From Streptococcus oralis (GTDB taxonomy: Bacteria; Bacillota; Bacilli; Lactobacillales; Streptococcaceae), in the NCBI RefSeq assembly GCF_016028255.1, contig NZ_CP065707.1, positions 1,379,001-1,443,000 on the forward strand: 64,000 nucleotides of DNA, written 5' to 3'. The notes under the pieces were generated by a model. The model saw only the letters and a program-made list of their open reading frames with translations, searched no databases and was not told the origin of the DNA. Of this stretch, positions 1-64,000 are shown one piece after another; positions within the stretch are counted from its first letter, which is position 1; each line of letters opens with the position of its first letter. The translations under genes were made by a program, and so were the position numbers.

Positions 1-1031
1 TCACATCGATTCTGGTCAATCCCTTTGGCGGAGTGATTTCAGACCGTTTTTCGCGTCGCAAAATTTTGATGACGACGGACTTGATTTGCGGCATTCTCTG
101 TTTAGCTATTTCTTTCATCAGAGATGATAACTTGATGATTGCTGCCTTGATTTTTGCCAATATTGTTCAGGCGGTTGCCTTTGCATTTTCTCGTACAGCC
201 AACAAAGCCATTATAACTGAGGTTGTAGAGAAAGACGAGATAGTGACCTATAACTCTCGCTTGGAGTTAGTTTTGCAGGTTGTAGGTGTTAGCTCCCCTG
301 TACTTTCTTTCATCGTTTTACAATTTGCCAGTCTCCATATTACGCTCGTTTTAGATGCCATTAGTTTTTTCATCGCATTTACCTTAGTAGCTTTTCTCCC
401 CAAAAAAGAGACTCAGGAACAAGAGAAAAAGACTTTCAGCTGGAAAAATATTTTTGCTGATATGAAAGAAGGACTCGGCTATATCTGGCACCAGCAAGAA
501 ATCTTTTTCCTTTTGGTAGTTGCTTCCAGTGTTAATTTCTTTTTTGCAGCTTTTGAATTTCTCCTCCCTTTTTCAAATCGACTATACGGGATAGAAGGAG
601 CTTATGCAACTATTTTGACTATGGGCGCTATTGGTTCGATTATCGGAGCTCTTCTAGCTAGCAAAATAAAGGCAGGTGTTTATAATCTTTTGATTCTATT
701 GGCCTTGACTGGAGTTGGGGTTTTTATGATGGGGTTACCATTGCCAACTTTTCTTTCCTTTTCTGGAAATTTAGTTTGTGAACTGTTTATGACGATATTT
801 AATATTCACTTTTTTACTCAGGTGCAAACAAAGGTTGAGGGGGAATACTTGGGAAGAGTACTAAGCACCATTTTTACCTTAGCCATCCTATTTATGCCGA
901 TTGCAAAAGGCTTTATGACAGTGCTACCAAGTGTACATCTCTCTTCTTTTCTGATAATTGGAAGCGGTGTTATCATCTTGTCTTGTTTATCCCTCGTTTA
1001 TGTGCGAAGTCATTTTAAAAAAGAGTTATAA
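1..1031 (+). CDS. MFS-family transporter, 5' end missing
   Basis: The frame is open from the left edge (first full codon at position 3) to the stop at 1031, so the start lies outside the window. The first visible residues, NPFGGVISDRFSRRK, are the loop 2-3 motif of major facilitator transporters. About nine or ten hydrophobic segments follow, with a charged central loop around KKETQEQEKKTF that would separate the two six-helix halves. The family exports drugs or small molecules using the proton gradient; the substrate cannot be told here. The gene ends in a wobble-paired hairpin at 1073-1098 and is not coupled to ligA. Membrane transporter assignment is firm; the specific role is unknown. Confidence 0.85.
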   Translation, partial: TSILVNPFGGVISDRFSRRKILMTTDLICGILCLAISFIRDDNLMIAALIFANIVQAVAFAFSRTANKAIITEVVEKDEIVTYNSRLELVLQVVGVSSPVLSFIVLQFASLHITLVLDAISFFIAFTLVAFLPKKETQEQEKKTFSWKNIFADMKEGLGYIWHQQEIFFLLVVASSVNFFFAAFEFLLPFSNRLYGIEGAYATILTMGAIGSIIGALLASKIKAGVYNLLILLALTGVGVFMMGLPLPTFLSFSGNLVCELFMTIFNIHFFTQVQTKVEGEYLGRVLSTIFTLAILFMPIAKGFMTVLPSVHLSSFLIIGSGVIILSCLSLVYVRSHFKKEL

Positions 1032-1084
1032 TTTCTTTTTTTAAGAAAATATTTCACTACGAATCATTTTTCAGTCCTTCTCTA

Positions 1085-3079
<1,995 letters not shown>

Positions 3080-3233
3080 AGAATAGTTGAAAACTAGATG
3101 TTAGATAGTCTGGAACTGTCTCTCCTGATGTGTTTTGACATGGTTAAAATCTGTTGTCCATCGTGATGAAATGCCAACTGAATCCATCAGAATCAAATAA
3201 AATTAAAATAGAAATTAGAAATTAGGAAAAAAC

Positions 3234-5519
3234 ATGTACAATTATCCCGTTCTTCTCCATTTTCATAGAAAAAATGGAGATTATACAGCTTGCTCATTCA
3301 GCACAGACCGAGATGAAAACAAAAGCTCTTTAACTTCAGAGACCACTTATTTTGGTCTTCAGTTTTCTTTTACCGTGACCAGTCAGGAGAAGGTGGATAG
3401 TTTCACCTTCAAAGCCGAGATAGATGGTGTATTAAAAGAATATCTTGTACGTTTTAACTACTATCCCTTGCTGACAGAAGCATGGATTTTAGAGGGAGAC
3501 GAGACTGTGTATTACTCAGAAAATCCAGCTATTGCTAGTCCATATTATAAGGATCAGAATCCATTTGCCTTTGATAAAGCCATCCATAGCGCAAGCTTTG
3601 ATCATCACTGGGGATACCAAGGAGAACTAGGTTACAGCCTTTCAGATTATCAGACAAGCTTTAAACTTTGGGCTCCAACAGCTACAGCTGTTCAGGTGGT
3701 TGTCTATGAAAACACTAGTAACGATGCACCGATTTGGAAAACCTTTAATCTAGAGCGTGGTAATAGCTATTCATACAGTCATAAGTACAATACCATTGGT
3801 GTTTGGAGTCTAGACTTAGATGAAAATCTTGCTGGTAAGGCTTATCAGTATCAAATTGAATTTCCTCACCACCAGACTTTGACGAGAGACCCTTACACGA
3901 TTGCTACAAGTCCTGACGGAAAACGTTCCGTAATTCTTTCTCATCAAGACAGACAAGTAGAAGGATTCAAAGTCAAACATGGGACAGAAGCTCCATGGCG
4001 TTTGGAGAATCCATGTAAAGCAGTTATCTGTGAAATGCATATTCGTGATTTTACCAAATCGCCTACATCTGGTGTTCCTGAAGAACTCCGCGGAACCTTC
4101 CTTGGGGCTGCACAGACAGGAACGACTAACCAATTCGGCCAAGCAACCGCCTTTGACTATATCAAAGAACTTGGATGCAACTATGTTCAACTTCAACCGA
4201 TATTTGATCACCATAAGGAATATGACGAGAACGGAAATGTAACATATAACTGGGGTTATGACCCTCAAAACTACAACGCACCAGAAACGAGTTTCTCTAG
4301 CAATCCAGATGATCCTGGACAAGTTATTCGAGACCTCAAGACCATGATTCAGGCTTATCATGATGCAGGAATCGGTGTCATTATGGATGTCGTTTACAAC
4401 CATACCTTTTCAACAGTTGACGCTCCATTCCAGACAACTGTTCCCGATTATTTCTATCGTATGAATCGTGATGGAACTTTTCAAAACGGTACGGGAGTAG
4501 GAAATGAAACTGCAAGTGAACACGAGATGTTCCGCAAGTATATGATTGATTCCATCCTTTATTGGGTGAAAGAATACAATATTGACGGTTTCCGTTTCGA
4601 CTTGATGGGCATTCATGATGTCAAAACTATGCAGGCAATTCGTTGGGCACTGGATGAGGTCGATCCGCGTATTCTCACTTATGGAGAAGGCTGGGATATG
4701 GGAACAGGTCTTGCTCCTTATGACAAGGCTAAGAAGGATAACGCCTATCAGATGCCAAATATAGGTTTCTTTAACGATAATCAGCGTGATGCGATCAAAG
4801 GAGGAGAAGTTTATGGAGCAATCAAATCAGGATTTGTGAGTGGTGCTGCTACAGAACCAATCGTCGCCAAGGCCATTCTTGGTAGCCGAGAGTTGGGATC
4901 TTATCTCAGTCCAAACCAGGTTCTCAACTATGTTGAAGCTCATGACAATTACAATCTTCATGACTTGCTAGCAACCCTTCATCCTGATAAGAGTTCCGAC
5001 CAGATTATGCGCAAGGTTGAGACAGCGACAGCTATGAATCTTCTCATGCAAGGAATGGCCTTTATAGAACTAGGTCAAGAGTTTGGACGAACTAAGTTGA
5101 TTCCAACTGGTGAACATGGAGAACTAACTCCTGCAGACCGAGAACGTGCTATGAATAGCTATAATGCTCCGGACAGTGTTAACCAAGTCAACTGGGATCT
5201 GATCAATGAACGCCAAGACAGCATTGAGTTTATTCGTCAGATTATCCGCCTAAAAACGCAAATCAGTGCCTTCTCTTATCCAACATATGAAGAAATTTAC
5301 CGTCATGTCTTTGTCCATACAGCTGCTGAGAATAGTGGCTGGATTGTTTACGAGATTCACGGTGGATCAGAACATCTATTAGTGGTATTTAATGCTAAGG
5401 GAACCTCCTTCTACTTTGAAAATGCAGGTAAGCTTGAAATGTTCCTTACCAACAGTCGTTCAAAACGAGAAAATGTTATTGATGATATTAGTGTCGCAGT
5501 TTTAAAAGTGCTCTCATAA
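3234..5519 (+). CDS. pulA: Type I pullulanase (glycogen/starch debranching)
   Basis: Hydrolyses alpha-1,6 links in pullulan-like branches of glycogen or maltodextrin. The 761 residues begin with an N-terminal beta-sandwich region and a CBM48-like part (LWAPTATAVQVVVYE), then a GH13 barrel with the type I signature YNWGYDPQNYN, region I DVVYNHT, region II GFRFDLMG (nucleophile Asp), region III YGEGWD (acid Glu) and region IV EAHDN. There is no signal peptide and no LPXTG anchor, so it acts in the cytoplasm, unlike the surface pullulanases SpuA/PulA of streptococci. Lying just ahead of gapN and the glycogen operon, it probably debranches internally stored or imported glucan. A hairpin terminator follows at 5531. 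Confidence 0.95.
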   Translation: MYNYPVLLHFHRKNGDYTACSFSTDRDENKSSLTSETTYFGLQFSFTVTSQEKVDSFTFKAEIDGVLKEYLVRFNYYPLLTEAWILEGDETVYYSENPAIASPYYKDQNPFAFDKAIHSASFDHHWGYQGELGYSLSDYQTSFKLWAPTATAVQVVVYENTSNDAPIWKTFNLERGNSYSYSHKYNTIGVWSLDLDENLAGKAYQYQIEFPHHQTLTRDPYTIATSPDGKRSVILSHQDRQVEGFKVKHGTEAPWRLENPCKAVICEMHIRDFTKSPTSGVPEELRGTFLGAAQTGTTNQFGQATAFDYIKELGCNYVQLQPIFDHHKEYDENGNVTYNWGYDPQNYNAPETSFSSNPDDPGQVIRDLKTMIQAYHDAGIGVIMDVVYNHTFSTVDAPFQTTVPDYFYRMNRDGTFQNGTGVGNETASEHEMFRKYMIDSILYWVKEYNIDGFRFDLMGIHDVKTMQAIRWALDEVDPRILTYGEGWDMGTGLAPYDKAKKDNAYQMPNIGFFNDNQRDAIKGGEVYGAIKSGFVSGAATEPIVAKAILGSRELGSYLSPNQVLNYVEAHDNYNLHDLLATLHPDKSSDQIMRKVETATAMNLLMQGMAFIELGQEFGRTKLIPTGEHGELTPADRERAMNSYNAPDSVNQVNWDLINERQDSIEFIRQIIRLKTQISAFSYPTYEEIYRHVFVHTAAENSGWIVYEIHGGSEHLLVVFNAKGTSFYFENAGKLEMFLTNSRSKRENVIDDISVAVLKVLS

Positions 5520-5530
5520 ATTAATGTAGT

Positions 5531-5562
5531 AAAAAGGGTTAGATTATCTAATCCTTTTTGTC
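5531..5562 (+). terminator. Rho-independent terminator of pulA
   Basis: AAAAAGG.TTAGAT pairs with TCTAA.CCTTTTT around a short loop, ending in a T run at about 5556-5559. Confidence 0.8.
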
Positions 5563-5656
5563 ATTTATGAGATTTTTAATGAAGAGTAGAATTAAGTTTC
5601 AAATAATTTGAAGGATCAAGATTGTGAAAAAAATCTCAATTTTTTCACAAAAAGGG

Positions 5657-5684
5657 TTGTAATTTTCTGAAAATTTGATAAAAT
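5657..5684 (+). promoter_or_regulatory. Candidate gapN promoter
   Basis: TTGTAA (5657-5662), 16-base spacer, TAAAAT (5679-5684). It lies 30 bases upstream of the gapN start and downstream of the pulA terminator. Confidence 0.55.
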
Positions 5685-5714
5685 AAGTCTTAATAATTTT
5701 CAGGAGGAAGAAAA

Positions 5715-7139
5715 TTGGCAAGATATCAGAATTTAGTAAATGGAAATTGGAAATCATCTGAAAAGGAAATTACAATCTATTCACCCATTAATCAGGAAAA
5801 GCTGGGGACAGTACCAGCTATGAGTCAGGCTGAAGTAGATGAGGCTATGAAAGCTGCGCGTGCAGCTCTCCCAGCATGGCGTGATTTAGCACCAGTTGAA
5901 CGTGCAGCCTATCTGCATAAGGTAGCAGCTATTTTAGAACGCGATAAAGAAAAAATTGGTACAATTCTTGCCAAAGAGGTTGCCAAAGGGATAAAAGCAG
6001 CCATTGGAGAAGTAGTACGTACAGCAGATTTGATTCGTTTTGCTGCTGAAGAAGGTCTCCGTATCACTGGACAAGCAATGGAAGGGGGCGGTTTTGAAGC
6101 TGCAAGTAAAAACAAACTAGCCGTTGTTCGTCGTGAGCCAGTTGGTGTCGTTTTAGCTATCGCGCCATTTAACTATCCAGTTAACCTTTCTGGATCTAAG
6201 ATTGCTCCAGCTTTGATTGCAGGGAATGTCGTCATGTTTAAACCGCCAACACAAGGATCTATCTCAGGTCTGTTATTAGCCAAGGCTTTTGATGAGGCAG
6301 GTATCCCAGCAGGAGTATTTAATACGATAACTGGACGTGGTTCTGAAATCGGTGACTACATCATTGAACACAAGGAAGTGAACTTCATTAACTTTACAGG
6401 TTCAACACCGATTGGTGAGCGAATCGGTCGTTTAGCTGGAATGCGTCCTATCATGCTTGAACTTGGTGGGAAAGATGCAGCTATTGTTCTCGAAGATGCA
6501 GACTTGGAACACGCAGCTAAACAAATCGTCGGTGGAGCCTTTAGCTATTCAGGACAACGTTGTACTGCTATCAAGCGTGTTTTGGTTGTGGAAAGTGTAG
6601 CGGATAAATTGGCTGAATTGCTCCAAGCTGAAGTTGCTAAGCTAACAGTCGGTGACCCATTTGACAATGCAGATATCACACCTGTTATTGATGATGCTTC
6701 AGCTGATTTCATCTGGGGATTGATTCAGGACGCTCAAGAAAAGGGTGCCAAAGCGCTCAGTCCAATCAAACGTGAGGGCAATCTCATTTGGCCAGGACTT
6801 TTTGATCATGTCACAAGAGATATGAAATTAGCATGGGAAGAACCGTTTGGACCTGTTCTCCCAATTATCCGTGTCGCTGATGCGGATGAAGCAGTAGCAA
6901 TTGCCAACGAATCTGAGTTCGGTCTTCAATCCTCTGTCTTTACAAATGACTTTAAGAAGGCATTTGAAATCGCTGAAAAGCTTGAAGTCGGTACTGTTCA
7001 TATTAATAACAAAACACAACGTGGACCAGATAATTTCCCATTCCTTGGTGTAAAGGGTTCTGGTGCAGGAGTGCAAGGGATTAAATACAGCATTGAAGCG
7101 ATGACAAATGTCAAATCCATCGTTTTTGATATGAAGTAA
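5715..7139 (+). CDS. gapN: Non-phosphorylating NADP-dependent glyceraldehyde-3-phosphate dehydrogenase
   Basis: Oxidises glyceraldehyde-3-phosphate irreversibly to 3-phosphoglycerate, making NADPH and bypassing the ATP-forming step. In streptococci this is a main NADPH source because the oxidative pentose branch is weak. The 474 residues are an aldehyde dehydrogenase with the catalytic glutamate in ELGGKDA and catalytic cysteine in SGQRCTAIKR (about residue 283); the cofactor-binding lysine lies in MFKPPTQGS. The start is a TTG (5715) behind a good AGGAGG site at 5702-5707; I see no better ATG. It is flanked by terminators on both sides, so it is a single-gene unit. Confidence 0.97.
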   Translation: MARYQNLVNGNWKSSEKEITIYSPINQEKLGTVPAMSQAEVDEAMKAARAALPAWRDLAPVERAAYLHKVAAILERDKEKIGTILAKEVAKGIKAAIGEVVRTADLIRFAAEEGLRITGQAMEGGGFEAASKNKLAVVRREPVGVVLAIAPFNYPVNLSGSKIAPALIAGNVVMFKPPTQGSISGLLLAKAFDEAGIPAGVFNTITGRGSEIGDYIIEHKEVNFINFTGSTPIGERIGRLAGMRPIMLELGGKDAAIVLEDADLEHAAKQIVGGAFSYSGQRCTAIKRVLVVESVADKLAELLQAEVAKLTVGDPFDNADITPVIDDASADFIWGLIQDAQEKGAKALSPIKREGNLIWPGLFDHVTRDMKLAWEEPFGPVLPIIRVADADEAVAIANESEFGLQSSVFTNDFKKAFEIAEKLEVGTVHINNKTQRGPDNFPFLGVKGSGAGVQGIKYSIEAMTNVKSIVFDMK

Positions 7140-7142
7140 TCT

Positions 7143-7178
7143 AAAAAATCAGGAATTTAGCTTCCTGATTTTTATTTT
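7143..7178 (+). terminator. Rho-independent terminator of gapN
   Basis: AAAAATCAGGAA pairs with TTCCTGATTTTT, followed by ATTTTTG. Confidence 0.85.
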
Positions 7179-7346
7179 TGCTCAAAAATTCAGTTAGAAT
7201 TTGAAAAATAACGAATGTTTTGATATTATATTAAAAAAATATATGTAAATCATTTGTTTTTTCAACAATTAAATGAAAAATTATATAATGTTAAAATATA
7301 TTTTCTAAAATTTTCAAGATATTTTTTAAGAAATTCCGTAAACTGC

Positions 7347-7375
7347 TTGAAAGTTCTTTTAAAAGATAGTATAAT
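7347..7375 (+). promoter_or_regulatory. Promoter of the glycogen operon
   Basis: TTGAAA (7347-7352), 17-base spacer, TATAAT (7370-7375): a near-consensus vegetative promoter. Confidence 0.8.
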
Positions 7376-7383
7376 AGAATTAT

Positions 7384-7397
7384 AGAAAACGCTTACA
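7384..7397 (+). promoter_or_regulatory. cre-like CcpA operator over the glgB transcription start
   Basis: AGAAAACGCTTACA matches the Gram-positive cre consensus TGWAANCGNTNWCA at 13 of 14 positions. It sits right after the -10, a position where CcpA normally represses. This suggests carbon-catabolite control of glycogen synthesis; it is an inference from sequence and position. Confidence 0.65.
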
Positions 7398-7414
7398 AAA
7401 AGAAAGGGGATTGG

Positions 7415-9343
7415 ATGAATAATCAAGAAGCATTGAGAACCTTCACTACTGGAGAAAATTTTCATCTTCAGCACTATCTAGGAGCACATAAAGAGGAAAA
7501 AGACGGAGAAATTGGTTTTACTTTCCGTGTTTGGGCACCTAACGCTCAGGCTGTGCACTTAGTTGGTGATTTTACAAACTGGACAGAGCACCAAATTCCT
7601 ATGGTACGGAATGAATCGGGTGTTTGGGAAGTCTTCACAAGTCTGGCTCATGAAGGGCAGATTTATAAGTATCATATCACGCGTGCAAATGGGCACCAGA
7701 TTATGAAAATTGATCCATTGGCGGTTCGTTTTGAAGCCCGCCCAGAGACTGGAGCCATCCTGACTGATATTCCAGAGAAAAAATGGAAAGATGGTCTTTG
7801 GCTGGCTAGGAGAAAACGCTGGGGCTTTTTTGAGAGACCAGTCAATATTTATGAAGCCCACGCTGGATCTTGGAAGAGAAATCCAGATGGTAGTCCATAC
7901 AGCTTTGCACAACTCAAGGAAGAACTCATTCCATACCTTGTTGAAATGAATTACACTCACATCGAGTTTATGCCTTTAATGGCTCACCCGCTTGGATTGA
8001 GTTGGGGCTACCAGCTTATGGGTTACTTTGCTATGGAGCATTCTTATGGGCGACCAGAGGAATTCCAAGATTTTGTTGAGGAATGTCATTTAAACAATAT
8101 TGGTGTAATTGTGGATTGGGTTCCAGGTCATTTTACCATCAACGATGACGCCCTTGCTTATTACGATGGAACACCAACTTTTGAATACCAAGACCACAAT
8201 AAGGCCCATAACTACGGTTGGGGAGCTCTTAACTTTGACCTTGGGAAGAATGAAGTCCAGTCCTTCTTGATTTCTAGCATTAAATTCTGGATTGAGTTTT
8301 ATCATTTAGACGGTATTCGAGTGGATGCAGTCAGCAATATGCTCTACCTAGACTATGATAATGCTCCTTGGACTCCAAACAAAGACGGTGGCAATCTCAA
8401 CTACGAAGGCTACTATTTCCTTCAACGTTTGAACACTGTTATCAAGTTAGCGCATCCAGATGTGATGATGATTGCAGAAGAAAGTTCATCAGCAACAAAG
8501 ATTACTGGTATGAAAGAAATGGGCGGTCTAGGATTTGACTACAAGTGGAATATGGGGTGGATGAACGACATTCTCCGTTTCTACGAGGAAGATCCGATTT
8601 ATCGTAAGTATGATTTTAATCTTGTGACATTCAGCTTTATGTATGTTTTCAACGAAAACTACCTCTTACCATTCTCGCATGATGAAGTCGTACATGGTAA
8701 GAAGAGCATGATGCACAAGATGTGGGGAGATCGATACAATCAATTTGCAGGACTACGCAATCTCTACACTTATCAGATTTGTCATCCAGGTAAGAAACTC
8801 TTGTTCATGGGAAGCGAATATGGTCAGTTCTTAGAGTGGAAGTCTGAGGAACAGCTAGAATGGTCTAACTTGGAAGATCCAATGAATGCTAAAATGAAAC
8901 ACTTCACTTCTCAACTCAATCAATTCTATAAAGAGCATCGTTGCCTTTGGGAAATTGACACCAGCTACGATGGCATCGAAATTATCGATGCGGATAATAG
9001 AGATCAGAGTGTCCTTTCCTTTATTCGTAAGAGTAAAAAGGGTGAAATGCTAGTCTGTGTCTTTAATATGGCGCCTGTTGAACGAAAAGACTTTACAATC
9101 GGACTTCCTGTCGCGGGAGTTTATGAAGAAGTTTGGAATACAGAATTGGAACAATGGGGTGGTGTCTGGAAAGAATACAACCAAACGGTTCAAACTCAAG
9201 AAGGATTATGGAAGGATTATGAGCAGACCTTGACCTTTACCTTGCCAGCTATGGGAGCAAGTATCTGGAAGATTAAACGTCGCTTGAAACCAACTAAAAC
9301 TGTCACAAATAAAACCCAAAAAGGAGTAGAAAATGAAGAATGA
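7415..9343 (+). CDS. glgB: 1,4-alpha-glucan (glycogen) branching enzyme GlgB
   Basis: Makes alpha-1,6 branches in growing glycogen. The 642 residues contain an N-terminal CBM48 domain ([18 protein letters not shown], about 35-50), then a GH13 barrel with DWVPGHF, the nucleophile region GIRVDAVSN, the acid glutamate in IAEESS and [12 protein letters not shown], and a C-terminal all-beta domain ending in a lysine-rich tail. The ATG at 7415 has AAAGGGG upstream. Its 3' end overlaps glgC by 11 bases, so the operon is translationally coupled. Confidence 0.97.
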
Positions 9344-10475
9344 AATGCTAGCTTTGATCCTTGCCGGTGGGCAAGGAACACGTCTCGGAAAACTCACTCA
9401 AAGCATTGCCAAACCAGCAGTGCAATTCGGTGGGCGCTACCGTATCATTGACTTTGCGCTTTCAAACTGTGCTAACTCTGGGATTCACAACGTCGGTGTT
9501 ATTACGCAGTATCAACCTCTTGCCTTAAATAACCATATTGGAAATGGTTCGAGCTGGGGTCTGGATGGAATTAACACAGGTGTTTCTATTCTTCAACCCT
9601 ACTCTGCAAGCGAGGGAAATCGTTGGTTTGAAGGAACTAGCCACGCTATCTACCAAAATATTGACTACATCGACAGTGTCAATCCTGAATATGTTCTGAT
9701 CCTTTCTGGTGACCATATTTACAAGATGGACTATGATGACATGCTCCAATCACATAAGGACAACAATGCCAGCTTGACAGTAGCTGTCCTAGACGTACCT
9801 CTCAAAGAAGCTAGCCGTTTTGGTATCATGAATACAGACGCCAATAACCGTATCGTTGAATTCGAAGAAAAACCTGCTCAACCTAAGTCTACAAAGGCTT
9901 CTATGGGGATTTATATTTTTGACTGGAAACGACTTCGCAATATGCTTGTTGCTGCTGAAAAGAGCAAGGTAGATATGTCAGACTTTGGTAAAAACGTTAT
10001 TCCAAATTACCTTGAGTCTGGAGAAAGTGTCTATGCTTATGAATTCAAAGGCTACTGGAAAGACGTTGGTACTATCGAGTCTCTATGGGAAGCGAATATG
10101 GAATACATTGATCCAAACAACGCTTTGGATAGTCGTGATCGTCAGTGGAAAATCTACTCACGCAACTTGATTTCACCACCAAACTTTATTGGAAAACACG
10201 CTCATGTAGAAGATTCTTTAGTTGTGGATGGCTGTCTCGTGGATGGAACTGTTAAGCATTCCATTCTCTCAACAGAAGCGCAAGTACGTGAGGGTGCTGA
10301 AGTAGTAGACTCTGTAATCATGAGTGGTGCCATTATCGGAAAAGGTGCAAAAATTAAACGTGCCATCATTGGTGAAGGTGCTGTTATTTCTGAAGGTGTC
10401 GAAATTGATGGAACAGACGAAGTACAAGTAGTAGGATATGATGAAGTAGTGGGGGTAGCAACAGATGAAGATTGA
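9333..10475 (+). CDS. glgC: Glucose-1-phosphate adenylyltransferase, catalytic subunit GlgC
   Basis: Forms ADP-glucose from glucose-1-phosphate and ATP, the committed step of bacterial glycogen synthesis. The 380 residues have the nucleotidyltransferase signature [13 protein letters not shown] near the N terminus, FEEKPAQPK in the sugar-binding region and [10 protein letters not shown]. The C-terminal third is a left-handed beta-helix with hexapeptide repeats (for example [18 protein letters not shown]). It overlaps both glgB and glgD. In Firmicutes GlgC works as a mixed GlgC-GlgD enzyme, fitting the adjacent glgD. Confidence 0.97.
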
Positions 10476-11604
10476 TAAATATTCAGCCATTTTAGGAAAC
10501 ACCGTTGGTTTTCATGATATGTCAACTTTGACAGATCATCGTCCAGTAGCCAGCTTGCCATTTGGAGCAAAATATCGTCTGATTGACTTCCCTCTTTCTA
10601 GCCTTGCAAATGCTGGTGTTCGTAGTGTCTTTGGAATTTTCCAACAAGATAATATCAGTTCAGTCTTTGACCACATTCGTTCAGGACGTGAGTGGGGCTT
10701 ATCTACCCTTCTCAGTCACTACTATCTAGGTATTTATAATACGCGTGTTGAAAGTAGCACAGTTGGGAAAGAATATTACCAACAGCTTCTCACTTATTTG
10801 AAACGTTCAGGATCAAATCAGACGGTTGCACTTAACTGTGATATCGTGGTGAATATTGACCTCAATCAAGTATTCCATTTACATACTACTGCTGGGCGTC
10901 CAATTACGGTTGTTTATAAGAAATTACCTAAAAAGGATATTTCAGATGTTAATGCTATCTTAGAAATCGATGAAACAGACCATGTTCTTTCCCACAAACT
11001 TTTTGATAGCAAGTCAACGGATGAACTTTTCAATATGTCTACAGATATATTCGTCGTTGATACTCCGTGGTTGATTAAGCGTTTGGAAGAAGAAGTTCAA
11101 AAAGAATACCCAGAAAAATTACGCTATGTTTTACGTGAGTTGGCAGCTAAAGAAGGTGCTTTTGCTTATGAATACACTGGCTACCTAGCCAATATTCACT
11201 CTGTTCAATCCTATTATCAAGCCAATATTGATATGCTGGAGTCTCAAAAATTCTACTCTCTCTTCTCACCTAACCAAAAGATTTATACCAAGGTTAAGAA
11301 CGAAGAACCAACTTACTACTCAAATACCTCTAAGGTAAGTACTTCGCAGTTCGCCTCTGGTAGTATCATAGAGGGTGAAGTAGTTCAGTCGGTCCTATCA
11401 CGTAATATTCACGTTCATAAGGATAGTCTAGTTAAAGACAGCCTTCTCTTCCCACGTGTTGTGATTGGTCAAGGTGCCCAAGTTGAGTATGCAATCTTGG
11501 ACAAAGGGGTTGAAGTTGCTGACGGTGTCGTTATTCGCGGTACTGCAGAACACCCAGTTGTAGTCAAAAAAGGCGAAAAAGTTACAGAGGATATTCATTC
11601 ATGA
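10465..11604 (+). CDS. glgD: Glucose-1-phosphate adenylyltransferase, regulatory subunit GlgD
   Basis: A 379-residue GlgC paralogue that in Firmicutes is weakly active or inactive alone and boosts GlgC in a hetero-oligomer. The N-terminal catalytic loop is degenerate ([20 protein letters not shown]) and lacks the GGxGTRL motif seen in GlgC. The C-terminal hexapeptide helix is kept. It overlaps glgC by 11 bases and glgA by 4 bases (ATGA), so all four genes are coupled. Confidence 0.95.
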
Positions 11605-13034
11605 AAATTTTATTCGTAGCAGCAGAGGGTGCGCCCTTTTCAAAAACAGGTGGTTTGGGAGACGTCATTGGCGCTCTTCCCAAATCACTGGTAAAGGCAG
11701 GGCACGAAGTTGCGGTTGTCTTACCTTACTATGACATGGTAGAGGCTAAGTTCGGCGACCAGATTGAGGATGTTCTTCACTTTGAAGTGAGTGTGGGATG
11801 GCGCAGACAGTACTGTGGTATTAAGAAGACCGTCTTAAATGGTGTTACCTTCTACTTCGTAGACAATCAAACTTATTTCTTCCGAGGTCATGTTTACGGA
11901 GATTTCGATGATGGTGAACGCTTTGCCTTCTTCCAACTGGCTGCTCTTGAAGCCATGGAGCGAATTGATTTCATTCCAGATATTCTCCATGTCCATGATT
12001 ATCACACCGCTATGATTCCTTTTCTCTTGAAGGAAAAATACAGATGGATTCAGGCATATCAAGGAATCAGAACTGTTTTAACTATTCATAATTTGGAATT
12101 CCAAGGTCAATTTTCTGAAGGAATGTTGTGGGATTTGTTTGGAGTCGGTTTTGAACGTTACGCTGATGGGACCCTTCGTTGGAATGATTGTCTAAACTGG
12201 ATGAAAGCTGGTATCCTATACGCGGATCGTGTCTCAACCGTATCGCCTAGCTATGCACATGAGATTATGACTAGTCAGTTCGGTTGTGGCTTGGATCAGA
12301 TTCTTAGAATGGAGTCTGGCAAGGTTTCTGGTATTGTTAATGGAATCGATACCGATCTCTATAATCCAGAGACAGATGCTCTTTTAGACCATCATTTTGA
12401 TAAGGATGATTTGTCTGGAAAAGCACAAAACAAAGCAAAATTGCAAGAGAGAGTTGGTCTACCTGTGCGAGCAGATGTTCCGCTAGTTGGGATTGTCTCT
12501 CGTTTGACACGCCAAAAAGGATTTGATGTCGTTGTAGAAAGCTTGCATCGTTTCTTACAAGAGGACGTTCAAATAGTCCTTTTAGGAACAGGCGATCCTG
12601 CTTTTGAACATTCTTTCTCATGGTTTGCTCAAGTCTATCCTGACAAGCTATCAGCAAATATCACTTTTGACGTCAAACTTGCTCAAGAAATCTACGCAGC
12701 CTGTGATCTCTTCCTCATGCCAAGTCGTTTTGAACCATGCGGCTTGTCTCAAATGATGGCTATGCGTTATGGAACTCTACCATTGGTTCATGAAGTGGGT
12801 GGACTAAGAGATACAGTTCAAGCCTTCAATCCGATCGAAGGAACTGGTACTGGATTTAGCTTTGACAATTTAACACCATACTGGCTTAACTGGAGTTTCC
12901 AAACAGCATTGGATGTTTATAAGAACCAGCCAGACGTTTGGAAAAATCTACAAAAACAAGCTATGGAATGTGATTTCTCATGGGATACAGCCTGCAAGTC
13001 TTATCTTGACTTGTACCATAGTCTAGTCAACTAA
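11601..13034 (+). CDS. glgA: Glycogen synthase GlgA (ADP-glucose)
   Basis: Adds glucose from ADP-glucose to the growing alpha-1,4 chain. The 477 residues form a GT5 glycosyltransferase of two Rossmann domains: [14 protein letters not shown] at the N terminus binds ADP-glucose, HVHDYHTA lies in domain one, [13 protein letters not shown] opens domain two, and the catalytic loop is [17 protein letters not shown]. It is the last gene of the operon, ending in a strong terminator at 13040. Confidence 0.97.
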
Positions 13035-13039
13035 TAGAT

Positions 13040-13069
13040 AAAATCGTATGATTCTTTCATACGATTTTT
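13040..13069 (+). terminator. Rho-independent terminator of the glycogen operon
   Basis: AAATCGTATGA (13041-13051) pairs perfectly with TCATACGATTT (13057-13067), followed by a short T run. Confidence 0.88.
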
Positions 13070-13095
13070 GGGCTGTTTAGAAAAGAGGAGAAGTG

Positions 13096-13740
13096 ATGAC
13101 TCAAGTAAAAGGCCTTTGTGTCATGGATGTTGATGGAACCTTAATAGCTGAAGAAGTGATTGACCTTTTAGGAAAAGAGGTAGGTTGCGAAGAGGAAATT
13201 TCAGAGATTACCAATCAAGCAATGCGGGGAGAACTGGATTTTGAAACGAGCTTACGAGAAAGAGTCGCTTTGTTAAAAGGCCTTCCAATTTCGGTCTTTG
13301 ATACAGTCTTCAAATTCATCCATCTTTCCCAAAATGCTCAGGAATTTATCTCCATTCTCCAAAAGAAAGGCATTCTAGTTGGTCTAGTGTCTGGTGGCTT
13401 TACACCAATAGTTGAGAGATTGGCAGAATCCCTTGGTATCTCCTATTTCTCTGCTAACCAGTTGGAAGTCAAAGACGGCTTTTTAACAGGACGATTAGTT
13501 GGTGAAATTGTGACAGGTCAAGTAAAAAAAGCTACTCTTGAGAGATGGAGAAAGGAGTTAGGACTTCCCAAAGAAAGAACGATTGCCATCGGTGATGGGG
13601 CTAATGATCTCTTGATGTTAAAGTCAGCAGGTCACAGTATAGCTTTTTGTGCCAAAGAGGTCGTAAAAGCAGAGATAGCTTGCCATGTAGATAAAAGGAA
13701 TTTCTTAGAAGTTCTTCCTCTGATTGATTTCTTAGAATGA
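13096..13740 (+). CDS. serB: SerB-like HAD phosphatase (phosphoserine phosphatase)
   Basis: Predicted to remove phosphate from O-phosphoserine in serine synthesis. HAD motif I is DVDGTLIAE (two catalytic aspartates), motif II SGGF, motif III the lysine in GQVKKATL, and motif IV IGDGANDLLML. The stretch FETSLRERVALLKGL is the typical SerB substrate cap region. The frame could start at GTG 13093 but GAGGAG at 13085-13090 is only 2 bases from it and 5 from ATG 13096, so I choose 13096 (214 residues). It is followed 9 bases later by the broken glycerate kinase, suggesting a former two-gene unit feeding on glycolytic intermediates. Confidence 0.8.
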   Translation: MTQVKGLCVMDVDGTLIAEEVIDLLGKEVGCEEEISEITNQAMRGELDFETSLRERVALLKGLPISVFDTVFKFIHLSQNAQEFISILQKKGILVGLVSGGFTPIVERLAESLGISYFSANQLEVKDGFLTGRLVGEIVTGQVKKATLERWRKELGLPKERTIAIGDGANDLLMLKSAGHSIAFCAKEVVKAEIACHVDKRNFLEVLPLIDFLE

Positions 13741-13749
13741 GAGGGAAAT

Positions 13750-14865
13750 ATGAAAATTGTTATAGCACCTGACTCTTTTAAAGAATGTTTGGCCGCGGAC
13801 CAGGTCGCCAAAGCTATAAAAAGAGGTTTCGAGAAAGCAATTCCTGGTGTAGTTTGATCTCTTTGCCCAGTTTGTGATGGAGGCGAAGGAACTGTAGATG
13901 CGATTCGACATTCTCTTAATCTCGAAGAAAAATGGCAAGAGGTGACGGGACCTTTTGGTCTAAAAGAAGCAATGCGCTATTTTCAAAAAGGGGAACTAGC
14001 ACTCTTTGAAGTTGCTGACTTGGTTGGTTTAGAGAAGATTCCGCAAGAGAAACGAGATCCTCTCCACATCCAAACTCGTGGTATCGGAGAGTTGCTTCGC
14101 CACCTCATTGATCTTGGAATGAAGGAAATCTACATCGGTGTTGGCGGTACGGCAAGTAATGATGGTGGAATTGGCATTGCAGCTGCTTTGGGTTATCGCT
14201 TTTATGATAAGAATGGAAAGGAATTACCAGCTTGTGGTCAGACTTTACTTGAGTTTGAGTCAGTTTCCAAAGATGACCTATACAGGATTCCAGAAGATGT
14301 GAAGATTCGCATTTTAGCAGATGTTGAGAGTCCTCTATGTGGTTATCAAGGCGCGACCTACACATTTGGTAGGCAAAAGGGCTTAGACCCTGCTTTGTTT
14401 GAAACAGTAGATCTGGCTATGCAGGGATTCTATGAAAAATTCTCACCTTCAACCCTGCCTCTGAAGGGAGCGGGAGCAGGAGGTGGCATTGCAGCCGGGC
14501 TCTGCGCCTTTGCACAAGCCAGCATCGTATCAGGAATTGACACTTGTTTGGACTTGATAGACTTTGACAAGAAAGTTGAAGATGCTGACTTAGTTATCGT
14601 TGGAGAAGGCAGACTGGACAGTCAAAGCTTTGCTGGGAAAGCTCCTATCGGTGTAGCAAAAAGAACCCCTAACGGAGTTCCAGTTATCGCTATTTGCGGT
14701 AGTCTTTCTGAGGATTTACCTCCCCTACCCTTTGAAAATATACAAGCAGCATTCTCTATCCTAGAGAAAAGTGAACCTTTAGAAGACAGTTTGAAAAAAG
14801 CAAGCCTCTATTTGGAGCACATGGCAGCAAATATTGGTCGTTTATTACAGTTGAGGAAGGATTAG
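13750..14865 (+). pseudogene. glxK: Glycerate kinase interrupted by an in-frame TGA
   Basis: The full frame begins at ATG 13750 (GAGGGAAAT upstream) with [20 protein letters not shown], the usual N terminus of glycerate 2-kinases, and runs to 14865. Codon 36 (13855-13857) is TGA, just before [15 protein letters not shown], which corresponds to the family's PVADGGEGT motif. Everything after it is intact: [34 protein letters not shown] and GKAPIGVAK. The enzyme would phosphorylate glycerate towards enolase or phosphoglycerate mutase, fitting the nearby eno. Only one lesion is visible, so it is either a recent loss or a sequencing error. Re-initiation at GTG 13942 would drop the first 64 codons, including part of the active site, and is unlikely to give active enzyme. 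Confidence 0.85.
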
Positions 14866-15308
14866 CCGAACCATTTTTTCCAGATGGATTTTTTAACTGG
14901 TTCATCCTGCTCAACCTCCCAGAAGCCTGAAAAAGCCAGACGAAGATCCTTTTCATCCACTTGAACAGGTTCGTTCGAATGGATAACTAAACCTAAAGGA
15001 GAAGAAGTGTGATCCTCTGATACGATTGTTGCTTGACTATTGGTTTTCTTAGCTTCTTTTAAGTAGAATACCTGTTTGTCAAACTCAATATTTGGCGAAA
15101 TCTTCACAAAAAGCACCTCTGCCTTTTCTTGAAAATTTTCCAAAATCGTTAGAAATCCCTTTTGCAGCTGAAGACTATTGGCTGTCTCGATATCTGCATA
15201 GCCTAGAACTCTTTCCTCGAAAGTACCGAGAAAACGACGTTGCTCATCTGGGTTTAATTTTGGCCCACCATGAGCCTTTTCTAGTAGTTGTTTTGATAAA
15301 TCTGTCAT
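14862..15308 (-). CDS. YueI family protein (DUF1694)
   Basis: A 148-residue cytoplasmic protein of the YueI family known from Bacillus and lactic acid bacteria; its function is not established. Recognisable stretches are [14 protein letters not shown] near residue 25 and [18 protein letters not shown] in the middle, followed by a predicted beta-rich end. It is the only minus-strand gene between 1 and 42 kb. Its 3' end overlaps the glycerate kinase stop by 4 bases in convergent orientation, and it diverges from eno. Confidence 0.75.
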
Positions 15309-15404
15309 AAAATTAGTATATCACAAAATACAAAAGAAAACAGACGAAAGAAAGCGATTACTTTATAAAGTTAAGGAAAATTTGCACAAAGATAACGTTT
15401 TTTC

Positions 15405-15433
15405 TTGAAAAACGCTTATTTTTAAGGTATCAT
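15405..15433 (+). promoter_or_regulatory. eno promoter
   Basis: TTGAAA (15405-15410), 17-base spacer, TATCAT (15428-15433), followed by AAAGGAGAG before the eno ATG at 15472. Confidence 0.75.
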
Positions 15434-15468
15434 AGAGGTGTAAAAAATTTTAACTCAAAGGAGAGTAA

Positions 15469-16774
<1,306 letters not shown>

Positions 16775-16776
<2 letters not shown>

Positions 16777-16879
16777 AATAGTTCAGTGAACTATTTTATC
16801 CCGAACCTTGAAATGTAAAAGTTCGGCCGTTGATTTAACAACGTTTTTAGCCCCTCGGATTTTATCCGAAGGGCTTTTT
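16775..16879 (+). terminator. Series of hairpins ending eno transcription
   Basis: Four hairpins follow each other: AAAATAGTTCA/TGAACTATTTT (16775-16797), CCGAAC/GTTCGG (16801-16826), CGTTG/CAACG followed by TTTTT (16828-16848), and AGCCCCTCGGAT/ATCCGAAGGGCT followed by TTTTT (16849-16879). The last two are clear intrinsic terminators. Confidence 0.85.
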
Positions 16880-16910
16880 GTGTACAATACTCAAAATGAA
16901 AAATAACTTA

Positions 16911-16919
16911 TGGTATAAT
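16911..16919 (+). promoter_or_regulatory. Extended -10 promoter
   Basis: TGGTATAAT upstream of the cysteine-cluster gene; no clear -35 was found. Confidence 0.55.
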
Positions 16920-16949
16920 AGACAAAAACACTTGTATTAGAAAGTAACT

Positions 16950-17444
16950 ATGTCTAAAGAAATTGATATTGAGTATTACCACCAGTTAGCCTTGCAAAAA
17001 CAAAAAGAGCATCGCAAAGTATTAGCTAATCTAAAGAAAAAGCCACCAAAAAACCTCGATAAGCTTGCCCAGCAAATCCATGATGAGGTCTTTGAGGAGA
17101 TTGACTGTACAGCCTGTGCCAATTGCTGCAAGACTTTAGGACCAGACTTTAAGGAAGCCGATATTGTCCGTATTGCCAAGTATTTCAAGATGAAACTGCC
17201 GGCTTTTGAAGAGGAGTTTCTGCAAGTGGACGAAGACGGTGACAAGGTTTTCAAGGCTATGCCTTGTCCTTTTTTAGGTGGAGACAATCTCTGCTCAATC
17301 TACGATGTCCGTCCCAAGGCTTGTCGCGAGTTTCCTCACACAGACCGTAAAAAGATTCATCAGATTAACCATCTGACAATCAAAAATACCCTGACCTGTC
17401 CTGCGGCTTATCTCTTTGTGGAGAAGCTGCGGGATAGGTTGTAG
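16950..17444 (+). CDS. YkgJ-family cysteine cluster protein
   Basis: A 164-residue protein with the YkgJ-type zinc or iron-binding cysteine set: CTACANCCKTLGPDF (about residues 51-65), then MPCPFLGGDNLCSIYDVRP and KACREFPHT. The N-terminal 45 residues are basic and helical. The family binds a metal cluster; its cellular role is not known. It is a single gene with its own extended -10 promoter. Confidence 0.8.
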   Translation: MSKEIDIEYYHQLALQKQKEHRKVLANLKKKPPKNLDKLAQQIHDEVFEEIDCTACANCCKTLGPDFKEADIVRIAKYFKMKLPAFEEEFLQVDEDGDKVFKAMPCPFLGGDNLCSIYDVRPKACREFPHTDRKKIHQINHLTIKNTLTCPAAYLFVEKLRDRL

Positions 17445-17531
17445 AATTCCCTCTAAATCTTGTACAAAAATTCTAGGGCGAGAGAATCCCATATCTGTTA
17501 GACTATAGTTAGGAGGTAAGCAGAAAAGAAT

Positions 17532-18365
17532 ATGATGCATCAATTCAATCGAACCATGGAATATCTGGAAAGTAAGTTGGACGCAGAAGTGGATTTGCAG
17601 AAATTCCAGCAGCTATCAGGCTATTCTTATGCTCTCTTTAGCAGGCTCTTTTCCATCCTAGCAGATATGACTTTAGCAGAATACTTGCGCAATCGCAGGC
17701 TGTCAGAAGCTGTGACGGACTTGCGGGAAAGCTCTGAGAAAGTCATTGACATAGCAATGAAATACGGCTATGAGTCTGCGGATGCCTTCAGCGCAGCCTT
17801 TAAGAAATTCCATGGTGCAACCCCCTCAGAAGTTCGAAATGGAAAAGCTTATCGGGTCTTTCCTAGACTTCAATTATCCTTAAAGATTACAGGAGGAAAG
17901 AACATGGATATCAAGATTCAAAAGAAACCTGCATTTACCGTGGCAGGCGTCCTATTGGAAGCTATTGACAATAGCAAATGCCCGTCTGCTTGGGAGCAAC
18001 TCTATGCCCATCACAGTTTTGAAATGCTAGAAGGTTTGGGTAGTGGCCAATCCTTTGGCGTCTGCTCAGATGTCAAAGAAGGCGAAATCATCAACTATAT
18101 GGCTGCCTATGATGTGACAGATAAAGCTAGAGCAGAAGAACTAGGACTATCAATCAAAGACATCCCAGCAGCCGAATATGCTATCGTACCAGTCAAAGGC
18201 ACTATACCAGCAAGCATCCACCATGCTTGGAAGTATGTTTTGGAAGTCTTTTTCCCAGAAACAGGCTATCGTCACTCTGGAGCACCAGACTTTGAAGTTT
18301 ACACTGCGGGAGACATGTCCTCTCCAGACTACCAAATGGAACTCTGGATACCAGTGATCAAATGA
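17532..18365 (+). CDS. AraC-family regulator with GyrI-like effector domain
   Basis: The first ~105 of 277 residues form a double helix-turn-helix AraC domain; the second helix pair is in VIDIAMKYGYESADAFSAAFKKFHG. The rest is a GyrI/SOUL-like small-molecule binding domain (from about residue 125, MDIKIQKKPAFTVAG), as in Rob and BmrR-type regulators. An AGGAGG at 17511-17516 lies 15 bases before the ATG, which is too far for normal use, so the exact start is not certain. A terminator follows at 18404. Its target is not evident; no drug pump is adjacent. Confidence 0.85.
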   Translation: MMHQFNRTMEYLESKLDAEVDLQKFQQLSGYSYALFSRLFSILADMTLAEYLRNRRLSEAVTDLRESSEKVIDIAMKYGYESADAFSAAFKKFHGATPSEVRNGKAYRVFPRLQLSLKITGGKNMDIKIQKKPAFTVAGVLLEAIDNSKCPSAWEQLYAHHSFEMLEGLGSGQSFGVCSDVKEGEIINYMAAYDVTDKARAEELGLSIKDIPAAEYAIVPVKGTIPASIHHAWKYVLEVFFPETGYRHSGAPDFEVYTAGDMSSPDYQMELWIPVIK

Positions 18366-18403
18366 CTAGGACATTTTCTGATTTTTTGTAAAGATGCAAA
18401 TCC

Positions 18404-18436
18404 GACTCTGTAGAAAGAACCTCTACAGGGTCTTTT
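18404..18436 (+). terminator. Terminator after the AraC gene
   Basis: GACTCTGTAGA (18404-18414) pairs with TCTACAGGGTC (18422-18432) with one wobble, followed by TTTT. Confidence 0.75.
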
Positions 18437-18517
18437 ATTGTGGAGATTCATGTCCGTAAATCAAACATACCCTATTTTTTGTTTGGATTTTATGGGGTAT
18501 GAGTAACGTTATATCGG

Positions 18518-18523
18518 TATAAT
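18518..18523 (+). promoter_or_regulatory. -10 element
   Basis: TATAAT 35 bases before the papain-like gene; no convincing -35. Confidence 0.45.
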
Positions 18524-18552
18524 AGACTCATAGAAGATAAGGAGGCATGAAT

Positions 18553-19467
18553 ATGCAGATGTATTTTGGAGATGTGTCACTTTGCTATAGCTATTCATTG
18601 GCAATGGCACTCGACGCCTATGGTTATGACTTTAAAGCAGAGTTTTTAGAGGCAATCATGGTGATGGGAAATGGCGCTAGTATCGTAAAGGAAGATGACC
18701 AGCACCCTCTAGTATTCTTTGATAACGGAATGCCAGATCTTTCCATCTCCCATTCTTTAAAAATACTTGGATTTGACTTTGAAGAATTCTATCTAAAAGA
18801 TGGAACGGAAGTGGATTTGGAAGAGATTAAAGGTAAGTTGGAATCGTTTCTGTCCAATGGACCTGTCGTACTGGGTCCTCTTGATATGGGCCATTTGACT
18901 TACAATCCCAATCACAAAATCCTCTATGGTGTAGATCACTTTATAACTGTGTATGCTGTTGATGGTCAGTATCTCTATTTGCATGATCCTGCTGGTTTTG
19001 CCTGTATGAAGGTTGCTTTTAATGACATTTTAGAAGCTTGGAAGGCGGAAGCTATTGACTATAAGCGTGGAGCATACTCCATGTGGGGAAATTTTAGGAA
19101 GGACAAGAGTCCTAGTCAAACTGAAATCTATCAAGAAACAGCAAGCATTATGAGGACCAGATATCTGGATGGACAAAGTAATGTCTTGGAATGTTATTCA
19201 AAAGCAGTTGCTGAACATGGCTTAAATACGGAGCAAAAACAATTGCATCAGTATTTCAGCTTTAAACTTGCTGCTGTTCGGAATCTCTATCTCAGTAAAT
19301 TCTTAAAAGACCATGATCCCGAAGGGGCAAGATTAAAAGAAGAATTGGCTAGTCTATTTGGCCAAGCCCATCTTTCATGTTTAAAAGAAGATTACCAAGA
19401 ACTAGCCCACTTGCTCTATCAGATGGCTGAAGTGGATGGTCGCTTTAGAGATTTATATGTAAACTAG
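18553..19467 (+). CDS. Papain-like fold protein (BtrH/C39-like), function unknown
   Basis: The N-terminal half looks like a papain-fold domain: a cysteine in SLCYSYSLAMALDAYG (about residue 11), and a histidine and aspartate in GVDHFITVYAVDGQYL and LHDPAGF (about 128-150), in the order and spacing of C39-like or BtrH-type domains. The C-terminal ~120 residues are helical and unassigned. No signal peptide or membrane segment is seen, so it is cytoplasmic. AAGGAGG at 18539-18545 is 7 bases from ATG 18553 and 1 base from ATG 18547, so I choose 18553 (304 residues). It stands alone, with no transporter or peptide substrate gene nearby. Confidence 0.6.
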   Translation: MQMYFGDVSLCYSYSLAMALDAYGYDFKAEFLEAIMVMGNGASIVKEDDQHPLVFFDNGMPDLSISHSLKILGFDFEEFYLKDGTEVDLEEIKGKLESFLSNGPVVLGPLDMGHLTYNPNHKILYGVDHFITVYAVDGQYLYLHDPAGFACMKVAFNDILEAWKAEAIDYKRGAYSMWGNFRKDKSPSQTEIYQETASIMRTRYLDGQSNVLECYSKAVAEHGLNTEQKQLHQYFSFKLAAVRNLYLSKFLKDHDPEGARLKEELASLFGQAHLSCLKEDYQELAHLLYQMAEVDGRFRDLYVN

Positions 19468-19495
19468 TGACTATAAGCATAAAAAAACTAGTTAG

Positions 19496-19534
19496 TAAAA
19501 GCAGTTTTTCGTAACATGAAGAACTACTTTTTGA
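19496..19534 (+). terminator. Possible terminator
   Basis: AAAAGCAGTTTTTC can pair imperfectly with GAAGAACTACTTTT, followed by TT. Moderate quality. Confidence 0.4.
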
Positions 19535-19543
19535 TTATGGTTA

Positions 19544-19552
19544 TGGTATAAT
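19544..19552 (+). promoter_or_regulatory. Extended -10 promoter
   Basis: TGGTATAAT upstream of the ClbS/DfsB gene. Confidence 0.5.
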
Positions 19553-19600
19553 GAAGTAAGAAAATAGCTTATTCTACTTAAAAATGAAGGGAGAACTCCT

Positions 19601-20143
19601 ATGCCTAGACCAAGAACAAAAGAGGAGCTAGTGCTAGCCTCTAAGGAAAACTATGAAAAGCTCAATCACTTTATCTCTAAATTAAGCGAAGAGGAGCTAC
19701 AGACTCCTTTTGATTTTTCAAAAGACCAAAAGAAAAAAGAAGCTCACTGGAAAAGAGATAAAAATCTACGGGATGTCCTGATCCATCTCTATGAATGGCA
19801 TCAGTTACTTTTGACCTGGGTACATTCCAATCAAAAGGGTCATGAAAGACCTTTTCTCCCTGAACCTTATAATTGGAAAACTTATGGGGAAATGAATGTC
19901 GCTTTTTGGAAGAAGCACCAGAGTACGTCCCTAGAAGAAGCGACCAAACTCCTCAATCAATCGCATAAAGAGGTTTTAGAGTTGATGGAAGGCTTCAGCA
20001 ATGACGAATTGTTCACAAAAGGTGTCTATAAGTGGACGGGAGGAATAAGTCTAGGTTCCTACTTTGTGAGTGCCACTTCCAGTCACTATGACTGGGCTCT
20101 GAAAAAACTCAAAGCTCATCAGAAAAATTGCAAGAGCAACTAG
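19601..20143 (+). CDS. ClbS/DfsB family four-helix protein (DUF1706)
   Basis: A 180-residue member of the ClbS/DfsB family, a DinB-like four-helix bundle. Family hallmarks are MPRPRTKEELVLASKENYEKL at the start, LRDVLIHLYEWHQLLLTW in the second helix, PYNWKTYGEMNVAFW and a final SATSSHYDWALKKLK. ClbS, the named member, protects colibactin producers; for most other members the role is unknown. It has its own promoter and a GGGAGA ribosome site. It may act in detoxification, but this is inferred from the family only. Confidence 0.8.
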   Translation: MPRPRTKEELVLASKENYEKLNHFISKLSEEELQTPFDFSKDQKKKEAHWKRDKNLRDVLIHLYEWHQLLLTWVHSNQKGHERPFLPEPYNWKTYGEMNVAFWKKHQSTSLEEATKLLNQSHKEVLELMEGFSNDELFTKGVYKWTGGISLGSYFVSATSSHYDWALKKLKAHQKNCKSN

Positions 20144-20386
20144 ATGAATTGATAATGAAATTTAGAAAAGGTTCTTCTAAGCTTCGAATAGCTTTATTCT
20201 CGTGATTTTTGAACAATTTTAGCTTTAGAATCCTTCAAAAATTTAGATTTAAAGCAATCAATGGCTTAGAATAGTATGAAAACATTTATTTTATAGTAAT
20301 TCTAAGTTTAGAATTGCATTGATATTAAAGGAATTAAGCTGTTCGATGCTTCGAATGGCTTTTTTCTGATATAGGATGATAGATAG

Positions 20387-20890
20387 ATGGGTGAGATGAT
20401 GAACATACAAAAAGAGAAAGTTAGAAAAGAGTTGATGTCCCTCTGTTTGGGAGAGCTTACAGCCGTCCTATCCTTTTGGTTGTGTTTCTTCCTTTTGAAA
20501 AATCGGCTTGCTGATTGGAATAGTCTAGTAACCATTCTCTATCCTTTGTCTTTACTGACATTTATTTTGCTTCAAGGTTCAATCTATTGGGCAATTTTGA
20601 TTAGAAGACTCTCGAAACCCCAGTTCGGAAATGGAAATGTGCCGAAAATATATGGTGGGTTCAGAATACTAGACCTTATTTTACTTATTTCGGGCTTTCC
20701 TTTTATTGTCTGGAACACACAGAGTTTCCAAGTGGCTATCTTAGCCACACTGATACAGCTTTTTGCCCTTATCGAATGGGTCAATTATTACCTCCTACGC
20801 TTATCCTATAGTCTGAATCCTCTTGTTTTATGGAAACGAATTACCAAGGGTAAACTTGAGAAAAGCAGAATAGCTAAGGAGTTGGGGTAG
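20387..20890 (+). CDS. Small four-helix membrane protein, unknown
   Basis: 167 residues with about four hydrophobic segments (SLCLGELTAVLSFWLCFFLL, the 50-70 region, IYGGFRILDLILLISGF and LATLIQLFALIEW) and a basic C terminus (WKRITKGKLEKS). I do not recognise the family. Starts at ATG 20387, 20396 or 20399 are possible; GGTGAG lies just ahead of the latter two. It is 74 bases upstream of the first TipC-like gene and could be co-transcribed with it. Confidence 0.65.
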   Translation: MGEMMNIQKEKVRKELMSLCLGELTAVLSFWLCFFLLKNRLADWNSLVTILYPLSLLTFILLQGSIYWAILIRRLSKPQFGNGNVPKIYGGFRILDLILLISGFPFIVWNTQSFQVAILATLIQLFALIEWVNYYLLRLSYSLNPLVLWKRITKGKLEKSRIAKELG

Positions 20891-20964
20891 GGGCGTCTAT
20901 CATTGTTTTGATTTCAAATATAGCAGAAAAGTTTTATGTAAGTATTTAGAGGAGAAAAAGGTAG

Positions 20965-21687
20965 ATGAAAAAATTTTTAAAAATCCTATTCATAACTGTA
21001 TTGGTTTTTCTAACTTTGTTTGGTCTATATCGTGTCTACCAAAAGAATTATTATAAAGGAGTGTATGAATCTTTAAGTAATGCCTTTCTAGAGATGAACT
21101 ATGCAGAGATAAATAGTGGTGTTTTACCTGGACTCGCTGATTTTAGTAAAGCTGTTGACGGAAGTCAGTCGTTTAGAGAACCAGACTGGATAATTCCCAT
21201 AGGGCTTGATGCAGGCTTGTCTGAAAATGAAAGTTTAAAAGTGATTGTAGGTTTTGAAGAAACTTTTATTATTGAATACCAGCAACTATTATCTGATGGG
21301 AGATATCTTTATATAAAATATGACTACAATGATAAGAAACTCAACCAATCAGTCGAAATCTCAGATTCTAAATGGTCGGTAGCGTATGACTTAGCTAGTT
21401 ACAATATACTCCATAAGGATGAGGGAAAACTAGATTTGGAGGCATATAAAGAATTATCACGTCAGTCGAAAACAGGGGATTCGATACCTAATTTTTACCT
21501 AACAAATCCCAACGAAGTACTAGAGTATTTAAAGCCTTATGGGATTGATGAAGCTTGGATTAAAGAAAAATCCCACTTCATGCTCTATGATGTCGTTCTA
21601 GAACGCTGGTTTAAAAATGGTAGTCAACGCTACTCAGTTGACAATCTTGGGGATGTAGAGATTGTGCCACTAAGTTTTTCTGAATAA
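20965..21687 (+). CDS. TipC-like immunity protein, copy 1
   Basis: 240 residues: a lysine-tipped N-terminal membrane anchor (LKILFITVLVFLTLFGLYRV, about 5-25) then a soluble, predicted extracellular domain. It resembles the TipC family, whose named member blocks TelC, a type VII-secreted lipid II phosphatase that acts outside the membrane; the anchored topology fits. No LXG toxin is next to it, so it would be an orphan immunity gene. After the TAA stop the same frame stays open and would encode 28 further residues (DDTQAMEMLKEKNN...SKEKGR), which looks like a lost C-terminal tail. The paralogue follows 86 bases downstream. Family call is from memory of the sequence type. Confidence 0.6.
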   Translation: MKKFLKILFITVLVFLTLFGLYRVYQKNYYKGVYESLSNAFLEMNYAEINSGVLPGLADFSKAVDGSQSFREPDWIIPIGLDAGLSENESLKVIVGFEETFIIEYQQLLSDGRYLYIKYDYNDKKLNQSVEISDSKWSVAYDLASYNILHKDEGKLDLEAYKELSRQSKTGDSIPNFYLTNPNEVLEYLKPYGIDEAWIKEKSHFMLYDVVLERWFKNGSQRYSVDNLGDVEIVPLSFSE

Positions 21688-21773
21688 GACGATACCCAAG
21701 CAATGGAAATGTTAAAAGAGAAGAATAATGTTGCTTATCAGTTTATCCAAGATTTAAGCAAGGAAAAAGGTAG

Positions 21774-22496
21774 ATGAAAAAATTTTTAAAAATTCTAGTC
21801 ATAACGATATTAGTTTTTCTAACTTTATTTGGTCTATATCGTGTTTATCAAAAATATTATTATAAAGGAGTGTATGAATCTTTAACTAATGTCTTTTTAG
21901 AAATGAACTATGCAGAAACTCATAGTGGTATCTTACCTAGCCTCGCTGATTTTAGTAAAGCCGTTGACGGAGGCCAATCATATCGCGATAAGGACATTAC
22001 AGTTGGTATGAGTCTTGAATCAGGCTTATCTGAAAGTGAAATCATATTAGTGTATGTAGGTATTGAAGAAACATTTCTAATTGAGTATAGGCGGGCGTTA
22101 CCTGACGGTAGATATCTTTTTATTGACTATGATTATAGAGATAAAATACTCAAACAAACTATTGAGGTCTCAGAATCTGATCAATCATTAGCATACGGAT
22201 TGACCGGTTATCGTATAGAAATAAAGACTAGAGGAGAACTTGATTTAGCATCATATTTGAAAATTTCCTATGGTTTTAGTTCGACTAAAGGTTTACCAAA
22301 TTTTCAGATAACAAATCTCAACGAAGCACTAGAGTATTTGAAACCTCATGGGATTGATGAAGCTTGGATTAAAGAAAAATCTCACTTCATGCTCTATGAT
22401 GTCGTTCTAGAACGCTGGTTTAAAAATGGTAGTCAACGTTACTCAGTTGATAATCTTGGGGATGTAGAGATTGTGTCACTAAGTTTTTCTGAATAG
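21774..22496 (+). CDS. TipC-like immunity protein, copy 2
   Basis: Tandem paralogue of the preceding gene, also 240 residues with the same anchor. The first ~60 and last ~50 residues are almost identical between copies, including DEAWIKEKSHFMLYDVVLER, while the middle (about 70-185) has diverged strongly. Even the ribosome-site region GAAAAAGGTAGATG is shared. This mosaic pattern is what one expects if the middle carries the toxin-binding surface while recombination keeps the ends alike. It ends in SFSE at the same place as copy 1 but has no tail after it. A weak terminator follows at 22572. Confidence 0.6.
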   Translation: MKKFLKILVITILVFLTLFGLYRVYQKYYYKGVYESLTNVFLEMNYAETHSGILPSLADFSKAVDGGQSYRDKDITVGMSLESGLSESEIILVYVGIEETFLIEYRRALPDGRYLFIDYDYRDKILKQTIEVSESDQSLAYGLTGYRIEIKTRGELDLASYLKISYGFSSTKGLPNFQITNLNEALEYLKPHGIDEAWIKEKSHFMLYDVVLERWFKNGSQRYSVDNLGDVEIVSLSFSE

Positions 22497-22571
22497 AGTA
22501 GCTGAACTGCTCATAGACATAGTAGTATTGTATGAAATAAAAAATATATCGAATGAAAAATAAAAATAATG

Positions 22572-22608
22572 AAACGGCTACAGGAACCTAATGGTTTGCC
22601 GTTTTTAT
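22572..22608 (+). terminator. Possible terminator after the TipC-like pair
   Basis: AAACGGC (22572-22578) pairs with GCCGTTT (22598-22604), followed by TTA; the loop is long. Confidence 0.45.
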
Positions 22609-22683
22609 GTGTTGTATCTTGGTGATGACGCTATCATTGAGTACAAAAATGATAAAGAAAACTATTGCCTTTTCATAAAATAA
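22591..22683 (+). other. Short ORF, possible gene remnant
   Basis: ATG 22591 (AGGA upstream) to TAA 22683 encodes 30 residues including LYLGDDAIIEYKNDKENY. It reads like the C-terminal end of a small acidic protein and abuts the ribosome site of the next gene. It could be a decayed immunity gene; it may not be expressed. Confidence 0.3.
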
Positions 22684-22695
22684 AGGAGAGAGGAA

Positions 22696-23115
22696 ATGAA
22701 TATTTTAAAAATACAGGAACAGATTGACAGTACGAAGTACTGGGATTCCTACGCATTAGACTTTAGAGCTTCATTTTTCGGGGACGAATGTAAACTCTAT
22801 ATCGAGATTGAAAATGGCAAATCGGATCAGTATTGCTGGGAGATAGTTTTCTACCGTTGTTTTAAGGTTGACTATGAGACGGATGCTGGTTGGACATGTT
22901 GGGAAAGTGAGGCTAGAACAAGAAATTTCAATATGAAAGATATTCCTTTTGAAAATCTCATGTCTCACACTGTACATGACATTAGACTTATCGAAGAGAA
23001 AAATGATATGATACAAGCTACAATTACTTTATCAAGTATGTTAATTAAGATTGTGTGCCAAGAAATTCAAGTCTCTAAGGTTTTAGTCAGAGAACAGAAC
23101 TTCTTTTGGTGCTAA
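22696..23115 (+). CDS. Candidate immunity protein, paralogue of the gene at 25372
   Basis: 139 residues with a strong AAAGGAGAGAGG ribosome site. It is a cytoplasmic acidic protein without signal or membrane segment. It shares with the 25372 protein the pattern DYW-type start, FFGDECKLYIE / YFGDEVSLCIE, a WEI-[VK]F core, an IVC.[ER][ED]IQ strand and a final FFW. I do not recognise a named family with certainty. Small size, AT-rich context and the presence of a diverged copy 2.3 kb away point to an immunity-type protein; the function is inferred only from the neighbourhood. Confidence 0.6.
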   Translation: MNILKIQEQIDSTKYWDSYALDFRASFFGDECKLYIEIENGKSDQYCWEIVFYRCFKVDYETDAGWTCWESEARTRNFNMKDIPFENLMSHTVHDIRLIEEKNDMIQATITLSSMLIKIVCQEIQVSKVLVREQNFFWC

Positions 23116-23282
23116 TAAAATAGGATATCATCTCAGCAAGCATCAAGTGCCTGCTAAAAATAGAGATGAGTAAAGCCATATATCCAAGCAATTTTGATAA
23201 AATATATGCAAGATATCCTTGATGAATGAGTTGGAAATTGATGGTATCACAAAAGACTAGAAGAAAGTGAGTTGAAAATACC

Positions 23283-23642
23283 ATGAAAATAAGTGGGAAT
23301 ATGTCAAAATATAATAAAAAGATTTCTTTTTTTGAGATTCTTTCCAATATCCCATCTAATAATGCTAAATGGTATATTTTTGAATTTGATGCCATTGGAA
23401 AAGCACCGAATAATCTGACTATGTCAGAATTTGAAGATCTGGTCTTAAATTCAAAATATGGCTATCAAATGAGTTGGGACGAGCTTTTAAAATTTTCAAA
23501 GGAAATAGAGGATATAAATAACTTAATATTAGTTTCCTCTACAACTCCTGTTGAATTTGATGCTATAGAAACGGATACGGAAGATTTTTTAGTAAGGTTA
23601 GAAATAGATGACAGCACCTTTTGGGAGCTCGAATTCTATTAA
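23283..23642 (+). CDS. Small acidic protein, candidate immunity
   Basis: 119 residues, strongly acidic, no membrane segment. Notable parts are KWYIFEFDAIGKAPNNLTMS (about 28-47) and the C-terminal DDSTFWELEFY. I do not recognise it. The ribosome site before ATG 23283 is weak (GTGAG about 10 bases upstream); ATG 23301 is an alternative. It is followed after 19 bases by the next gene, so the two are probably one unit. Assigned to the immunity island by size and position only. Confidence 0.5.
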   Translation: MKISGNMSKYNKKISFFEILSNIPSNNAKWYIFEFDAIGKAPNNLTMSEFEDLVLNSKYGYQMSWDELLKFSKEIEDINNLILVSSTTPVEFDAIETDTEDFLVRLEIDDSTFWELEFY

Positions 23643-23661
23643 TTTGATGAGGTAGATAAGA

Positions 23662-23979
23662 ATGACTGTTGAGGATTTAAGAGAACTACTACTATCAATA
23701 GCGGAAGAAGATGCTATCATTTCGACTTTATTTTCATTTTTTATTAGAAACAAAGGATATTCAACTCAGATATTGGAAGAGATTATTTTTTATGGAATGG
23801 CCATAGGTTGGTTTGAAATCGTTAATGTAGAAAATGATAATATTCCTTATACGGATATTGAGTGGAGAATTGATAATGACTTTCAAGAAGTTGTTTTTTG
23901 CGATAATGATTTTGCTGTAAAGACTTTATTTACACAGGAAGGTGGAATTCCAGAATTATTCAAAAAGTTTATCTTATAA
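23662..23979 (+). CDS. Small acidic protein, candidate immunity
   Basis: 105 residues with GAGGTAG upstream of the ATG. It starts with a helical region (TVEDLRELLLSIAEEDAIIS) and continues with aromatic and acidic strands (IGWFEIVNVEND, IEWRIDNDFQEVVF). No family recognised. It sits 19 bases after the 23283 gene and is similar in composition to others in the island. Its role as an immunity protein is an inference from context. Confidence 0.5.
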   Translation: MTVEDLRELLLSIAEEDAIISTLFSFFIRNKGYSTQILEEIIFYGMAIGWFEIVNVENDNIPYTDIEWRIDNDFQEVVFCDNDFAVKTLFTQEGGIPELFKKFIL

Positions 23980-24071
23980 CAGAATGCTCAATCAATTCCT
24001 GTTCTCCATTTAAAATCTCTGACAGACTTATCTGGATTGCCTTCTAATCATATCATAATTTCTTAAGAAGG

Positions 24072-24203
24072 ATGTATGATATGATAGTAGGAGCTAGTAC
24101 ATGGCTTGATAAGGAGATTGGAGATGAAAAATATGAAATCGATTGTTTTTCTTATCTTTCTAAAAATAAAAAAGTAGGAGTCCGATCATATGGAACTAGG
24201 TAA
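24072..24203 (+). other. Short ORF, possible gene remnant
   Basis: ATG 24072 to TAA 24203 encodes 43 residues (MYDMIVGASTWLDKEIGDEK...). ATG 24081 in the same frame has GAAGGA 8 bases upstream. It overlaps the start of the Imm40-like gene. Possibly the truncated N terminus of a lost immunity gene. Confidence 0.3.
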
Positions 24204-24507
24204 ATTTAATTTTGAAAATAGAGGTCAGTCGCTAGCAGAATTGGGTGTTGCAAGTTATGCATACACGTATAAAGATATGTTGGCCTATATAGACTGGATA
24301 GAGACGAAAAAGTTTATGATTCTTGGTGGCGATGTCTATATAGAAGGAGATGAAGGATTTGAATTGACTTATGATAGCTGGTATTATTCTCCTAAAAATA
24401 ATGATAGCGACTTACTCCAGTCAATTTTTGTAGCAAAAGATTATATCAACCAGTATATAGATAGTAATGGAAAACATTTTTATTTTACAGTAGTTACTTC
24501 AGCATAG
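24190..24507 (+). CDS. Imm40-like immunity protein
   Basis: 105 residues with AGGAG 9 bases before the ATG. The core AYIDWIETKKFMILGGDVY followed by YDSWYYSPKN matches what I know of the Imm40 family of polymorphic-toxin immunity proteins. Such proteins act in the cytoplasm by binding a specific delivered toxin. No cognate toxin is adjacent, so it would be an orphan. The call rests on motif recognition, not a search. Confidence 0.6.
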   Translation: MELGKFNFENRGQSLAELGVASYAYTYKDMLAYIDWIETKKFMILGGDVYIEGDEGFELTYDSWYYSPKNNDSDLLQSIFVAKDYINQYIDSNGKHFYFTVVTSA

Positions 24508-24624
24508 ATGGAATTGATAGTCAAAAAGAATTGCTCAGTGTAAATAGAAATCATAAATATAAGTAGGATAGGAAATTATTGAGAAAATAGAACTAGAGAT
24601 GTTGTGGATTAAATGAGGTGAAAA

Positions 24625-25047
24625 ATGATTGATGAATTGAAGAAAAAGATTGCTTCTAGCGAGGGTGTAGATTTTGCACCATTTGGAAAGGGGATTTCTG
24701 ATGAATGGATTATAAAAGCTGAGAAAAGATTAAATTTTACTTTTCCTGAAACATATAAGTGGTGGCTGAAAAATTATATGGGGGGAGAGATTTATGGAGA
24801 AGAAATATTCAGTATTTATGGATTAGATTTTGATACTGTTGTAGGAGGAGATCTTGTTTATATAAACGAGCTGAATCGAAAAGAAGGGTTCAGTAATTCT
24901 GAGCAATTAGTTATTTGTGAATGTGGTGATGGCATGTTCTATTTTCAAAATCAGGACGGTCTGACCAATGAATTACCTGTTTTTAAAGATGGAGAATACT
25001 ATGCATATAATTTTATAGAATTTCTACTAAAAAGAATAGACGAGTAG
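24625..25047 (+). CDS. SMI1/KNR4 (SUKH) family protein
   Basis: 140 residues with GAGGTGAAAA upstream. It shows the SUKH layout: IIKAEKRLNFTFPETYKWWL (helix plus the FPxxYxxWL motif), YMGGEIYGEEIFSIYGLD, then VICECGDGMFYF, and a C-terminal helix YNFIEFLLKRI. SUKH domains are the most common immunity fold against secreted nuclease toxins. Cytoplasmic. No toxin neighbour. The family call is strong, the specific partner unknown. Confidence 0.85.
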   Translation: MIDELKKKIASSEGVDFAPFGKGISDEWIIKAEKRLNFTFPETYKWWLKNYMGGEIYGEEIFSIYGLDFDTVVGGDLVYINELNRKEGFSNSEQLVICECGDGMFYFQNQDGLTNELPVFKDGEYYAYNFIEFLLKRIDE

Positions 25048-25371
25048 TATTAATAACCTATTCAGATGCAATAGAATCATATATATAACTCTCGAGGAAG
25101 GATGGTTTTGATAGATTTATAGTATGAGCAGGATGACACAAAGCGAGATTAACTGTTCAAAATGTTCATTCTTTAAAAACAAGAAGATTAAGCCTTTCTA
25201 TACTTTCATAGGACAAAAGATACATGGCTCTTAAATATCTCCTGAGTAAAAAACTATGCAACTATACAGAAATTGAAAAGCAGACTGCTAGAAGTTTGGA
25301 TCTTTTATGAAAATAATATTACTATAAAAATGATAGACAAATTTGAGATATAAATATTAAGGAGAGAAGTC
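25048..25371. other. 324-base gap with decayed sequence
   Basis: No gene of normal size. The longest frame starts at an ATG near 25125 and gives about 36 residues with a CSKCSFF stretch and no good ribosome site. The base composition is like the flanking immunity genes, so it may be remains of such a gene. The last 20 bases carry the ribosome site of the next gene (AAGGAGAG). Confidence 0.35.
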
Positions 25372-25797
25372 GTGTTACGATTTGATTTAAAAAGCAAACA
25401 AAAAGAGATCGAAGAAATAGATTATTGGGAAATGGGAATACTAGATTTAAAGATATCCTATTTTGGAGATGAGGTGTCTTTGTGCATAGAAGATTATCAT
25501 AACAAAGAAAAATACTGGGAAATTAAGTTTTTAGTATGCGCAAAAGTAGAGTATAGCAATGATGCTTTAGACATTCAGTGGAGAAAAGATCAACTCGTTA
25601 AAAACATGACTAGAGGAGAATTACATCATCATGGTCAAGAAATTTCTTTACAAATTTATGAGGAGAATCCTGATTTTGTGAAGTGTATGGTTGATATTGG
25701 TTTGTTGCAAATGACAATTGTTTGTCGTGACATTCAGATAGAACATCTTGATTTAAAGAGTGCTCATTTCTTTTGGCAGGATAATGATGTTTTATAG
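25372..25797 (+). CDS. Candidate immunity protein, paralogue of the gene at 22696
   Basis: 141 residues starting at GTG 25372 with AAGGAGAG 5-6 bases upstream. It shares the YFGDEVSLCIE, YWEIKFLVCAKVEY, IVCRDIQ and final HFFW patterns with the 22696 product, though overall identity is low. The two are anciently diverged copies of one family that I cannot name. No signal peptide or membrane segment. The role is inferred from the surrounding immunity-type genes. Confidence 0.6.
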   Translation: MLRFDLKSKQKEIEEIDYWEMGILDLKISYFGDEVSLCIEDYHNKEKYWEIKFLVCAKVEYSNDALDIQWRKDQLVKNMTRGELHHHGQEISLQIYEENPDFVKCMVDIGLLQMTIVCRDIQIEHLDLKSAHFFWQDNDVL

Positions 25798-25882
25798 ATA
25801 AATCATCCAAAGAATCAAAGAACGAGAAACTGGTTTGTATTACATAACTAAGCATTGAGAACAATTTATAAGGTAAAATAAG

Positions 25883-26269
25883 GTGAATGTATATAAACAA
25901 ATAACAAAATTAGAGAAACTATATTTAATGTTCAAATTCTCTAGTTATTTTTATCTAAATATTGATGGAAAAACAGTACAGAGTGAAAAAGATGCGGTAC
26001 AGATATTAGCGGAAGGTTTTAATATTGATGACCTTCAAAATGGTAATTGGGATGCACTAGCTGATCGTCTTGATCGTCCTAATTATATAATCCCAGACAA
26101 CATTAATATTTTTATAAATAATGCAAAGTATCTTTTTATCAATGATGAAATTTCTAAAAATATTTTTTTAGAGATTTTATCTGACACTGTTTTGTGGTGG
26201 AATGAAGGTGTTGAGAGATACATAGTTGGTGGTAAGAGAAAAAAATTTAATGTTTATATCATTGAATAA
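25883..26269 (+). CDS. Barstar-like inhibitor
   Basis: 128 residues from GTG 25883 with AAGG about 9 bases ahead. The middle resembles barstar, the inhibitor of the RNase barnase: IDGKTVQSEKDAVQILAEGF, then NGNWDALADRLDRPN (compare barstar's GENLDALWD), a hydrophobic strand NINIFINNAKYLF and the helix FLEILSDTVLWW. Barstar-family proteins serve as immunity to RNase toxins. No barnase-like gene is in the window. Moderately confident; a profile search would decide. Confidence 0.55.
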   Translation: MNVYKQITKLEKLYLMFKFSSYFYLNIDGKTVQSEKDAVQILAEGFNIDDLQNGNWDALADRLDRPNYIIPDNINIFINNAKYLFINDEISKNIFLEILSDTVLWWNEGVERYIVGGKRKKFNVYIIE

Positions 26270-26390
26270 TGCCACTTCATCGAGATTTAAACAAGTACAA
26301 GTATACAGCACTTGAAGAATCTGAGATGAAGCCCTAGCAAGATACGGACTACTAGGCCAATCTTTAAATTATTTATATAGGAATGAGATT

Positions 26391-26777
26391 ATGTTAGGTA
26401 TTGAACTGAGAATAGTTATAACCGAGTTAGTTGTAATAGATAGATTGTTGAAATTATTGGATACTAGTCATCAAATAGACCATTCACACTTTTTCTATAA
26501 GAATGTAGATATGGACTATTCAGAGACTATAAATTGGAAGGAATATTTCTCCACTCCCTCAACTGGCTATCTGCATTTGAAGCGAATATTTTTGGGAGAG
26601 TATATTGAAGATGCTATCATTATCATTTCAGGAGATAAAGATATGATTGATTTCATTATTGAGTTTTAAGCTGAGTCTCTGACGAATAAGGAAATAAATA
26701 ATATTAAGCATTTTATACTAGAATCTGATATTAATATTTCAGATAAAGATATCGAAGTTATTTATGAGGAATATTGA
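26391..26777 (+). pseudogene. Candidate immunity gene cut by an in-frame TAA
   Basis: ATG 26391 (AGGA 9 bases upstream) gives 92 residues up to TAA at 26667-26669. The same frame then stays open for 35 more codons (AESLTNKEINNIKHF ... EVIYEEY) to TGA 26775-26777, and this tail has normal coding composition. The simplest reading is a 128-residue gene with one nonsense mutation. The first part, with IFLGEYIEDAIIIISGDKD, is not a family I recognise. The short form could still be made, so loss of function is not certain. Confidence 0.5.
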
Positions 26778-26841
26778 AGGTGTAGAAAGGACAAGATTAA
26801 CATCTACCTAAAATTTTCAAATGAGAGTATAGAAAATAGAT

Positions 26842-27411
26842 ATGAAGCAAAATGATTTAAAAATGAAAATAGACAAGATTAAAAAGCTATTGCTTAAGAA
26901 TAATATCCAGATAGAGCAAGGCTTAAGCGATGAGGAAGTAAGAAAAAATGAGAAAATATATAATGTAAAATTTCCCCAGCAGTGGTTGGAATTTTATCAA
27001 AATATACTGCCTGTTTCAGAACGTTTTTATAACTGGAGAGATTTTTCAGTTGAAAACATAGCAGCTATAAAAGAAAGATTAGCGAGTCCTTATAATGGAA
27101 TTTTGGAAAGTATCGATGAAATAGTTTGGGATATTTCCTGGGGACTAGAGCCTGCTAGGGTAGAAGAGAAAAATAAGAAAATAAGAAAAATGCTAGAATC
27201 AGCTCCCCCTCTAATTCCTTTATATGGGCATCGTTTTCTTCCAATATTTGAAAATAAGGAAATGCCCGTTTTATCTATTGTAGATTTAGATATTATCTAT
27301 TATGGAATGGATTTGTATGATTATTTTGAGATTGAATTCGGACATAAGCGACTTGTATCTGACTCAAAAAAATATAAAGAAGTTCCTTTCTGGACAAGTA
27401 ATTTTTATTGA
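26842..27411 (+). CDS. SMI1/KNR4 (SUKH)-like protein
   Basis: 189 residues, cytoplasmic. NEKIYNVKFPQQWLEFYQNI has the SUKH-type helix and FPxxW motif; RFYNWRDFSVENIAAIKERL and PPLIPLYGHRFLPIF with SIVDLDIIYYGMDLYDYF are typical of a longer subgroup of SUKH-like proteins common in Firmicute immunity loci. The ribosome site before ATG 26842 is weak. Likely an immunity protein by fold and context; the toxin it would neutralise is unknown. Confidence 0.65.
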   Translation: MKQNDLKMKIDKIKKLLLKNNIQIEQGLSDEEVRKNEKIYNVKFPQQWLEFYQNILPVSERFYNWRDFSVENIAAIKERLASPYNGILESIDEIVWDISWGLEPARVEEKNKKIRKMLESAPPLIPLYGHRFLPIFENKEMPVLSIVDLDIIYYGMDLYDYFEIEFGHKRLVSDSKKYKEVPFWTSNFY

Positions 27412-27559
27412 GTAAGTTTGTTCAGATAGATTCTAAAATTAAAAAGGTGATTTTAGTCCCTTAATAACTGTTCGATATAACGAAGATGATTATTGAGATG
27501 GGATTAGATTTGCAAGATGAAAAAATGCTTTACTCGAATTATTGGAAAGGTTTAGACTA

Positions 27560-28201
27560 ATGTTTTATCAATTAAAATATGATATGGATCTTGTAGACAA
27601 GGTTATTGAAAAAAAGAAATGCTATATTTATGGGGATGGTAATAATATCAATGACATCGAATATGAAAATTATCCTAAAGGTAGATTTCATACAATAATA
27701 CATTCTGAAAAGAAAGTAGAGTCGTGGCCAAATGTAGAATTCTATTATAATTCATTGGAGGTGACAGAGGAAAGTGATTACTTAGGTAATATTGATTCAT
27801 GGCCTATATTTAGAAAGAATGTAGTAAAAATACTAAAAAAAGAATACCCCAATTTAGAATTTTATCCTGTAAAATTAATTGATGTGGCTACTGGAAGTAT
27901 CAATACAAATTATTTTGTTTTACATGTGCTCTGTGTAATTGATGCATTTGATATGAAAAATAGTAAATACCGTTATAATGAGAAATACGATGTTTATTTT
28001 TTCGAACCCAAAGGAGAAAGAATAGACTCCTTAAAGTGTCAAGGAGTAGATGTTTTTCGCGCTTCGAAAAACTTTACTGTGATATATGTATCAGATAAAT
28101 TTAGTCAAATGGTTATGAAACATAAGTGGACTGGTTTTGCATTCTATAGAGTTGCTGAAGATAATGAGGAACAAGAATATATAGAAAAACAGGGCATATA
28201 G
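27560..28201 (+). CDS. Imm11-like (DUF1629) immunity protein
   Basis: 213 residues from ATG 27560, chosen over TTG 27542 because GGAAAGG (27544-27550) is 9 bases from it. The pattern FYPVKLIDVATGSINTNYF, VIDAFDMKNSKY, GVDVFRASK and VIYVSDKFSQ followed by KWTGFAFYRV resembles Imm11/DUF1629 proteins (Imm43 proteins look similar). These accompany polymorphic toxins in many bacteria. The largest gene of the island; no partner toxin is adjacent. Confidence 0.6.
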   Translation: MFYQLKYDMDLVDKVIEKKKCYIYGDGNNINDIEYENYPKGRFHTIIHSEKKVESWPNVEFYYNSLEVTEESDYLGNIDSWPIFRKNVVKILKKEYPNLEFYPVKLIDVATGSINTNYFVLHVLCVIDAFDMKNSKYRYNEKYDVYFFEPKGERIDSLKCQGVDVFRASKNFTVIYVSDKFSQMVMKHKWTGFAFYRVAEDNEEQEYIEKQGI

Positions 28202-28212
28202 GAGACCAGTAA

Positions 28213-28311
28213 ATGAAGGAAACTATCTTTTATATTTTTGATGATGATAGAAATCTTAAACTAGATTGGATAAAAATGAGAGTTGCTAATTCCAATACCA
28301 CCTATTATTGA
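28213..28311 (+). other. Short ORF, possible gene remnant
   Basis: ATG 28213 with GGAGA just upstream, stop at 28311, 32 residues beginning MKETIFYIFDDDRNLKLDW. It looks like the start of a lost immunity gene and ends where the toxin-like fragment begins. Confidence 0.3.
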
Positions 28312-28463
28312 AAGGATTGATACGATGTCCGCTCCCCGATAATCCAGAACTATTTGAAGGTCGACCAGATTCTAGCTTAGATATTATTGATAAAAAAACA
28401 GGAGATTTACTTACTAGAAGATTTTATGATTCGGACGGGGAAAAGTTATTGGGAGGTAAGGAA
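28308..28463 (+). pseudogene. Toxin C-terminus-like fragment fused in frame to the next gene
   Basis: Reading from TTG 28308, the frame encodes LPDNPELFEGRPDSSLDIID then KKTGDLLTRRFYDSDGEKLL and runs without stop into the gene at 28464. The short strand pairs with charged turns (xDIxDKKTGxxxxRRxYDxDG) resemble the C-terminal toxin modules of LXG/RHS-type polymorphic toxins as I know them. I see no ribosome site for the TTG. The likely history is deletion of the toxin body leaving its tail joined to its immunity gene. Inference. Confidence 0.4.
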
Positions 28464-28691
28464 ATGACATATGAGTTTTTTAAGGAAGTGTTATCTTATG
28501 GGGAAGAGTTTGTTATATATTATCAAGATAAAAAATTCTATATTAGCCAACGAAAAGATTTTGGGGAGATATATTTCACTGTTTCTGAGAAAGAATATAG
28601 AGTATTCTATAATCAAATGGAATTTTTATCTGCAGCATTAATCAATGGTAAAACATTGGGTGAAGCATGGGATGAACTCGAAGTTTATTAA
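28464..28691 (+). CDS. Small candidate immunity protein
   Basis: GGGAGG (28451-28456) stands 7 bases before ATG 28464, the best ribosome site in this stretch, so I take this as the real start even though the frame continues upstream into a toxin-like fragment. The 75 residues (TYEFFKEVLSYGEEFVIYYQ ... LINGKTLGEAWDELEVY) look like small immunity proteins of oral streptococci that end in an INGKxLxExWDE-type helix. No named family is claimed. Confidence 0.55.
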   Translation: MTYEFFKEVLSYGEEFVIYYQDKKFYISQRKDFGEIYFTVSEKEYRVFYNQMEFLSAALINGKTLGEAWDELEVY

Positions 28692-28834
28692 TCGTGTTGG
28701 TGTCGGAGTTCTAGCAGGTAGAGTAATCCGAGTAGGCTCGGAAAAATTTAATTGCAAGATGGATCTATAGTAAGATATGGACTTGTATACTGGAGCCTGT
28801 ATTTAAAACGAATGTTTTTGGAAAGGAAGTAAAA

Positions 28835-29173
28835 ATGCATTTAGGTGGCTCAGTGGTTTCTAATCATATTTTAGAAAATAAAGCAAAATTGAAATGGGTA
28901 TTTCGTGAGGATGCCGTGGATGAGCTAGACAATGGCTGGCGCTTTCTTTCTGAAATAGATACCGAAGAATACTTATCAAATCCTGAAAATATGTCAGTAT
29001 GCGACTGGAGTACAATTGTTGAAATTGAACCTGCTGTATTATTGATTTACGACATGCCTATCGGAACAGAACTTACACTTATTTACGAAAGTGAGCAGAG
29101 GTATTTTATAGATACAAATACTGGAAGAAAAATTGAACTCGAAGACAGTAGCAGCAACCAGATAAGAAAATAG
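28835..29173 (+). CDS. DUF2185/Imm33-like immunity protein
   Basis: 112 residues with AAAGGAAG upstream. HLGGSVVSNHILENKAKLKW, FREDAVDELDNGWRFLSEID and YLSNPENMSVCDWSTIVEI match the DUF2185 pattern (GGxVVSN ... V.REx..D.GWRF.SG), a family placed with Imm33 immunity proteins. Cytoplasmic. The next gene starts directly at its stop codon (TAGATG), so translation of the two is coupled. Confidence 0.75.
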   Translation: MHLGGSVVSNHILENKAKLKWVFREDAVDELDNGWRFLSEIDTEEYLSNPENMSVCDWSTIVEIEPAVLLIYDMPIGTELTLIYESEQRYFIDTNTGRKIELEDSSSNQIRK

Positions 29174-29488
29174 ATGAAAGTGACGATAGAAACAGAATTG
29201 AAAAGAATTAGTAAAAGTCTATCTTTAATAAATGACAACCAAACCTTTAACAAGATATCTTCTACTAATTTAGAAAATATAGATGATATTTTAAATGATT
29301 ATTTACCTCTTCATTTAAAATGGATAGAGAAGGGAAATTTTAGAATAATTAAGTCATTAAGCGAAAGTCGTCAATTAGATAGACAAGCATTTTCTCGGTT
29401 ACTTGTAGGTGTTAGAAACTTATATCTTGATTTAGAAGAACTTCAAGATTTGCTTATTGAAGTATCGAATGAAATAGATGGAAAGTAG
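29174..29488 (+). CDS. Small helical protein, unknown
   Basis: 104 residues, almost entirely predicted helical (for example LNDYLPLHLKWIEKGNFRII and LLVGVRNLYLDLEELQDLL). It has no ribosome site of its own and begins immediately after the stop of the DUF2185 gene, suggesting translational coupling and a shared function. I do not recognise a family. Confidence 0.5.
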   Translation: MKVTIETELKRISKSLSLINDNQTFNKISSTNLENIDDILNDYLPLHLKWIEKGNFRIIKSLSESRQLDRQAFSRLLVGVRNLYLDLEELQDLLIEVSNEIDGK

Positions 29489-29525
29489 ATGTTTAATTTT
29501 ATAAAAAGGAATAGTGGAGTTGAGT

Positions 29526-29951
29526 ATGAAATTAGATATGGAAACTAAAAATGAAGAATGGGTAGAAGTCTTTAAAGGTTTGATTCCCGTAGATAAGTAT
29601 AAGTTAAAAGTCTTGTTGACAAACTTGTCAGATGGTCAAGAAATTAGGCTGATTGGAGAGCAAAACCGTTTTAAATTATCATGTATTTATTATGATGAAG
29701 CACGAGTCTTTAGCAGGGAATTGTATTTATCTGCAATTCTAGATAAAGAGATGTTTACAAAATTTGAAAAAAATAATTTTCAAAATGTCATTTACGAAGT
29801 CAAGAATAGTCAATTAGTGAGAAAACTGGAATACACATCATATTATGATCTAGGAACTTTGCATTCACGACATTATATAATCATAACTCAAGATAGTGTA
29901 GTGGAGATTCTTGTTTCTGCAAATTTGAAATTAGATATCAGCCAATACTAG
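29526..29951 (+). CDS. Candidate immunity protein, paralogue of the next gene
   Basis: 141 residues from ATG 29526, 6 bases after GGAG; the frame also extends to 29514 but without a ribosome site. It aligns with the 30021 product: EEWVEVFKGLIPVDKYKLKV matches EKWTKIKPGFIPFGDYGIEI, and the C-terminal IYEVKNS ... RHYIIITQDSVVEIL matches IYDVENT ... HYFIMSTEYLVDIL. So this is a diverged tandem pair of a family I cannot name. Cytoplasmic, no membrane segment. Confidence 0.6.
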   Translation: MKLDMETKNEEWVEVFKGLIPVDKYKLKVLLTNLSDGQEIRLIGEQNRFKLSCIYYDEARVFSRELYLSAILDKEMFTKFEKNNFQNVIYEVKNSQLVRKLEYTSYYDLGTLHSRHYIIITQDSVVEILVSANLKLDISQY

Positions 29952-30020
29952 AAAATTTGCTAATTAAACATGTACACCGCTGTAGTACAATTATCGGAAA
30001 ATAGAACTTGGAGAAATGAT

Positions 30021-30398
30021 ATGGAAAAATGGACGAAAATTAAACCGGGCTTCATCCCTTTTGGCGACTATGGTATTGAGATACATATAGATGGTGATAC
30101 TCTAATTGCCTACTTAGAAGATTCAGAAAAATTTAAATTTACCTTTACAAAGATCTGGGCTTTCCGAACAGTCCAGGAAAGTTTAGAATTAAGAGATAAA
30201 TACTGGGAACAAGGATTGGCAGAGAACAGACCACTTTATCTGACCAACTATATCTACGACGTCGAGAATACAGAGTTTGGTGATTTGGTCGCTTCTGCAA
30301 ATATAGCTAATAAAAAGCTTCATCACTATTTCATAATGTCGACAGAATATTTAGTGGATATTCTATCTGAAAATGATGTAAAAGTGGAGAAAGTATAA
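30021..30398 (+). CDS. Candidate immunity protein, paralogue of the previous gene
   Basis: 125 residues from ATG 30021, which has GGAG 7 bases upstream; an in-frame ATG at 29970 has none. Acidic, with strands rich in aromatic residues (KFKFTFTKIWAFRT). Diverged tandem copy of the 29526 gene. It is the last gene of the island before the conserved YjjG gene. Confidence 0.6.
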   Translation: MEKWTKIKPGFIPFGDYGIEIHIDGDTLIAYLEDSEKFKFTFTKIWAFRTVQESLELRDKYWEQGLAENRPLYLTNYIYDVENTEFGDLVASANIANKKLHHYFIMSTEYLVDILSENDVKVEKV

Positions 30399-30458
30399 AA
30401 ATAAGGTGAATAAGTCCTTTAAGTCAATTCAGATTATGATAACTACCTGTTTCATTTA

Positions 30459-30467
30459 TGCTATAAT
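30459..30467 (+). promoter_or_regulatory. Extended -10 promoter of the YjjG-type gene
   Basis: TGCTATAAT 37 bases before the TTG start codon. Confidence 0.6.
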
Positions 30468-30503
30468 ATTCTTAATGAATTTTCAGAAAGGAAAACCATT
30501 AAA

Positions 30504-31196
30504 TTGCCCTACAAATTTCTACTCTTCGACCTTGACCACACCTTGCTTGATTTTGATACTGCTGAGGATGTGGCTCTGACGCAACTTCTAAAAGAAGAAG
30601 GAGTTGTGGACATTCAAGCCTATAAAGACTATTATGTTCCTATGAACAAGGCTCTCTGGAAGGACTTGGAACAAAAGAAAATCAGTAAACAAGAACTGAT
30701 TAACACGCGCTTTTCTCGTTTATTTGCTCATTTTGGACTGGAGAAAGACGGTACATTACTTGCACAGCGTTACCAATTTTATCTCGCTCAGCAGGGACAA
30801 ACTTTTTCGGGCGCTCATGAACTCTTGGACAGCCTCGTCGAGCGTGATTATGACTTATATGCTGCGACAAATGGCATTACTGCCATTCAGACAGGACGTT
30901 TGGCTCAATCTGGTCTGGCTCCCTATTTCAATCAAGTCTTTATCTCTGAACAGTTACAAACGCAAAAGCCTGATGCACTATTCTATGAAAAACTCGGTCA
31001 GCAGATTGCAGGATTCAGCAAAGAAAAGACGCTGATGATTGGTGATTCCCTAACTGCTGACATTCAAGGTGGCAATAATGCTGGGATTGACACTATCTGG
31101 TACAACCCTCATCACCTCGAAAATCACACACAAGCCCAACCGACCTATGAAGCCCATTCTTATCAAGACTTGCTGGATTGTTTAGATAAACTGTAA
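30504..31196 (+). CDS. yjjG: YjjG-family HAD nucleotidase
   Basis: A 230-residue HAD hydrolase of the YjjG type, which dephosphorylates non-canonical pyrimidine nucleotides and so keeps them out of DNA. Motif I is LFDLDHTLLDFD, motif II the threonine in AATNGITAIQ, motif III K in QTQKPDALFY, motif IV MIGDSLTADIQGG. It begins with TTG 30504 behind AAAGGAAA. Next to ung and mutX it fits a DNA-hygiene neighbourhood. A hairpin terminator follows. Confidence 0.85.
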   Translation: MPYKFLLFDLDHTLLDFDTAEDVALTQLLKEEGVVDIQAYKDYYVPMNKALWKDLEQKKISKQELINTRFSRLFAHFGLEKDGTLLAQRYQFYLAQQGQTFSGAHELLDSLVERDYDLYAATNGITAIQTGRLAQSGLAPYFNQVFISEQLQTQKPDALFYEKLGQQIAGFSKEKTLMIGDSLTADIQGGNNAGIDTIWYNPHHLENHTQAQPTYEAHSYQDLLDCLDKL

Positions 31197-31222
31197 AAAG
31201 TGGTTTAGATAGCCACTTTTTG
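31195..31222 (+). terminator. Terminator between yjjG and ung
   Basis: AAAAAGTGG (31195-31203) pairs with CCACTTTTT (31213-31221). The ung -10 starts directly after it. Confidence 0.75.
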
Positions 31223-31229
31223 CTATAAT
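31221..31229 (+). promoter_or_regulatory. Extended -10 promoter of ung
   Basis: TGCTATAAT (TATAAT at 31224-31229), 28 bases before the ung ATG. Confidence 0.65.
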
Positions 31230-31257
31230 AGAGGCAGTAAAAACGAAGGAGTTGGCG

Positions 31258-31911
31258 ATGCAACACTCATCTTGGCATGCTTTGATTAAGGAGCAATTAC
31301 CTGAGGGTTATTTTGCGAAAATCAATCAGTTTATGGACCAGGTCTATTCTCAAGGAACTGTTTATCCACCTAAGGAAAAGGTTTTTCAGGCTCTCTTGAC
31401 TACACCGCTTGAAGAAGTGAAGGTGGTGATTCTAGGGCAAGACCCCTATCACGGGCCAGGTCAGGCGCAGGGCTTGAGTTTTTCTGTACCTGACTCTATC
31501 CCAGCCCCGCCATCCTTGCAAAATATCTTGAAAGAATTGTCAGATGACATCAGTGTTAAGAAATCACATGATTTAACGTCTTGGGCTGAGCAAGGTGTCT
31601 TACTTCTCAATGCTTGCTTGACGGTTCCTGCTGGGCAGGCCAATGGTCATGCTGGGCAGATATGGGAGCCATTTACAGATGCTGTGATTCGGGTTGTAAA
31701 TAATCTCGACAGACCTGTAGTCTTTGTACTCTGGGGTGCTTATGCACGCAAGAAGAAGGCCTTGGTTACCAATCCTCACCACTTGATTATCGAATCAGCC
31801 CATCCTAGTCCTTTATCGGTTTATAGAGGATTTTGGGGTTCCAAGCCTTTTTCCAAGGCTAATGCATTTTTAAAAGAGACAGGACAAGTGCCAATTGATT
31901 GGCTTAGATAA
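31258..31911 (+). CDS. ung: Uracil-DNA glycosylase
   Basis: Removes uracil from DNA as the first step of base-excision repair. The catalytic water-activating loop is [19 protein letters not shown], and the DNA-intercalating loop is [23 protein letters not shown] 31258 is 6 bases from GAAGGAG, whereas TTG 31252 has no room for a ribosome site, so the protein is 217 residues. mutX follows 9 bases later; the two form a mutation-avoidance operon with pyrC behind. Confidence 0.97.
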
Positions 31912-31920
31912 GGAGAGAAT

Positions 31921-32385
31921 ATGCCTCAGTTAGCGACGATTTGCTACATTGATAACGGAAAAGAACTGCTCATGCTGCATCGTAATAAGAAGCTGAATGA
32001 TGTCCATGAAGGCAAATGGATTGGTGTGGGTGGTAAGTTGGAGCGAGGGGAGACACCTCAGGAATGCGCAGCGCGTGAAATCTTCGAGGAAACGGGTTTG
32101 AAAGCCAAGCCAGTTCTAAAAGGCATTATCACTTTTCCAGAATTCACACCAGATTTAGACTGGTACACCTATGTTTTTAAGGTGACAGAGTTTGAAGGTG
32201 ATTTGATTGACTGCAATGAGGGGACGCTAGAATGGGTTCCCTATGATGAAGTTTTGAGCAAGCCAACTTGGGAGGGTGATCACACCTTTGTTGAGTGGCT
32301 TTTAGAGGACAAACCCTTCTTTTCAGCCAAGTTTGTTTATGATGGGGATAAATTGTTGGATACTCAAGTTGATTTCTATGAATAA
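31921..32385 (+). CDS. mutX: Nudix hydrolase, MutX-type 8-oxo-dGTP pyrophosphatase
   Basis: 154 residues with a complete Nudix box, GKLERGETPQECAAREIFEE followed by TG (about residues 39-60). MutX, first described in pneumococcus next to ung, hydrolyses 8-oxo-dGTP so it is not built into DNA. AAGGAGAG precedes the ATG. Its position between ung and pyrC supports the assignment. Other Nudix substrates remain possible. Confidence 0.88.
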   Translation: MPQLATICYIDNGKELLMLHRNKKLNDVHEGKWIGVGGKLERGETPQECAAREIFEETGLKAKPVLKGIITFPEFTPDLDWYTYVFKVTEFEGDLIDCNEGTLEWVPYDEVLSKPTWEGDHTFVEWLLEDKPFFSAKFVYDGDKLLDTQVDFYE

Positions 32386-32397
32386 AGGAGAAAGCAG

Positions 32398-33666
32398 ATG
32401 TTACTAATCAAAAATGGTCGTGTAATGGATCCCAAGTCTGGTTTGGATCAAGTGTGTGATGTTTTGGTCCAAGATGGGAAAATTGTCAAAATTGCGCCTG
32501 AAATTAAGGAAGAAGGAGCAGAGCTAATTGATGCTACTGGGCTTGTGGTTGCGCCTGGACTAGTTGATATTCATGTTCATTTCCGTGAACCTGGTCAAAC
32601 TCATAAAGAAGACATTCATACTGGTGCCCTAGCAGCCGCTGCAGGTGGTTTTACAACGGTCGTCATGATGGCTAATACCAGTCCAACCATTTCAGACGTG
32701 GATACTTTGCAAGAAGTTCTCCAGTCAGCTGCTAAAGAAAAGATCAATGTCAAGACGGTTGCGACTATTACCAAGAACTTTAATGGCCAAGATTTGACCG
32801 ACTTTAAGGCACTTTTAGAAGCCGGTGCCGTTGGTTTTTCAGATGATGGTATTCCACTTGAAAGTAGCAAGGTTCTCAAAGAAGCCTTGGAGACTGCTAA
32901 GAAACTTGGCACCTTTGTTTGTCTACACGAGGAAGATCCAGGCTTGAATGGGATTCTTGGCTTTAACGAAAACATCGCTAAAGACCACTTCAAGATCTGT
33001 GGTGCGACAGGGGTGGCAGAATACGCCATGATTGCGCGTGATGTCATGATTGCCTACGCAACTAAGGCACATGTTCACATCCAGCATTTATCTAAGGAGG
33101 AAAGTGTCAAGGTAGTGGAGTTTGCCCAAGGCTTAGGAGCTCATGTCACCGCAGAAGTAGCTCCACAGCATTTCTCTAAGACAGAGGCCCTCCTCTTGAC
33201 GCAAGGTAGTAATGCCAAAATGAATCCTCCGCTTCGTTTGGAGTCAGATCGTCGTGCTGTGATTGAAGGCCTCAAGTCAGGCGTCATCACTGTGATTGCG
33301 ACAGACCACGCACCCCACCATGCAGATGAGAAAAATGTAGAGGATATCACTAAAGCACCATCTGGTATGACTGGCTTGGAAACCTCTCTTTCTCTCGGCT
33401 TGACTTATTTGGTGGAAGCTGGTGAGCTAAGCTTAATGGAATTGCTAGAAAAAATGACTGTCAATCCAGCTAAGCTTTATAACTTTGAAGCAGGCTACTT
33501 AGCTGAAAATGGTCCAGCGGATATCACCATCTTTGATGACAAGGCTAATCGTACTGTTAGTCCAAACTTTGCTTCAAAATCAGCTAATTCTCCATTTATC
33601 GGCGAAACCTTAAAAGGGCAGGTCAAATATACTATCTGTAAGGGACAAATCGTCTACCAAAACTAG
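32398..33666 (+). CDS. pyrC: Dihydroorotase
   Basis: Closes carbamoyl aspartate to dihydroorotate in pyrimidine synthesis. The 422 residues form an amidohydrolase barrel: metal ligands in [17 protein letters not shown], the central histidines in HVHIQHLS, and the catalytic aspartate in [13 protein letters not shown]. It has no other pyr gene beside it. AAAGGAGA precedes the ATG, 12 bases after mutX, so it is co-transcribed with ung-mutX. Confidence 0.97.
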
Positions 33667-33707
33667 ATGGGACTCTGCTCTACAAACTATAAGAATAGAG
33701 AGCGTAT

Positions 33708-35063
33708 ATGTATCCAACCCATCAATTTAAAGACAAGTTTGTCTTATTTCTTAAGATATTTTTCCCTATCCTGATTTATCAGTTTGCCAATTATTCTGCC
33801 TCTTTTGTTGATACAACCATGACGGGGCAGTACAATACTATGGACTTGGCGGGAGTATCAACTGCAACGAGTCTATGGAATCCTTTCTTTACTTTTTTAA
33901 CAGGGATTGTTTCGGCCATGGTTCCCATTATAGGCCATCATCTGGGACGGGGGAAAAAGAACGAAGTGGCATCTGACTTTTTCCAATTTATCTATTTGGC
34001 TTTCGGACTGTCTTTGGTTTTGCTTGGCATGGTAGTATTCTTTGCGCCCCCTGTTTTAAACCATATCGGACTAGAAGCTCAAGTAGCGGCAGTTGCAGTT
34101 TCCTATCTTTGGTACCTTTCTATCGGGATTATTCCCTTGTTGCTTTTCAGTGTTATCCGATCGCTACTTGATTCTCTCGGTTTGACCAAGCTATCCATGT
34201 ACCTCATGCTCTTATTGCTACCTTTAAATTGTGGGTTTAACTATTTATTGATCTACGGTGCCTTTGGGTTTCCAGAGTTAGGTGGAGCAGGAGCAGGGCT
34301 AGGAACCTCACTTGCTTATTGGTGTCTACTGGGAATTTCCATCATCATCTTGGTCAAGCAGAAAAACCTAAAAGAACTTCATTTAGAACAAGGTGCCCCT
34401 CTGAATTTAGAGAGAATTATGGAGGGAATTCGCTTGGGCTTACCAATCGGTGGAACTGTTTTTGCTGAGGTCGTCATTTTTTCAGTCGTTGGTTTGATTA
34501 TGGCTAAGTTTTCATCGCTCATCATCGCCAGCCACCAGTCAGCTATGAACTTTTCGAGTCTCATGTACGCTTTTCCCATGAGTATTTCCTCTGCTATGGC
34601 GATTGTTGTGTCTTACGAGGTGGGGGCTAAACGTTTTGAGGATGCAAAAACCTATGCTCGTCTTGGGAGAGTAACAGCCCTCATTTTCGCAGGTCTTACC
34701 CTATCTTTTCTCTACATTTTTAGAGATCGTGTAGCTAGTTTATATGGAAATGCCCCTCAGTTCATTGAAACAACTGCTGTATTTCTAACTTACAGTCTCT
34801 TTTTCCAGTTAGCTGATACCTTTGCGGCTCCGCTTCAGGGAATTTTAAGAGGGTATAAGGATACTGTCGTGCCTTTCTATCTTGGCTTAATCGGCTACTG
34901 GGGAGTAGCGATACCTCTAGGTTACCTACTAGATCAAGTAACTGAATTAGGAGCATTTGCCTACTGGATTGGGTTGATTGTCAGCTTAATTGTTTCTGGT
35001 TGTTTGTATCAATGGCGTTTGCAAACAATTATGAAAAGATTTGAAGTTTCCAATGTCAAATAA
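33708..35063 (+). CDS. MATE-family efflux transporter
   Basis: 451 residues with about twelve membrane helices. The MATE traits are the N-terminal SFVDTTMTGQYNTMDLAGVS and the repeat at the second half (SSLIIASHQSAMNFSS). Such transporters export cationic drugs or metabolites against a sodium or proton gradient; the DinF subgroup is closest from memory. It lies 41 bases after pyrC and ends in a terminator. The substrate is unknown. Confidence 0.9.
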   Translation: MYPTHQFKDKFVLFLKIFFPILIYQFANYSASFVDTTMTGQYNTMDLAGVSTATSLWNPFFTFLTGIVSAMVPIIGHHLGRGKKNEVASDFFQFIYLAFGLSLVLLGMVVFFAPPVLNHIGLEAQVAAVAVSYLWYLSIGIIPLLLFSVIRSLLDSLGLTKLSMYLMLLLLPLNCGFNYLLIYGAFGFPELGGAGAGLGTSLAYWCLLGISIIILVKQKNLKELHLEQGAPLNLERIMEGIRLGLPIGGTVFAEVVIFSVVGLIMAKFSSLIIASHQSAMNFSSLMYAFPMSISSAMAIVVSYEVGAKRFEDAKTYARLGRVTALIFAGLTLSFLYIFRDRVASLYGNAPQFIETTAVFLTYSLFFQLADTFAAPLQGILRGYKDTVVPFYLGLIGYWGVAIPLGYLLDQVTELGAFAYWIGLIVSLIVSGCLYQWRLQTIMKRFEVSNVK

Positions 35064-35091
35064 ACTTTGTGAAAAAATAATCTAACTAAAG

Positions 35092-35124
35092 AAAATCCCT
35101 GTTAAAACGGGGATTTATTTTTTT
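35092..35124 (+). terminator. Terminator after the MATE gene
   Basis: AAATCCC (35093-35099) pairs with GGGATTT (35110-35116), followed by ATTTTTTT. Confidence 0.8.
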
Positions 35125-35153
35125 ACCTTGTGAAATTTTATCGGTCATATACT

Positions 35154-35182
35154 TTGACAGTGTATACTAAAAAAGGTAAAAT
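35154..35182 (+). promoter_or_regulatory. Promoter of the dehydrogenase operon
   Basis: TTGACA (35154-35159), exactly 17 bases, TAAAAT (35177-35182). Strong vegetative promoter 34 bases before the start codon. Confidence 0.8.
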
Positions 35183-35216
35183 AGTAAGGTAAGTACAAAG
35201 TTAGAAAGGCAAGATT

Positions 35217-36185
35217 ATGTCAACTTTAGATAAGAATCTTTTGCTAGAGATGTTCCGTAAGATGGAAGAAATCCGTCGCATGGACTTAAAAATTGCTCAG
35301 TTAGTGAAAAAGGGAAAAGTCCCTGGTATGACTCACTTTTCGGTTGGTGAGGAAGCAGCAAACGTTGGTGCTATGCTAGCTTTGAATGAAGATGATTTGA
35401 TCACTTCCAACCACCGTGGTCACGGACAAGCTATCGCTAAGGGGATTGACCTTAACGGAATGATGGCAGAAATCCTTGGTAAATACACTGGAACCTGTAA
35501 AGGAAAAGGTGGTTCTATGCATATCGCCGACCTGGATGCTGGTAACCTTGGTGCCAATGGTATCGTAGGTGGTGGTATGGGAATCGCTGTCGGTGCAGCC
35601 CTCAGTCAGCAAATGCAGAATACTGGAAAAATCGTTGTTTGTTTCTTTGGAGATGGGGCGACCAACGAAGGTGTCTTCCACGAAGCAGTGAACATGGCTT
35701 CTATCTGGAAACTTCCAGTCATTTTCTATTGCATTAACAACGGTTATGGTATCTCTGCGGATATCAAGAAAATGACCAATGTAGAACATATCCATCACCG
35801 TAGCGCAGCTTATGGTATTCCTGGAATGTTTATCGAAGATGGCAACAACGTCATCGACGTTTATGAAGGATTTAAGAAGGCCGTAGACCATGTTCGCGGA
35901 GGAAATGGACCAGTCTTGATTGAAAGTGTAACTTATCGCTGGCTTGGTCACTCATCATCTGACCCTGGTAAATATCGTACCCGTGAAGAAGTGGAACTGT
36001 GGAAACAAAAAGACCCAATCGAAAACCTTCGTAACTACCTCGTTGAAAATAATATTGCGAGTGCCGAAGAATTGGAAGAAATCCAATCGCAAGTCAAGGA
36101 AGCGGTAGAAACTTCTGTTAAATTTGCGGAAGAAAGTCCATTCCCACCACTTGAATCCGCATTTGAAGATATTTACGTAGACTAA
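35217..36185 (+). CDS. pdhA: Pyruvate/acetoin dehydrogenase E1 alpha subunit
   Basis: 322 residues with the thiamine diphosphate motif GDGATNEGVFHEAVNMASIW and the later NNGYGIS, plus the phosphorylation-loop region TYRWLGHSSSDPGKYR. With the next gene it forms the alpha2beta2 E1 that decarboxylates the 2-oxo acid. In pneumococcal annotation the cluster is called acetoin dehydrogenase, but streptococcal work treats it as the pyruvate dehydrogenase complex; sequence alone does not settle the substrate. AGAAAGG precedes the ATG. Confidence 0.92.
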   Translation: MSTLDKNLLLEMFRKMEEIRRMDLKIAQLVKKGKVPGMTHFSVGEEAANVGAMLALNEDDLITSNHRGHGQAIAKGIDLNGMMAEILGKYTGTCKGKGGSMHIADLDAGNLGANGIVGGGMGIAVGAALSQQMQNTGKIVVCFFGDGATNEGVFHEAVNMASIWKLPVIFYCINNGYGISADIKKMTNVEHIHHRSAAYGIPGMFIEDGNNVIDVYEGFKKAVDHVRGGNGPVLIESVTYRWLGHSSSDPGKYRTREEVELWKQKDPIENLRNYLVENNIASAEELEEIQSQVKEAVETSVKFAEESPFPPLESAFEDIYVD

Positions 36186-36200
36186 GGAGAAAGAGATAAA

Positions 36201-37193
36201 ATGGAAACAAAAACAATGTCCTTCCGCGACACCATTATCCTTGCTATGTCTGAGGAAATGCGTCGCGATGAAAATGTATTCTTGATGGGAGAAGACGTCG
36301 GTGTTTTCGGAGGAGACTTCGGTACTTCTGTTGGAATGCTCGAAGAATTTGGCCCAGAACGTGTTCGTGACTGTCCGATTTCTGAAGCTGCCATCTCGGG
36401 AGCAGCAGCAGGAGCAGCCATGACAGGACTTCGTCCAATTGTCGATATGACCTTCATGGACTTCTCGGTTATTGCCATGGACAATATCGTCAACCAAGCC
36501 GCTAAAACACGTTATATGTTTGGTGGTAAAGGTCAGGTTCCAATGACAGTTCGATGTGCAGCTGGTAACGGTGTTGGTTCTGCAGCCCAGCACTCGCAAT
36601 CTCTAGAGTCTTGGTTTACTCACATTCCTGGACTTAAGGTTGTAGCTCCAGGTACACCTGCAGACATGAAAGGACTGCTCAAGTCTTCTATCCGTGATAA
36701 TAACCCTGTTATCATTCTTGAGTACAAGTCAGAATTTAACCAAAAAGGGGAAGTGCCAGTTGATCCAGAATACACAATTCCACTTGGAGTTGGGGAAATC
36801 AAACGAGAAGGAACGGATGTAACAGTTGTTACTTATGGGAAAATGCTTCGCCGTGTGGTTCAAGCTGCTGAAGAATTAGCTGAAGAAGGCATTTCAGTTG
36901 AAATTGTGGACCCGCGTACTCTTGTTCCTCTTGATAAGGATATCATCATTAACTCAGTGAAGAAGACTGGTAAGGTGGTTCTTGTCAACGATGCTCACAA
37001 AACAAGTGGCTATATCGGAGAGATTTCAGCTATTATTTCAGAATCAGAAGCATTTGATTATCTAGACGCACCAATCCGCCGTTGCGCTGGAGAAGATGTG
37101 CCAATGCCTTACGCACAGAATCTAGAAAATGCAATGATTCCCACAGTTGAAAGCATCAAAGATGCCATCCGAAAAACTTATAACAAAGAATAA
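36201..37193 (+). CDS. pdhB: Pyruvate/acetoin dehydrogenase E1 beta subunit
   Basis: 330 residues with the transketolase-like pyrimidine domain (FLMGEDVGVFGGDFGTS, DCPISEAAISGAAAGAAMTG) and a C-terminal transketolase domain (VTVVTYGKMLRRVVQAAEEL; VEIVDPRTLVPLD). It follows E1 alpha after 15 bases with AAGGAGAAAG. The gap behind it is unusually long for this operon and contains paired hairpins. Confidence 0.93.
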   Translation: METKTMSFRDTIILAMSEEMRRDENVFLMGEDVGVFGGDFGTSVGMLEEFGPERVRDCPISEAAISGAAAGAAMTGLRPIVDMTFMDFSVIAMDNIVNQAAKTRYMFGGKGQVPMTVRCAAGNGVGSAAQHSQSLESWFTHIPGLKVVAPGTPADMKGLLKSSIRDNNPVIILEYKSEFNQKGEVPVDPEYTIPLGVGEIKREGTDVTVVTYGKMLRRVVQAAEELAEEGISVEIVDPRTLVPLDKDIIINSVKKTGKVVLVNDAHKTSGYIGEISAIISESEAFDYLDAPIRRCAGEDVPMPYAQNLENAMIPTVESIKDAIRKTYNKE

Positions 37194-37200
37194 AGAATAA

Positions 37201-37440
37201 AGGTGCATAAGTTAAATTATGTAAACCATTTGAAGTTTTAACTTTAGCAACTTGAGATATGTTTTGTATCCAAGTTGCGTGTAAAGTTGCGACATGAGTG
37301 AGTCGAATCGATAATATTCGACGAATGAATTAGTAAGTCTACTAGGTTGGTCGCCTAACAGCGGCAACCGTAGTAACTTGAGACACGTTTCGTGTACAAG
37401 TTACTTGTAGAGTTGAACACGGGCTAAAGTCTGTGTGAAA
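37201..37440 (+). repeat. Structured repeat element inside the dehydrogenase operon
   Basis: The 346-base gap between E1 beta and E2 holds no gene. It carries two related units. Hairpin 1 (37247-37278) has stem GCAACTTG/CAAGTTGC; hairpin 2 (37373-37404) has GTAACTTG/CAAGTTAC, with compensating changes also in the inner stem. Both are followed by similar GTAAAGTTG / GTAGAGTTG bases. Between them are further inverted repeats (TCGAAT/ATTCGA; GGTTG/CAACC). The covarying bases argue for a structure kept as RNA or for a mobile palindromic repeat. I do not recognise it as BOX, RUP or SPRITE. Confidence 0.55.
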
Positions 37441-37494
37441 AAGATAAACTATCCTAGAAACTAAAATTTCTTCGTCAAGTTTACTATTTTCACT

Positions 37495-37523
37495 TTGACT
37501 TTTTACGCCCTTAGTATCATAAT
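37495..37523 (+). promoter_or_regulatory. Candidate internal promoter for pdhC-pdhD-lplA
   Basis: TTGACT (37495-37500), 17 bases, CATAAT (37518-37523), just before the E2 gene and after the structured element. It would let E2-E3-LplA be transcribed apart from E1. Confidence 0.5.
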
Positions 37524-37539
37524 TAGAATTGGAGAGGTC

Positions 37540-38583
37540 ATGGCTGATGACAAGCTAAGAGCGACTCCTGCGGCTAGAAAGTTAGCGGATGATCTAGGTA
37601 TCAACCTCTACGACGTTTCTGGCTCAGGTGCAAACGGTCGTGTCCACAAAGAAGACGTGGAAACTTATAAAGACACAAATGTGGTTCGCATTTCGCCACT
37701 TGCAAAACGAATTGCCCTCGAACATAACATTGCTTGGCAGGAAATCCAAGGAACGGGTCATCGTGGTAAGATCATGAAGAAGGACGTTTTGGCCTTCCTT
37801 CCTGAAAATATCGAAAACGACACCATCAAGTCTCCTGCTCAAATCGAAAAAGCGGAAGAAATTCCAGACAATATCACTCCTTATGGTAAGATTGAGCGTA
37901 TTCCAATGACACCAATGCGTAAGGTTATCGCCCAACGTATGGTTGAATCCTACCTGACTGCGCCAACCTTCACGCTCAACTACGATGTCGATATGTCTGA
38001 GATGCTGGCTCTTCGTAAGAAGGTTCTTGATCCAATCATGGAAGCAACTGGTAAGAAAGTAACGGTTACAGACCTTCTTTCTCTCGCTGTTGTAAAGACC
38101 CTTATGAAACACCCTTATATCAACGCTTCGTTGACCGAAGACGGCAAGACCATTATCACTCATAACTATGTCAACCTTGCTATGGCAGTTGGTATGGATG
38201 ATGGATTGATGACACCTGTTGTTTATAATGCTGAAAAGATGAGCCTTTCAGAGCTGGTTGTAGCCTTCAAGGATGTCATTGGTCGTACCTTGGATGGTAA
38301 ATTAGCTCCAAGTGAGTTGCAAAACTCAACCTTCACAATTAGTAACTTGGGAATGTTTGGCGTTCAATCTTTTGGTCCGATCATCAACCAACCAAACTCA
38401 GCTATCCTCGGGGTTAGCTCAACAGTTGAGAAACCTGTAGTTGTCAATGGTGAGATTGTCATTCGCCCTATCATGAGCCTAGGATTAACTATTGACCACC
38501 GTGTTGTAGATGGTATGGCTGGTGCTAAGTTTATGAAAGATTTGAAAGCCTTGATTGAGAATCCAATCTCAATGTTGGTTTAA
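37540..38583 (+). CDS. pdhC: Dihydrolipoamide acetyltransferase E2, without lipoyl domain
   Basis: 347 residues from ATG 37540 (GGAGAGG upstream). It starts directly with a peripheral subunit-binding domain (RATPAARKLADDLGINL, about 7-42) followed by a second one (RISPLAKRIALEHNI, about 47-85), then a linker and the acetyltransferase core with DHRVVDGMAGAKF near the C terminus. There is no N-terminal lipoyl domain, so the swinging arm must come from another subunit; the E3 encoded next carries one. Two tandem binding domains are unusual. The core forms the 24- or 60-mer scaffold. Confidence 0.92.
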   Translation: MADDKLRATPAARKLADDLGINLYDVSGSGANGRVHKEDVETYKDTNVVRISPLAKRIALEHNIAWQEIQGTGHRGKIMKKDVLAFLPENIENDTIKSPAQIEKAEEIPDNITPYGKIERIPMTPMRKVIAQRMVESYLTAPTFTLNYDVDMSEMLALRKKVLDPIMEATGKKVTVTDLLSLAVVKTLMKHPYINASLTEDGKTIITHNYVNLAMAVGMDDGLMTPVVYNAEKMSLSELVVAFKDVIGRTLDGKLAPSELQNSTFTISNLGMFGVQSFGPIINQPNSAILGVSSTVEKPVVVNGEIVIRPIMSLGLTIDHRVVDGMAGAKFMKDLKALIENPISMLV

Positions 38584-38626
38584 GTAGCTATTGTTATTTT
38601 AGAGTTTTAGATAAAGGAAGTAAGAC

Positions 38627-40330
38627 ATGGCCTTAGAAGTAATTATGCCAAAAGCCGGCGTGGATATGACAGAAGGACAAATCGTCCAATGGAATAAGAA
38701 AGTCGGGGAATTTGTAAAAGAAGGAGAAATCCTTTTGGAAATCATGACTGACAAAGTCAGCATGGAATTAGAAGCCGAAGAAGATGGATACTTGATTGCC
38801 ATCCTCAAAGGAGATGGTGAAACTGTTCCAGTAACTGAAGTTATCGGTTATCTTGGCGAAGAAGGTGAAAACATCCCAACCGCTGGAGCGGCAGCGCCAG
38901 AATCAAAACCTGCACCTGCAGCTAGTGCCTCAAACGACGATGGTAAGAGTGATGATGCCTTTGATATCGTTGTGATTGGTGGAGGTCCTGCTGGTTACGT
39001 GGCAGCGATTAAAGCTGCCCAACTCGGTGGTAAGGTTGCTCTTGTTGAGAAATCTGAACTCGGTGGAACGTGCTTGAACCGTGGCTGTATCCCAACTAAG
39101 ACCTACCTTCATAACGCTGAAATCATCGAAAACATCGGTCATGCAGCAAACCGTGGTATCGTCATCGAAAATCCAAACTTCACTGTAGATATGGACAAAC
39201 TCCTTGAAACCAAGTCTAAGGTTGTCAATACTTTGGTAGGTGGAGTTGCAGGTCTTCTTCGTAGCTACGGAGTTACTGTTCATAAGGGAATTGGTACCAT
39301 CACCAAAGACAAGAATGTCTTGGTTAATGGTTCGGAATTGCTTGAAACCAAGAAAATCATCCTTGCTGGTGGTTCAAAAGTCAGCAAGATCAAAGTTCCT
39401 GGTATGGAATCATCACTCGTGATGACAAGTGACGACATTCTTGAAATGAACGAAGTTCCAGAAAGCCTCGTAATCATCGGTGGTGGCGTTGTCGGTATCG
39501 AACTCGGTCAGGCCTTCATGACATTTGGTTCAAAAGTGACTGTTATCGAAATGATGGACCGTATCGTTCCAGCTATGGATGCCGAAGTTTCTAAGAACCT
39601 TCGCTTGATCCTTGAGCGCAAAGGAATGACCATCTTAACAGGTACAAAACTGCAAGAAATTATCGAGGAAAATGGTCAACTTCGTATCAAGGTTGAAGGA
39701 AAAGACGATATCATCGCAAATAAAGCTCTTCTTTCAATCGGTCGTGTTCCAGATCTTGAAGGTATTGGCGAAGTTGAGTTTGAATTGGATCGTGGACGTA
39801 TCAAGGTTAATGAATACATGGAAACTTCTGTTCCAGGTATATATGCACCAGGTGATATCAATGGTACCAAGATGTTGGCTCACGCAGCCTTCCGTATGGG
39901 TGAAGTTGCCGCTGAAAATGCGCTTAAAGGAAATCACGTTGTAGCGAAACTTAACTTGACTCCTGCGGCCATTTACACTCTTCCTGAGGTAGCAGCTGTA
40001 GGTCTCACAGAAGAACAAGCCCGTGAGAAATACGATGTCGCTATCGGTAAATTCAACTTTGCAGCTAACGGTCGTGCCATTGCTTCAGATGCTGCTCAAG
40101 GTTTCGTAAAAGTTATCGCCGATAAGAAATACGGAGAAATCCTTGGTGTTCATATCATTGGTCCAGCAGCTGCAGAATTGATCAACGAAGCGTCAAGCAT
40201 TATCGAAATGGAAATCACTGTTGAAGAAATGCTGAAGACCATCCACGGACACCCAACCTACTCTGAAGTTATGTACGAAGCATTTGCAGATGTACTAGGA
40301 ATGGCCATCCATTCACCTAAGAAAAAATAA
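38627..40330 (+). CDS. pdhD: Dihydrolipoamide dehydrogenase E3 with N-terminal lipoyl domain
   Basis: 567 residues. Residues 1-80 are a lipoyl domain with the lipoylated lysine in MTDKVSMELEAEEDG (Lys43). After an alanine/proline linker (about 85-110) comes the flavoprotein: FAD site VVIGGGPAGYVAA, redox disulfide GGTCLNRGCIPTK, NAD site IIGGGVVGIELG, and the C-terminal interface with the His-Glu pair in HGHPTYSE. It reoxidises the lipoyl arm, and here it also carries that arm. AAGGAAG precedes the ATG. Confidence 0.96.
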   Translation: MALEVIMPKAGVDMTEGQIVQWNKKVGEFVKEGEILLEIMTDKVSMELEAEEDGYLIAILKGDGETVPVTEVIGYLGEEGENIPTAGAAAPESKPAPAASASNDDGKSDDAFDIVVIGGGPAGYVAAIKAAQLGGKVALVEKSELGGTCLNRGCIPTKTYLHNAEIIENIGHAANRGIVIENPNFTVDMDKLLETKSKVVNTLVGGVAGLLRSYGVTVHKGIGTITKDKNVLVNGSELLETKKIILAGGSKVSKIKVPGMESSLVMTSDDILEMNEVPESLVIIGGGVVGIELGQAFMTFGSKVTVIEMMDRIVPAMDAEVSKNLRLILERKGMTILTGTKLQEIIEENGQLRIKVEGKDDIIANKALLSIGRVPDLEGIGEVEFELDRGRIKVNEYMETSVPGIYAPGDINGTKMLAHAAFRMGEVAAENALKGNHVVAKLNLTPAAIYTLPEVAAVGLTEEQAREKYDVAIGKFNFAANGRAIASDAAQGFVKVIADKKYGEILGVHIIGPAAAELINEASSIIEMEITVEEMLKTIHGHPTYSEVMYEAFADVLGMAIHSPKKK

Positions 40331-40388
40331 AACGAAGATAGATTAGACTGGAAGGTTATTTCCAGTCTCTATCGTATAAAGGGATATC

Positions 40389-41378
40389 ATGAAATATATT
40401 ATCAATCATTCAAACGACACCACCTTTAATATTGCCTTGGAAGAATATGCCTTTAAACACCTACTTGATGAGGATCAAATCTTCCTTCTTTGGATTAACA
40501 AACCTTCTATCATTGTTGGTCGTCACCAGAACACTATCGAAGAAATCAACCGTGATTATGTTCGCGAAAATGGGATTGAGGTAGTCCGCCGTATCAGTGG
40601 TGGTGGTGCTGTTTATCACGATTTAAACAACCTCAACTACACCATCATTTCAAAAGAAGACGAAAACAAGGCCTTTGACTTCAAGAGCTTCTCAACTCCA
40701 GTAATCAATACCTTGGCTCAACTCGGTGTTAAAGCTGAGTTCACAGGCCGTAATGACCTAGAAATTGATGGCAAAAAATTCTGTGGCAATGCCCAAGCCT
40801 ATATCAATGGACGTATCATGCACCACGGTTGCTTGTTATTTGACGTTGATTTATCAGTCCTTGCTAATGCCCTCAAGGTTTCAAAGGACAAATTTGAGTC
40901 AAAAGGTGTGAAATCCGTCCGTGCTCGTGTGACCAATATTATCGATGAATTACCAGAAAAGATCACAGTTGAAGAATTCCGTGATTTGCTATTGGAATAC
41001 ATGAAAAAAGAGTACCCAGAGATGACTGAGTACACTTTTTCTGAGCAAGAAATGGCGGAAATCAATCGCATCAAGGATACCAAGTTTGGTACTTGGGACT
41101 GGAACTACGGTAAATCACCTGAATTTAACGTCCGTCGTGGAACAAAATTCACTAGTGGTAAGGTTGAAGTCTTCGCTAACGTCATTGAATCAAAAATCCA
41201 AGATATCAAGATTTATGGTGACTTCTTTGGTATCGAAGATGTTGCTGCAGTAGAAGATGTCCTTCGTGGAGTGAAATACGAACGCGAAGATGTTCTTAAG
41301 GCCTTAGAAACTATTGACATCACACGCTACTTTGCTGGTATTAGCCGAGAAGAAATCGCTGAAGCAGTAGTGGGGTAA
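40389..41378 (+). CDS. lplA: Lipoate-protein ligase
   Basis: 329 residues; attaches lipoate (via lipoyl-AMP) to lipoyl domains. The motif RRISGGGAVYHDLNNLNYTI and GRNDLEIDGKKFCGNAQAY are the substrate-binding parts, with a C-terminal accessory domain (from about 250). Directly downstream of the lipoyl-bearing E3 in the same operon, its target is clear. Terminator at 41383. Confidence 0.95.
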   Translation: MKYIINHSNDTTFNIALEEYAFKHLLDEDQIFLLWINKPSIIVGRHQNTIEEINRDYVRENGIEVVRRISGGGAVYHDLNNLNYTIISKEDENKAFDFKSFSTPVINTLAQLGVKAEFTGRNDLEIDGKKFCGNAQAYINGRIMHHGCLLFDVDLSVLANALKVSKDKFESKGVKSVRARVTNIIDELPEKITVEEFRDLLLEYMKKEYPEMTEYTFSEQEMAEINRIKDTKFGTWDWNYGKSPEFNVRRGTKFTSGKVEVFANVIESKIQDIKIYGDFFGIEDVAAVEDVLRGVKYEREDVLKALETIDITRYFAGISREEIAEAVVG

Positions 41379-41382
41379 GGAA

Positions 41383-41415
41383 AAAAGAGTCCATTTATGA
41401 TGGATTCTTTTATTA
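41383..41415 (+). terminator. Terminator of the pdh-lplA operon
   Basis: AAAAGAGTCCAT (41383-41394) pairs with ATGGATTCTTTT (41400-41411). Confidence 0.85.
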
Positions 41416-41484
41416 GGTTTAAATTTAATAATTAAGCTGATTAGATTATAATAGTAATGGAAAATGAAAAGGAGTTATTCATTA

Positions 41485-42126
41485 ATGTTAGAAATTCCAG
41501 TAGAAAGTCTTAATCTATTTGAACAGTTAGACCGCAATGTTGTTGCTTTTTATAGAAATGAAGAAATTTCTCAAACTGAAAGTTTAAATATAAGCATTAC
41601 ACAAGAACATTATGATATGAAATACAAAGAGCTTCAGCCTTTAGGATACCAGGCTGTTCAAATACCTTTAGGAATAGCTTTAGATAATGTAATCCAGCAA
41701 GCTCATTTTCAAAATCTTATAATTGGCGGTCTTCTTCCTGATGAAATCAAAGTAAACAAAGAGGACTTAATGCCTTTGAAAGACATTGTTGATAGTTTTT
41801 GTATTATGTACGCTGCAGCAAATAACCGACTGGAAAATGGTAAAGCTTATGAACTGATGAAGGATAAGACAGTGTATTTTATTGGTAAACTGTTGACTGA
41901 CAGTCTTAAAAAGGGTGACGAAATTTCGTATATGGGAATCGAAAGAGAATCAGCTGATGGAACTTCTTATGAAGCAGTAAAATGCTTTCTAACTAAAGAG
42001 AGCGCTGAGCAATATAATGATGCAAAAAGACCAGTAAGCCACGCAAATTTAGCTTATCTGAAAGCCTTTTGGGGTAATCCAGTAATAATCGAGCCCCATC
42101 GTAACTACTGGATTGAGTTTAAATAA
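41485..42126 (+). CDS. Unknown protein, possibly SseB-like at the C terminus
   Basis: 213 residues from ATG 41485, which has AAAAGGAG about 10 bases upstream; an in-frame ATG at 41464 has no ribosome site. Cytoplasmic, no motifs I can name. The C-terminal part (YEAVKCFLTKESAEQYNDAK and NPVIIEPHRNYWIEF) loosely recalls SseB-type domains. It is the last plus-strand gene before dif and is convergent with xerS, sharing a terminator. Confidence 0.6.
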   Translation: MLEIPVESLNLFEQLDRNVVAFYRNEEISQTESLNISITQEHYDMKYKELQPLGYQAVQIPLGIALDNVIQQAHFQNLIIGGLLPDEIKVNKEDLMPLKDIVDSFCIMYAAANNRLENGKAYELMKDKTVYFIGKLLTDSLKKGDEISYMGIERESADGTSYEAVKCFLTKESAEQYNDAKRPVSHANLAYLKAFWGNPVIIEPHRNYWIEFK

Positions 42127-42128
42127 AC

Positions 42129-42167
42129 AAAAAACGAAAGATAATAGAAATTGGTCTTTCGTTTTTT
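42129..42167. terminator. Bidirectional terminator between the 41485 gene and xerS
   Basis: AAAAACGAAAGA pairs with TCTTTCGTTTTT (42155-42166). A-run on one side and T-run on the other allow it to serve both convergent genes. Confidence 0.85.
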
Positions 42168-42178
42168 AGCGATAGTTA

Positions 42179-42201
42179 GTTTACATAATTTATAATATGT
42201 A
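42179..42201 (+). repeat. 23-base near-palindrome, left copy
   Basis: AT-rich near-palindrome (arms TTACATA/TATGTAA). Its reverse complement occurs with one mismatch at 45781-45803. It lies directly after the xerS stop codon. Confidence 0.55.
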
Positions 42202-42205
42202 ATAC

Positions 42206-43276
42206 TTATAAACTATCCAAGGCATTCTTTTGTTCATCATTGACGATATGGGTATAGAGGTCAGTGACTTGTGTACTGGCGTGTCCTAGCTGATGGCTGA
42301 CCAAAACTTGCGATTTAGTAGCATCATAGAGCCTAGTCGCCAGAGTATGGCGTAGTTTGTGGGGAGTTACACGGACTTTGAAGTCCTCAGAGTACTTAGC
42401 AACCATTTTCTCAACGCTGGAGGCATCGATACGATTGGGAACACCACGATATAAGGTCAGAAAGAGTGCTGTATCCGTCTTTTCCGTCTTATAGCGTTGA
42501 TTTCGAATGGCTAGATAATTTTCAAGATAAGGCTTGGCAAAGGCAGCGACATTGACCGAGTCACGTTTGCCACCTTTTCGAGTGACATCGATAACCATCA
42601 TTTTGAGATTGAGATCTCTTAGATCCAGATTAACAGCTTCAGATAGGCGGACACCAGACGCTAGGAGAAGGGCGATAATGGCCAAATCACGTTCCTTATT
42701 TTTATTAAAGGAGGATAAGGCACGATTTGAGAGCTGGTTTGGATACTCTTGGTTGATATAAGTCAGAAAACCTTCTGTTTCATCACCTAGAAAGAGCTTT
42801 TGCTTGATGTTTTCAGCTCTGGCAGCAAGAGTTTCTTTCTTTTTCTTGGTTGAAACTTTCTTCATTACATTACGATAGAAATAGGGTTCTCCCTGGTCGT
42901 TTTCAACCTCCTCTGTTAGATACTTGTAAAGACTAGAAAGTGCCGACAAAGTCCGATTAATGGTCGTCTGAGAAACGCCTTGTTTGGTTGTATTGGCATT
43001 CAGCAAAGGTCGTTCTCTTAGATATAGGATAAAGGATTCCATATCTTTCTTTGACATGTTTTCCAAGACCGATAAAGGAATATCAGCCATTTTATCAGCA
43101 TTTGAAATCCCAGACTCTAAAACCCAGCTGAAAAATCGGTCATATTCCTTGAGGTATTCGTACAAGGTTGTAAAGCTATAGGGGACAGCAAGCTTAGATT
43201 GGTAGTATTCCAGAACATACCAGGGCATGATTTGTTTTAGTTTGTCGATTCGTTCTAGTAAAATCTCACGTTTCAT
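42206..43276 (-). CDS. xerS: Tyrosine recombinase XerS
   Basis: 356 residues. Resolves chromosome dimers at dif as the single recombinase of streptococci, replacing XerC/XerD. The N-terminal SAM-like domain covers about 1-150; the catalytic domain has R in [15 protein letters not shown], the HxxR box in [16 protein letters not shown] in [14 protein letters not shown] and the nucleophile in DLYTHI. Its promoter overlaps the dif site, so binding of XerS there may affect its own expression. GGAGAAAATAC precedes the ATG. Confidence 0.97.
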
Positions 43277-43305
43277 GTATTTTCTCCATAATTAAGTCTA
43301 CTAGT

Positions 43306-43334
43306 AGTATAGCATAGACATATTTATTTTTCAA
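43306..43334 (-). promoter_or_regulatory. xerS: xerS promoter
   Basis: On the minus strand TTGAAA (43334-43329), 17 bases, TATACT (43311-43306) with TGC ahead (extended -10). The -35 is inside dif. Confidence 0.75.
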
Positions 43335-43359
43335 GAAAATTATAGTTTTTCGGAAAGAT
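43328..43359 (-). other. dif site of the XerS system (difSL)
   Basis: On the minus strand the sequence starts ATCTTTCCGAAAAACTATAA and continues TTTTCTTGAAAA, which is the 31-32 base streptococcal/lactococcal dif as I remember it, with its typical asymmetric arms. As in other streptococci it lies just upstream of xerS. It marks the zone where replication ends. Confidence 0.92.
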
Positions 43360-43418
43360 GTTATAAGAAACTTAAAAACAGAAGTCTAACTTTATTCCAT
43401 TTATTCTGAACTACTTTA

Positions 43419-43709
43419 TTAAATTTCATCATACTTGAGTAACATATTCGGAATCTTTGCTTCAAGACTCTTGCGAACTTTACCTTTAATTGCAGTGTCC
43501 ATTTGGCTATTTATGCTTGTGATGGTTGATTTGGTTTCTGTAGCAATTTTTTCAGCTGCCATATTAAAGTTTTCTTTTAATTTATTTTTTGCTGATATTG
43601 CTAACCTTGCTTCCGTAATAATTCGGTTTCTTTCCATCATTCGATACATTTGTTTCAGTGCATATTGATATTCTTCATCAGTGTAGTATTCATTCATTGG
43701 CGCTTGCAT
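43419..43709 (-). CDS. Small helical protein, candidate type VII partner (TlaA-like)
   Basis: 96 residues, predicted to be two long helices without signal peptide (YTDEEYQYALKQMYRMMERN; NMAAEKIATETKSTITSINS). Size, helix-hairpin shape and position resemble the small WXG100-like partners (TlaA1/TlaA2 for TslA, Lap proteins for LXG toxins) that build the composite secretion signal. Its start lies inside the upstream gene (20-base overlap), so it is made together with it. No sequence match to a named family is claimed. Confidence 0.6.
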   Translation of the reverse strand: MQAPMNEYYTDEEYQYALKQMYRMMERNRIITEARLAISAKNKLKENFNMAAEKIATETKSTITSINSQMDTAIKGKVRKSLEAKIPNMLLKYDEI

Positions 43710-44082
43710 AATCTCTCCTTAGTTTGTGAAATTCTTCGTCTAAATCATTTCTTTTTTTGCGAAACTCGTTATCGTATTTTTCTCTCTCATCTTCGAGTTT
43801 AATTCTACGTTCTCTGTATACCTGATCTGAAAAGTGTCTCATATTTTCTATTTCTGTAAAGTAGTCTCTAACATCATCAGCACTTGACGAAAATTTTCTC
43901 AAGATTTGATACATTTTATCAACTTCTTCGGATATCAGTTTTTCTAAGTTTGCATTTCGTTCGTCTAGATCGAGTGCTTTGTTATCGAGTTTCTTCTTTT
44001 CTTGATAATATTGGTCTTCTAGAGCAAATAGTTCTCTTTCTTTCTCTCTTATTTCTTCCCATTTTACATCTTTTCTTTCCAT
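43690..44082 (-). CDS. Coiled-coil protein, candidate type VII partner (TlaA-like)
   Basis: 130 residues, highly charged and helical throughout (WEEIREKERELFALEDQYYQ; DEREKYDNEFRKKRNDLDEE). It overlaps the lipase gene by 19 bases and the 96-residue gene by 20, giving a tightly coupled set. In the S. aureus TslA system two small helical proteins encoded beside the lipase bind its C-terminal domain for export; this protein and the next fit that part. The exact pairing is inference. Confidence 0.6.
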   Translation of the reverse strand: MERKDVKWEEIREKERELFALEDQYYQEKKKLDNKALDLDERNANLEKLISEEVDKMYQILRKFSSSADDVRDYFTEIENMRHFSDQVYRERRIKLEDEREKYDNEFRKKRNDLDEEFHKLRRDYASANE

Positions 44083-45223
44083 TGTCGAAACTCCTTGGCT
44101 AATTGCTTGTCTGTTGCTACTGTTTTTTCGATGACTTCCTGTAATTGTTGATCCATATTTTCAAATGCTTGGGCGGAAGCATTCATCTTAGTGGCTGTTT
44201 GATTTGTCTCTGCCTGAAACGTATCGATAAACTGTGCTTGAGTGATACCTTGGCTAGCAAAAAGGGCCTCAACCTCATAGGGAGCTAAGGCTGTGTAGCT
44301 TGAAAAGTCGATTTTTGACCAAATTTCTTGTAATTCTTGATTTGCTTTTTTGGCTAAGGCGCTGACTTCATCAGCTCCAGTTCTTGCTGCTGTAGCCATA
44401 GATGATGATAGGATAGAACCTTGAGCTGCATCTAAGTATATTTTCTCAGAGCTACTAATGCCACCTGATGACCATTTTGATTTCAAGTCCTTGTAATGAG
44501 CCATTCCTCGGAGACTGTTGGCATAGGCTCGATAAACGCCACTGATTAAGGGTTTCCCTCCTTTGCCATCTACAAGTTGACCAGTTACAGGATCAAACTC
44601 CCAGTCACCAATTTTATGACTCGAACCATCAAGCCAGTGAATCGTACTAGGCATAGAATTTGTAGTGGTAGTATTATACCATTCTGGATGGTTAAAATCA
44701 TTCCAGACTACTACGTCATCATTTTTTCTACGGTAATCTATAAACATAGAAGGGTTACTTTCAATAAATGCTTTTTCTTTCAATGAAAGGGCTCCATATT
44801 TAAACCAAGCATTAAAGGTGGTTGTAGGTATGTGATATTTAGCCCCTACTTTAAGCATATAAGCCCCTTGTGAATAGCCCGATAGTTGACTAACTTCATA
44901 TCTGGGATCATCCATAATCTCTTTTACGAATTGGTCAGCAACCTTATATTGTGGAGATAAATAAGTTTGCCTTGCAATTATGGCACTATTGACGTCGCGT
45001 GAGCTGAACATAGTTTTATTCACCGGACTATCAGGATCCGTTCCAGTAGCAATCACAGCTACATTTTTATAATAGTGTTAGTTTCATCCGAAGATAACTT
45101 ATCATTTGTTTTGGCTACAACTTTCTTTTCAACTTCCCTTTCAGCATATTCAAAATTTACACTATAAACATTTTTTCCGTGATTTAATTCATTGAGTTGT
45201 TTATCAGTATAAGTGTATACCAT
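44064..45223 (-). pseudogene. TslA-like lipase with C-terminal helical domain, frameshifted
   Basis: Restored, the protein has 386 residues. ATG 45223 starts MVYTYTDKQLNELNHGKNVY; the frame runs into TAG at 45061-45059, while the rest continues in the next frame from about 45066. One extra base in the five-T run (plus strand, 45064-45068) joins them. The main part is lipase-like: nucleophile elbow LSGYSQGAYML (Ser about 118), candidate Asp in KNDDVVVWNDF and His in GSSHKIGDWEF. From about residue 270 it is all helical (TARTGADEVSALAKKANQEL ... EKTVATDKQLAKEF), as in a WXG/LXG-type export domain, but at the C terminus. This reversed order matches TslA, a type VII-secreted phospholipase of Bacillota. 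It may be inactive here. Confidence 0.65.
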
Positions 45224-45654
45224 TAATATTCTCCTTCTGAACCATCTGAATAAATAATTTTTGTGAGTTTACTAGTCTTACCCAAGTGACTATTTAAAAA
45301 TTCTCGGTCCTCTTTTCTATTCTCTCTCTCTAAAGATACATCAGAAATACGTTTATCTTTTTTTGAATAATTAATTTTATATTTTATGCTTCTCTCGTTA
45401 AAATATAGTTCAACTACGCAAGTCCAACTTCCTGGAGGATTTGTGTAGTTTGCATTAGAAAATCTAATTTCTTCAATACCCTCATAACTATCTTTTAAAG
45501 TTTCAACCAAACTAACTTCGTACTCTCTATTTCGACGCTCTTCTTGAGACTTCCCTAACATACTAAACATAAAAACACCTCCTGCTGTAATGAATGCAAC
45601 TAACAAAACGATTAGTAGCCTTTTATGACTTTTTTTAATTCCAGAATTGTTCAT
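45223..45654 (-). CDS. Membrane-anchored extracellular protein, candidate immunity to the lipase
   Basis: 143 residues: short basic start, one membrane helix (LLIVLLVAFITAGGVFMFSML, about 14-34), then a soluble outer domain with GIEEIRFSNANYTNPPGSW and RSIKYKINYSKKDKRISDVS, like small cystatin-like extracellular domains. No lipobox. Its stop TAA overlaps the lipase ATG by one base (TAATG), so the two are translationally coupled, as for immunity-toxin pairs. In S. aureus the TslA immunity protein TilA is a surface lipoprotein; this would be a membrane-anchored counterpart. AAAAAGGAG precedes the ATG. Confidence 0.55.
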   Translation of the reverse strand: MNNSGIKKSHKRLLIVLLVAFITAGGVFMFSMLGKSQEERRNREYEVSLVETLKDSYEGIEEIRFSNANYTNPPGSWTCVVELYFNERSIKYKINYSKKDKRISDVSLERENRKEDREFLNSHLGKTSKLTKIIYSDGSEGEY

Positions 45655-45677
45655 TTGAGTTTTTCTCCTTTTTCTTA

Positions 45678-45683
45678 TTATAC
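45678..45683 (-). promoter_or_regulatory. -10 of the lipase cassette
   Basis: TATAAT on the minus strand, about 24 bases before the immunity-candidate ATG; the -35 region is AT-rich and unclear. Confidence 0.5.
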
Positions 45684-45715
45684 TATATTTTAATTAATTT
45701 TAACGATATAAGAAG

Positions 45716-45748
45716 TAAAAACCGATCTCTGCGCGAGAATCGGTTTCT
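45716..45748 (-). terminator. Terminator of the ClC gene
   Basis: On the minus strand AAACCGAT...ATCGGTTTTT with an inner TCTC/GAGA stem. It separates the core ClC gene from the lipase cassette. Confidence 0.85.
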
Positions 45749-45780
45749 AAAGTAATTTATTGAAAATCCTGAACTTAAAA

Positions 45781-45803
45781 TACATAATATAAATTATGTA
45801 AAC
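45781..45803 (-). repeat. 23-base near-palindrome, right copy
   Basis: Inverted copy of 42179-42201 with one mismatch; inner TACATAAT/ATTATGTA is a perfect palindrome. It lies 5 bases past the ClC stop codon. A 13-base piece (AAATTATGTAAAC) also occurs at 37214-37226. Confidence 0.55.
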
Positions 45804-45808
45804 GTCAC

Positions 45809-47365
45809 CTACAACAACAAATCTTTGACTTTTCCAATTTCACTTTTTGGAATCACTAGGTGAATCATATCACCCAGATACATTCTGGTTGAGCCGTTAA
45901 CTGTTTGGCTTTTGCCATTATGTACTTGGGTGGTGATGAGTACGTTATGTGGCAAGTTGAGCTCGTGAACCTGTTTTCCAGCGATCTTATCTGATACAGG
46001 GATTTCAATGAGGGTAACTTCTCCTTCGTCTGTCGCTTCTTCTGGTAGCATTTTTTCTAGCATAGCTTCATAGACTGGAGCACCCTTGAGCAGATCCATG
46101 ACGATGTAGGCGACCAAGGTCACTAAGCCAAGTGGCATGAGGTTGCGAATATCTCCAACCATCTCGGTTACGAGTATCATAGCGGTTAAGGGAGCCTTGG
46201 ATATTGCCCCAAAGTAGCCACTCATTCCTAAAATGACAAATATAGGAAATTGCTCTTGACTGACAAGCCCAAGATTGACACAAATGACACCGACTAGGGC
46301 ACCAAGCAAGGAACCAAGCGCCAGAATGGGAAGGAAAATTCCTCCTGGGAGACCACTTCCATAGCTAATCATGCTCCAAACAAAGCGAATCAGAAAGTAA
46401 GCTAATAAAACCTGAAAACTAAAATCTTGCTCAGTCAAAGAAAGAACGACCTGATTTCCACCACCGAGGATTTGTGGCAAGAAAATCCCGACTGGTATGA
46501 TAAGGATAAAGGCTAGGATTGGATAATAAGCTCTATCCAAATGGATTTTTTGACCAATCCAGTCATAAACTCGACCAACATTAAGTACAGCTTTCTCATA
46601 GAGAAAACCAGAGAGTCCGAGAAAAACTCCCATAAGGAGGTAAATCCAATACTGGTCTAGAGTCATGAGAGGAATGTTGTCTGGCATATCCAGTACGGGT
46701 GTTAAGCCAAATATGAGCAGAGAAACAAAGTTTGCTACGAGACTGGCTGCTAGAGTTGAGACCCAGAAAAAGCGGGAAAAATGGTGATAGACTTCTTCTA
46801 CAACAAAGAGGAGACCTGCAATTGGTGCATTAAAGGCAGCTGCTAAACCTGCAGCAGCTCCACTGGCAATCAGGGAACGTTCCTCTACTGGGCTAGATTT
46901 GAGCCAATTGGCGATGCCTTTACCACCAACTGCTCCAAGTTGAATACTTGGCCCTTCTCGACCTAGCATAAGGCCACTGGCAATAGCAAGAATACCTAGA
47001 ATATATTTTTTCCAAAGGACACTCCACCAGTTGAGAGTCATCAGTCCCTTTAGTTCGGCTTCGACTTGAGGAATTCCTGAACCCTTGATATCTTTTTCTG
47101 ACCGAGTTAATTTCGCACTGAGCCAGCTAACAATTAAATAAAATAGACCAATGATAAAAAGATTGCGCACTAGGTGCGCTTGATTTTGATAGAGTCCTTG
47201 TATCAGGTGGAAGCCTTTTTCGATTGAAAACCGAAAGGATCCGACGATTAGTCCGACGACGAGACCGACAATGACCCCTCGCCCAACTTGGGATAATATG
47301 GTGCTTGAGGCAAAGGCAAATTCCTTCTTGGAGCTGAGTATTTCTGACTGTTCCTCCATAATCAT
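45809..47365 (-). CDS. ClC-family chloride/proton antiporter with TrkA-C domain
   Basis: 518 residues. ClC selectivity motifs are KGSGIPQVEAEL, GREGPSIQLGAVGGKGIA (gating glutamate) and GSGLPGGIFLPILALGS; a glutamate at LFVVEEVYHHFSRF fits a proton-coupled exchanger. The last ~75 residues (EIPVSDKIAGKQVHELNLPH) are a TrkA-C type regulatory domain. Likely role: anion exchange and acid or fluoride-related stress, but the substrate is not proven. It follows rnhB after 9 bases in one transcript with rbgA; GAAGGA lies before the ATG. Confidence 0.93.
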   Translation of the reverse strand: MIMEEQSEILSSKKEFAFASSTILSQVGRGVIVGLVVGLIVGSFRFSIEKGFHLIQGLYQNQAHLVRNLFIIGLFYLIVSWLSAKLTRSEKDIKGSGIPQVEAELKGLMTLNWWSVLWKKYILGILAIASGLMLGREGPSIQLGAVGGKGIANWLKSSPVEERSLIASGAAAGLAAAFNAPIAGLLFVVEEVYHHFSRFFWVSTLAASLVANFVSLLIFGLTPVLDMPDNIPLMTLDQYWIYLLMGVFLGLSGFLYEKAVLNVGRVYDWIGQKIHLDRAYYPILAFILIIPVGIFLPQILGGGNQVVLSLTEQDFSFQVLLAYFLIRFVWSMISYGSGLPGGIFLPILALGSLLGALVGVICVNLGLVSQEQFPIFVILGMSGYFGAISKAPLTAMILVTEMVGDIRNLMPLGLVTLVAYIVMDLLKGAPVYEAMLEKMLPEEATDEGEVTLIEIPVSDKIAGKQVHELNLPHNVLITTQVHNGKSQTVNGSTRMYLGDMIHLVIPKSEIGKVKDLLL

Positions 47366-47374
47366 TCATTCCTT

Positions 47375-48160
47375 CTAACTTAAACTTTCTTTTTCTTCTG
47401 CAACCAATGATTTAACGGGTTCAAAGCTGATTCGGTGAATTGGGGTAACTCCTAGTTTCTTGAGTCCGTCTAGATGTTTAGCTGTTCCATATCCTGCATT
47501 AGCCGTGAAATCATAGCCGGGATATTGATTATCATAGTCCTTCATAATATTATCCCGTGTCACCTTAGCCACTATAGATGCAGCTGCGATGGAGAGGGAG
47601 TTAGCATCTCCTTTGATAATGGAGGTTTGTGAAATTGGTAACTCCAGTTTCATGGCATCTATCAAGAGATGCTCAGGTTGCGGACTGAGCTGGGAGATTG
47701 CTTCCTTCATGGCCAGCTTGGTCGCCTCGTAGATATTGACTTGGTCAATGATGTGATTATCCTTGATACCAATACCTATTGCCAAGGCTTGGTCTTGAAC
47801 GGCTTGATAAATTTCCAGATGTTTCTTTTTAGGGATCTTCTTGCTGTCGTTGAGGCCTCTAATCTTACAATTTTTTGGTAAAATAACGGCTGCAGCGACC
47901 ACAGGACCAGCCAGAGGACCACGGCCGACCTCATCAACACCTGCTATTAAGGTCAATCCTTGTTTATAAAGCTCCTTTTCATAGGAAATCATGGATTCCA
48001 AACGAAGGTTTTCATCCAGTTCTGCCTGAATGGCTTTTTTACGCTTGCTGATTTCCTTTTGAACTCCAGAACGAGTATCTTTTTCGAGTTCTAAAAAAAT
48101 AGGGCTTTCTAAATCCTTGATTGCAGCAAGAAGTTCTTTGATTTCTTTAATCGTCGTCAT
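47375..48160 (-). CDS. rnhB: Ribonuclease HII
   Basis: Cuts RNA in RNA-DNA hybrids and removes single misplaced ribonucleotides. The 261 residues have the catalytic DEG in [20 protein letters not shown], further acids in [10 protein letters not shown] and [11 protein letters not shown], and the [11 protein letters not shown] end. The N-terminal ~70 residues form the helical extension usual in Firmicute RNase HII. It overlaps rbgA by 14 bases, as in pneumococcus. Confidence 0.96.
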
Positions 48161-48998
48161 CGATGTCGTCCAATGTATCTAAGGTATAGTTACCGAGTTT
48201 TCCATCACGGACTTCCTTGACGAAGAGGCTGTAAAAGCGGTCGTAGTCGTCTCGGAAACCAAGGGCACGTGTCATATCCATGATGATAACAGGTGCTTCT
48301 TCTTCAATTTTCATTTGTTTGAAGCGTTCAGCTAGCTTTTCTGGATAATGTTTTTTGAAATAATTGAGACCAAAAATGGTCACCTCATCCATAGGAAGCA
48401 ACTGGTCTTTGATAGCTCCAGTCAAGGCTAGTTTTAGAGCGACAGTTTCATCTTCGAACTTAGGCCAGAGAATTCCTGGTGTATCCAAGATTTCCAAGTC
48501 TTTATTGGTTTTAAGCCATTGTTGCCCCTTGGTCACACCAGGTTTGTTGCCGACAACTGCGATTTTCTTACCAGCCAAGCGGTTCATCAGAGTTGATTTA
48601 CCAGCGTTTGGAATTCCGATAATCATAGTCCGCAAGGTTTCGATCTTGATACCGCGTTCTTTCTGGCGTGCAATCTTATCAGCCATGAGCTTTTTAGCAG
48701 CATCTGTCACAACTTTCACAGTTACTTGCTCTTTGGAGTTGATAGCCAGAGTTTGAATTCCCTGTGATTCAAAATACTGACGCCATTCTTTGGTCATTGC
48801 CGGGTCTGCTAGGTCCGCCTTGTTCAAAATCAAGAGTTTAGGTTTATCACCCACAATCTTGGTTAACATAGGATTTTGACTAGATAAAGGTAGCCGAGCA
48901 TCCACCAAAATTGTCACAAAATCAACAAACTTAAGATTCTCCTGAACTTGCCGCCGAGCCTTAGACATGTGGCCCGGAAACCATTGAATAGTAGCCAT
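48147..48998 (-). CDS. rbgA: Ribosome biogenesis GTPase RbgA (YlqF)
   Basis: Needed for late assembly of the 50S subunit. The 283 residues show the circularly permuted G-domain order: G4 LILNKADL first, then G1 [14 protein letters not shown] and G3 DTPGILWP. The N terminus [14 protein letters not shown] is the family hallmark. First gene of the rbgA-rnhB-ClC unit. Confidence 0.95.
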
Positions 48999-49154
48999 AA
49001 TATTTTCCCCTTCCGACTAAAAAAAACGTAGTAAAAACGTTTTCTTTCTTACTACCTATTCTATCATAAATTAGGAACTTTTGCACAGGCTTTGACCACA
49101 ATAAATGACAAATAGTATAGGTACGAAACATCCTTGATGCCAGTCAGGATTTAC

Positions 49155-49183
49155 TTGACTTTTTTTGCCAACAGGTATATACT
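49155..49183 (+). promoter_or_regulatory. Promoter of the PemIK-type operon
   Basis: TTGACT (49155-49160), 17 bases, TATACT (49178-49183). Confidence 0.75.
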
Positions 49184-49193
49184 TAGTGTATAC
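49175..49193 (+). promoter_or_regulatory. Likely autoregulatory operator of the toxin-antitoxin pair
   Basis: GTATATAC TTA GTGTATAC is an inverted repeat with one mismatch that covers the -10. Antitoxins with AbrB-like domains usually bind such a site. Confidence 0.6.
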
Positions 49194-49213
49194 AATTTCG
49201 TGGAGGTAGAGCG

Positions 49214-49429
49214 ATGAATATAGTAAAGACTCGGAAAGTGGGGAATTCGCTCACTGTGACCATTCCTAAAAATTTGGGGATGACAGAAGGTCAAGAAATG
49301 GTCGTCTACAAAGGGATTGACGGAGTCATTGTCTTAGCTCCAAAACTAAAAGATCCTTTTGATGGGATTACTGATTTGAGAATGACAAATGATTTTGAAG
49401 GGGTAAGGTCACTTGATAACGAAATCTGA
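49214..49429 (+). CDS. pemI: Antitoxin, MazE/PemI type (AbrB-like)
   Basis: 71 residues. VKTRKVGNSLTVTIPKNLGM (residues 4-23) is the swapped-hairpin AbrB/MazE DNA-binding domain. The acidic tail (KDPFDGITDLRMTNDFEGVR) would wrap the toxin. GTGGAGG precedes the ATG. It binds its partner and represses the operon. It overlaps the toxin gene by 17 bases. Confidence 0.85.
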   Translation: MNIVKTRKVGNSLTVTIPKNLGMTEGQEMVVYKGIDGVIVLAPKLKDPFDGITDLRMTNDFEGVRSLDNEI

Positions 49430-49769
49430 CTATATTCCTGAAAAGCAGGATATCATTTGGATGGATTTTGATCCATCAGTCGGTCGAGAAATTCAGAAAA
49501 GGCGACCTGCCTTGGTAGTTTCTAGGAGAGAATATGCCTTGCAAACTGGTTTTGTGGCTGTCTGTCCCATCACTCATGGCCAACAACGTTTGGCAGAAAA
49601 AGGTTTGCTCGTTCCTGTCTCGTCGGACAAGGTAGATGGCGCTGTCAATCCATTTCAACTCTATACCTTTGATTTTCGGATGCGTAATGCTCAAAAAATA
49701 ACAAGAATGGACACACAATGTTTTCAGAAAGTCGTCCAACTTTACCAGTACATCTTTGGAGATACTTAA
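49413..49769 (+). CDS. pemK: Toxin, MazF/PemK type endoribonuclease
   Basis: 118 residues from TTG 49413, inside the end of the antitoxin gene with AAGG upstream. The MazF/PemK fold is seen in DIIWMDFDPSVGREIQKRRP, ALVVSRREYALQTGFVAVCP and the later VDGAVNPFQLYTFDFRMRNA. Such toxins cut mRNA at short sequences when the antitoxin decays. The pair is on the plus strand in a region where nearly all genes are on the minus strand, fitting later acquisition. A shared terminator follows. Confidence 0.9.
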   Translation: MITKSDYIPEKQDIIWMDFDPSVGREIQKRRPALVVSRREYALQTGFVAVCPITHGQQRLAEKGLLVPVSSDKVDGAVNPFQLYTFDFRMRNAQKITRMDTQCFQKVVQLYQYIFGDT

Positions 49770-49802
49770 ATCCTACCATGCATAGACAAGGTAGGATTTT
49801 TT
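49768..49802. terminator. Bidirectional terminator
   Basis: AAATCCTACC (49768-49777) pairs with GGTAGGATTT (49790-49799). It serves pemK and the convergent 392-residue gene. Confidence 0.85.
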
Positions 49803-50981
49803 CTATATGAGCAACCTATCTAAAAACGGATGAAGACAATTGAGGAGAATCCCTCTAGTCCAACTTTCTTGTGCAGATGATAGATGTTCTGCCTGAAGGC
49901 ATTCTTTTAAAAATTCAGCAGCTTGTTCTGGTGCAATTTCAAACTCAAAGGCTTTCATCTTGTAGAAAAAATCGATGAGATGCTCAGATAAGTAATCATC
50001 TGAAAAGGGTACTTCTCCACTTTTTCGATATTCTAATAGAAGCCGAGAAAATCTGGCTTTTTCATCAGGCAAATCACGAAAATAGGAATTAAGAAGCCAA
50101 GTCTGCTTCTGCTTTCGTTCAATAGGATCTTGCTTTGCAATTCGCTGATCCTTTTCCAACTCCTTTTGGTTTTGTTTAGTCTTGATAGCCCGTTCCTCTC
50201 TATTTTTTCCAAAGAGGATTTTCTCCCATTTTCGTTCTTCTTGGGTGAGAGTTTCTGTAAAGCCAAAGTAATCTTGATAGGCTCGTTCTGCAGGTTCCAT
50301 GGCAAGAATGAGATTGTCAGCGTATTGCTTTGCGATTTTATCTCTTTTCTTACGTTCTTTCTCTGCTTGAATTCGTAAATGCTGCTCGTAGTCAATTTTC
50401 TCCTTGCCTAGTTTGACAAGGTAGAGTTGGTCATCGGTCTTACCAAGTAGAAAAGGTTTGATACACTTTTCCAGCACTTCTTCCATACGAGCCTTCTTCT
50501 TTGGCTCTGCCTTGGTCCAACTTCCGCCTTGAAAGACCTCTAGGAAGAGCTGATAGTCTCTCTCAGGCGCGAATTGATTGCCACGATTGGCTTTGAAAAC
50601 ACCTTTCTCCCAAAACCATTTTAGAAGTCGTTCGTCAAAATCGCTTTTATTAACCTTGATTTTTTCCTTTTTCTGAGCCTTTCTAGTTAGGTTTTCAACT
50701 TTTCTGAGTAGTTTTTCTTCCTCTTCTAGTTGCTGGTCGAGGCTAATACGATGAAAATGGCGAACACAGTCGCTTCCGATAGGAAAGAGACGTTGGCCTG
50801 TAACTCCGTTAAAGAGTTCGTAGGCGTATTTTATGGCGTTCCCGCAGACACAGTTACTACGGCCAATGCCATTAAAAATCAAGGAAACTTCATTCCATTC
50901 CTTGGTTGCCTGATCCCAAGTATCGGCTTTTGAAGCCTGTAAAACCGCATCGTGCAGGGATTTTCTAACTGGAAGTGTCAC
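49803..50981 (-). CDS. Unknown 392-residue protein with N-terminal zinc-ribbon-like part and coiled coil
   Basis: Residues about 35-75 contain SNCVCGNAIKYAYELFN and FPIGSDCVRHFHRI, a three-cysteine plus histidine pattern like a small zinc-binding module seen in some phage-like proteins. About 85-110 and 200-300 are strongly charged helices (LEEEEKLLRKVENLTRKAQK; RKKRDKIAKQYADNLILAME). No catalytic motif is visible. No membrane segment. It is preceded by a BOX element. A DNA- or RNA-binding role is possible but not shown. Confidence 0.7.
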   Translation of the reverse strand: MTLPVRKSLHDAVLQASKADTWDQATKEWNEVSLIFNGIGRSNCVCGNAIKYAYELFNGVTGQRLFPIGSDCVRHFHRISLDQQLEEEEKLLRKVENLTRKAQKKEKIKVNKSDFDERLLKWFWEKGVFKANRGNQFAPERDYQLFLEVFQGGSWTKAEPKKKARMEEVLEKCIKPFLLGKTDDQLYLVKLGKEKIDYEQHLRIQAEKERKKRDKIAKQYADNLILAMEPAERAYQDYFGFTETLTQEERKWEKILFGKNREERAIKTKQNQKELEKDQRIAKQDPIERKQKQTWLLNSYFRDLPDEKARFSRLLLEYRKSGEVPFSDDYLSEHLIDFFYKMKAFEFEIAPEQAAEFLKECLQAEHLSSAQESWTRGILLNCLHPFLDRLLI

Positions 50982-50995
50982 GAGGTCTCCTTTCT

Positions 50996-51148
50996 AATAC
51001 TCAATGAAAATCAAAGAGCAAACTAGGAATCTAGCCGCAGGTTGCTCAAAACACAGTTTTGAGGTTGTGGATAGAACTGACGAAGTCAGTCACATATCTA
51101 CGGCAAGGTGAAGCTGACGTGGTTTGAATTTGATTTTCGAAGAGTATA
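50996..51148 (-). repeat. BOX element (boxA-boxB-boxC)
   Basis: On the minus strand it opens with TATACTCTTCGAAAATCAAA, contains ACCACGTCAGC, CTTGCCGTAGATATGTG, the hairpin TGACTTCGTCA, AACCTCAAAAC/GTTTTGAG and ends with CTTTGATTTTCATTGAGTAT. This is the classical pneumococcal BOX repeat, about 153 bases with a single boxB. BOX elements are transcribed palindromic repeats typical of mitis-group streptococci. It lies between rexA and the 392-residue gene, starting 3 bases past the rexA stop. Confidence 0.93.
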
Positions 51149-51150
51149 AA

Positions 51151-54100
51151 TTATACTTTTATAACTTGAACCTCATCTTTGCCGAGCAAAATCAAGTATT
51201 TTTCAATGTTTTCAATCGAATAGGCTCGTGATAAGGCCTCACCGTATAGGGCTAACTGGCCACGATAGCGGTCTATGAGTTGGCTTGGTTCATCATAACG
51301 GTCTGTCTTATAGTCGAAAAGAATAATTCTGTCCTCGTAAAGTAGATAGCCGTCCAAGATCCCACGAACAACAAGGTCTTCCTGACTTTTTTGGTCCCGC
51401 TTGAGCATAGAAAAAGGTTGCTCGCGGTAGAGATGGCCGGTATTAGCGAGAATTTCCTGACCAAGTGCTGTGTCAAAGAATGCGAGAATTTTAGAAAGAT
51501 TGATCTTGTCTCTGACAACTTGGCTAGTTTGAACTTGTTTGAGAGTTTCTGTCAGGCTAGCAAGCGTTGGTCGCTGGCTGAGGTCAATTCTCTGCATGAG
51601 TTCGTGGGTTGCACTACCAATCTCAGCTCCAGTTACCTTTTCTTTAGTTGAAAAATCTGGTAAATCAAAGCAGATTTTCTTCTCAGTTGATTGAGTTTGA
51701 CCAGCAATTTGTACCCCTTCCATATCCATAACGGGTTCGTAGAATTTCTTGATTTGACTTGGGGTTTGAACACTTGGTAGTTCAATGGCTTCACGGTGAA
51801 GAGTATTATAAACTTCCACCTCTTTCAGCATTTCCAAAGCTTCTTTGATGGTCTCTGACTGACGGTTGCTTGATTGAGAGCTATCTTGTAGAGGACTCTT
51901 GTTTTCCAACTCTCCGATAGCTTCTCTAGTCAACTGGTCTTCACCAATAAAACGATAGCTAAAGTTGAGATTGTCCTTGGCAAATACTTTACTGATAGCC
52001 CAGATCCAATCTTGGAAATTTCTTGCTTGCAGTCTGGTATTGCCATCTAATTTTCCATTGTTTGCTGCTGGGTATTCCTTGGCTTCTAGCTTTTCACGAG
52101 ACCCTTTACCGACAAGATAAAGTTTTCTCTCCGCCCTCGTCATGGCAACATACAGCAGACGCATCTGCTCTGAATAGCTAGCCAGTTGCAATTCTTCTTC
52201 ATTCTGGGTATAGGTAAGGCTGGGAATGGAGAGTTTGATGGTTTTAGGATAGTGTGCTTCCACTGCTCCTGTTTCCACTTTGGCAATGTATTTGATACCA
52301 AGCCCATTTTGACGACCGAGAATAACTTCTGACATCGAGTCTTGCTTGTTGAAGTCCTGATCCATGTTGAGGATAAAGACGTAAGGAAATTCCAATCCTT
52401 TGCTCTTGTGAATGGTCATAAGTTCCACGGCATCTTTAGGCGGTGCGACGGCTACGCTTGCGAGGTCATGCTGGGCTTCTAGGACTTGGTCAATCATACG
52501 GATAAAACGAGACAAGCCCTTGAAATTACTCTTTTCAAACTGGTCAGCTCGTAGAGCTAGGGCATAGAGATTGGCCTGTCTAGCTGGACCGTTTGGCAGG
52601 GCTCCAACATAGTCATAGTAAAAACGATCGTTGTAAATCTTCCAAATCAAGTCATAGAGAGAGTGGGTTTTGGCATACAAGCGCCAAGAATCCAAGATAT
52701 CCATGAATTGATTTAATTTTTCTGCTAGATCTGTGTGAATTAACTCTTTCTGGCTAGCTGCTTGTTTTTGAGCATTGACCAGTTTCTCATAGAGATTCTC
52801 TTGAACCTTATCTTCTATTTTCTGAAGGGACAAGCGTGCCAACTCGTCCTCATCAAAACCAAACATAGGAGACTTCATAAGTGCTACCAAGGCATAGTCT
52901 TGCAGGGGATTGTGAATGACGCGCAGGGTGTCCAGCATGACTTGCACTTCTAAAGATTGGAGATAGTTGTTTTGCTCACCGTCGATTTTAACAGGAATCC
53001 CGTACTCAGACAGGGCAAGTAGAATCTGATCATTACGACTGCGACTGGAAGTCAAAAGGGCAATTTCTTTGAAGGCAACACCTTTTTCCTGATGGAGCTT
53101 CAAGATTTCCTTGATAACTAGGCGCATTTCTCCTGTGAGTTTCGTGTCTGCATCACTTTCTTCTTCCTCTTGCCCACTATCGTTCTTGTCGTAGAGGAGA
53201 AATTCTGCCTTGTTGTCTGGATTGGGAGTCAGTTTGGTATTGGCAAAAACAAGCTGGTGCATGCTGTCATAGTTGATTTCGCCGACCTCTTGGTCCATAA
53301 GGCGTGCAAAAACATCATTGGTTGCTGACAGCACTTCTGAACTACTACGGAAATTTTCCTTGAGCAAAATCAGTTTTCCTTCTTGAGGATTTTGCGCATA
53401 GCGTTGAAATTTTTCATTGAAAATCTGCGGGTCTGCCTGACGGAATCGGTAGATGGACTGCTTGATATCTCCCACCATAAAGCGATTGTGACCATTCGAC
53501 AGCAATTCCAGCATCCGTTCTTGAATGTGGTTGGTATCCTGATACTCATCGACCATGACTTCGTGGAAGCGTTCCTGATAAGCCTCACGAACTTGCGGGA
53601 AATTCTCTAAAATCTCAATGGTATAATGGCTGATATCAGCGAATTCAAAGGCATTTTCCTGGCGTTTACGTTCTCGATATGCCTCTACAAAATCACTCAT
53701 AAAGGTTTGGAAGGTTTTAGCTAGCTCCCAGGTGTCTTCATGATAACGCTCTTGGTAGTCGAGAATGGTTATCTGGTCTGCTAGTCTTCCTAGTTTAACA
53801 AACTGGGCCTTTCTTTCTTCGTTGTAGGCATCAGCCAGTGGCTTCAATTCGGCCTTACGACTGGAGTTAGCTAGAGCCCGACCGTTTTTCTCTTTCGAGA
53901 TGGCGACAACACGCGCAAGCACTGCTTGATAAGCCTGACTATCGGACTCTTGATTTAAGGAGCCAATTTCATCCAGAACCAACTGCACATTTTCTAAATA
54001 GGCAGCTTTGGGAAACTCCTTGGCATCGTTATCCAGATGATAACGGAAGAAACTTTCCAAGTCCCAAAGCGCCTGCTTGATTTGCTCAGTTAGTTTCTCT

Positions 54101-54804
54101 TTCTCATTTGTAAAGTCAGCTTTTTCAAACCCTTTGAGAAAAGACTCGTTCAGCCATTTTTTGGGACTGCTAGTGGATTGGAGAAAATCATAGATTTTGT
54201 AGACTTGCTGGCGTAGACCTCGTTCATCCTTACCTCGCCCAGCAAAGTTCTTTACCAAGCTACCAAATTTCTCTTTATTTTCACCTTGGTAATGGTCTTC
54301 AAAAACCTGATGAAAAACTTCGTTCTTTAAGAGTAACTGTTCACTTTCATTTTGCAGAATACGGAAGTTTGGTGCGATATCAATCAGATAGCCATGTTTG
54401 CCAAGGAATTTTTGTGTGAAAGAGTCCATGGTTCCGATGGTAGCGTTTGGTAGATCTGCCAATTGACGTCCCAAGTGTTGTTTGAGATCGACATCGTTAC
54501 TTTCTTGAATTTGTTGGCTGATTTTTTTCTCCAAACGTTCCTTGAGTTCTGTAGCAGCCTTGACGGTAAAGGTCGAGATAAAGAGTTGGCTGATTTCCAC
54601 GCCACGTGTTAATTGGTCCAGAATACGCTCTGCCATAACAAATGTTTTCCCAGAACCAGCAGACGCTGAAACAAGGATATTTTGCCCTGCCGTATAAATG
54701 GCTTCGATTTGCTCGGCGGTTTTCTTCTGTTCCTTGCTTGAACTCGCTTCTGCTTCTTGCAGTTTTTGAATCTCTTCCTCAGTTAAAAAGGAAATGGGCT
54801 TCAT
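51151..54804 (-). CDS. rexA: ATP-dependent helicase/nuclease subunit A (RexA/AddA)
   Basis: Motor and nuclease of the RexAB end-processing complex, which unwinds and trims double-strand breaks up to Chi for RecA repair. The 1217 residues have Walker [21 protein letters not shown], UvrD-type [28 protein letters not shown] and [11 protein letters not shown], and the C-terminal RecB-type nuclease with [20 protein letters not shown]. Start overlaps the rexB stop by 4 bases (ATGA). Confidence 0.97.
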
Positions 54805-57800
54805 CGATTCAACTCCTCTCTCATTTTCTCAAACCAAGCTTGCTTGAGTTTTTCTCCGACCAGACGCTTGCCGTCAGACAACTCTAATTTCTCAAGGAAA
54901 CGGGCTTGTCCCAAGTGGTAATTGGCTTCAAAACCAGTGATGGCTTGGTGTTGCTGAACGTACGGGGCAATACTTCTGCCATTTTCTGTATAGGGATTGA
55001 TGGCGAACTGGCCCTTTAAGATTTTCTCAGCTGCCTTCTTGTACAGATGGGCATTATATTCTAGTAAGAGCTGGAACTCCTCATCTGTCAGCTGATTGGC
55101 CTTGTTTTTGTTGTAAAATTCGCCCAAATGACTGCTTTCTTTTTCTAAAAAGAGCCCCTGGTATTTCATAGACTTGCTGGCTTCTGCTACTGCTCCAGCC
55201 AAACTTTTAACAGCTAATAAAGATTGGACAGGCTCAGCCATTTCCAAGTACATGGCACCGAAAAGGTTCTGCTCCCCCTCTCTTTTTAGGGCAGCAAGAT
55301 AGGTTGGCAGCTGGGAATTAAGGCCATTAAAGAAATTCGGAAACTGGAACTGAGTTAAACTAGACTTGTAGTCTACCACTCCTAACGCTCCATCAGCTTT
55401 CAGGCGGTCAATGCGGTCAACCTTGCCTCGCACATGGACACTGCGACCATTATCCAATTGAATAAAGGCCTGATCTTTACCACCAAATGTTGCTTCCTCT
55501 TGGATGGTTTCAATGGCTGGATTATGACGAAGGATGTGACCAGTTGTCCGAGCCACATCAAGCAGAACTTCCTTGGTAAACTGGGCTTCCAAACTTTCTT
55601 GATAAATAGCTTCAAATTCGCGTTCTTGACTAGTTTCCTTGATGGCTTGTTCCAAACGCTGGTCAAACGGATTTTCAGCAGGTAGTTTCAAGGCATGTTC
55701 AAAAATACGGTGCAAGAAATTCCCGTGACTGCGAGCATCAGGACGTAGGCGCAATTCTTCCTGCAAACCTAAGACATAACGGAGGAAATAACTGTATTCA
55801 TTGCGGTAAAACTCCGTTAAACCAGAGGTAGACAGGTAAAACTCCTTGTCAGCTGGATAAAGTGCCTGCAAGGTCTCTTTCTCTAATGGCTTGCTACTTG
55901 GGCTAGTTGGGAGTGCTGGATTTGTAAGACCTTTTTGGTTAAGTTTTTTCCCCATCACACGCGCCAGAACCTTGACAAAGGTCAAATCTTGCTCAGTATT
56001 ACTTGTCTCGCCCTGCTGATGATAGGCAACCAGACTAGACAAAAGACTGTGATATGAACCCATATCATCCTTAGATAGACTTTTTTGATGAATCTTCTTC
56101 TCTATCCGATTAAAGCCAAAACTCACCAGTTCCTGAAGATAGGCCGATTCCTTGCTCTCATTTTCATTGAGGAGACTTGGAGCGGATAACACCAACTGCT
56201 TGCGGGCAGCATTGACTAAGGAAAGCATGGTATAGCGATTTTTCTTGAGATTTTCACTACTTGCAATCAGTAATTGCGCTCCCTCTTCAGTCGCTTGGTT
56301 TAGGCTTTGTTTTTCTTCGTCTGTTAACAGACTGGTGTTTTGCGCAATTTTTGGTAAATTGTCCTGAGTCAGTCCGATGGCATAGACAAAGTCAGCGGTC
56401 AGAGGGGTAATCAAATCATAACTCTGCACCAGAACAGTATCAACAGTTGCTGGAATGGTACGATACTGGGATAAGCTCATTCCAGAATGGAGCAAGGCTA
56501 GGAAATCCTCTAGACTAACTTGTGAACCTGCAAAAACGGTCGCAAATTGTTCTAAAACATGACAGAAAGCCTTCCAAACTTCGGCTTGCCTTTCCTGTTC
56601 ATAAGCCTCCATAGTAGATGTTAAACCATGCATCTGCTTGCTTAAAGCAGTATTTTTTAGAAAAATACCCCACTTTTGCAAGAGATTTTCAGCCTTTTGT
56701 TTTCGACTGGCAAATAAGGTTTCAAGTGGCGCTAAAACTCGCAGACGAATAGCATTCAAACCTTTCAAATCAAATTTACCATGGTGGGATTTGGTAAAGG
56801 TCTGCTGAAAAGATGGCAAGCTATTGATGCCAAGATAGCGGAGATATTGCTCAAAAGCATCAATATCAGCCTGACTAAGGTCAGAATACAGACCTGTTCT
56901 GAGAAGATTAATCAAGTCCTCCTGACGGAAACGGTAACGTTTCAAACGCAAAATAGACTCCACATACTGAGTCAAGGGATGATGAGCCATGGATTCACTT
57001 CTACCAAGATAGAAAGGAATCTGGTACTGGTCAAAAATAGTTTTCAGTGATAGCTGGTAAGATGCCACATCACCCAGCAAAATACGGAAATTCTTGTAAC
57101 TCAGTTCTGGATGGTCATGTAATTTCTGACGAATGCTACGGGCTACCAATTCCAATTCTTCCTTTTGCGTCAAACAAGACCAGATTTGCAGATTTTCACG
57201 GTCCTTCTCATCAACATCTAAAGCGAGTTCTGAAAAGTCATAAGAAGACTCCAGCAAACGAGAAGCCTTGTCAAAACTATCCATTTTCTCATGAGTCTGA
57301 GAACGATCCTGAGCAGGTGTTTGGTATTTTGCCCCCAAATGATGAAGAAATTCCACACTGGCTTGGTAGAGATTCCCTTCAGTGAACGGACTGCTATAGG
57401 CTTTCTTGCTTGCATAGGCCCCAATAACAATCTCGGCACCTTTGCGATGGAGTAGATCCACTACACGCTCTTCCTCGGCAGAAAAACGGGTAAATCCATC
57501 AATAACCAAGGCAATCTGACTAAAATCACTACTTACCTTATCATTCTCAATAGCCTCAATCAAATGGGACAACTGACTTCCCTGAGCCAACTGGCTTTGA
57601 TTGAGATAAGCAGTTACTTTCTCAAAAATCAAGAGTAAATCTGCTCGTTTATCCTCATCAGTCAAACTTTCCAAGTCCAAAAAACTCATCTGAGCAGTCA
57701 TCATCTCATGATAAAGTTCAATCAACTGCTGGATAAACTGAGGATCTTGTTTAATCGCACCATAAACTCGCAACTCTTTAGGATCTAGTTCTGCAAGACA

Positions 57801-58076
57801 TTTATAAAAAGCCATCCCAAGACCGATGTCATCTAGACTGGTCTTTGTAGGCAAATCATTTAAAACCAGGTAACGAGCCATCTGAGCAAAACGCGTGACG
57901 GTAATCGCAAAAGAAGCCTGCTGGGACAAGCATTCCAGCACAGCGCGTTCTTTTTCAAAAGAAAGAGAGTTGGGGGCAATATAGAAGACACGCTTGCCAT
58001 CAGCAACTAGCTCTTCCGCCTCTCTCGTTAAAATTTCAGTCAAAGAAGTCCGAATATCAGTATAAAGTAATTTCAT
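54801..58076 (-). CDS. rexB: ATP-dependent nuclease subunit B (RexB/AddB)
   Basis: Second subunit of RexAB. The 1091 residues have a helicase-like fold without a usable Walker A at the N terminus ([20 protein letters not shown]) and a C-terminal nuclease with [20 protein letters not shown]. The cysteines that hold the iron-sulfur cluster in Bacillus AddB are not present: the first site reads [12 protein letters not shown] instead of RCPF-like, and the C-terminal site reads [14 protein letters not shown]. It probably serves as Chi scanner and 5'-strand nuclease. Confidence 0.96.
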
Positions 58077-58182
58077 CTCAGCCTCGTTTGCTTTATCAAA
58101 GTTTCTTACTCTATTATAGCAAAGTTCGTTTCACAGTCCAAATCCAAAATTCTAGTTGACAATCATTTAATTAGCAAATCAA

Positions 58183-58602
58183 TCATACTTCATCATCCAC
58201 TTTCATATGCTGAAAGATATAGAGGAAAAAGTCTTTGGAAACTTCAAAATGTCCATAACGAAGTCGAGAAGTATAGTCTTTCCATTCAGGATGTTGTCTG
58301 GCTATTTCTATGGAACAATCTTTGACTGGTTGATAATACTCGACATTTCGTCTAAAGGGAAAGAATCCTTCAAACTGCTCTACTTGATAGGCTTTGTCAT
58401 CTGTAATCTTACCTACAGCCACAAAAGCCTGTAACTTATCTTGACTGTTCATATCGTATTTGGGACTATAGTATAAAAGGTAGTCGCCTTTTTTCATACG
58501 GTTTAAGGGGCCACCCTTTCCATGACAGACCTGGCAAAAATTCCCTTCAACTCCTCTTAAAACATGGTTCTTCGAAACAACTCCAACCCAATATCTAGGC
58601 AT
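58183..58602 (-). CDS. EVE-domain protein (PUA-like)
   Basis: 139 residues, one EVE domain: PRYWVGVVSKNHVLRGVEGN, MKKGDYLLYYSPKYD, LQAFVAVGKITDDKAY and FFPFRRNVEYY are the usual strands. EVE domains bind modified bases in DNA or RNA and are often found with defence or RNA-processing genes. It overlaps the MarR gene by 8 bases, so it is in one operon with it. Confidence 0.85.
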   Translation of the reverse strand: MPRYWVGVVSKNHVLRGVEGNFCQVCHGKGGPLNRMKKGDYLLYYSPKYDMNSQDKLQAFVAVGKITDDKAYQVEQFEGFFPFRRNVEYYQPVKDCSIEIARQHPEWKDYTSRLRYGHFEVSKDFFLYIFQHMKVDDEV

Positions 58603-59056
58603 TTTTATCCTCCAACTCTACTAACATGCGATTAAAACTTTCTCTATCTTCAGAAAGTTTATCAAAAAATTCTTCATCAACCCCTTCTACTAAAGGTAAA
58701 GCTTGATTGACCTTCTCCGCGCCAGAATTCGTCACTGAGACAAGTTTTGCCCGACTATCCTTTGGGTGTTGATCGCGTCTAATGTAGTCTTTCTTCTCCA
58801 GTAGTCTAACAATCTGGGAAACCGTCATGACATCCATACCAGTGAACCGAGCAATATCAACTTGTGTTACATATTCCTCTCTATTGCTCAAAAACAATAG
58901 CGAGGTTAAAACGATAAATTGAGGCAAAGTGAGGCCAACCGATTTCAAAACTCTTTTTAAATTACTTTCCCATTTGTTGTAGACTTTGATGAAAAGAAGA
59001 CCTGTAGACTCTGTTTCATCATTTTTGTAAATTGAATTAAATTGATACTTTGTCAT
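58595..59056 (-). CDS. MarR-family transcriptional regulator
   Basis: 153 residues with a winged helix: VTQVDIARFTGMDVMTVSQI (recognition helix region), RLLEKKDYIRRDQHPKDSRA (wing) and VSVTNSGAEKVNQALPLVEG. MarR proteins are usually dimeric repressors released by small phenolic or oxidative signals. AAGGAGA lies before the ATG. Its regulated genes are likely itself and the EVE gene; the ligand is unknown. Confidence 0.9.
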   Translation of the reverse strand: MTKYQFNSIYKNDETESTGLLFIKVYNKWESNLKRVLKSVGLTLPQFIVLTSLLFLSNREEYVTQVDIARFTGMDVMTVSQIVRLLEKKDYIRRDQHPKDSRAKLVSVTNSGAEKVNQALPLVEGVDEEFFDKLSEDRESFNRMLVELEDKNA

Positions 59057-59163
59057 TATTTCTCCTTAAATATTAAGTATATATATTATATAAGATTTTA
59101 TTTTCTTTTTCAAGAAAAGGAAAGTCAAATGTTACAATTCTGTCGGACATTTCATAGTCTATA

Positions 59164-59172
59164 TGCTATAAT
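59164..59172 (+). promoter_or_regulatory. Extended -10 promoter
   Basis: TGCTATAAT (TATAAT at 59167-59172) ahead of the HAD phosphatase gene. Confidence 0.6.
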
Positions 59173-59202
59173 AAAAGCAAAACACCTAGAAAAGGAAGTC
59201 TT

Positions 59203-60012
59203 ATGATTAAACTACTTGCCTTGGATATGGACGGAACCCTCCTCAATGAAGCCAAGAAAATCCCGCAAGCCCACATCACTGCTATTCACCAAGCCATTGA
59301 AAAAGGTGTCAAACTGGTTCTCTGTACGGGTCGCCCGCTTTTCGGTGTCCTTCCCTACTACAAAAAACTGGGACTGGACCTTCAGAATGAGTATGTCATC
59401 GTCAATAACGGTTGCTCAACCCACCAGACCAGTGACTGGAGTCTAGTTGACTGGCAGGAACTCAGTCCAGCTGACATTGAATACCTCTATGACTTAGCAG
59501 AAAAAAGTGATGTTCAGTTGACTCTTTTTGATGAGGAACATTATTTTGTCCTCGGTGGCAAGACTAATGAAATCGTTCAAAATGATGCCAAGCTAGTCTT
59601 TTCAGACCTGACTGAAATTTCCCTTGAGGAAGCGACCAGTGGCAAATATCGAATGTTCCAAGGTATGTTTTTAGGAACAAAAGAACAAACAGACGATTTT
59701 GAGCATCGCTTTGCTGAGGAGCTCTGCCAACGATTTAGTGGCGTTCGTTCGCAGCCTGTCATTTATGAAGCCATGCCACTTGGGACTACCAAGGCTACTG
59801 CTCTTTCACGACTAGCTGAGATTTTGCAGATTGAGCCGTCAGAAATTATGGCCATGGGCGATGCTAATAATGATATCGAAATGCTCCAGTTTGCAGGCCT
59901 TGGCATTGCTATGGGAAATGCTAGTGAGCATGTCAAATCCCTTGCCAATGACGTTACAGCCAGCAATGAAGAAGACGGCGTCGCGCGTGCCATTGAGAAG
60001 TATATTTTATAG
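59203..60012 (+). CDS. Cof-type HAD phosphatase (YidA-like)
   Basis: 269 residues, HAD IIB: motif I LALDMDGTLLNEAKK, motif II LCTGRP, a C2B cap domain (about 90-190), motif III K in LGTTKATALSRL and motif IV MGDANNDIEMLQFAG. The family dephosphorylates sugar phosphates or flavin precursors with broad specificity. AAAAGGAAG precedes the ATG. It is closed by a terminator at 60017. Confidence 0.93.
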   Translation: MIKLLALDMDGTLLNEAKKIPQAHITAIHQAIEKGVKLVLCTGRPLFGVLPYYKKLGLDLQNEYVIVNNGCSTHQTSDWSLVDWQELSPADIEYLYDLAEKSDVQLTLFDEEHYFVLGGKTNEIVQNDAKLVFSDLTEISLEEATSGKYRMFQGMFLGTKEQTDDFEHRFAEELCQRFSGVRSQPVIYEAMPLGTTKATALSRLAEILQIEPSEIMAMGDANNDIEMLQFAGLGIAMGNASEHVKSLANDVTASNEEDGVARAIEKYIL

Positions 60013-60016
60013 TAAA

Positions 60017-60051
60017 AAAGCCCAGTAATATCAACTGGGTTTTGTTTTTTT
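60017..60051 (+). terminator. Terminator after the HAD gene
   Basis: CCCAGT (60021-60026) pairs with ACTGGG (60034-60039), flanked by A and T runs (TTTTGTTTTTT). Confidence 0.85.
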
Positions 60052-60152
60052 AAGAATCACAAAACTTTAGAAACTCTTTAGAATTACTTGATGTTTCTTT
60101 GATTTCTATACCTTATACTAAAGTTAGAAAAATAAATCAAAAGGAGAAAATC

Positions 60153-61061
60153 ATGAAAACAGTACTCGAAATTCATGGACTGACCAAACAATTCGGCCAA
60201 CAAGCTATTCTTCAAGATCTTAGTCTAACGATAAAAGAGGGAGATATTTATGGTTTAATTGGAAAAAATGGAGCAGGTAAAACTACTCTTATTAAAATCA
60301 TTACGCAACTACTCTTTGCGGACAAAGGTACAGTTTCCCTCTTTTCTAGCCAAGGACAAAATGAGTGGACCAAGGCTTTATCTCGAGTGGGTTCTGTTAT
60401 CGAATCACCTGTAGCCCATAATCATTTAACAGCCTACCAAAATCTCAAATATTATTGTATGATACGTCATATTCCAAATGCTGATAGGGTGATCCATGAG
60501 ACCTTAGACTATGTTGGATTGTCAGATACAGGAAAAAAAGTCTTTCGTGATTTCTCACTAGGAATGAAACAAAGACTTGGCATCGCCATTGCTCTCCTAT
60601 CCAAACCTGATTTCCTGATTCTTGATGAACCCATTAACGGCCTCGACCCAATTGGAATCAAAGAATTTCGTCTCATGATCCAGCGACTCAATCAAGAAAA
60701 AGGCATAACTATCCTCATCTCTAGCCATATCTTGTCAGAACTCTATCTCTTAGCTAATCGCTTTGGTATTCTGGATCAAGGTAAGATTATCCGTGAAATC
60801 AGTAAAGCTGAATTTGAAACACTGAGTGAGGATTATATTGTGCTTAAAACAAGCGACAAAGAAAGAGCTTGTCAGGTATTGAAAGAACAAATCCAACTCC
60901 AATTTAAGGTTGTCAATCCTGAAAATGAAATCCATATCTTTGGTAATGAGCAAGATGTCAAACAGATTCTCAAGCAACTAACTTTGGCAGATGTTGCTAT
61001 TGATGAGATATACTTTGCCCGTCAAAACCTAGAAGAATACTTCACACAATTGGTAGAATAG
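60153..61061 (+). CDS. ABC transporter ATP-binding protein, lantibiotic-protection type
   Basis: 302 residues from ATG 60153 (AAAAGGAGA upstream; the open frame extends further but without a ribosome site). Walker A is GLIGKNGAGKTTLIKI, signature FSLGMKQRLGIAIALL, Walker B FLILDEPINGLDPIG, and H in LISSHILSELY. The ~80-residue C-terminal extension fits BcrA/LanF-type proteins that remove bacteriocins or antibiotics from the membrane. The permease follows after 10 bases. Confidence 0.88.
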   Translation: MKTVLEIHGLTKQFGQQAILQDLSLTIKEGDIYGLIGKNGAGKTTLIKIITQLLFADKGTVSLFSSQGQNEWTKALSRVGSVIESPVAHNHLTAYQNLKYYCMIRHIPNADRVIHETLDYVGLSDTGKKVFRDFSLGMKQRLGIAIALLSKPDFLILDEPINGLDPIGIKEFRLMIQRLNQEKGITILISSHILSELYLLANRFGILDQGKIIREISKAEFETLSEDYIVLKTSDKERACQVLKEQIQLQFKVVNPENEIHIFGNEQDVKQILKQLTLADVAIDEIYFARQNLEEYFTQLVE

Positions 61062-61071
61062 GAGAAAAATC

Positions 61072-61824
61072 ATGATACATACCATTCAAGCAGATTTTTA
61101 CCGTCTTTTTCGCTCCAAAGGATTCTGGATTACAGAATTCATTCTCTTTGTACTTATGTTACTGGGTGCTACTATTGGCGCTACAGGACATCTAATGTCA
61201 GTTCAGACAGCACCACCAGAGACTCCAACCCATGGTTGGGACGGCGTTCAAGCTCTTATCAACACGTCTAGCAATGGTTCAAACCTCGTTTTTCTCTGCA
61301 TTGTTCTAGCATGTCTCGTTCTCGGAGTTGATCTAATCGGCAAGCTCTATAAAAATAGTTTGACTGTTGGCGTTTCTCGTACAGAGTTTTTCCTTGCTAA
61401 ATCCTTTGTACTAGCAAGTATCGCTCTCTTACAGCTCATCGCCAGCCTTGTGATTGCTTTTATTCCCTCAACTCTACTAAACGGACTTGGTACGATGCCT
61501 AATGGTTTTATTACAAACCTTCTCTTAACGATTTCCCTCCAATTTCTCTGCCTCCTAGCTTGGCTTTCGATTGTTTCCTTTATTCTCTATGTGACTCATT
61601 CTTATCTTGCCACATTTATTGGCTATCTAGTTACCTCTATCATCCTTTCTACGCCAATGCTTATCTTTCCAAATATCGAAATTTTACGATATTTAAACTT
61701 AAATTTTGCCTATGCCATGACTGCTGATAGTCAAACCGTTCTCTATACCATAACGGTTTGCATCGCTATCATACTTTTCTTCTCTCTCAGTGGACTAACC
61801 GTTTTCAAGAAGAAAAGCTTATAA
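61072..61824 (+). CDS. ABC transporter permease, LanE/BcrB type
   Basis: 250 residues with six predicted membrane helices, starting MIHTIQADFYRLFRSKGFWI, a typical N terminus of ABC-2 permeases of the lantibiotic immunity class. A large outer loop lies between helices 1 and 2 (PPETPTHGWDGVQALINTSS). Partner of the preceding ATPase. It faces the histidine kinase gene across a shared terminator. Confidence 0.85.
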   Translation: MIHTIQADFYRLFRSKGFWITEFILFVLMLLGATIGATGHLMSVQTAPPETPTHGWDGVQALINTSSNGSNLVFLCIVLACLVLGVDLIGKLYKNSLTVGVSRTEFFLAKSFVLASIALLQLIASLVIAFIPSTLLNGLGTMPNGFITNLLLTISLQFLCLLAWLSIVSFILYVTHSYLATFIGYLVTSIILSTPMLIFPNIEILRYLNLNFAYAMTADSQTVLYTITVCIAIILFFSLSGLTVFKKKSL

Positions 61825-61828
61825 AATG

Positions 61829-61860
61829 AGCCTCCTCTAAGCTTATAGAGGAGGTTTCTT
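61829..61860. terminator. Terminator between the ABC and kinase genes
   Basis: CCTCCTCTA (61831-61839) pairs with TAGAGGAGG (61846-61854), then TTTCTT. Confidence 0.85.
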
Positions 61861-61863
61861 CTG

Positions 61864-62742
61864 TTAAAAATAGATAAAGACCGAAAACCATTCTCCATCA
61901 GTGGCTAGCTTCATATCCGCTCCAAGAAGATGAACTAATTCCTCAGTAATATAGAGACCTAAACCAGAGGATTCTTCAGTATCCGACATATTTTCAGAAT
62001 AAAAACGATTGCTGAGATTGTCTATATTCTTGATAGATTTTTTGACAAGATTATCAATATCCAAAACAGGCCTATTTTCTTCCTTTTTCAAAGAAAGTCG
62101 AGCCCTATCCTTGCCGTGCTTGAGAACATTTCCAAGAAGGTTTTGTATAATTCGATCAAGCAAGTCCTCATTAGTCGTCGTTTTCAATCCTGGTTCAACG
62201 TTAAAATCAAGAACAATCTGTGAAGATTGAAAAACGTCGTAATAAGCTAAAGTCTTTTTCGTTATAAAAGTTGATAAATCAAGTTCTTCCAGTTTCGGTT
62301 TGACTGCACCTTCCATCAAATGACGGTATTCGAGGAGAGCCTCCAAACGTTTGGAAACCAAATCCTGATGATGGGCTATTTTATTTAAGGTTTCTGGACT
62401 ATTATCGGGGTGTTTTATTAGTTGCTGAGTATATCCTGAAGCGATTGTCAAAGGTGTCCGAATATCATGAGCGATGTTACTGATTGCCATATCTAGGGTA
62501 CGTTTTTCACGCTTCATGATTAGCTGATTTTGCTCCACTTCTTGAAATAGATTCTCAATTTGGTCATGTAGACGCAAAATGGTCTTTGAAAAGAAATTTA
62601 CCCCGATCCTCTTCATGCTACCAGAGCGAATCTTTTCTTCGATTTGTCTGCTTAAATCTCTAATTGCTATATGATAGCGAATCAAAGAAATCGCTAGAAT
62701 GATGTTGATAAGGAGCAACAAAGATATCAAAATGTAAATCAT
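61864..62742 (-). CDS. Sensor histidine kinase
   Basis: 292 residues from ATG 62742, which has GGAG ahead and overlaps the regulator's stop by 4 bases (ATGA). One N-terminal membrane helix (MIYILISLLLLINIILAISL) and no outer domain, so it is an intramembrane-type sensor. H-box NIAHDIRTPLTIASGY, N-box IIQNLLGNVLKHGKD and G-box GLGLYITEELV. Short-anchored kinases next to ABC pumps usually respond to membrane-active peptides; that is an inference. Confidence 0.92.
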   Translation of the reverse strand: MIYILISLLLLINIILAISLIRYHIAIRDLSRQIEEKIRSGSMKRIGVNFFSKTILRLHDQIENLFQEVEQNQLIMKREKRTLDMAISNIAHDIRTPLTIASGYTQQLIKHPDNSPETLNKIAHHQDLVSKRLEALLEYRHLMEGAVKPKLEELDLSTFITKKTLAYYDVFQSSQIVLDFNVEPGLKTTTNEDLLDRIIQNLLGNVLKHGKDRARLSLKKEENRPVLDIDNLVKKSIKNIDNLSNRFYSENMSDTEESSGLGLYITEELVHLLGADMKLATDGEWFSVFIYF

Positions 62743-63440
62743 TGTTTGTCTCCTTTTAATCGGACACCAACTCCCCAAATGGTTTCGATGTACTCGTGAT
62801 TTGGATCCAGTTGATGTAGTTTCTTACGGAGATTGCTTAGATGGGTGTTGAGCGTATTGTCTCCAGGCAGGTAACTTTCTTCCCAAATCAATTCATAGAG
62901 TTCTTCCTTGGTGAAGATCTTTTTAGGATGCTGGAGCAACATTTGGAGAATCTGGCACTCTTTCTTTGCAAGGCGAATGGTTTCAGTTGCGCTACTTATT
63001 TCAAAACTATCCGCATCGAACTGGATATTTTTAAAGTTTTGTACGAGGTTATTAATTTCTCTTTGATCTTCTGACTGATATTCACCACTTTGGCGTAATT
63101 GCACAGTGACTCTGGCAAAGACTTCGTCCAAATCAAAAGGTTTTACTATGTAATCATTGGCACCATCTAGGAGATATTGGCTGATGAGCTTTTTATCACC
63201 CAAAGCAGTAAGCATGATGACCGGAGTCTGACTAGTTTGTCGAATAGCTTGCAAGACTTGGTCGCCATTTTTCCCAGGGAGCATGATATCTAGCAAGACG
63301 AGATCAATGCCACCTTTGTCAAATTGCATTATACCTTCTGTGCCAGAAAAGGCTTGTATCACCTCATGCTCCTCAGTGAGAAGTGTTCGCAAAATTTCTT
63401 GGATTTCATTATTATCTTCAATAACCAATATCTTAGCCAT
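62739..63440 (-). CDS. OmpR-type response regulator
   Basis: 233 residues from ATG 63440 (AAAGGACGG upstream; the longer open frame lacks a ribosome site). Receiver domain with acids EDN near residue 8, phospho-acceptor in LVLLDIMLPGKNG, and K in YIVKPFDLDE; C-terminal winged helix (FTKEELYELIWEESYLPGDN ... THLSNLRKKL). Pairs with the following kinase; probably controls the convergent ABC operon. Confidence 0.94.
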   Translation of the reverse strand: MAKILVIEDNNEIQEILRTLLTEEHEVIQAFSGTEGIMQFDKGGIDLVLLDIMLPGKNGDQVLQAIRQTSQTPVIMLTALGDKKLISQYLLDGANDYIVKPFDLDEVFARVTVQLRQSGEYQSEDQREINNLVQNFKNIQFDADSFEISSATETIRLAKKECQILQMLLQHPKKIFTKEELYELIWEESYLPGDNTLNTHLSNLRKKLHQLDPNHEYIETIWGVGVRLKGDKQ

Positions 63441-63546
63441 AAACACCGTCCTTTCTAAAACTATTATAACATGTTTTGTTAGGATTTCCAGACACAGAAA
63501 AGCTCCTCTCACATTGTAAGTAAGAAGGAGCTAATGGAAATTGAAT

Positions 63547-64000
63547 CTACTTAACCAAATAAGCAATCAAGGTTATAATCCATAGATGAGCTGGGTAGAA
63601 AATATAAAAGAAATATTTACTCCAACTGGTTTCTTGTCCTCGCTGTCCATTATACAAGGTCATAAAAGGAAAGACAGTGATAAAGAGCCAGTCGGAATTG
63701 TAAAGCATCATTTCCAAGGTTTGGTACCAAGTATCATAGGTATGGATAGAAGTCACTAACAGGAAGGCCCAAAGGAGAGTATAGAGAAGATTTCGCAATC
63801 CCTTGCGATTTCGACAAGAGTAACTAATTAAGAGAAATGGTAGCATAGTGATGCCACCCTCAGTAAAAAGACAACCGAAAATCAAGAGTACAGCAACCCC
63901 AATCCGACGCCATAACTTCTCTTTTTGATCCATCTCTTTTCGAGGAAAACCAAGCCAAAGCATGGTGACACCAATGGCCAAAGTTAAGAAAATGTTGTTA
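63547..64000 (-). CDS. TraX-like membrane protein, 5' end missing
   Basis: The frame is open to the right edge, so at least 150 residues are visible and the start is outside. About four hydrophobic segments; the end SKYFFYIFYPAHLWIITLIA is typical of the TraX family. TraX acetylates pilin in F plasmids, but chromosomal relatives in streptococci have no known role and may be acyltransferases. Confidence 0.8.
   Translation of the reverse strand, partial: NNIFLTLAIGVTMLWLGFPRKEMDQKEKLWRRIGVAVLLIFGCLFTEGGITMLPFLLISYSCRNRKGLRNLLYTLLWAFLLVTSIHTYDTWYQTLEMMLYNSDWLFITVFPFMTLYNGQRGQETSWSKYFFYIFYPAHLWIITLIAYLVK

What the first reader, a model, noticed from the sequence alone, without database searches (positions are those of the whole stretch)
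43419..45654. TslA-like reverse-domain type VII lipase cassette sitting beside dif
Four overlapping minus-strand genes: a membrane-anchored small outer protein, a lipase-like protein (GYSQG elbow, candidate Asp and His) whose helical domain is at the C terminus, and two small helical proteins. This is the part list of the S. aureus TslA/TilA/TlaA1/TlaA2 system, described as the first type VII substrate class with the secretion signal at the C terminus. Differences of note: the candidate immunity gene comes first and lacks a lipobox, it is coupled to the toxin by TAATG, and the set lies about 60 bases from dif with no type VII machinery in view. I do not know of a described streptococcal version at this site.
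Basis: partly seen in the sequence, partly recalled or inferred. Interest (0 to 1): 0.82.

Follow-up and report, generated by a model that had tools for sequence, protein, structure and literature searches.

The report
Broken lipase toxin, swappable head cassettes
[quoted passage not shown] in relatives the end of the immunity gene and the start of the toxin gene vary together as one block, and spare copies of that block upstream are likely the donors for swapping it.

Summary
The cassette is real: immunity-like gene, lipase and two small helical genes at 43419-45654(-), 59 bases from a dif-like site. But the lipase is two ORFs (54 and 330 codons), and about 35 codons present in the intact relative are missing between them. 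The genome holds a type VIIb locus with all six core genes and a second, intact cassette. Fold, catalytic triad and C-terminal helices agree with the reverse-domain lipase class of S. aureus TslA. Immunity-gene-first is also the S. aureus order, not a difference. Relatives occur in Streptococcus, Enterococcus, Lactococcus, Listeria and others.
New point: upstream of intact toxins lie arrays of [immunity gene + orphan N-terminal toxin head]; 35 of 36 orphan heads are upstream. In 13 S. oralis-type loci the immunity protein's variable part tracks the toxin's first ~55 residues (r=0.81) and no flanking part. Orphan units match the resident gene in two flanking arms (~0.9), not between them. One DUF576-type locus shows the same layout. 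Best reading: a donor-fed specificity cassette crossing the gene boundary. Exchange, binding and secretion are inferred.

The parts
45223..45654 (-). 143-aa candidate immunity protein, membrane-anchored by prediction, no lipobox; intact
   Evidence: 98% identical to the immunity-like protein in front of an intact toxin in L018; AF2 pLDDT 82.5; residues 1-26 under 50
45059..45223 (-). 54-codon ORF: toxin head, cut off from the body
   Evidence: its first 51 residues equal those of an orphan head in L014
44064..45056 (-). 330-codon ORF: lipase body with Ser-Asp-His candidates and C-terminal helical domain; out of frame with the head, ~35 codons of the N-terminal core missing in between
44871..44873 (-). 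candidate nucleophile Ser (GYSQG), equals P0002 S156
   Evidence: invariant in 38 of 38 rows; position counted
43690..44082 (-). 130-aa coiled/helical partner candidate (Tla1 position)
43419..43709 (-). 96-aa helical partner candidate (Tla2 position)
43330..43359 (.). dif-like site
42206..43276 (-). XerS tyrosine recombinase gene (neighbour)
   Evidence: NF003462, 560.6 bits, cut-off 267
45062..45471 (-). inferred exchange block in this copy: immunity gene 3' part plus toxin head; approximate boundaries transferred from relatives
   Evidence: inference for the window

Best explanation
[quoted passage not shown] Shown: the gene order, the break, the triad, the predicted fold, the type VIIb locus and second cassette in the same genome, the orphan arrays, the two conserved arms and the block between them. 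Inferred: in an intact relative the two helical proteins bind the C-terminal domain for EssC-dependent export, the lipase attacks the membranes of competing bacteria, and the membrane-anchored immunity protein protects the producer by recognising the head. Crossovers in the two arms (immunity 5' part; toxin codons ~56-105) would exchange toxin specificity and matching immunity together, while the catalytic core and the export domain stay. In the window strain the deletion has removed most of the right arm and part of the lipase core, so this copy would now give immunity only; the 403-aa toxin ORF at 941 kb is uninterrupted.
Against: Two genomes with intact toxins (G121, G127) have no EssC match at E<=1e-100 and no EssB match at E<=1e-3. 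Of 9 orphan units 3 have no close active counterpart and 1 matches closely in the immunity gene only; 8 of 29 measured units lack a clear rise in both arms. Other stretches of the toxin (codons ~111-130, 181-190, 221-240) also vary and do not follow the immunity gene. Of three DUF576-type loci looked at, only one (L137) has orphan heads. The 13-locus sample is small and linkage alone gives some correlation between neighbours. The GxL motif of TslA is found by my pattern in 13 of 38 rows, GxI in 7 more. Foldseek itself gave no match at E<=1e-3. No binding, secretion or toxicity was measured.
Confidence: 0.77

Rival explanations
1. The orphan heads are only debris of tandem duplication; immunity gene and head correlate because they are neighbours, and no regular exchange takes place.
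For: Some orphan heads are short or end in shared non-toxin tails; 8 of 29 units lack clear arms.
Against: The immunity gene's own 5' part adjoins the variable part yet is uncorrelated with it (-0.11); interior identity is near the random level while both arms stay near 0.9 in Streptococcus, Enterococcus and Cerasibacillus units; 5 of 9 orphan units resemble active units of other strains closely.
Confidence: 0.17
2. The orphan heads are functional small proteins, for example decoys or co-factors of the immunity proteins.
For: Many open frames of ~90-125 codons; immunity-to-head or -toxin junctions overlap by 4 bases in 48 and by 1 in 46 of 142 cases.
Against: Their C-terminal ends differ and are short; the coupling would simply be inherited from the full gene (inference).
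Confidence: 0.08
3. The break is an assembly artefact and the window gene is intact in life.
For: Reads were not available; intact copies are common.
Against: About 35 codons are missing, not one base; the genome is one contig, 99.99% complete; a 330-aa relative starting at the same place stands for 43 member sequences (P0026).
Confidence: 0.07
4. The lipase is exported and used independently of type VII secretion.
For: G121 and G127 keep intact copies without EssC or EssB matches.
Against: 80 of 89 carriers have EssC; helical partner genes are kept in most loci; G034 and G043, two of the EssC-less carriers, have stop codons inside the toxin match.
Confidence: 0.06

Closest known systems
TslA/TilA/TlaA1/TlaA2 of S. 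aureus (Tsl1 family; PMC10730906, passages read)
   Same: Order immunity-toxin-two helical genes; N-terminal lipase with Ser-Asp-His; C-terminal helical domain; N-terminal part polymorphic; encoded away from the T7SS locus
   Different: Immunity protein is not DUF576 and has no lipobox; window toxin is broken; dif-side locus; orphan heads, which the passages found by my terms in that paper do not mention
Orphan Rhs toxin modules (cited in PMC9484751, passage read; CDI and LXG parallels recalled)
   Same: Partial toxin genes paired with immunity genes next to a full toxin, able to recombine with it
   Different: Mirror image: the spare parts are N-terminal heads upstream, and the inferred swap block runs from inside the immunity gene into the toxin gene
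Recombining T7SS immunity paralogues esaG, tipC, lpl (PMC9484751, passages incl. part of the abstract)
   Same: Variable regions between conserved homology blocks in tandem immunity genes
   Different: In the passages read, only the immunity genes (or neighbouring non-toxin genes) are shuffled; here the toxin's start is inside the same block
tspA fragment in the tsaI cluster of S. aureus (PMC9484751, passage)
   Same: Toxin fragment among immunity genes
   Different: Homology lies at the 3' end of tspA, and no recombination was found there

Membership tests
Reverse-domain T7SS lipase (Tsl1-like) | N-terminal lipase fold with Ser-Asp-His | tested here: met
   Intact relatives. The window's body ORF keeps the triad but not the whole core
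Reverse-domain T7SS lipase (Tsl1-like) | C-terminal helical LXG-like domain | tested here: met
Reverse-domain T7SS lipase (Tsl1-like) | GxL motif in the helical turn | tested here: inconclusive
   13 of 38 GxL, 7 GxI by pattern; equivalence to TslA G310/L312 inferred from position
Reverse-domain T7SS lipase (Tsl1-like) | Sequence homology to DUF576-associated toxins | tested here: met
Reverse-domain T7SS lipase (Tsl1-like) | Two small helical partners 3' of the toxin | tested here: met
   helical nature read from sequence, not folded
Reverse-domain T7SS lipase (Tsl1-like) | Partners bind the C-terminal domain | not testable with these tools
   no complex prediction offered
Reverse-domain T7SS lipase (Tsl1-like) | EssC-dependent secretion | not testable with these tools
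   T7SSb locus present in the genome
Working member: intact toxin reading frame | single frame with complete N-terminal core | tested here: not met
   so the window copy is filed as a broken relative only
TilA (DUF576 lipoprotein immunity) | DUF576 and lipobox | tested here: not met
   no DUF576; of 32 relatives 2 match DUF1433 and 1 DUF1310 at E<=0.01, weakly; so not filed as TilA
Orphan toxin module arrays (Rhs type) | partial toxin genes with immunity genes and a homologous arm | tested here: met
   in relatives; the window itself has no orphan head
Orphan toxin module arrays (Rhs type) | observed recombination with the resident toxin | not tested
   mosaic pattern only

The most novel reading that the evidence does not exclude
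Reverse-domain type VII lipases across Bacillota carry silent donor arrays that swap a single block crossing the immunity-toxin gene boundary, so that a strain changes its toxin's specificity and gains the matching immunity in one exchange, with the enzyme core and the export signal untouched; two unrelated-looking immunity families (membrane-anchored DUF1433/1310-like and DUF576 lipoprotein) have been recruited into the same layout.
Probability: 0.6. Interest if true: 0.82.

Novelty: new variant of a known kind. Interest (0 to 1): 0.66.

Why it matters
A toxin can only change specificity safely if its immunity changes with it. A swap block that holds both would solve that problem in one step, and it predicts which part of the lipase the immunity protein reads (the first ~55 residues). 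It would also explain the spare immunity genes around these lipases, give DUF1433/DUF1310-like proteins a testable role, and make switching measurable in oral commensals (naturally competent, by recall).

Tried and rejected
Family scans of the five window ORFs: nothing above a curated cut-off. The PDB by sequence: weak feruloyl esterase hits only; immunity profile: one hit at E 0.066, taken as chance; immunity fold: no match at E<=1e-3. Foldseek on the toxin: best E 3.4e-3, a T6SS lipase effector/immunity complex; the lipase rows come from the second look at Foldseek's own list. The F/YxxxD/E export motif: not conserved in the helical proteins by eye. An integrative element at dif: one dif-like site in each stretch held, so not supported. 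Whether immunity genes outnumber toxins by genome: 41 of 284 genomes at E<=1e-8 with a single query, 89 of 284 at E<=1e-3 with a profile; thresholds and query types differ, so nothing follows. Rows dropped: 22 of 75 named loci had no single ORF hitting all three toxin models, 19 pairs were reduced to 13 unique ones and L013 was not used, 2 of 31 paired orphans had no recognisable block. One search used a hand-picked 40 genomes with long matches (35 with EssC); on recounting one search's listed rows over at least 350 positions there are 48, 43 with EssC; that listing is itself cut.

Literature: ten searches; none listed a paper on orphan heads of reverse lipases. PMC10730906, PMC9484751, PMC10765036 and PMC11217815 were seen in passages, PMC12558993 in abstract and outline. 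Most subscription papers are not covered.

Full report
What is in the window. On the minus strand, 45654 to 43419, lie an immunity-like gene (143 aa), a short ORF (54 codons), a long ORF (330 codons), a 130-aa and a 96-aa helical gene; neighbours overlap except the two toxin ORFs, which lie 2 bases apart. A 30-base dif-like site lies at 43330-43359 and the xerS gene follows it. The flanks are 88-94% identical to Streptococcus oralis-type loci, so the host likely belongs to that species complex; its genome is one contig of 2.02 Mb.

The toxin gene is broken. Against the intact 424-aa relative P0002 the short ORF matches residues 1-54 and the long ORF residues 90-424, in different frames; about 35 codons in between are absent. 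They include five columns that are invariant in 38 relatives (G74, A79-P82). Intact copies exist: 104 of the 120 listed homologues are 413-427 aa. A relative of 330 aa that starts at the same place as the window's long ORF stands for 43 member sequences (P0026), so broken copies may recur.

The genome is armed. It has a type VIIb locus with EsxA (PF06013 and TIGR03930 over cut-off), EssB (PF10140, TIGR03926 over cut-off), EssC of 1481 aa (TIGR03928, 1433 bits, over cut-off), EsaA (TIGR03929 over cut-off), and EssA and YukD/EsaB recognised below the cut-offs. At 941 kb it has a second cassette with an uninterrupted 403-aa lipase (33% identical to the window's body), three immunity-like genes, one orphan head of 135 aa, and its own 130- and 97-aa helical genes.

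dif. All 7 named S. oralis-type loci tested have the dif-like site 57-62 bases past the last helical gene (0 mismatches in 6, 1 in L013); 6 of 6 tested loci from other species or of the second cassette type do not. So this looks like a fixed home of the cassette in this clade. One dif-like site per stretch speaks against an integrated element.

Orphan heads. Gene maps of the loci show [immunity gene + N-terminal toxin fragment] repeated up to four times, then immunity gene, full toxin, two helical genes. In the 53 of 75 named loci with a full toxin there are 36 orphan heads in 20 loci; relative to the nearest full toxin 35 lie upstream and 1 (in L042, between two toxins) downstream; 31 follow an immunity-like gene directly. 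Immunity and toxin or head ORFs overlap by 4 or 1 bases in 94 of 142 junctions.

What varies together. For 13 non-identical immunity-toxin pairs from dif-side loci, immunity distance correlates with the toxin's first 82 columns (r=0.73, Mantel P=2e-4) and with none of four other segments. Split finer, the immunity protein's part after residue ~62 correlates with toxin columns 1-60 at 0.81, but with its own first part at -0.11 and with the toxin's next block at 0.11. Of 78 strain pairs, the 8 that share a head have 79-99% identical immunity variable parts and the 64 with clearly different heads 26-56%; 6 lie between. Nucleotide diversity rises from 0.08-0.22 to about 0.38-0.48 inside the immunity gene, stays at 0.24-0.49 over toxin codons 1-50 and falls to 0.09-0.17 over codons 61-110; further variable stretches follow (codons 111-130, 181-190, 221-240) but are not tied to the immunity gene. 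So the linked block runs from inside the immunity gene across the start of the toxin gene.

Donors. Of 9 orphan units in these loci, 5 are at least 88% identical, in the immunity protein and in the first 75 toxin residues, to the active unit of another strain, 1 in the immunity protein only, 3 to none. The window's own head (first 51 residues) is the same as an orphan head in strain CR140 (L014), and its immunity protein is 98% identical to the active one of L018. Over 29 of 31 orphan units in Streptococcus, Enterococcus and Cerasibacillus, median identity to the resident gene is 0.90 in the left arm, 0.67 and 0.68 in the block, 0.88 in the right arm; random sequence gives 0.64; 21 of 29 show both arms clearly. 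In one DUF576-type locus (L137) with three orphan heads of 162-163 aa the toxin's first ~50 codons differ by 0.28-0.57 and the next ~110 by 0-0.15, and a conserved block sits in the immunity genes; two other DUF576-type loci looked at (L136, L138) have no orphan head.

Reading. The likeliest explanation is a two-arm exchange system that replaces toxin specificity and immunity in one piece. The catalytic residues and the export domain lie outside the block. That the head is what the immunity protein binds is a prediction. The window copy has lost most of the right arm together with the toxin's frame, so it would serve only as an immunity gene. Exchange has not been observed, only its pattern.

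Known and new. The toxin class and its immunity-first order are known from S. aureus, recombining immunity paralogues from esaG, tipC and lpl, reverse lipases at other T7SS types from PMC11217815. I found no description of orphan N-terminal heads or of a block crossing the gene boundary (searches listed under Tried and rejected).

Noticed in passing
L007:8289-9742 and L008:14206-15486 (own genome, around 564-591 kb): The type VIIb locus of this genome is bracketed by two transposase gene sets of similar sequence on the same strand (rve/HTH_21 domains; IS3-like by recall).
   Followed up: partly
L067, L071, L072, L077, L078 (lipase match in the locus): The lipase part sits in ~620-800 aa proteins in which the C-terminal helical domain model finds nothing, again behind immunity-like genes and in some cases orphan heads.
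   Followed up: partly
L066, L075, L082 (Leifsonia): Actinomycetota carry 391-412 aa proteins with the lipase part; one (L066) has an immunity-like gene directly upstream.
   Followed up: no
L139:7682-8635 and L140:10495-10890: In other streptococcal loci of this family the genes in the immunity position are DUF1310 proteins, a family of unknown function in Pfam.
   Followed up: partly
genome G069, contig C7:45314-47835: Immunity genes and orphan heads without a listed full toxin match and without EssC: a possible immunity-only island.
   Followed up: partly
P0036 (386 aa): A relative with an in-frame shortening in the same N-terminal region as the window's deletion.
   Followed up: no
window 49214-49769 (+): A MazE-like (71 aa, PF04014) and MazF/PemK-like (118 aa, PF02452) toxin-antitoxin pair, overlapping ORFs.
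   Followed up: partly
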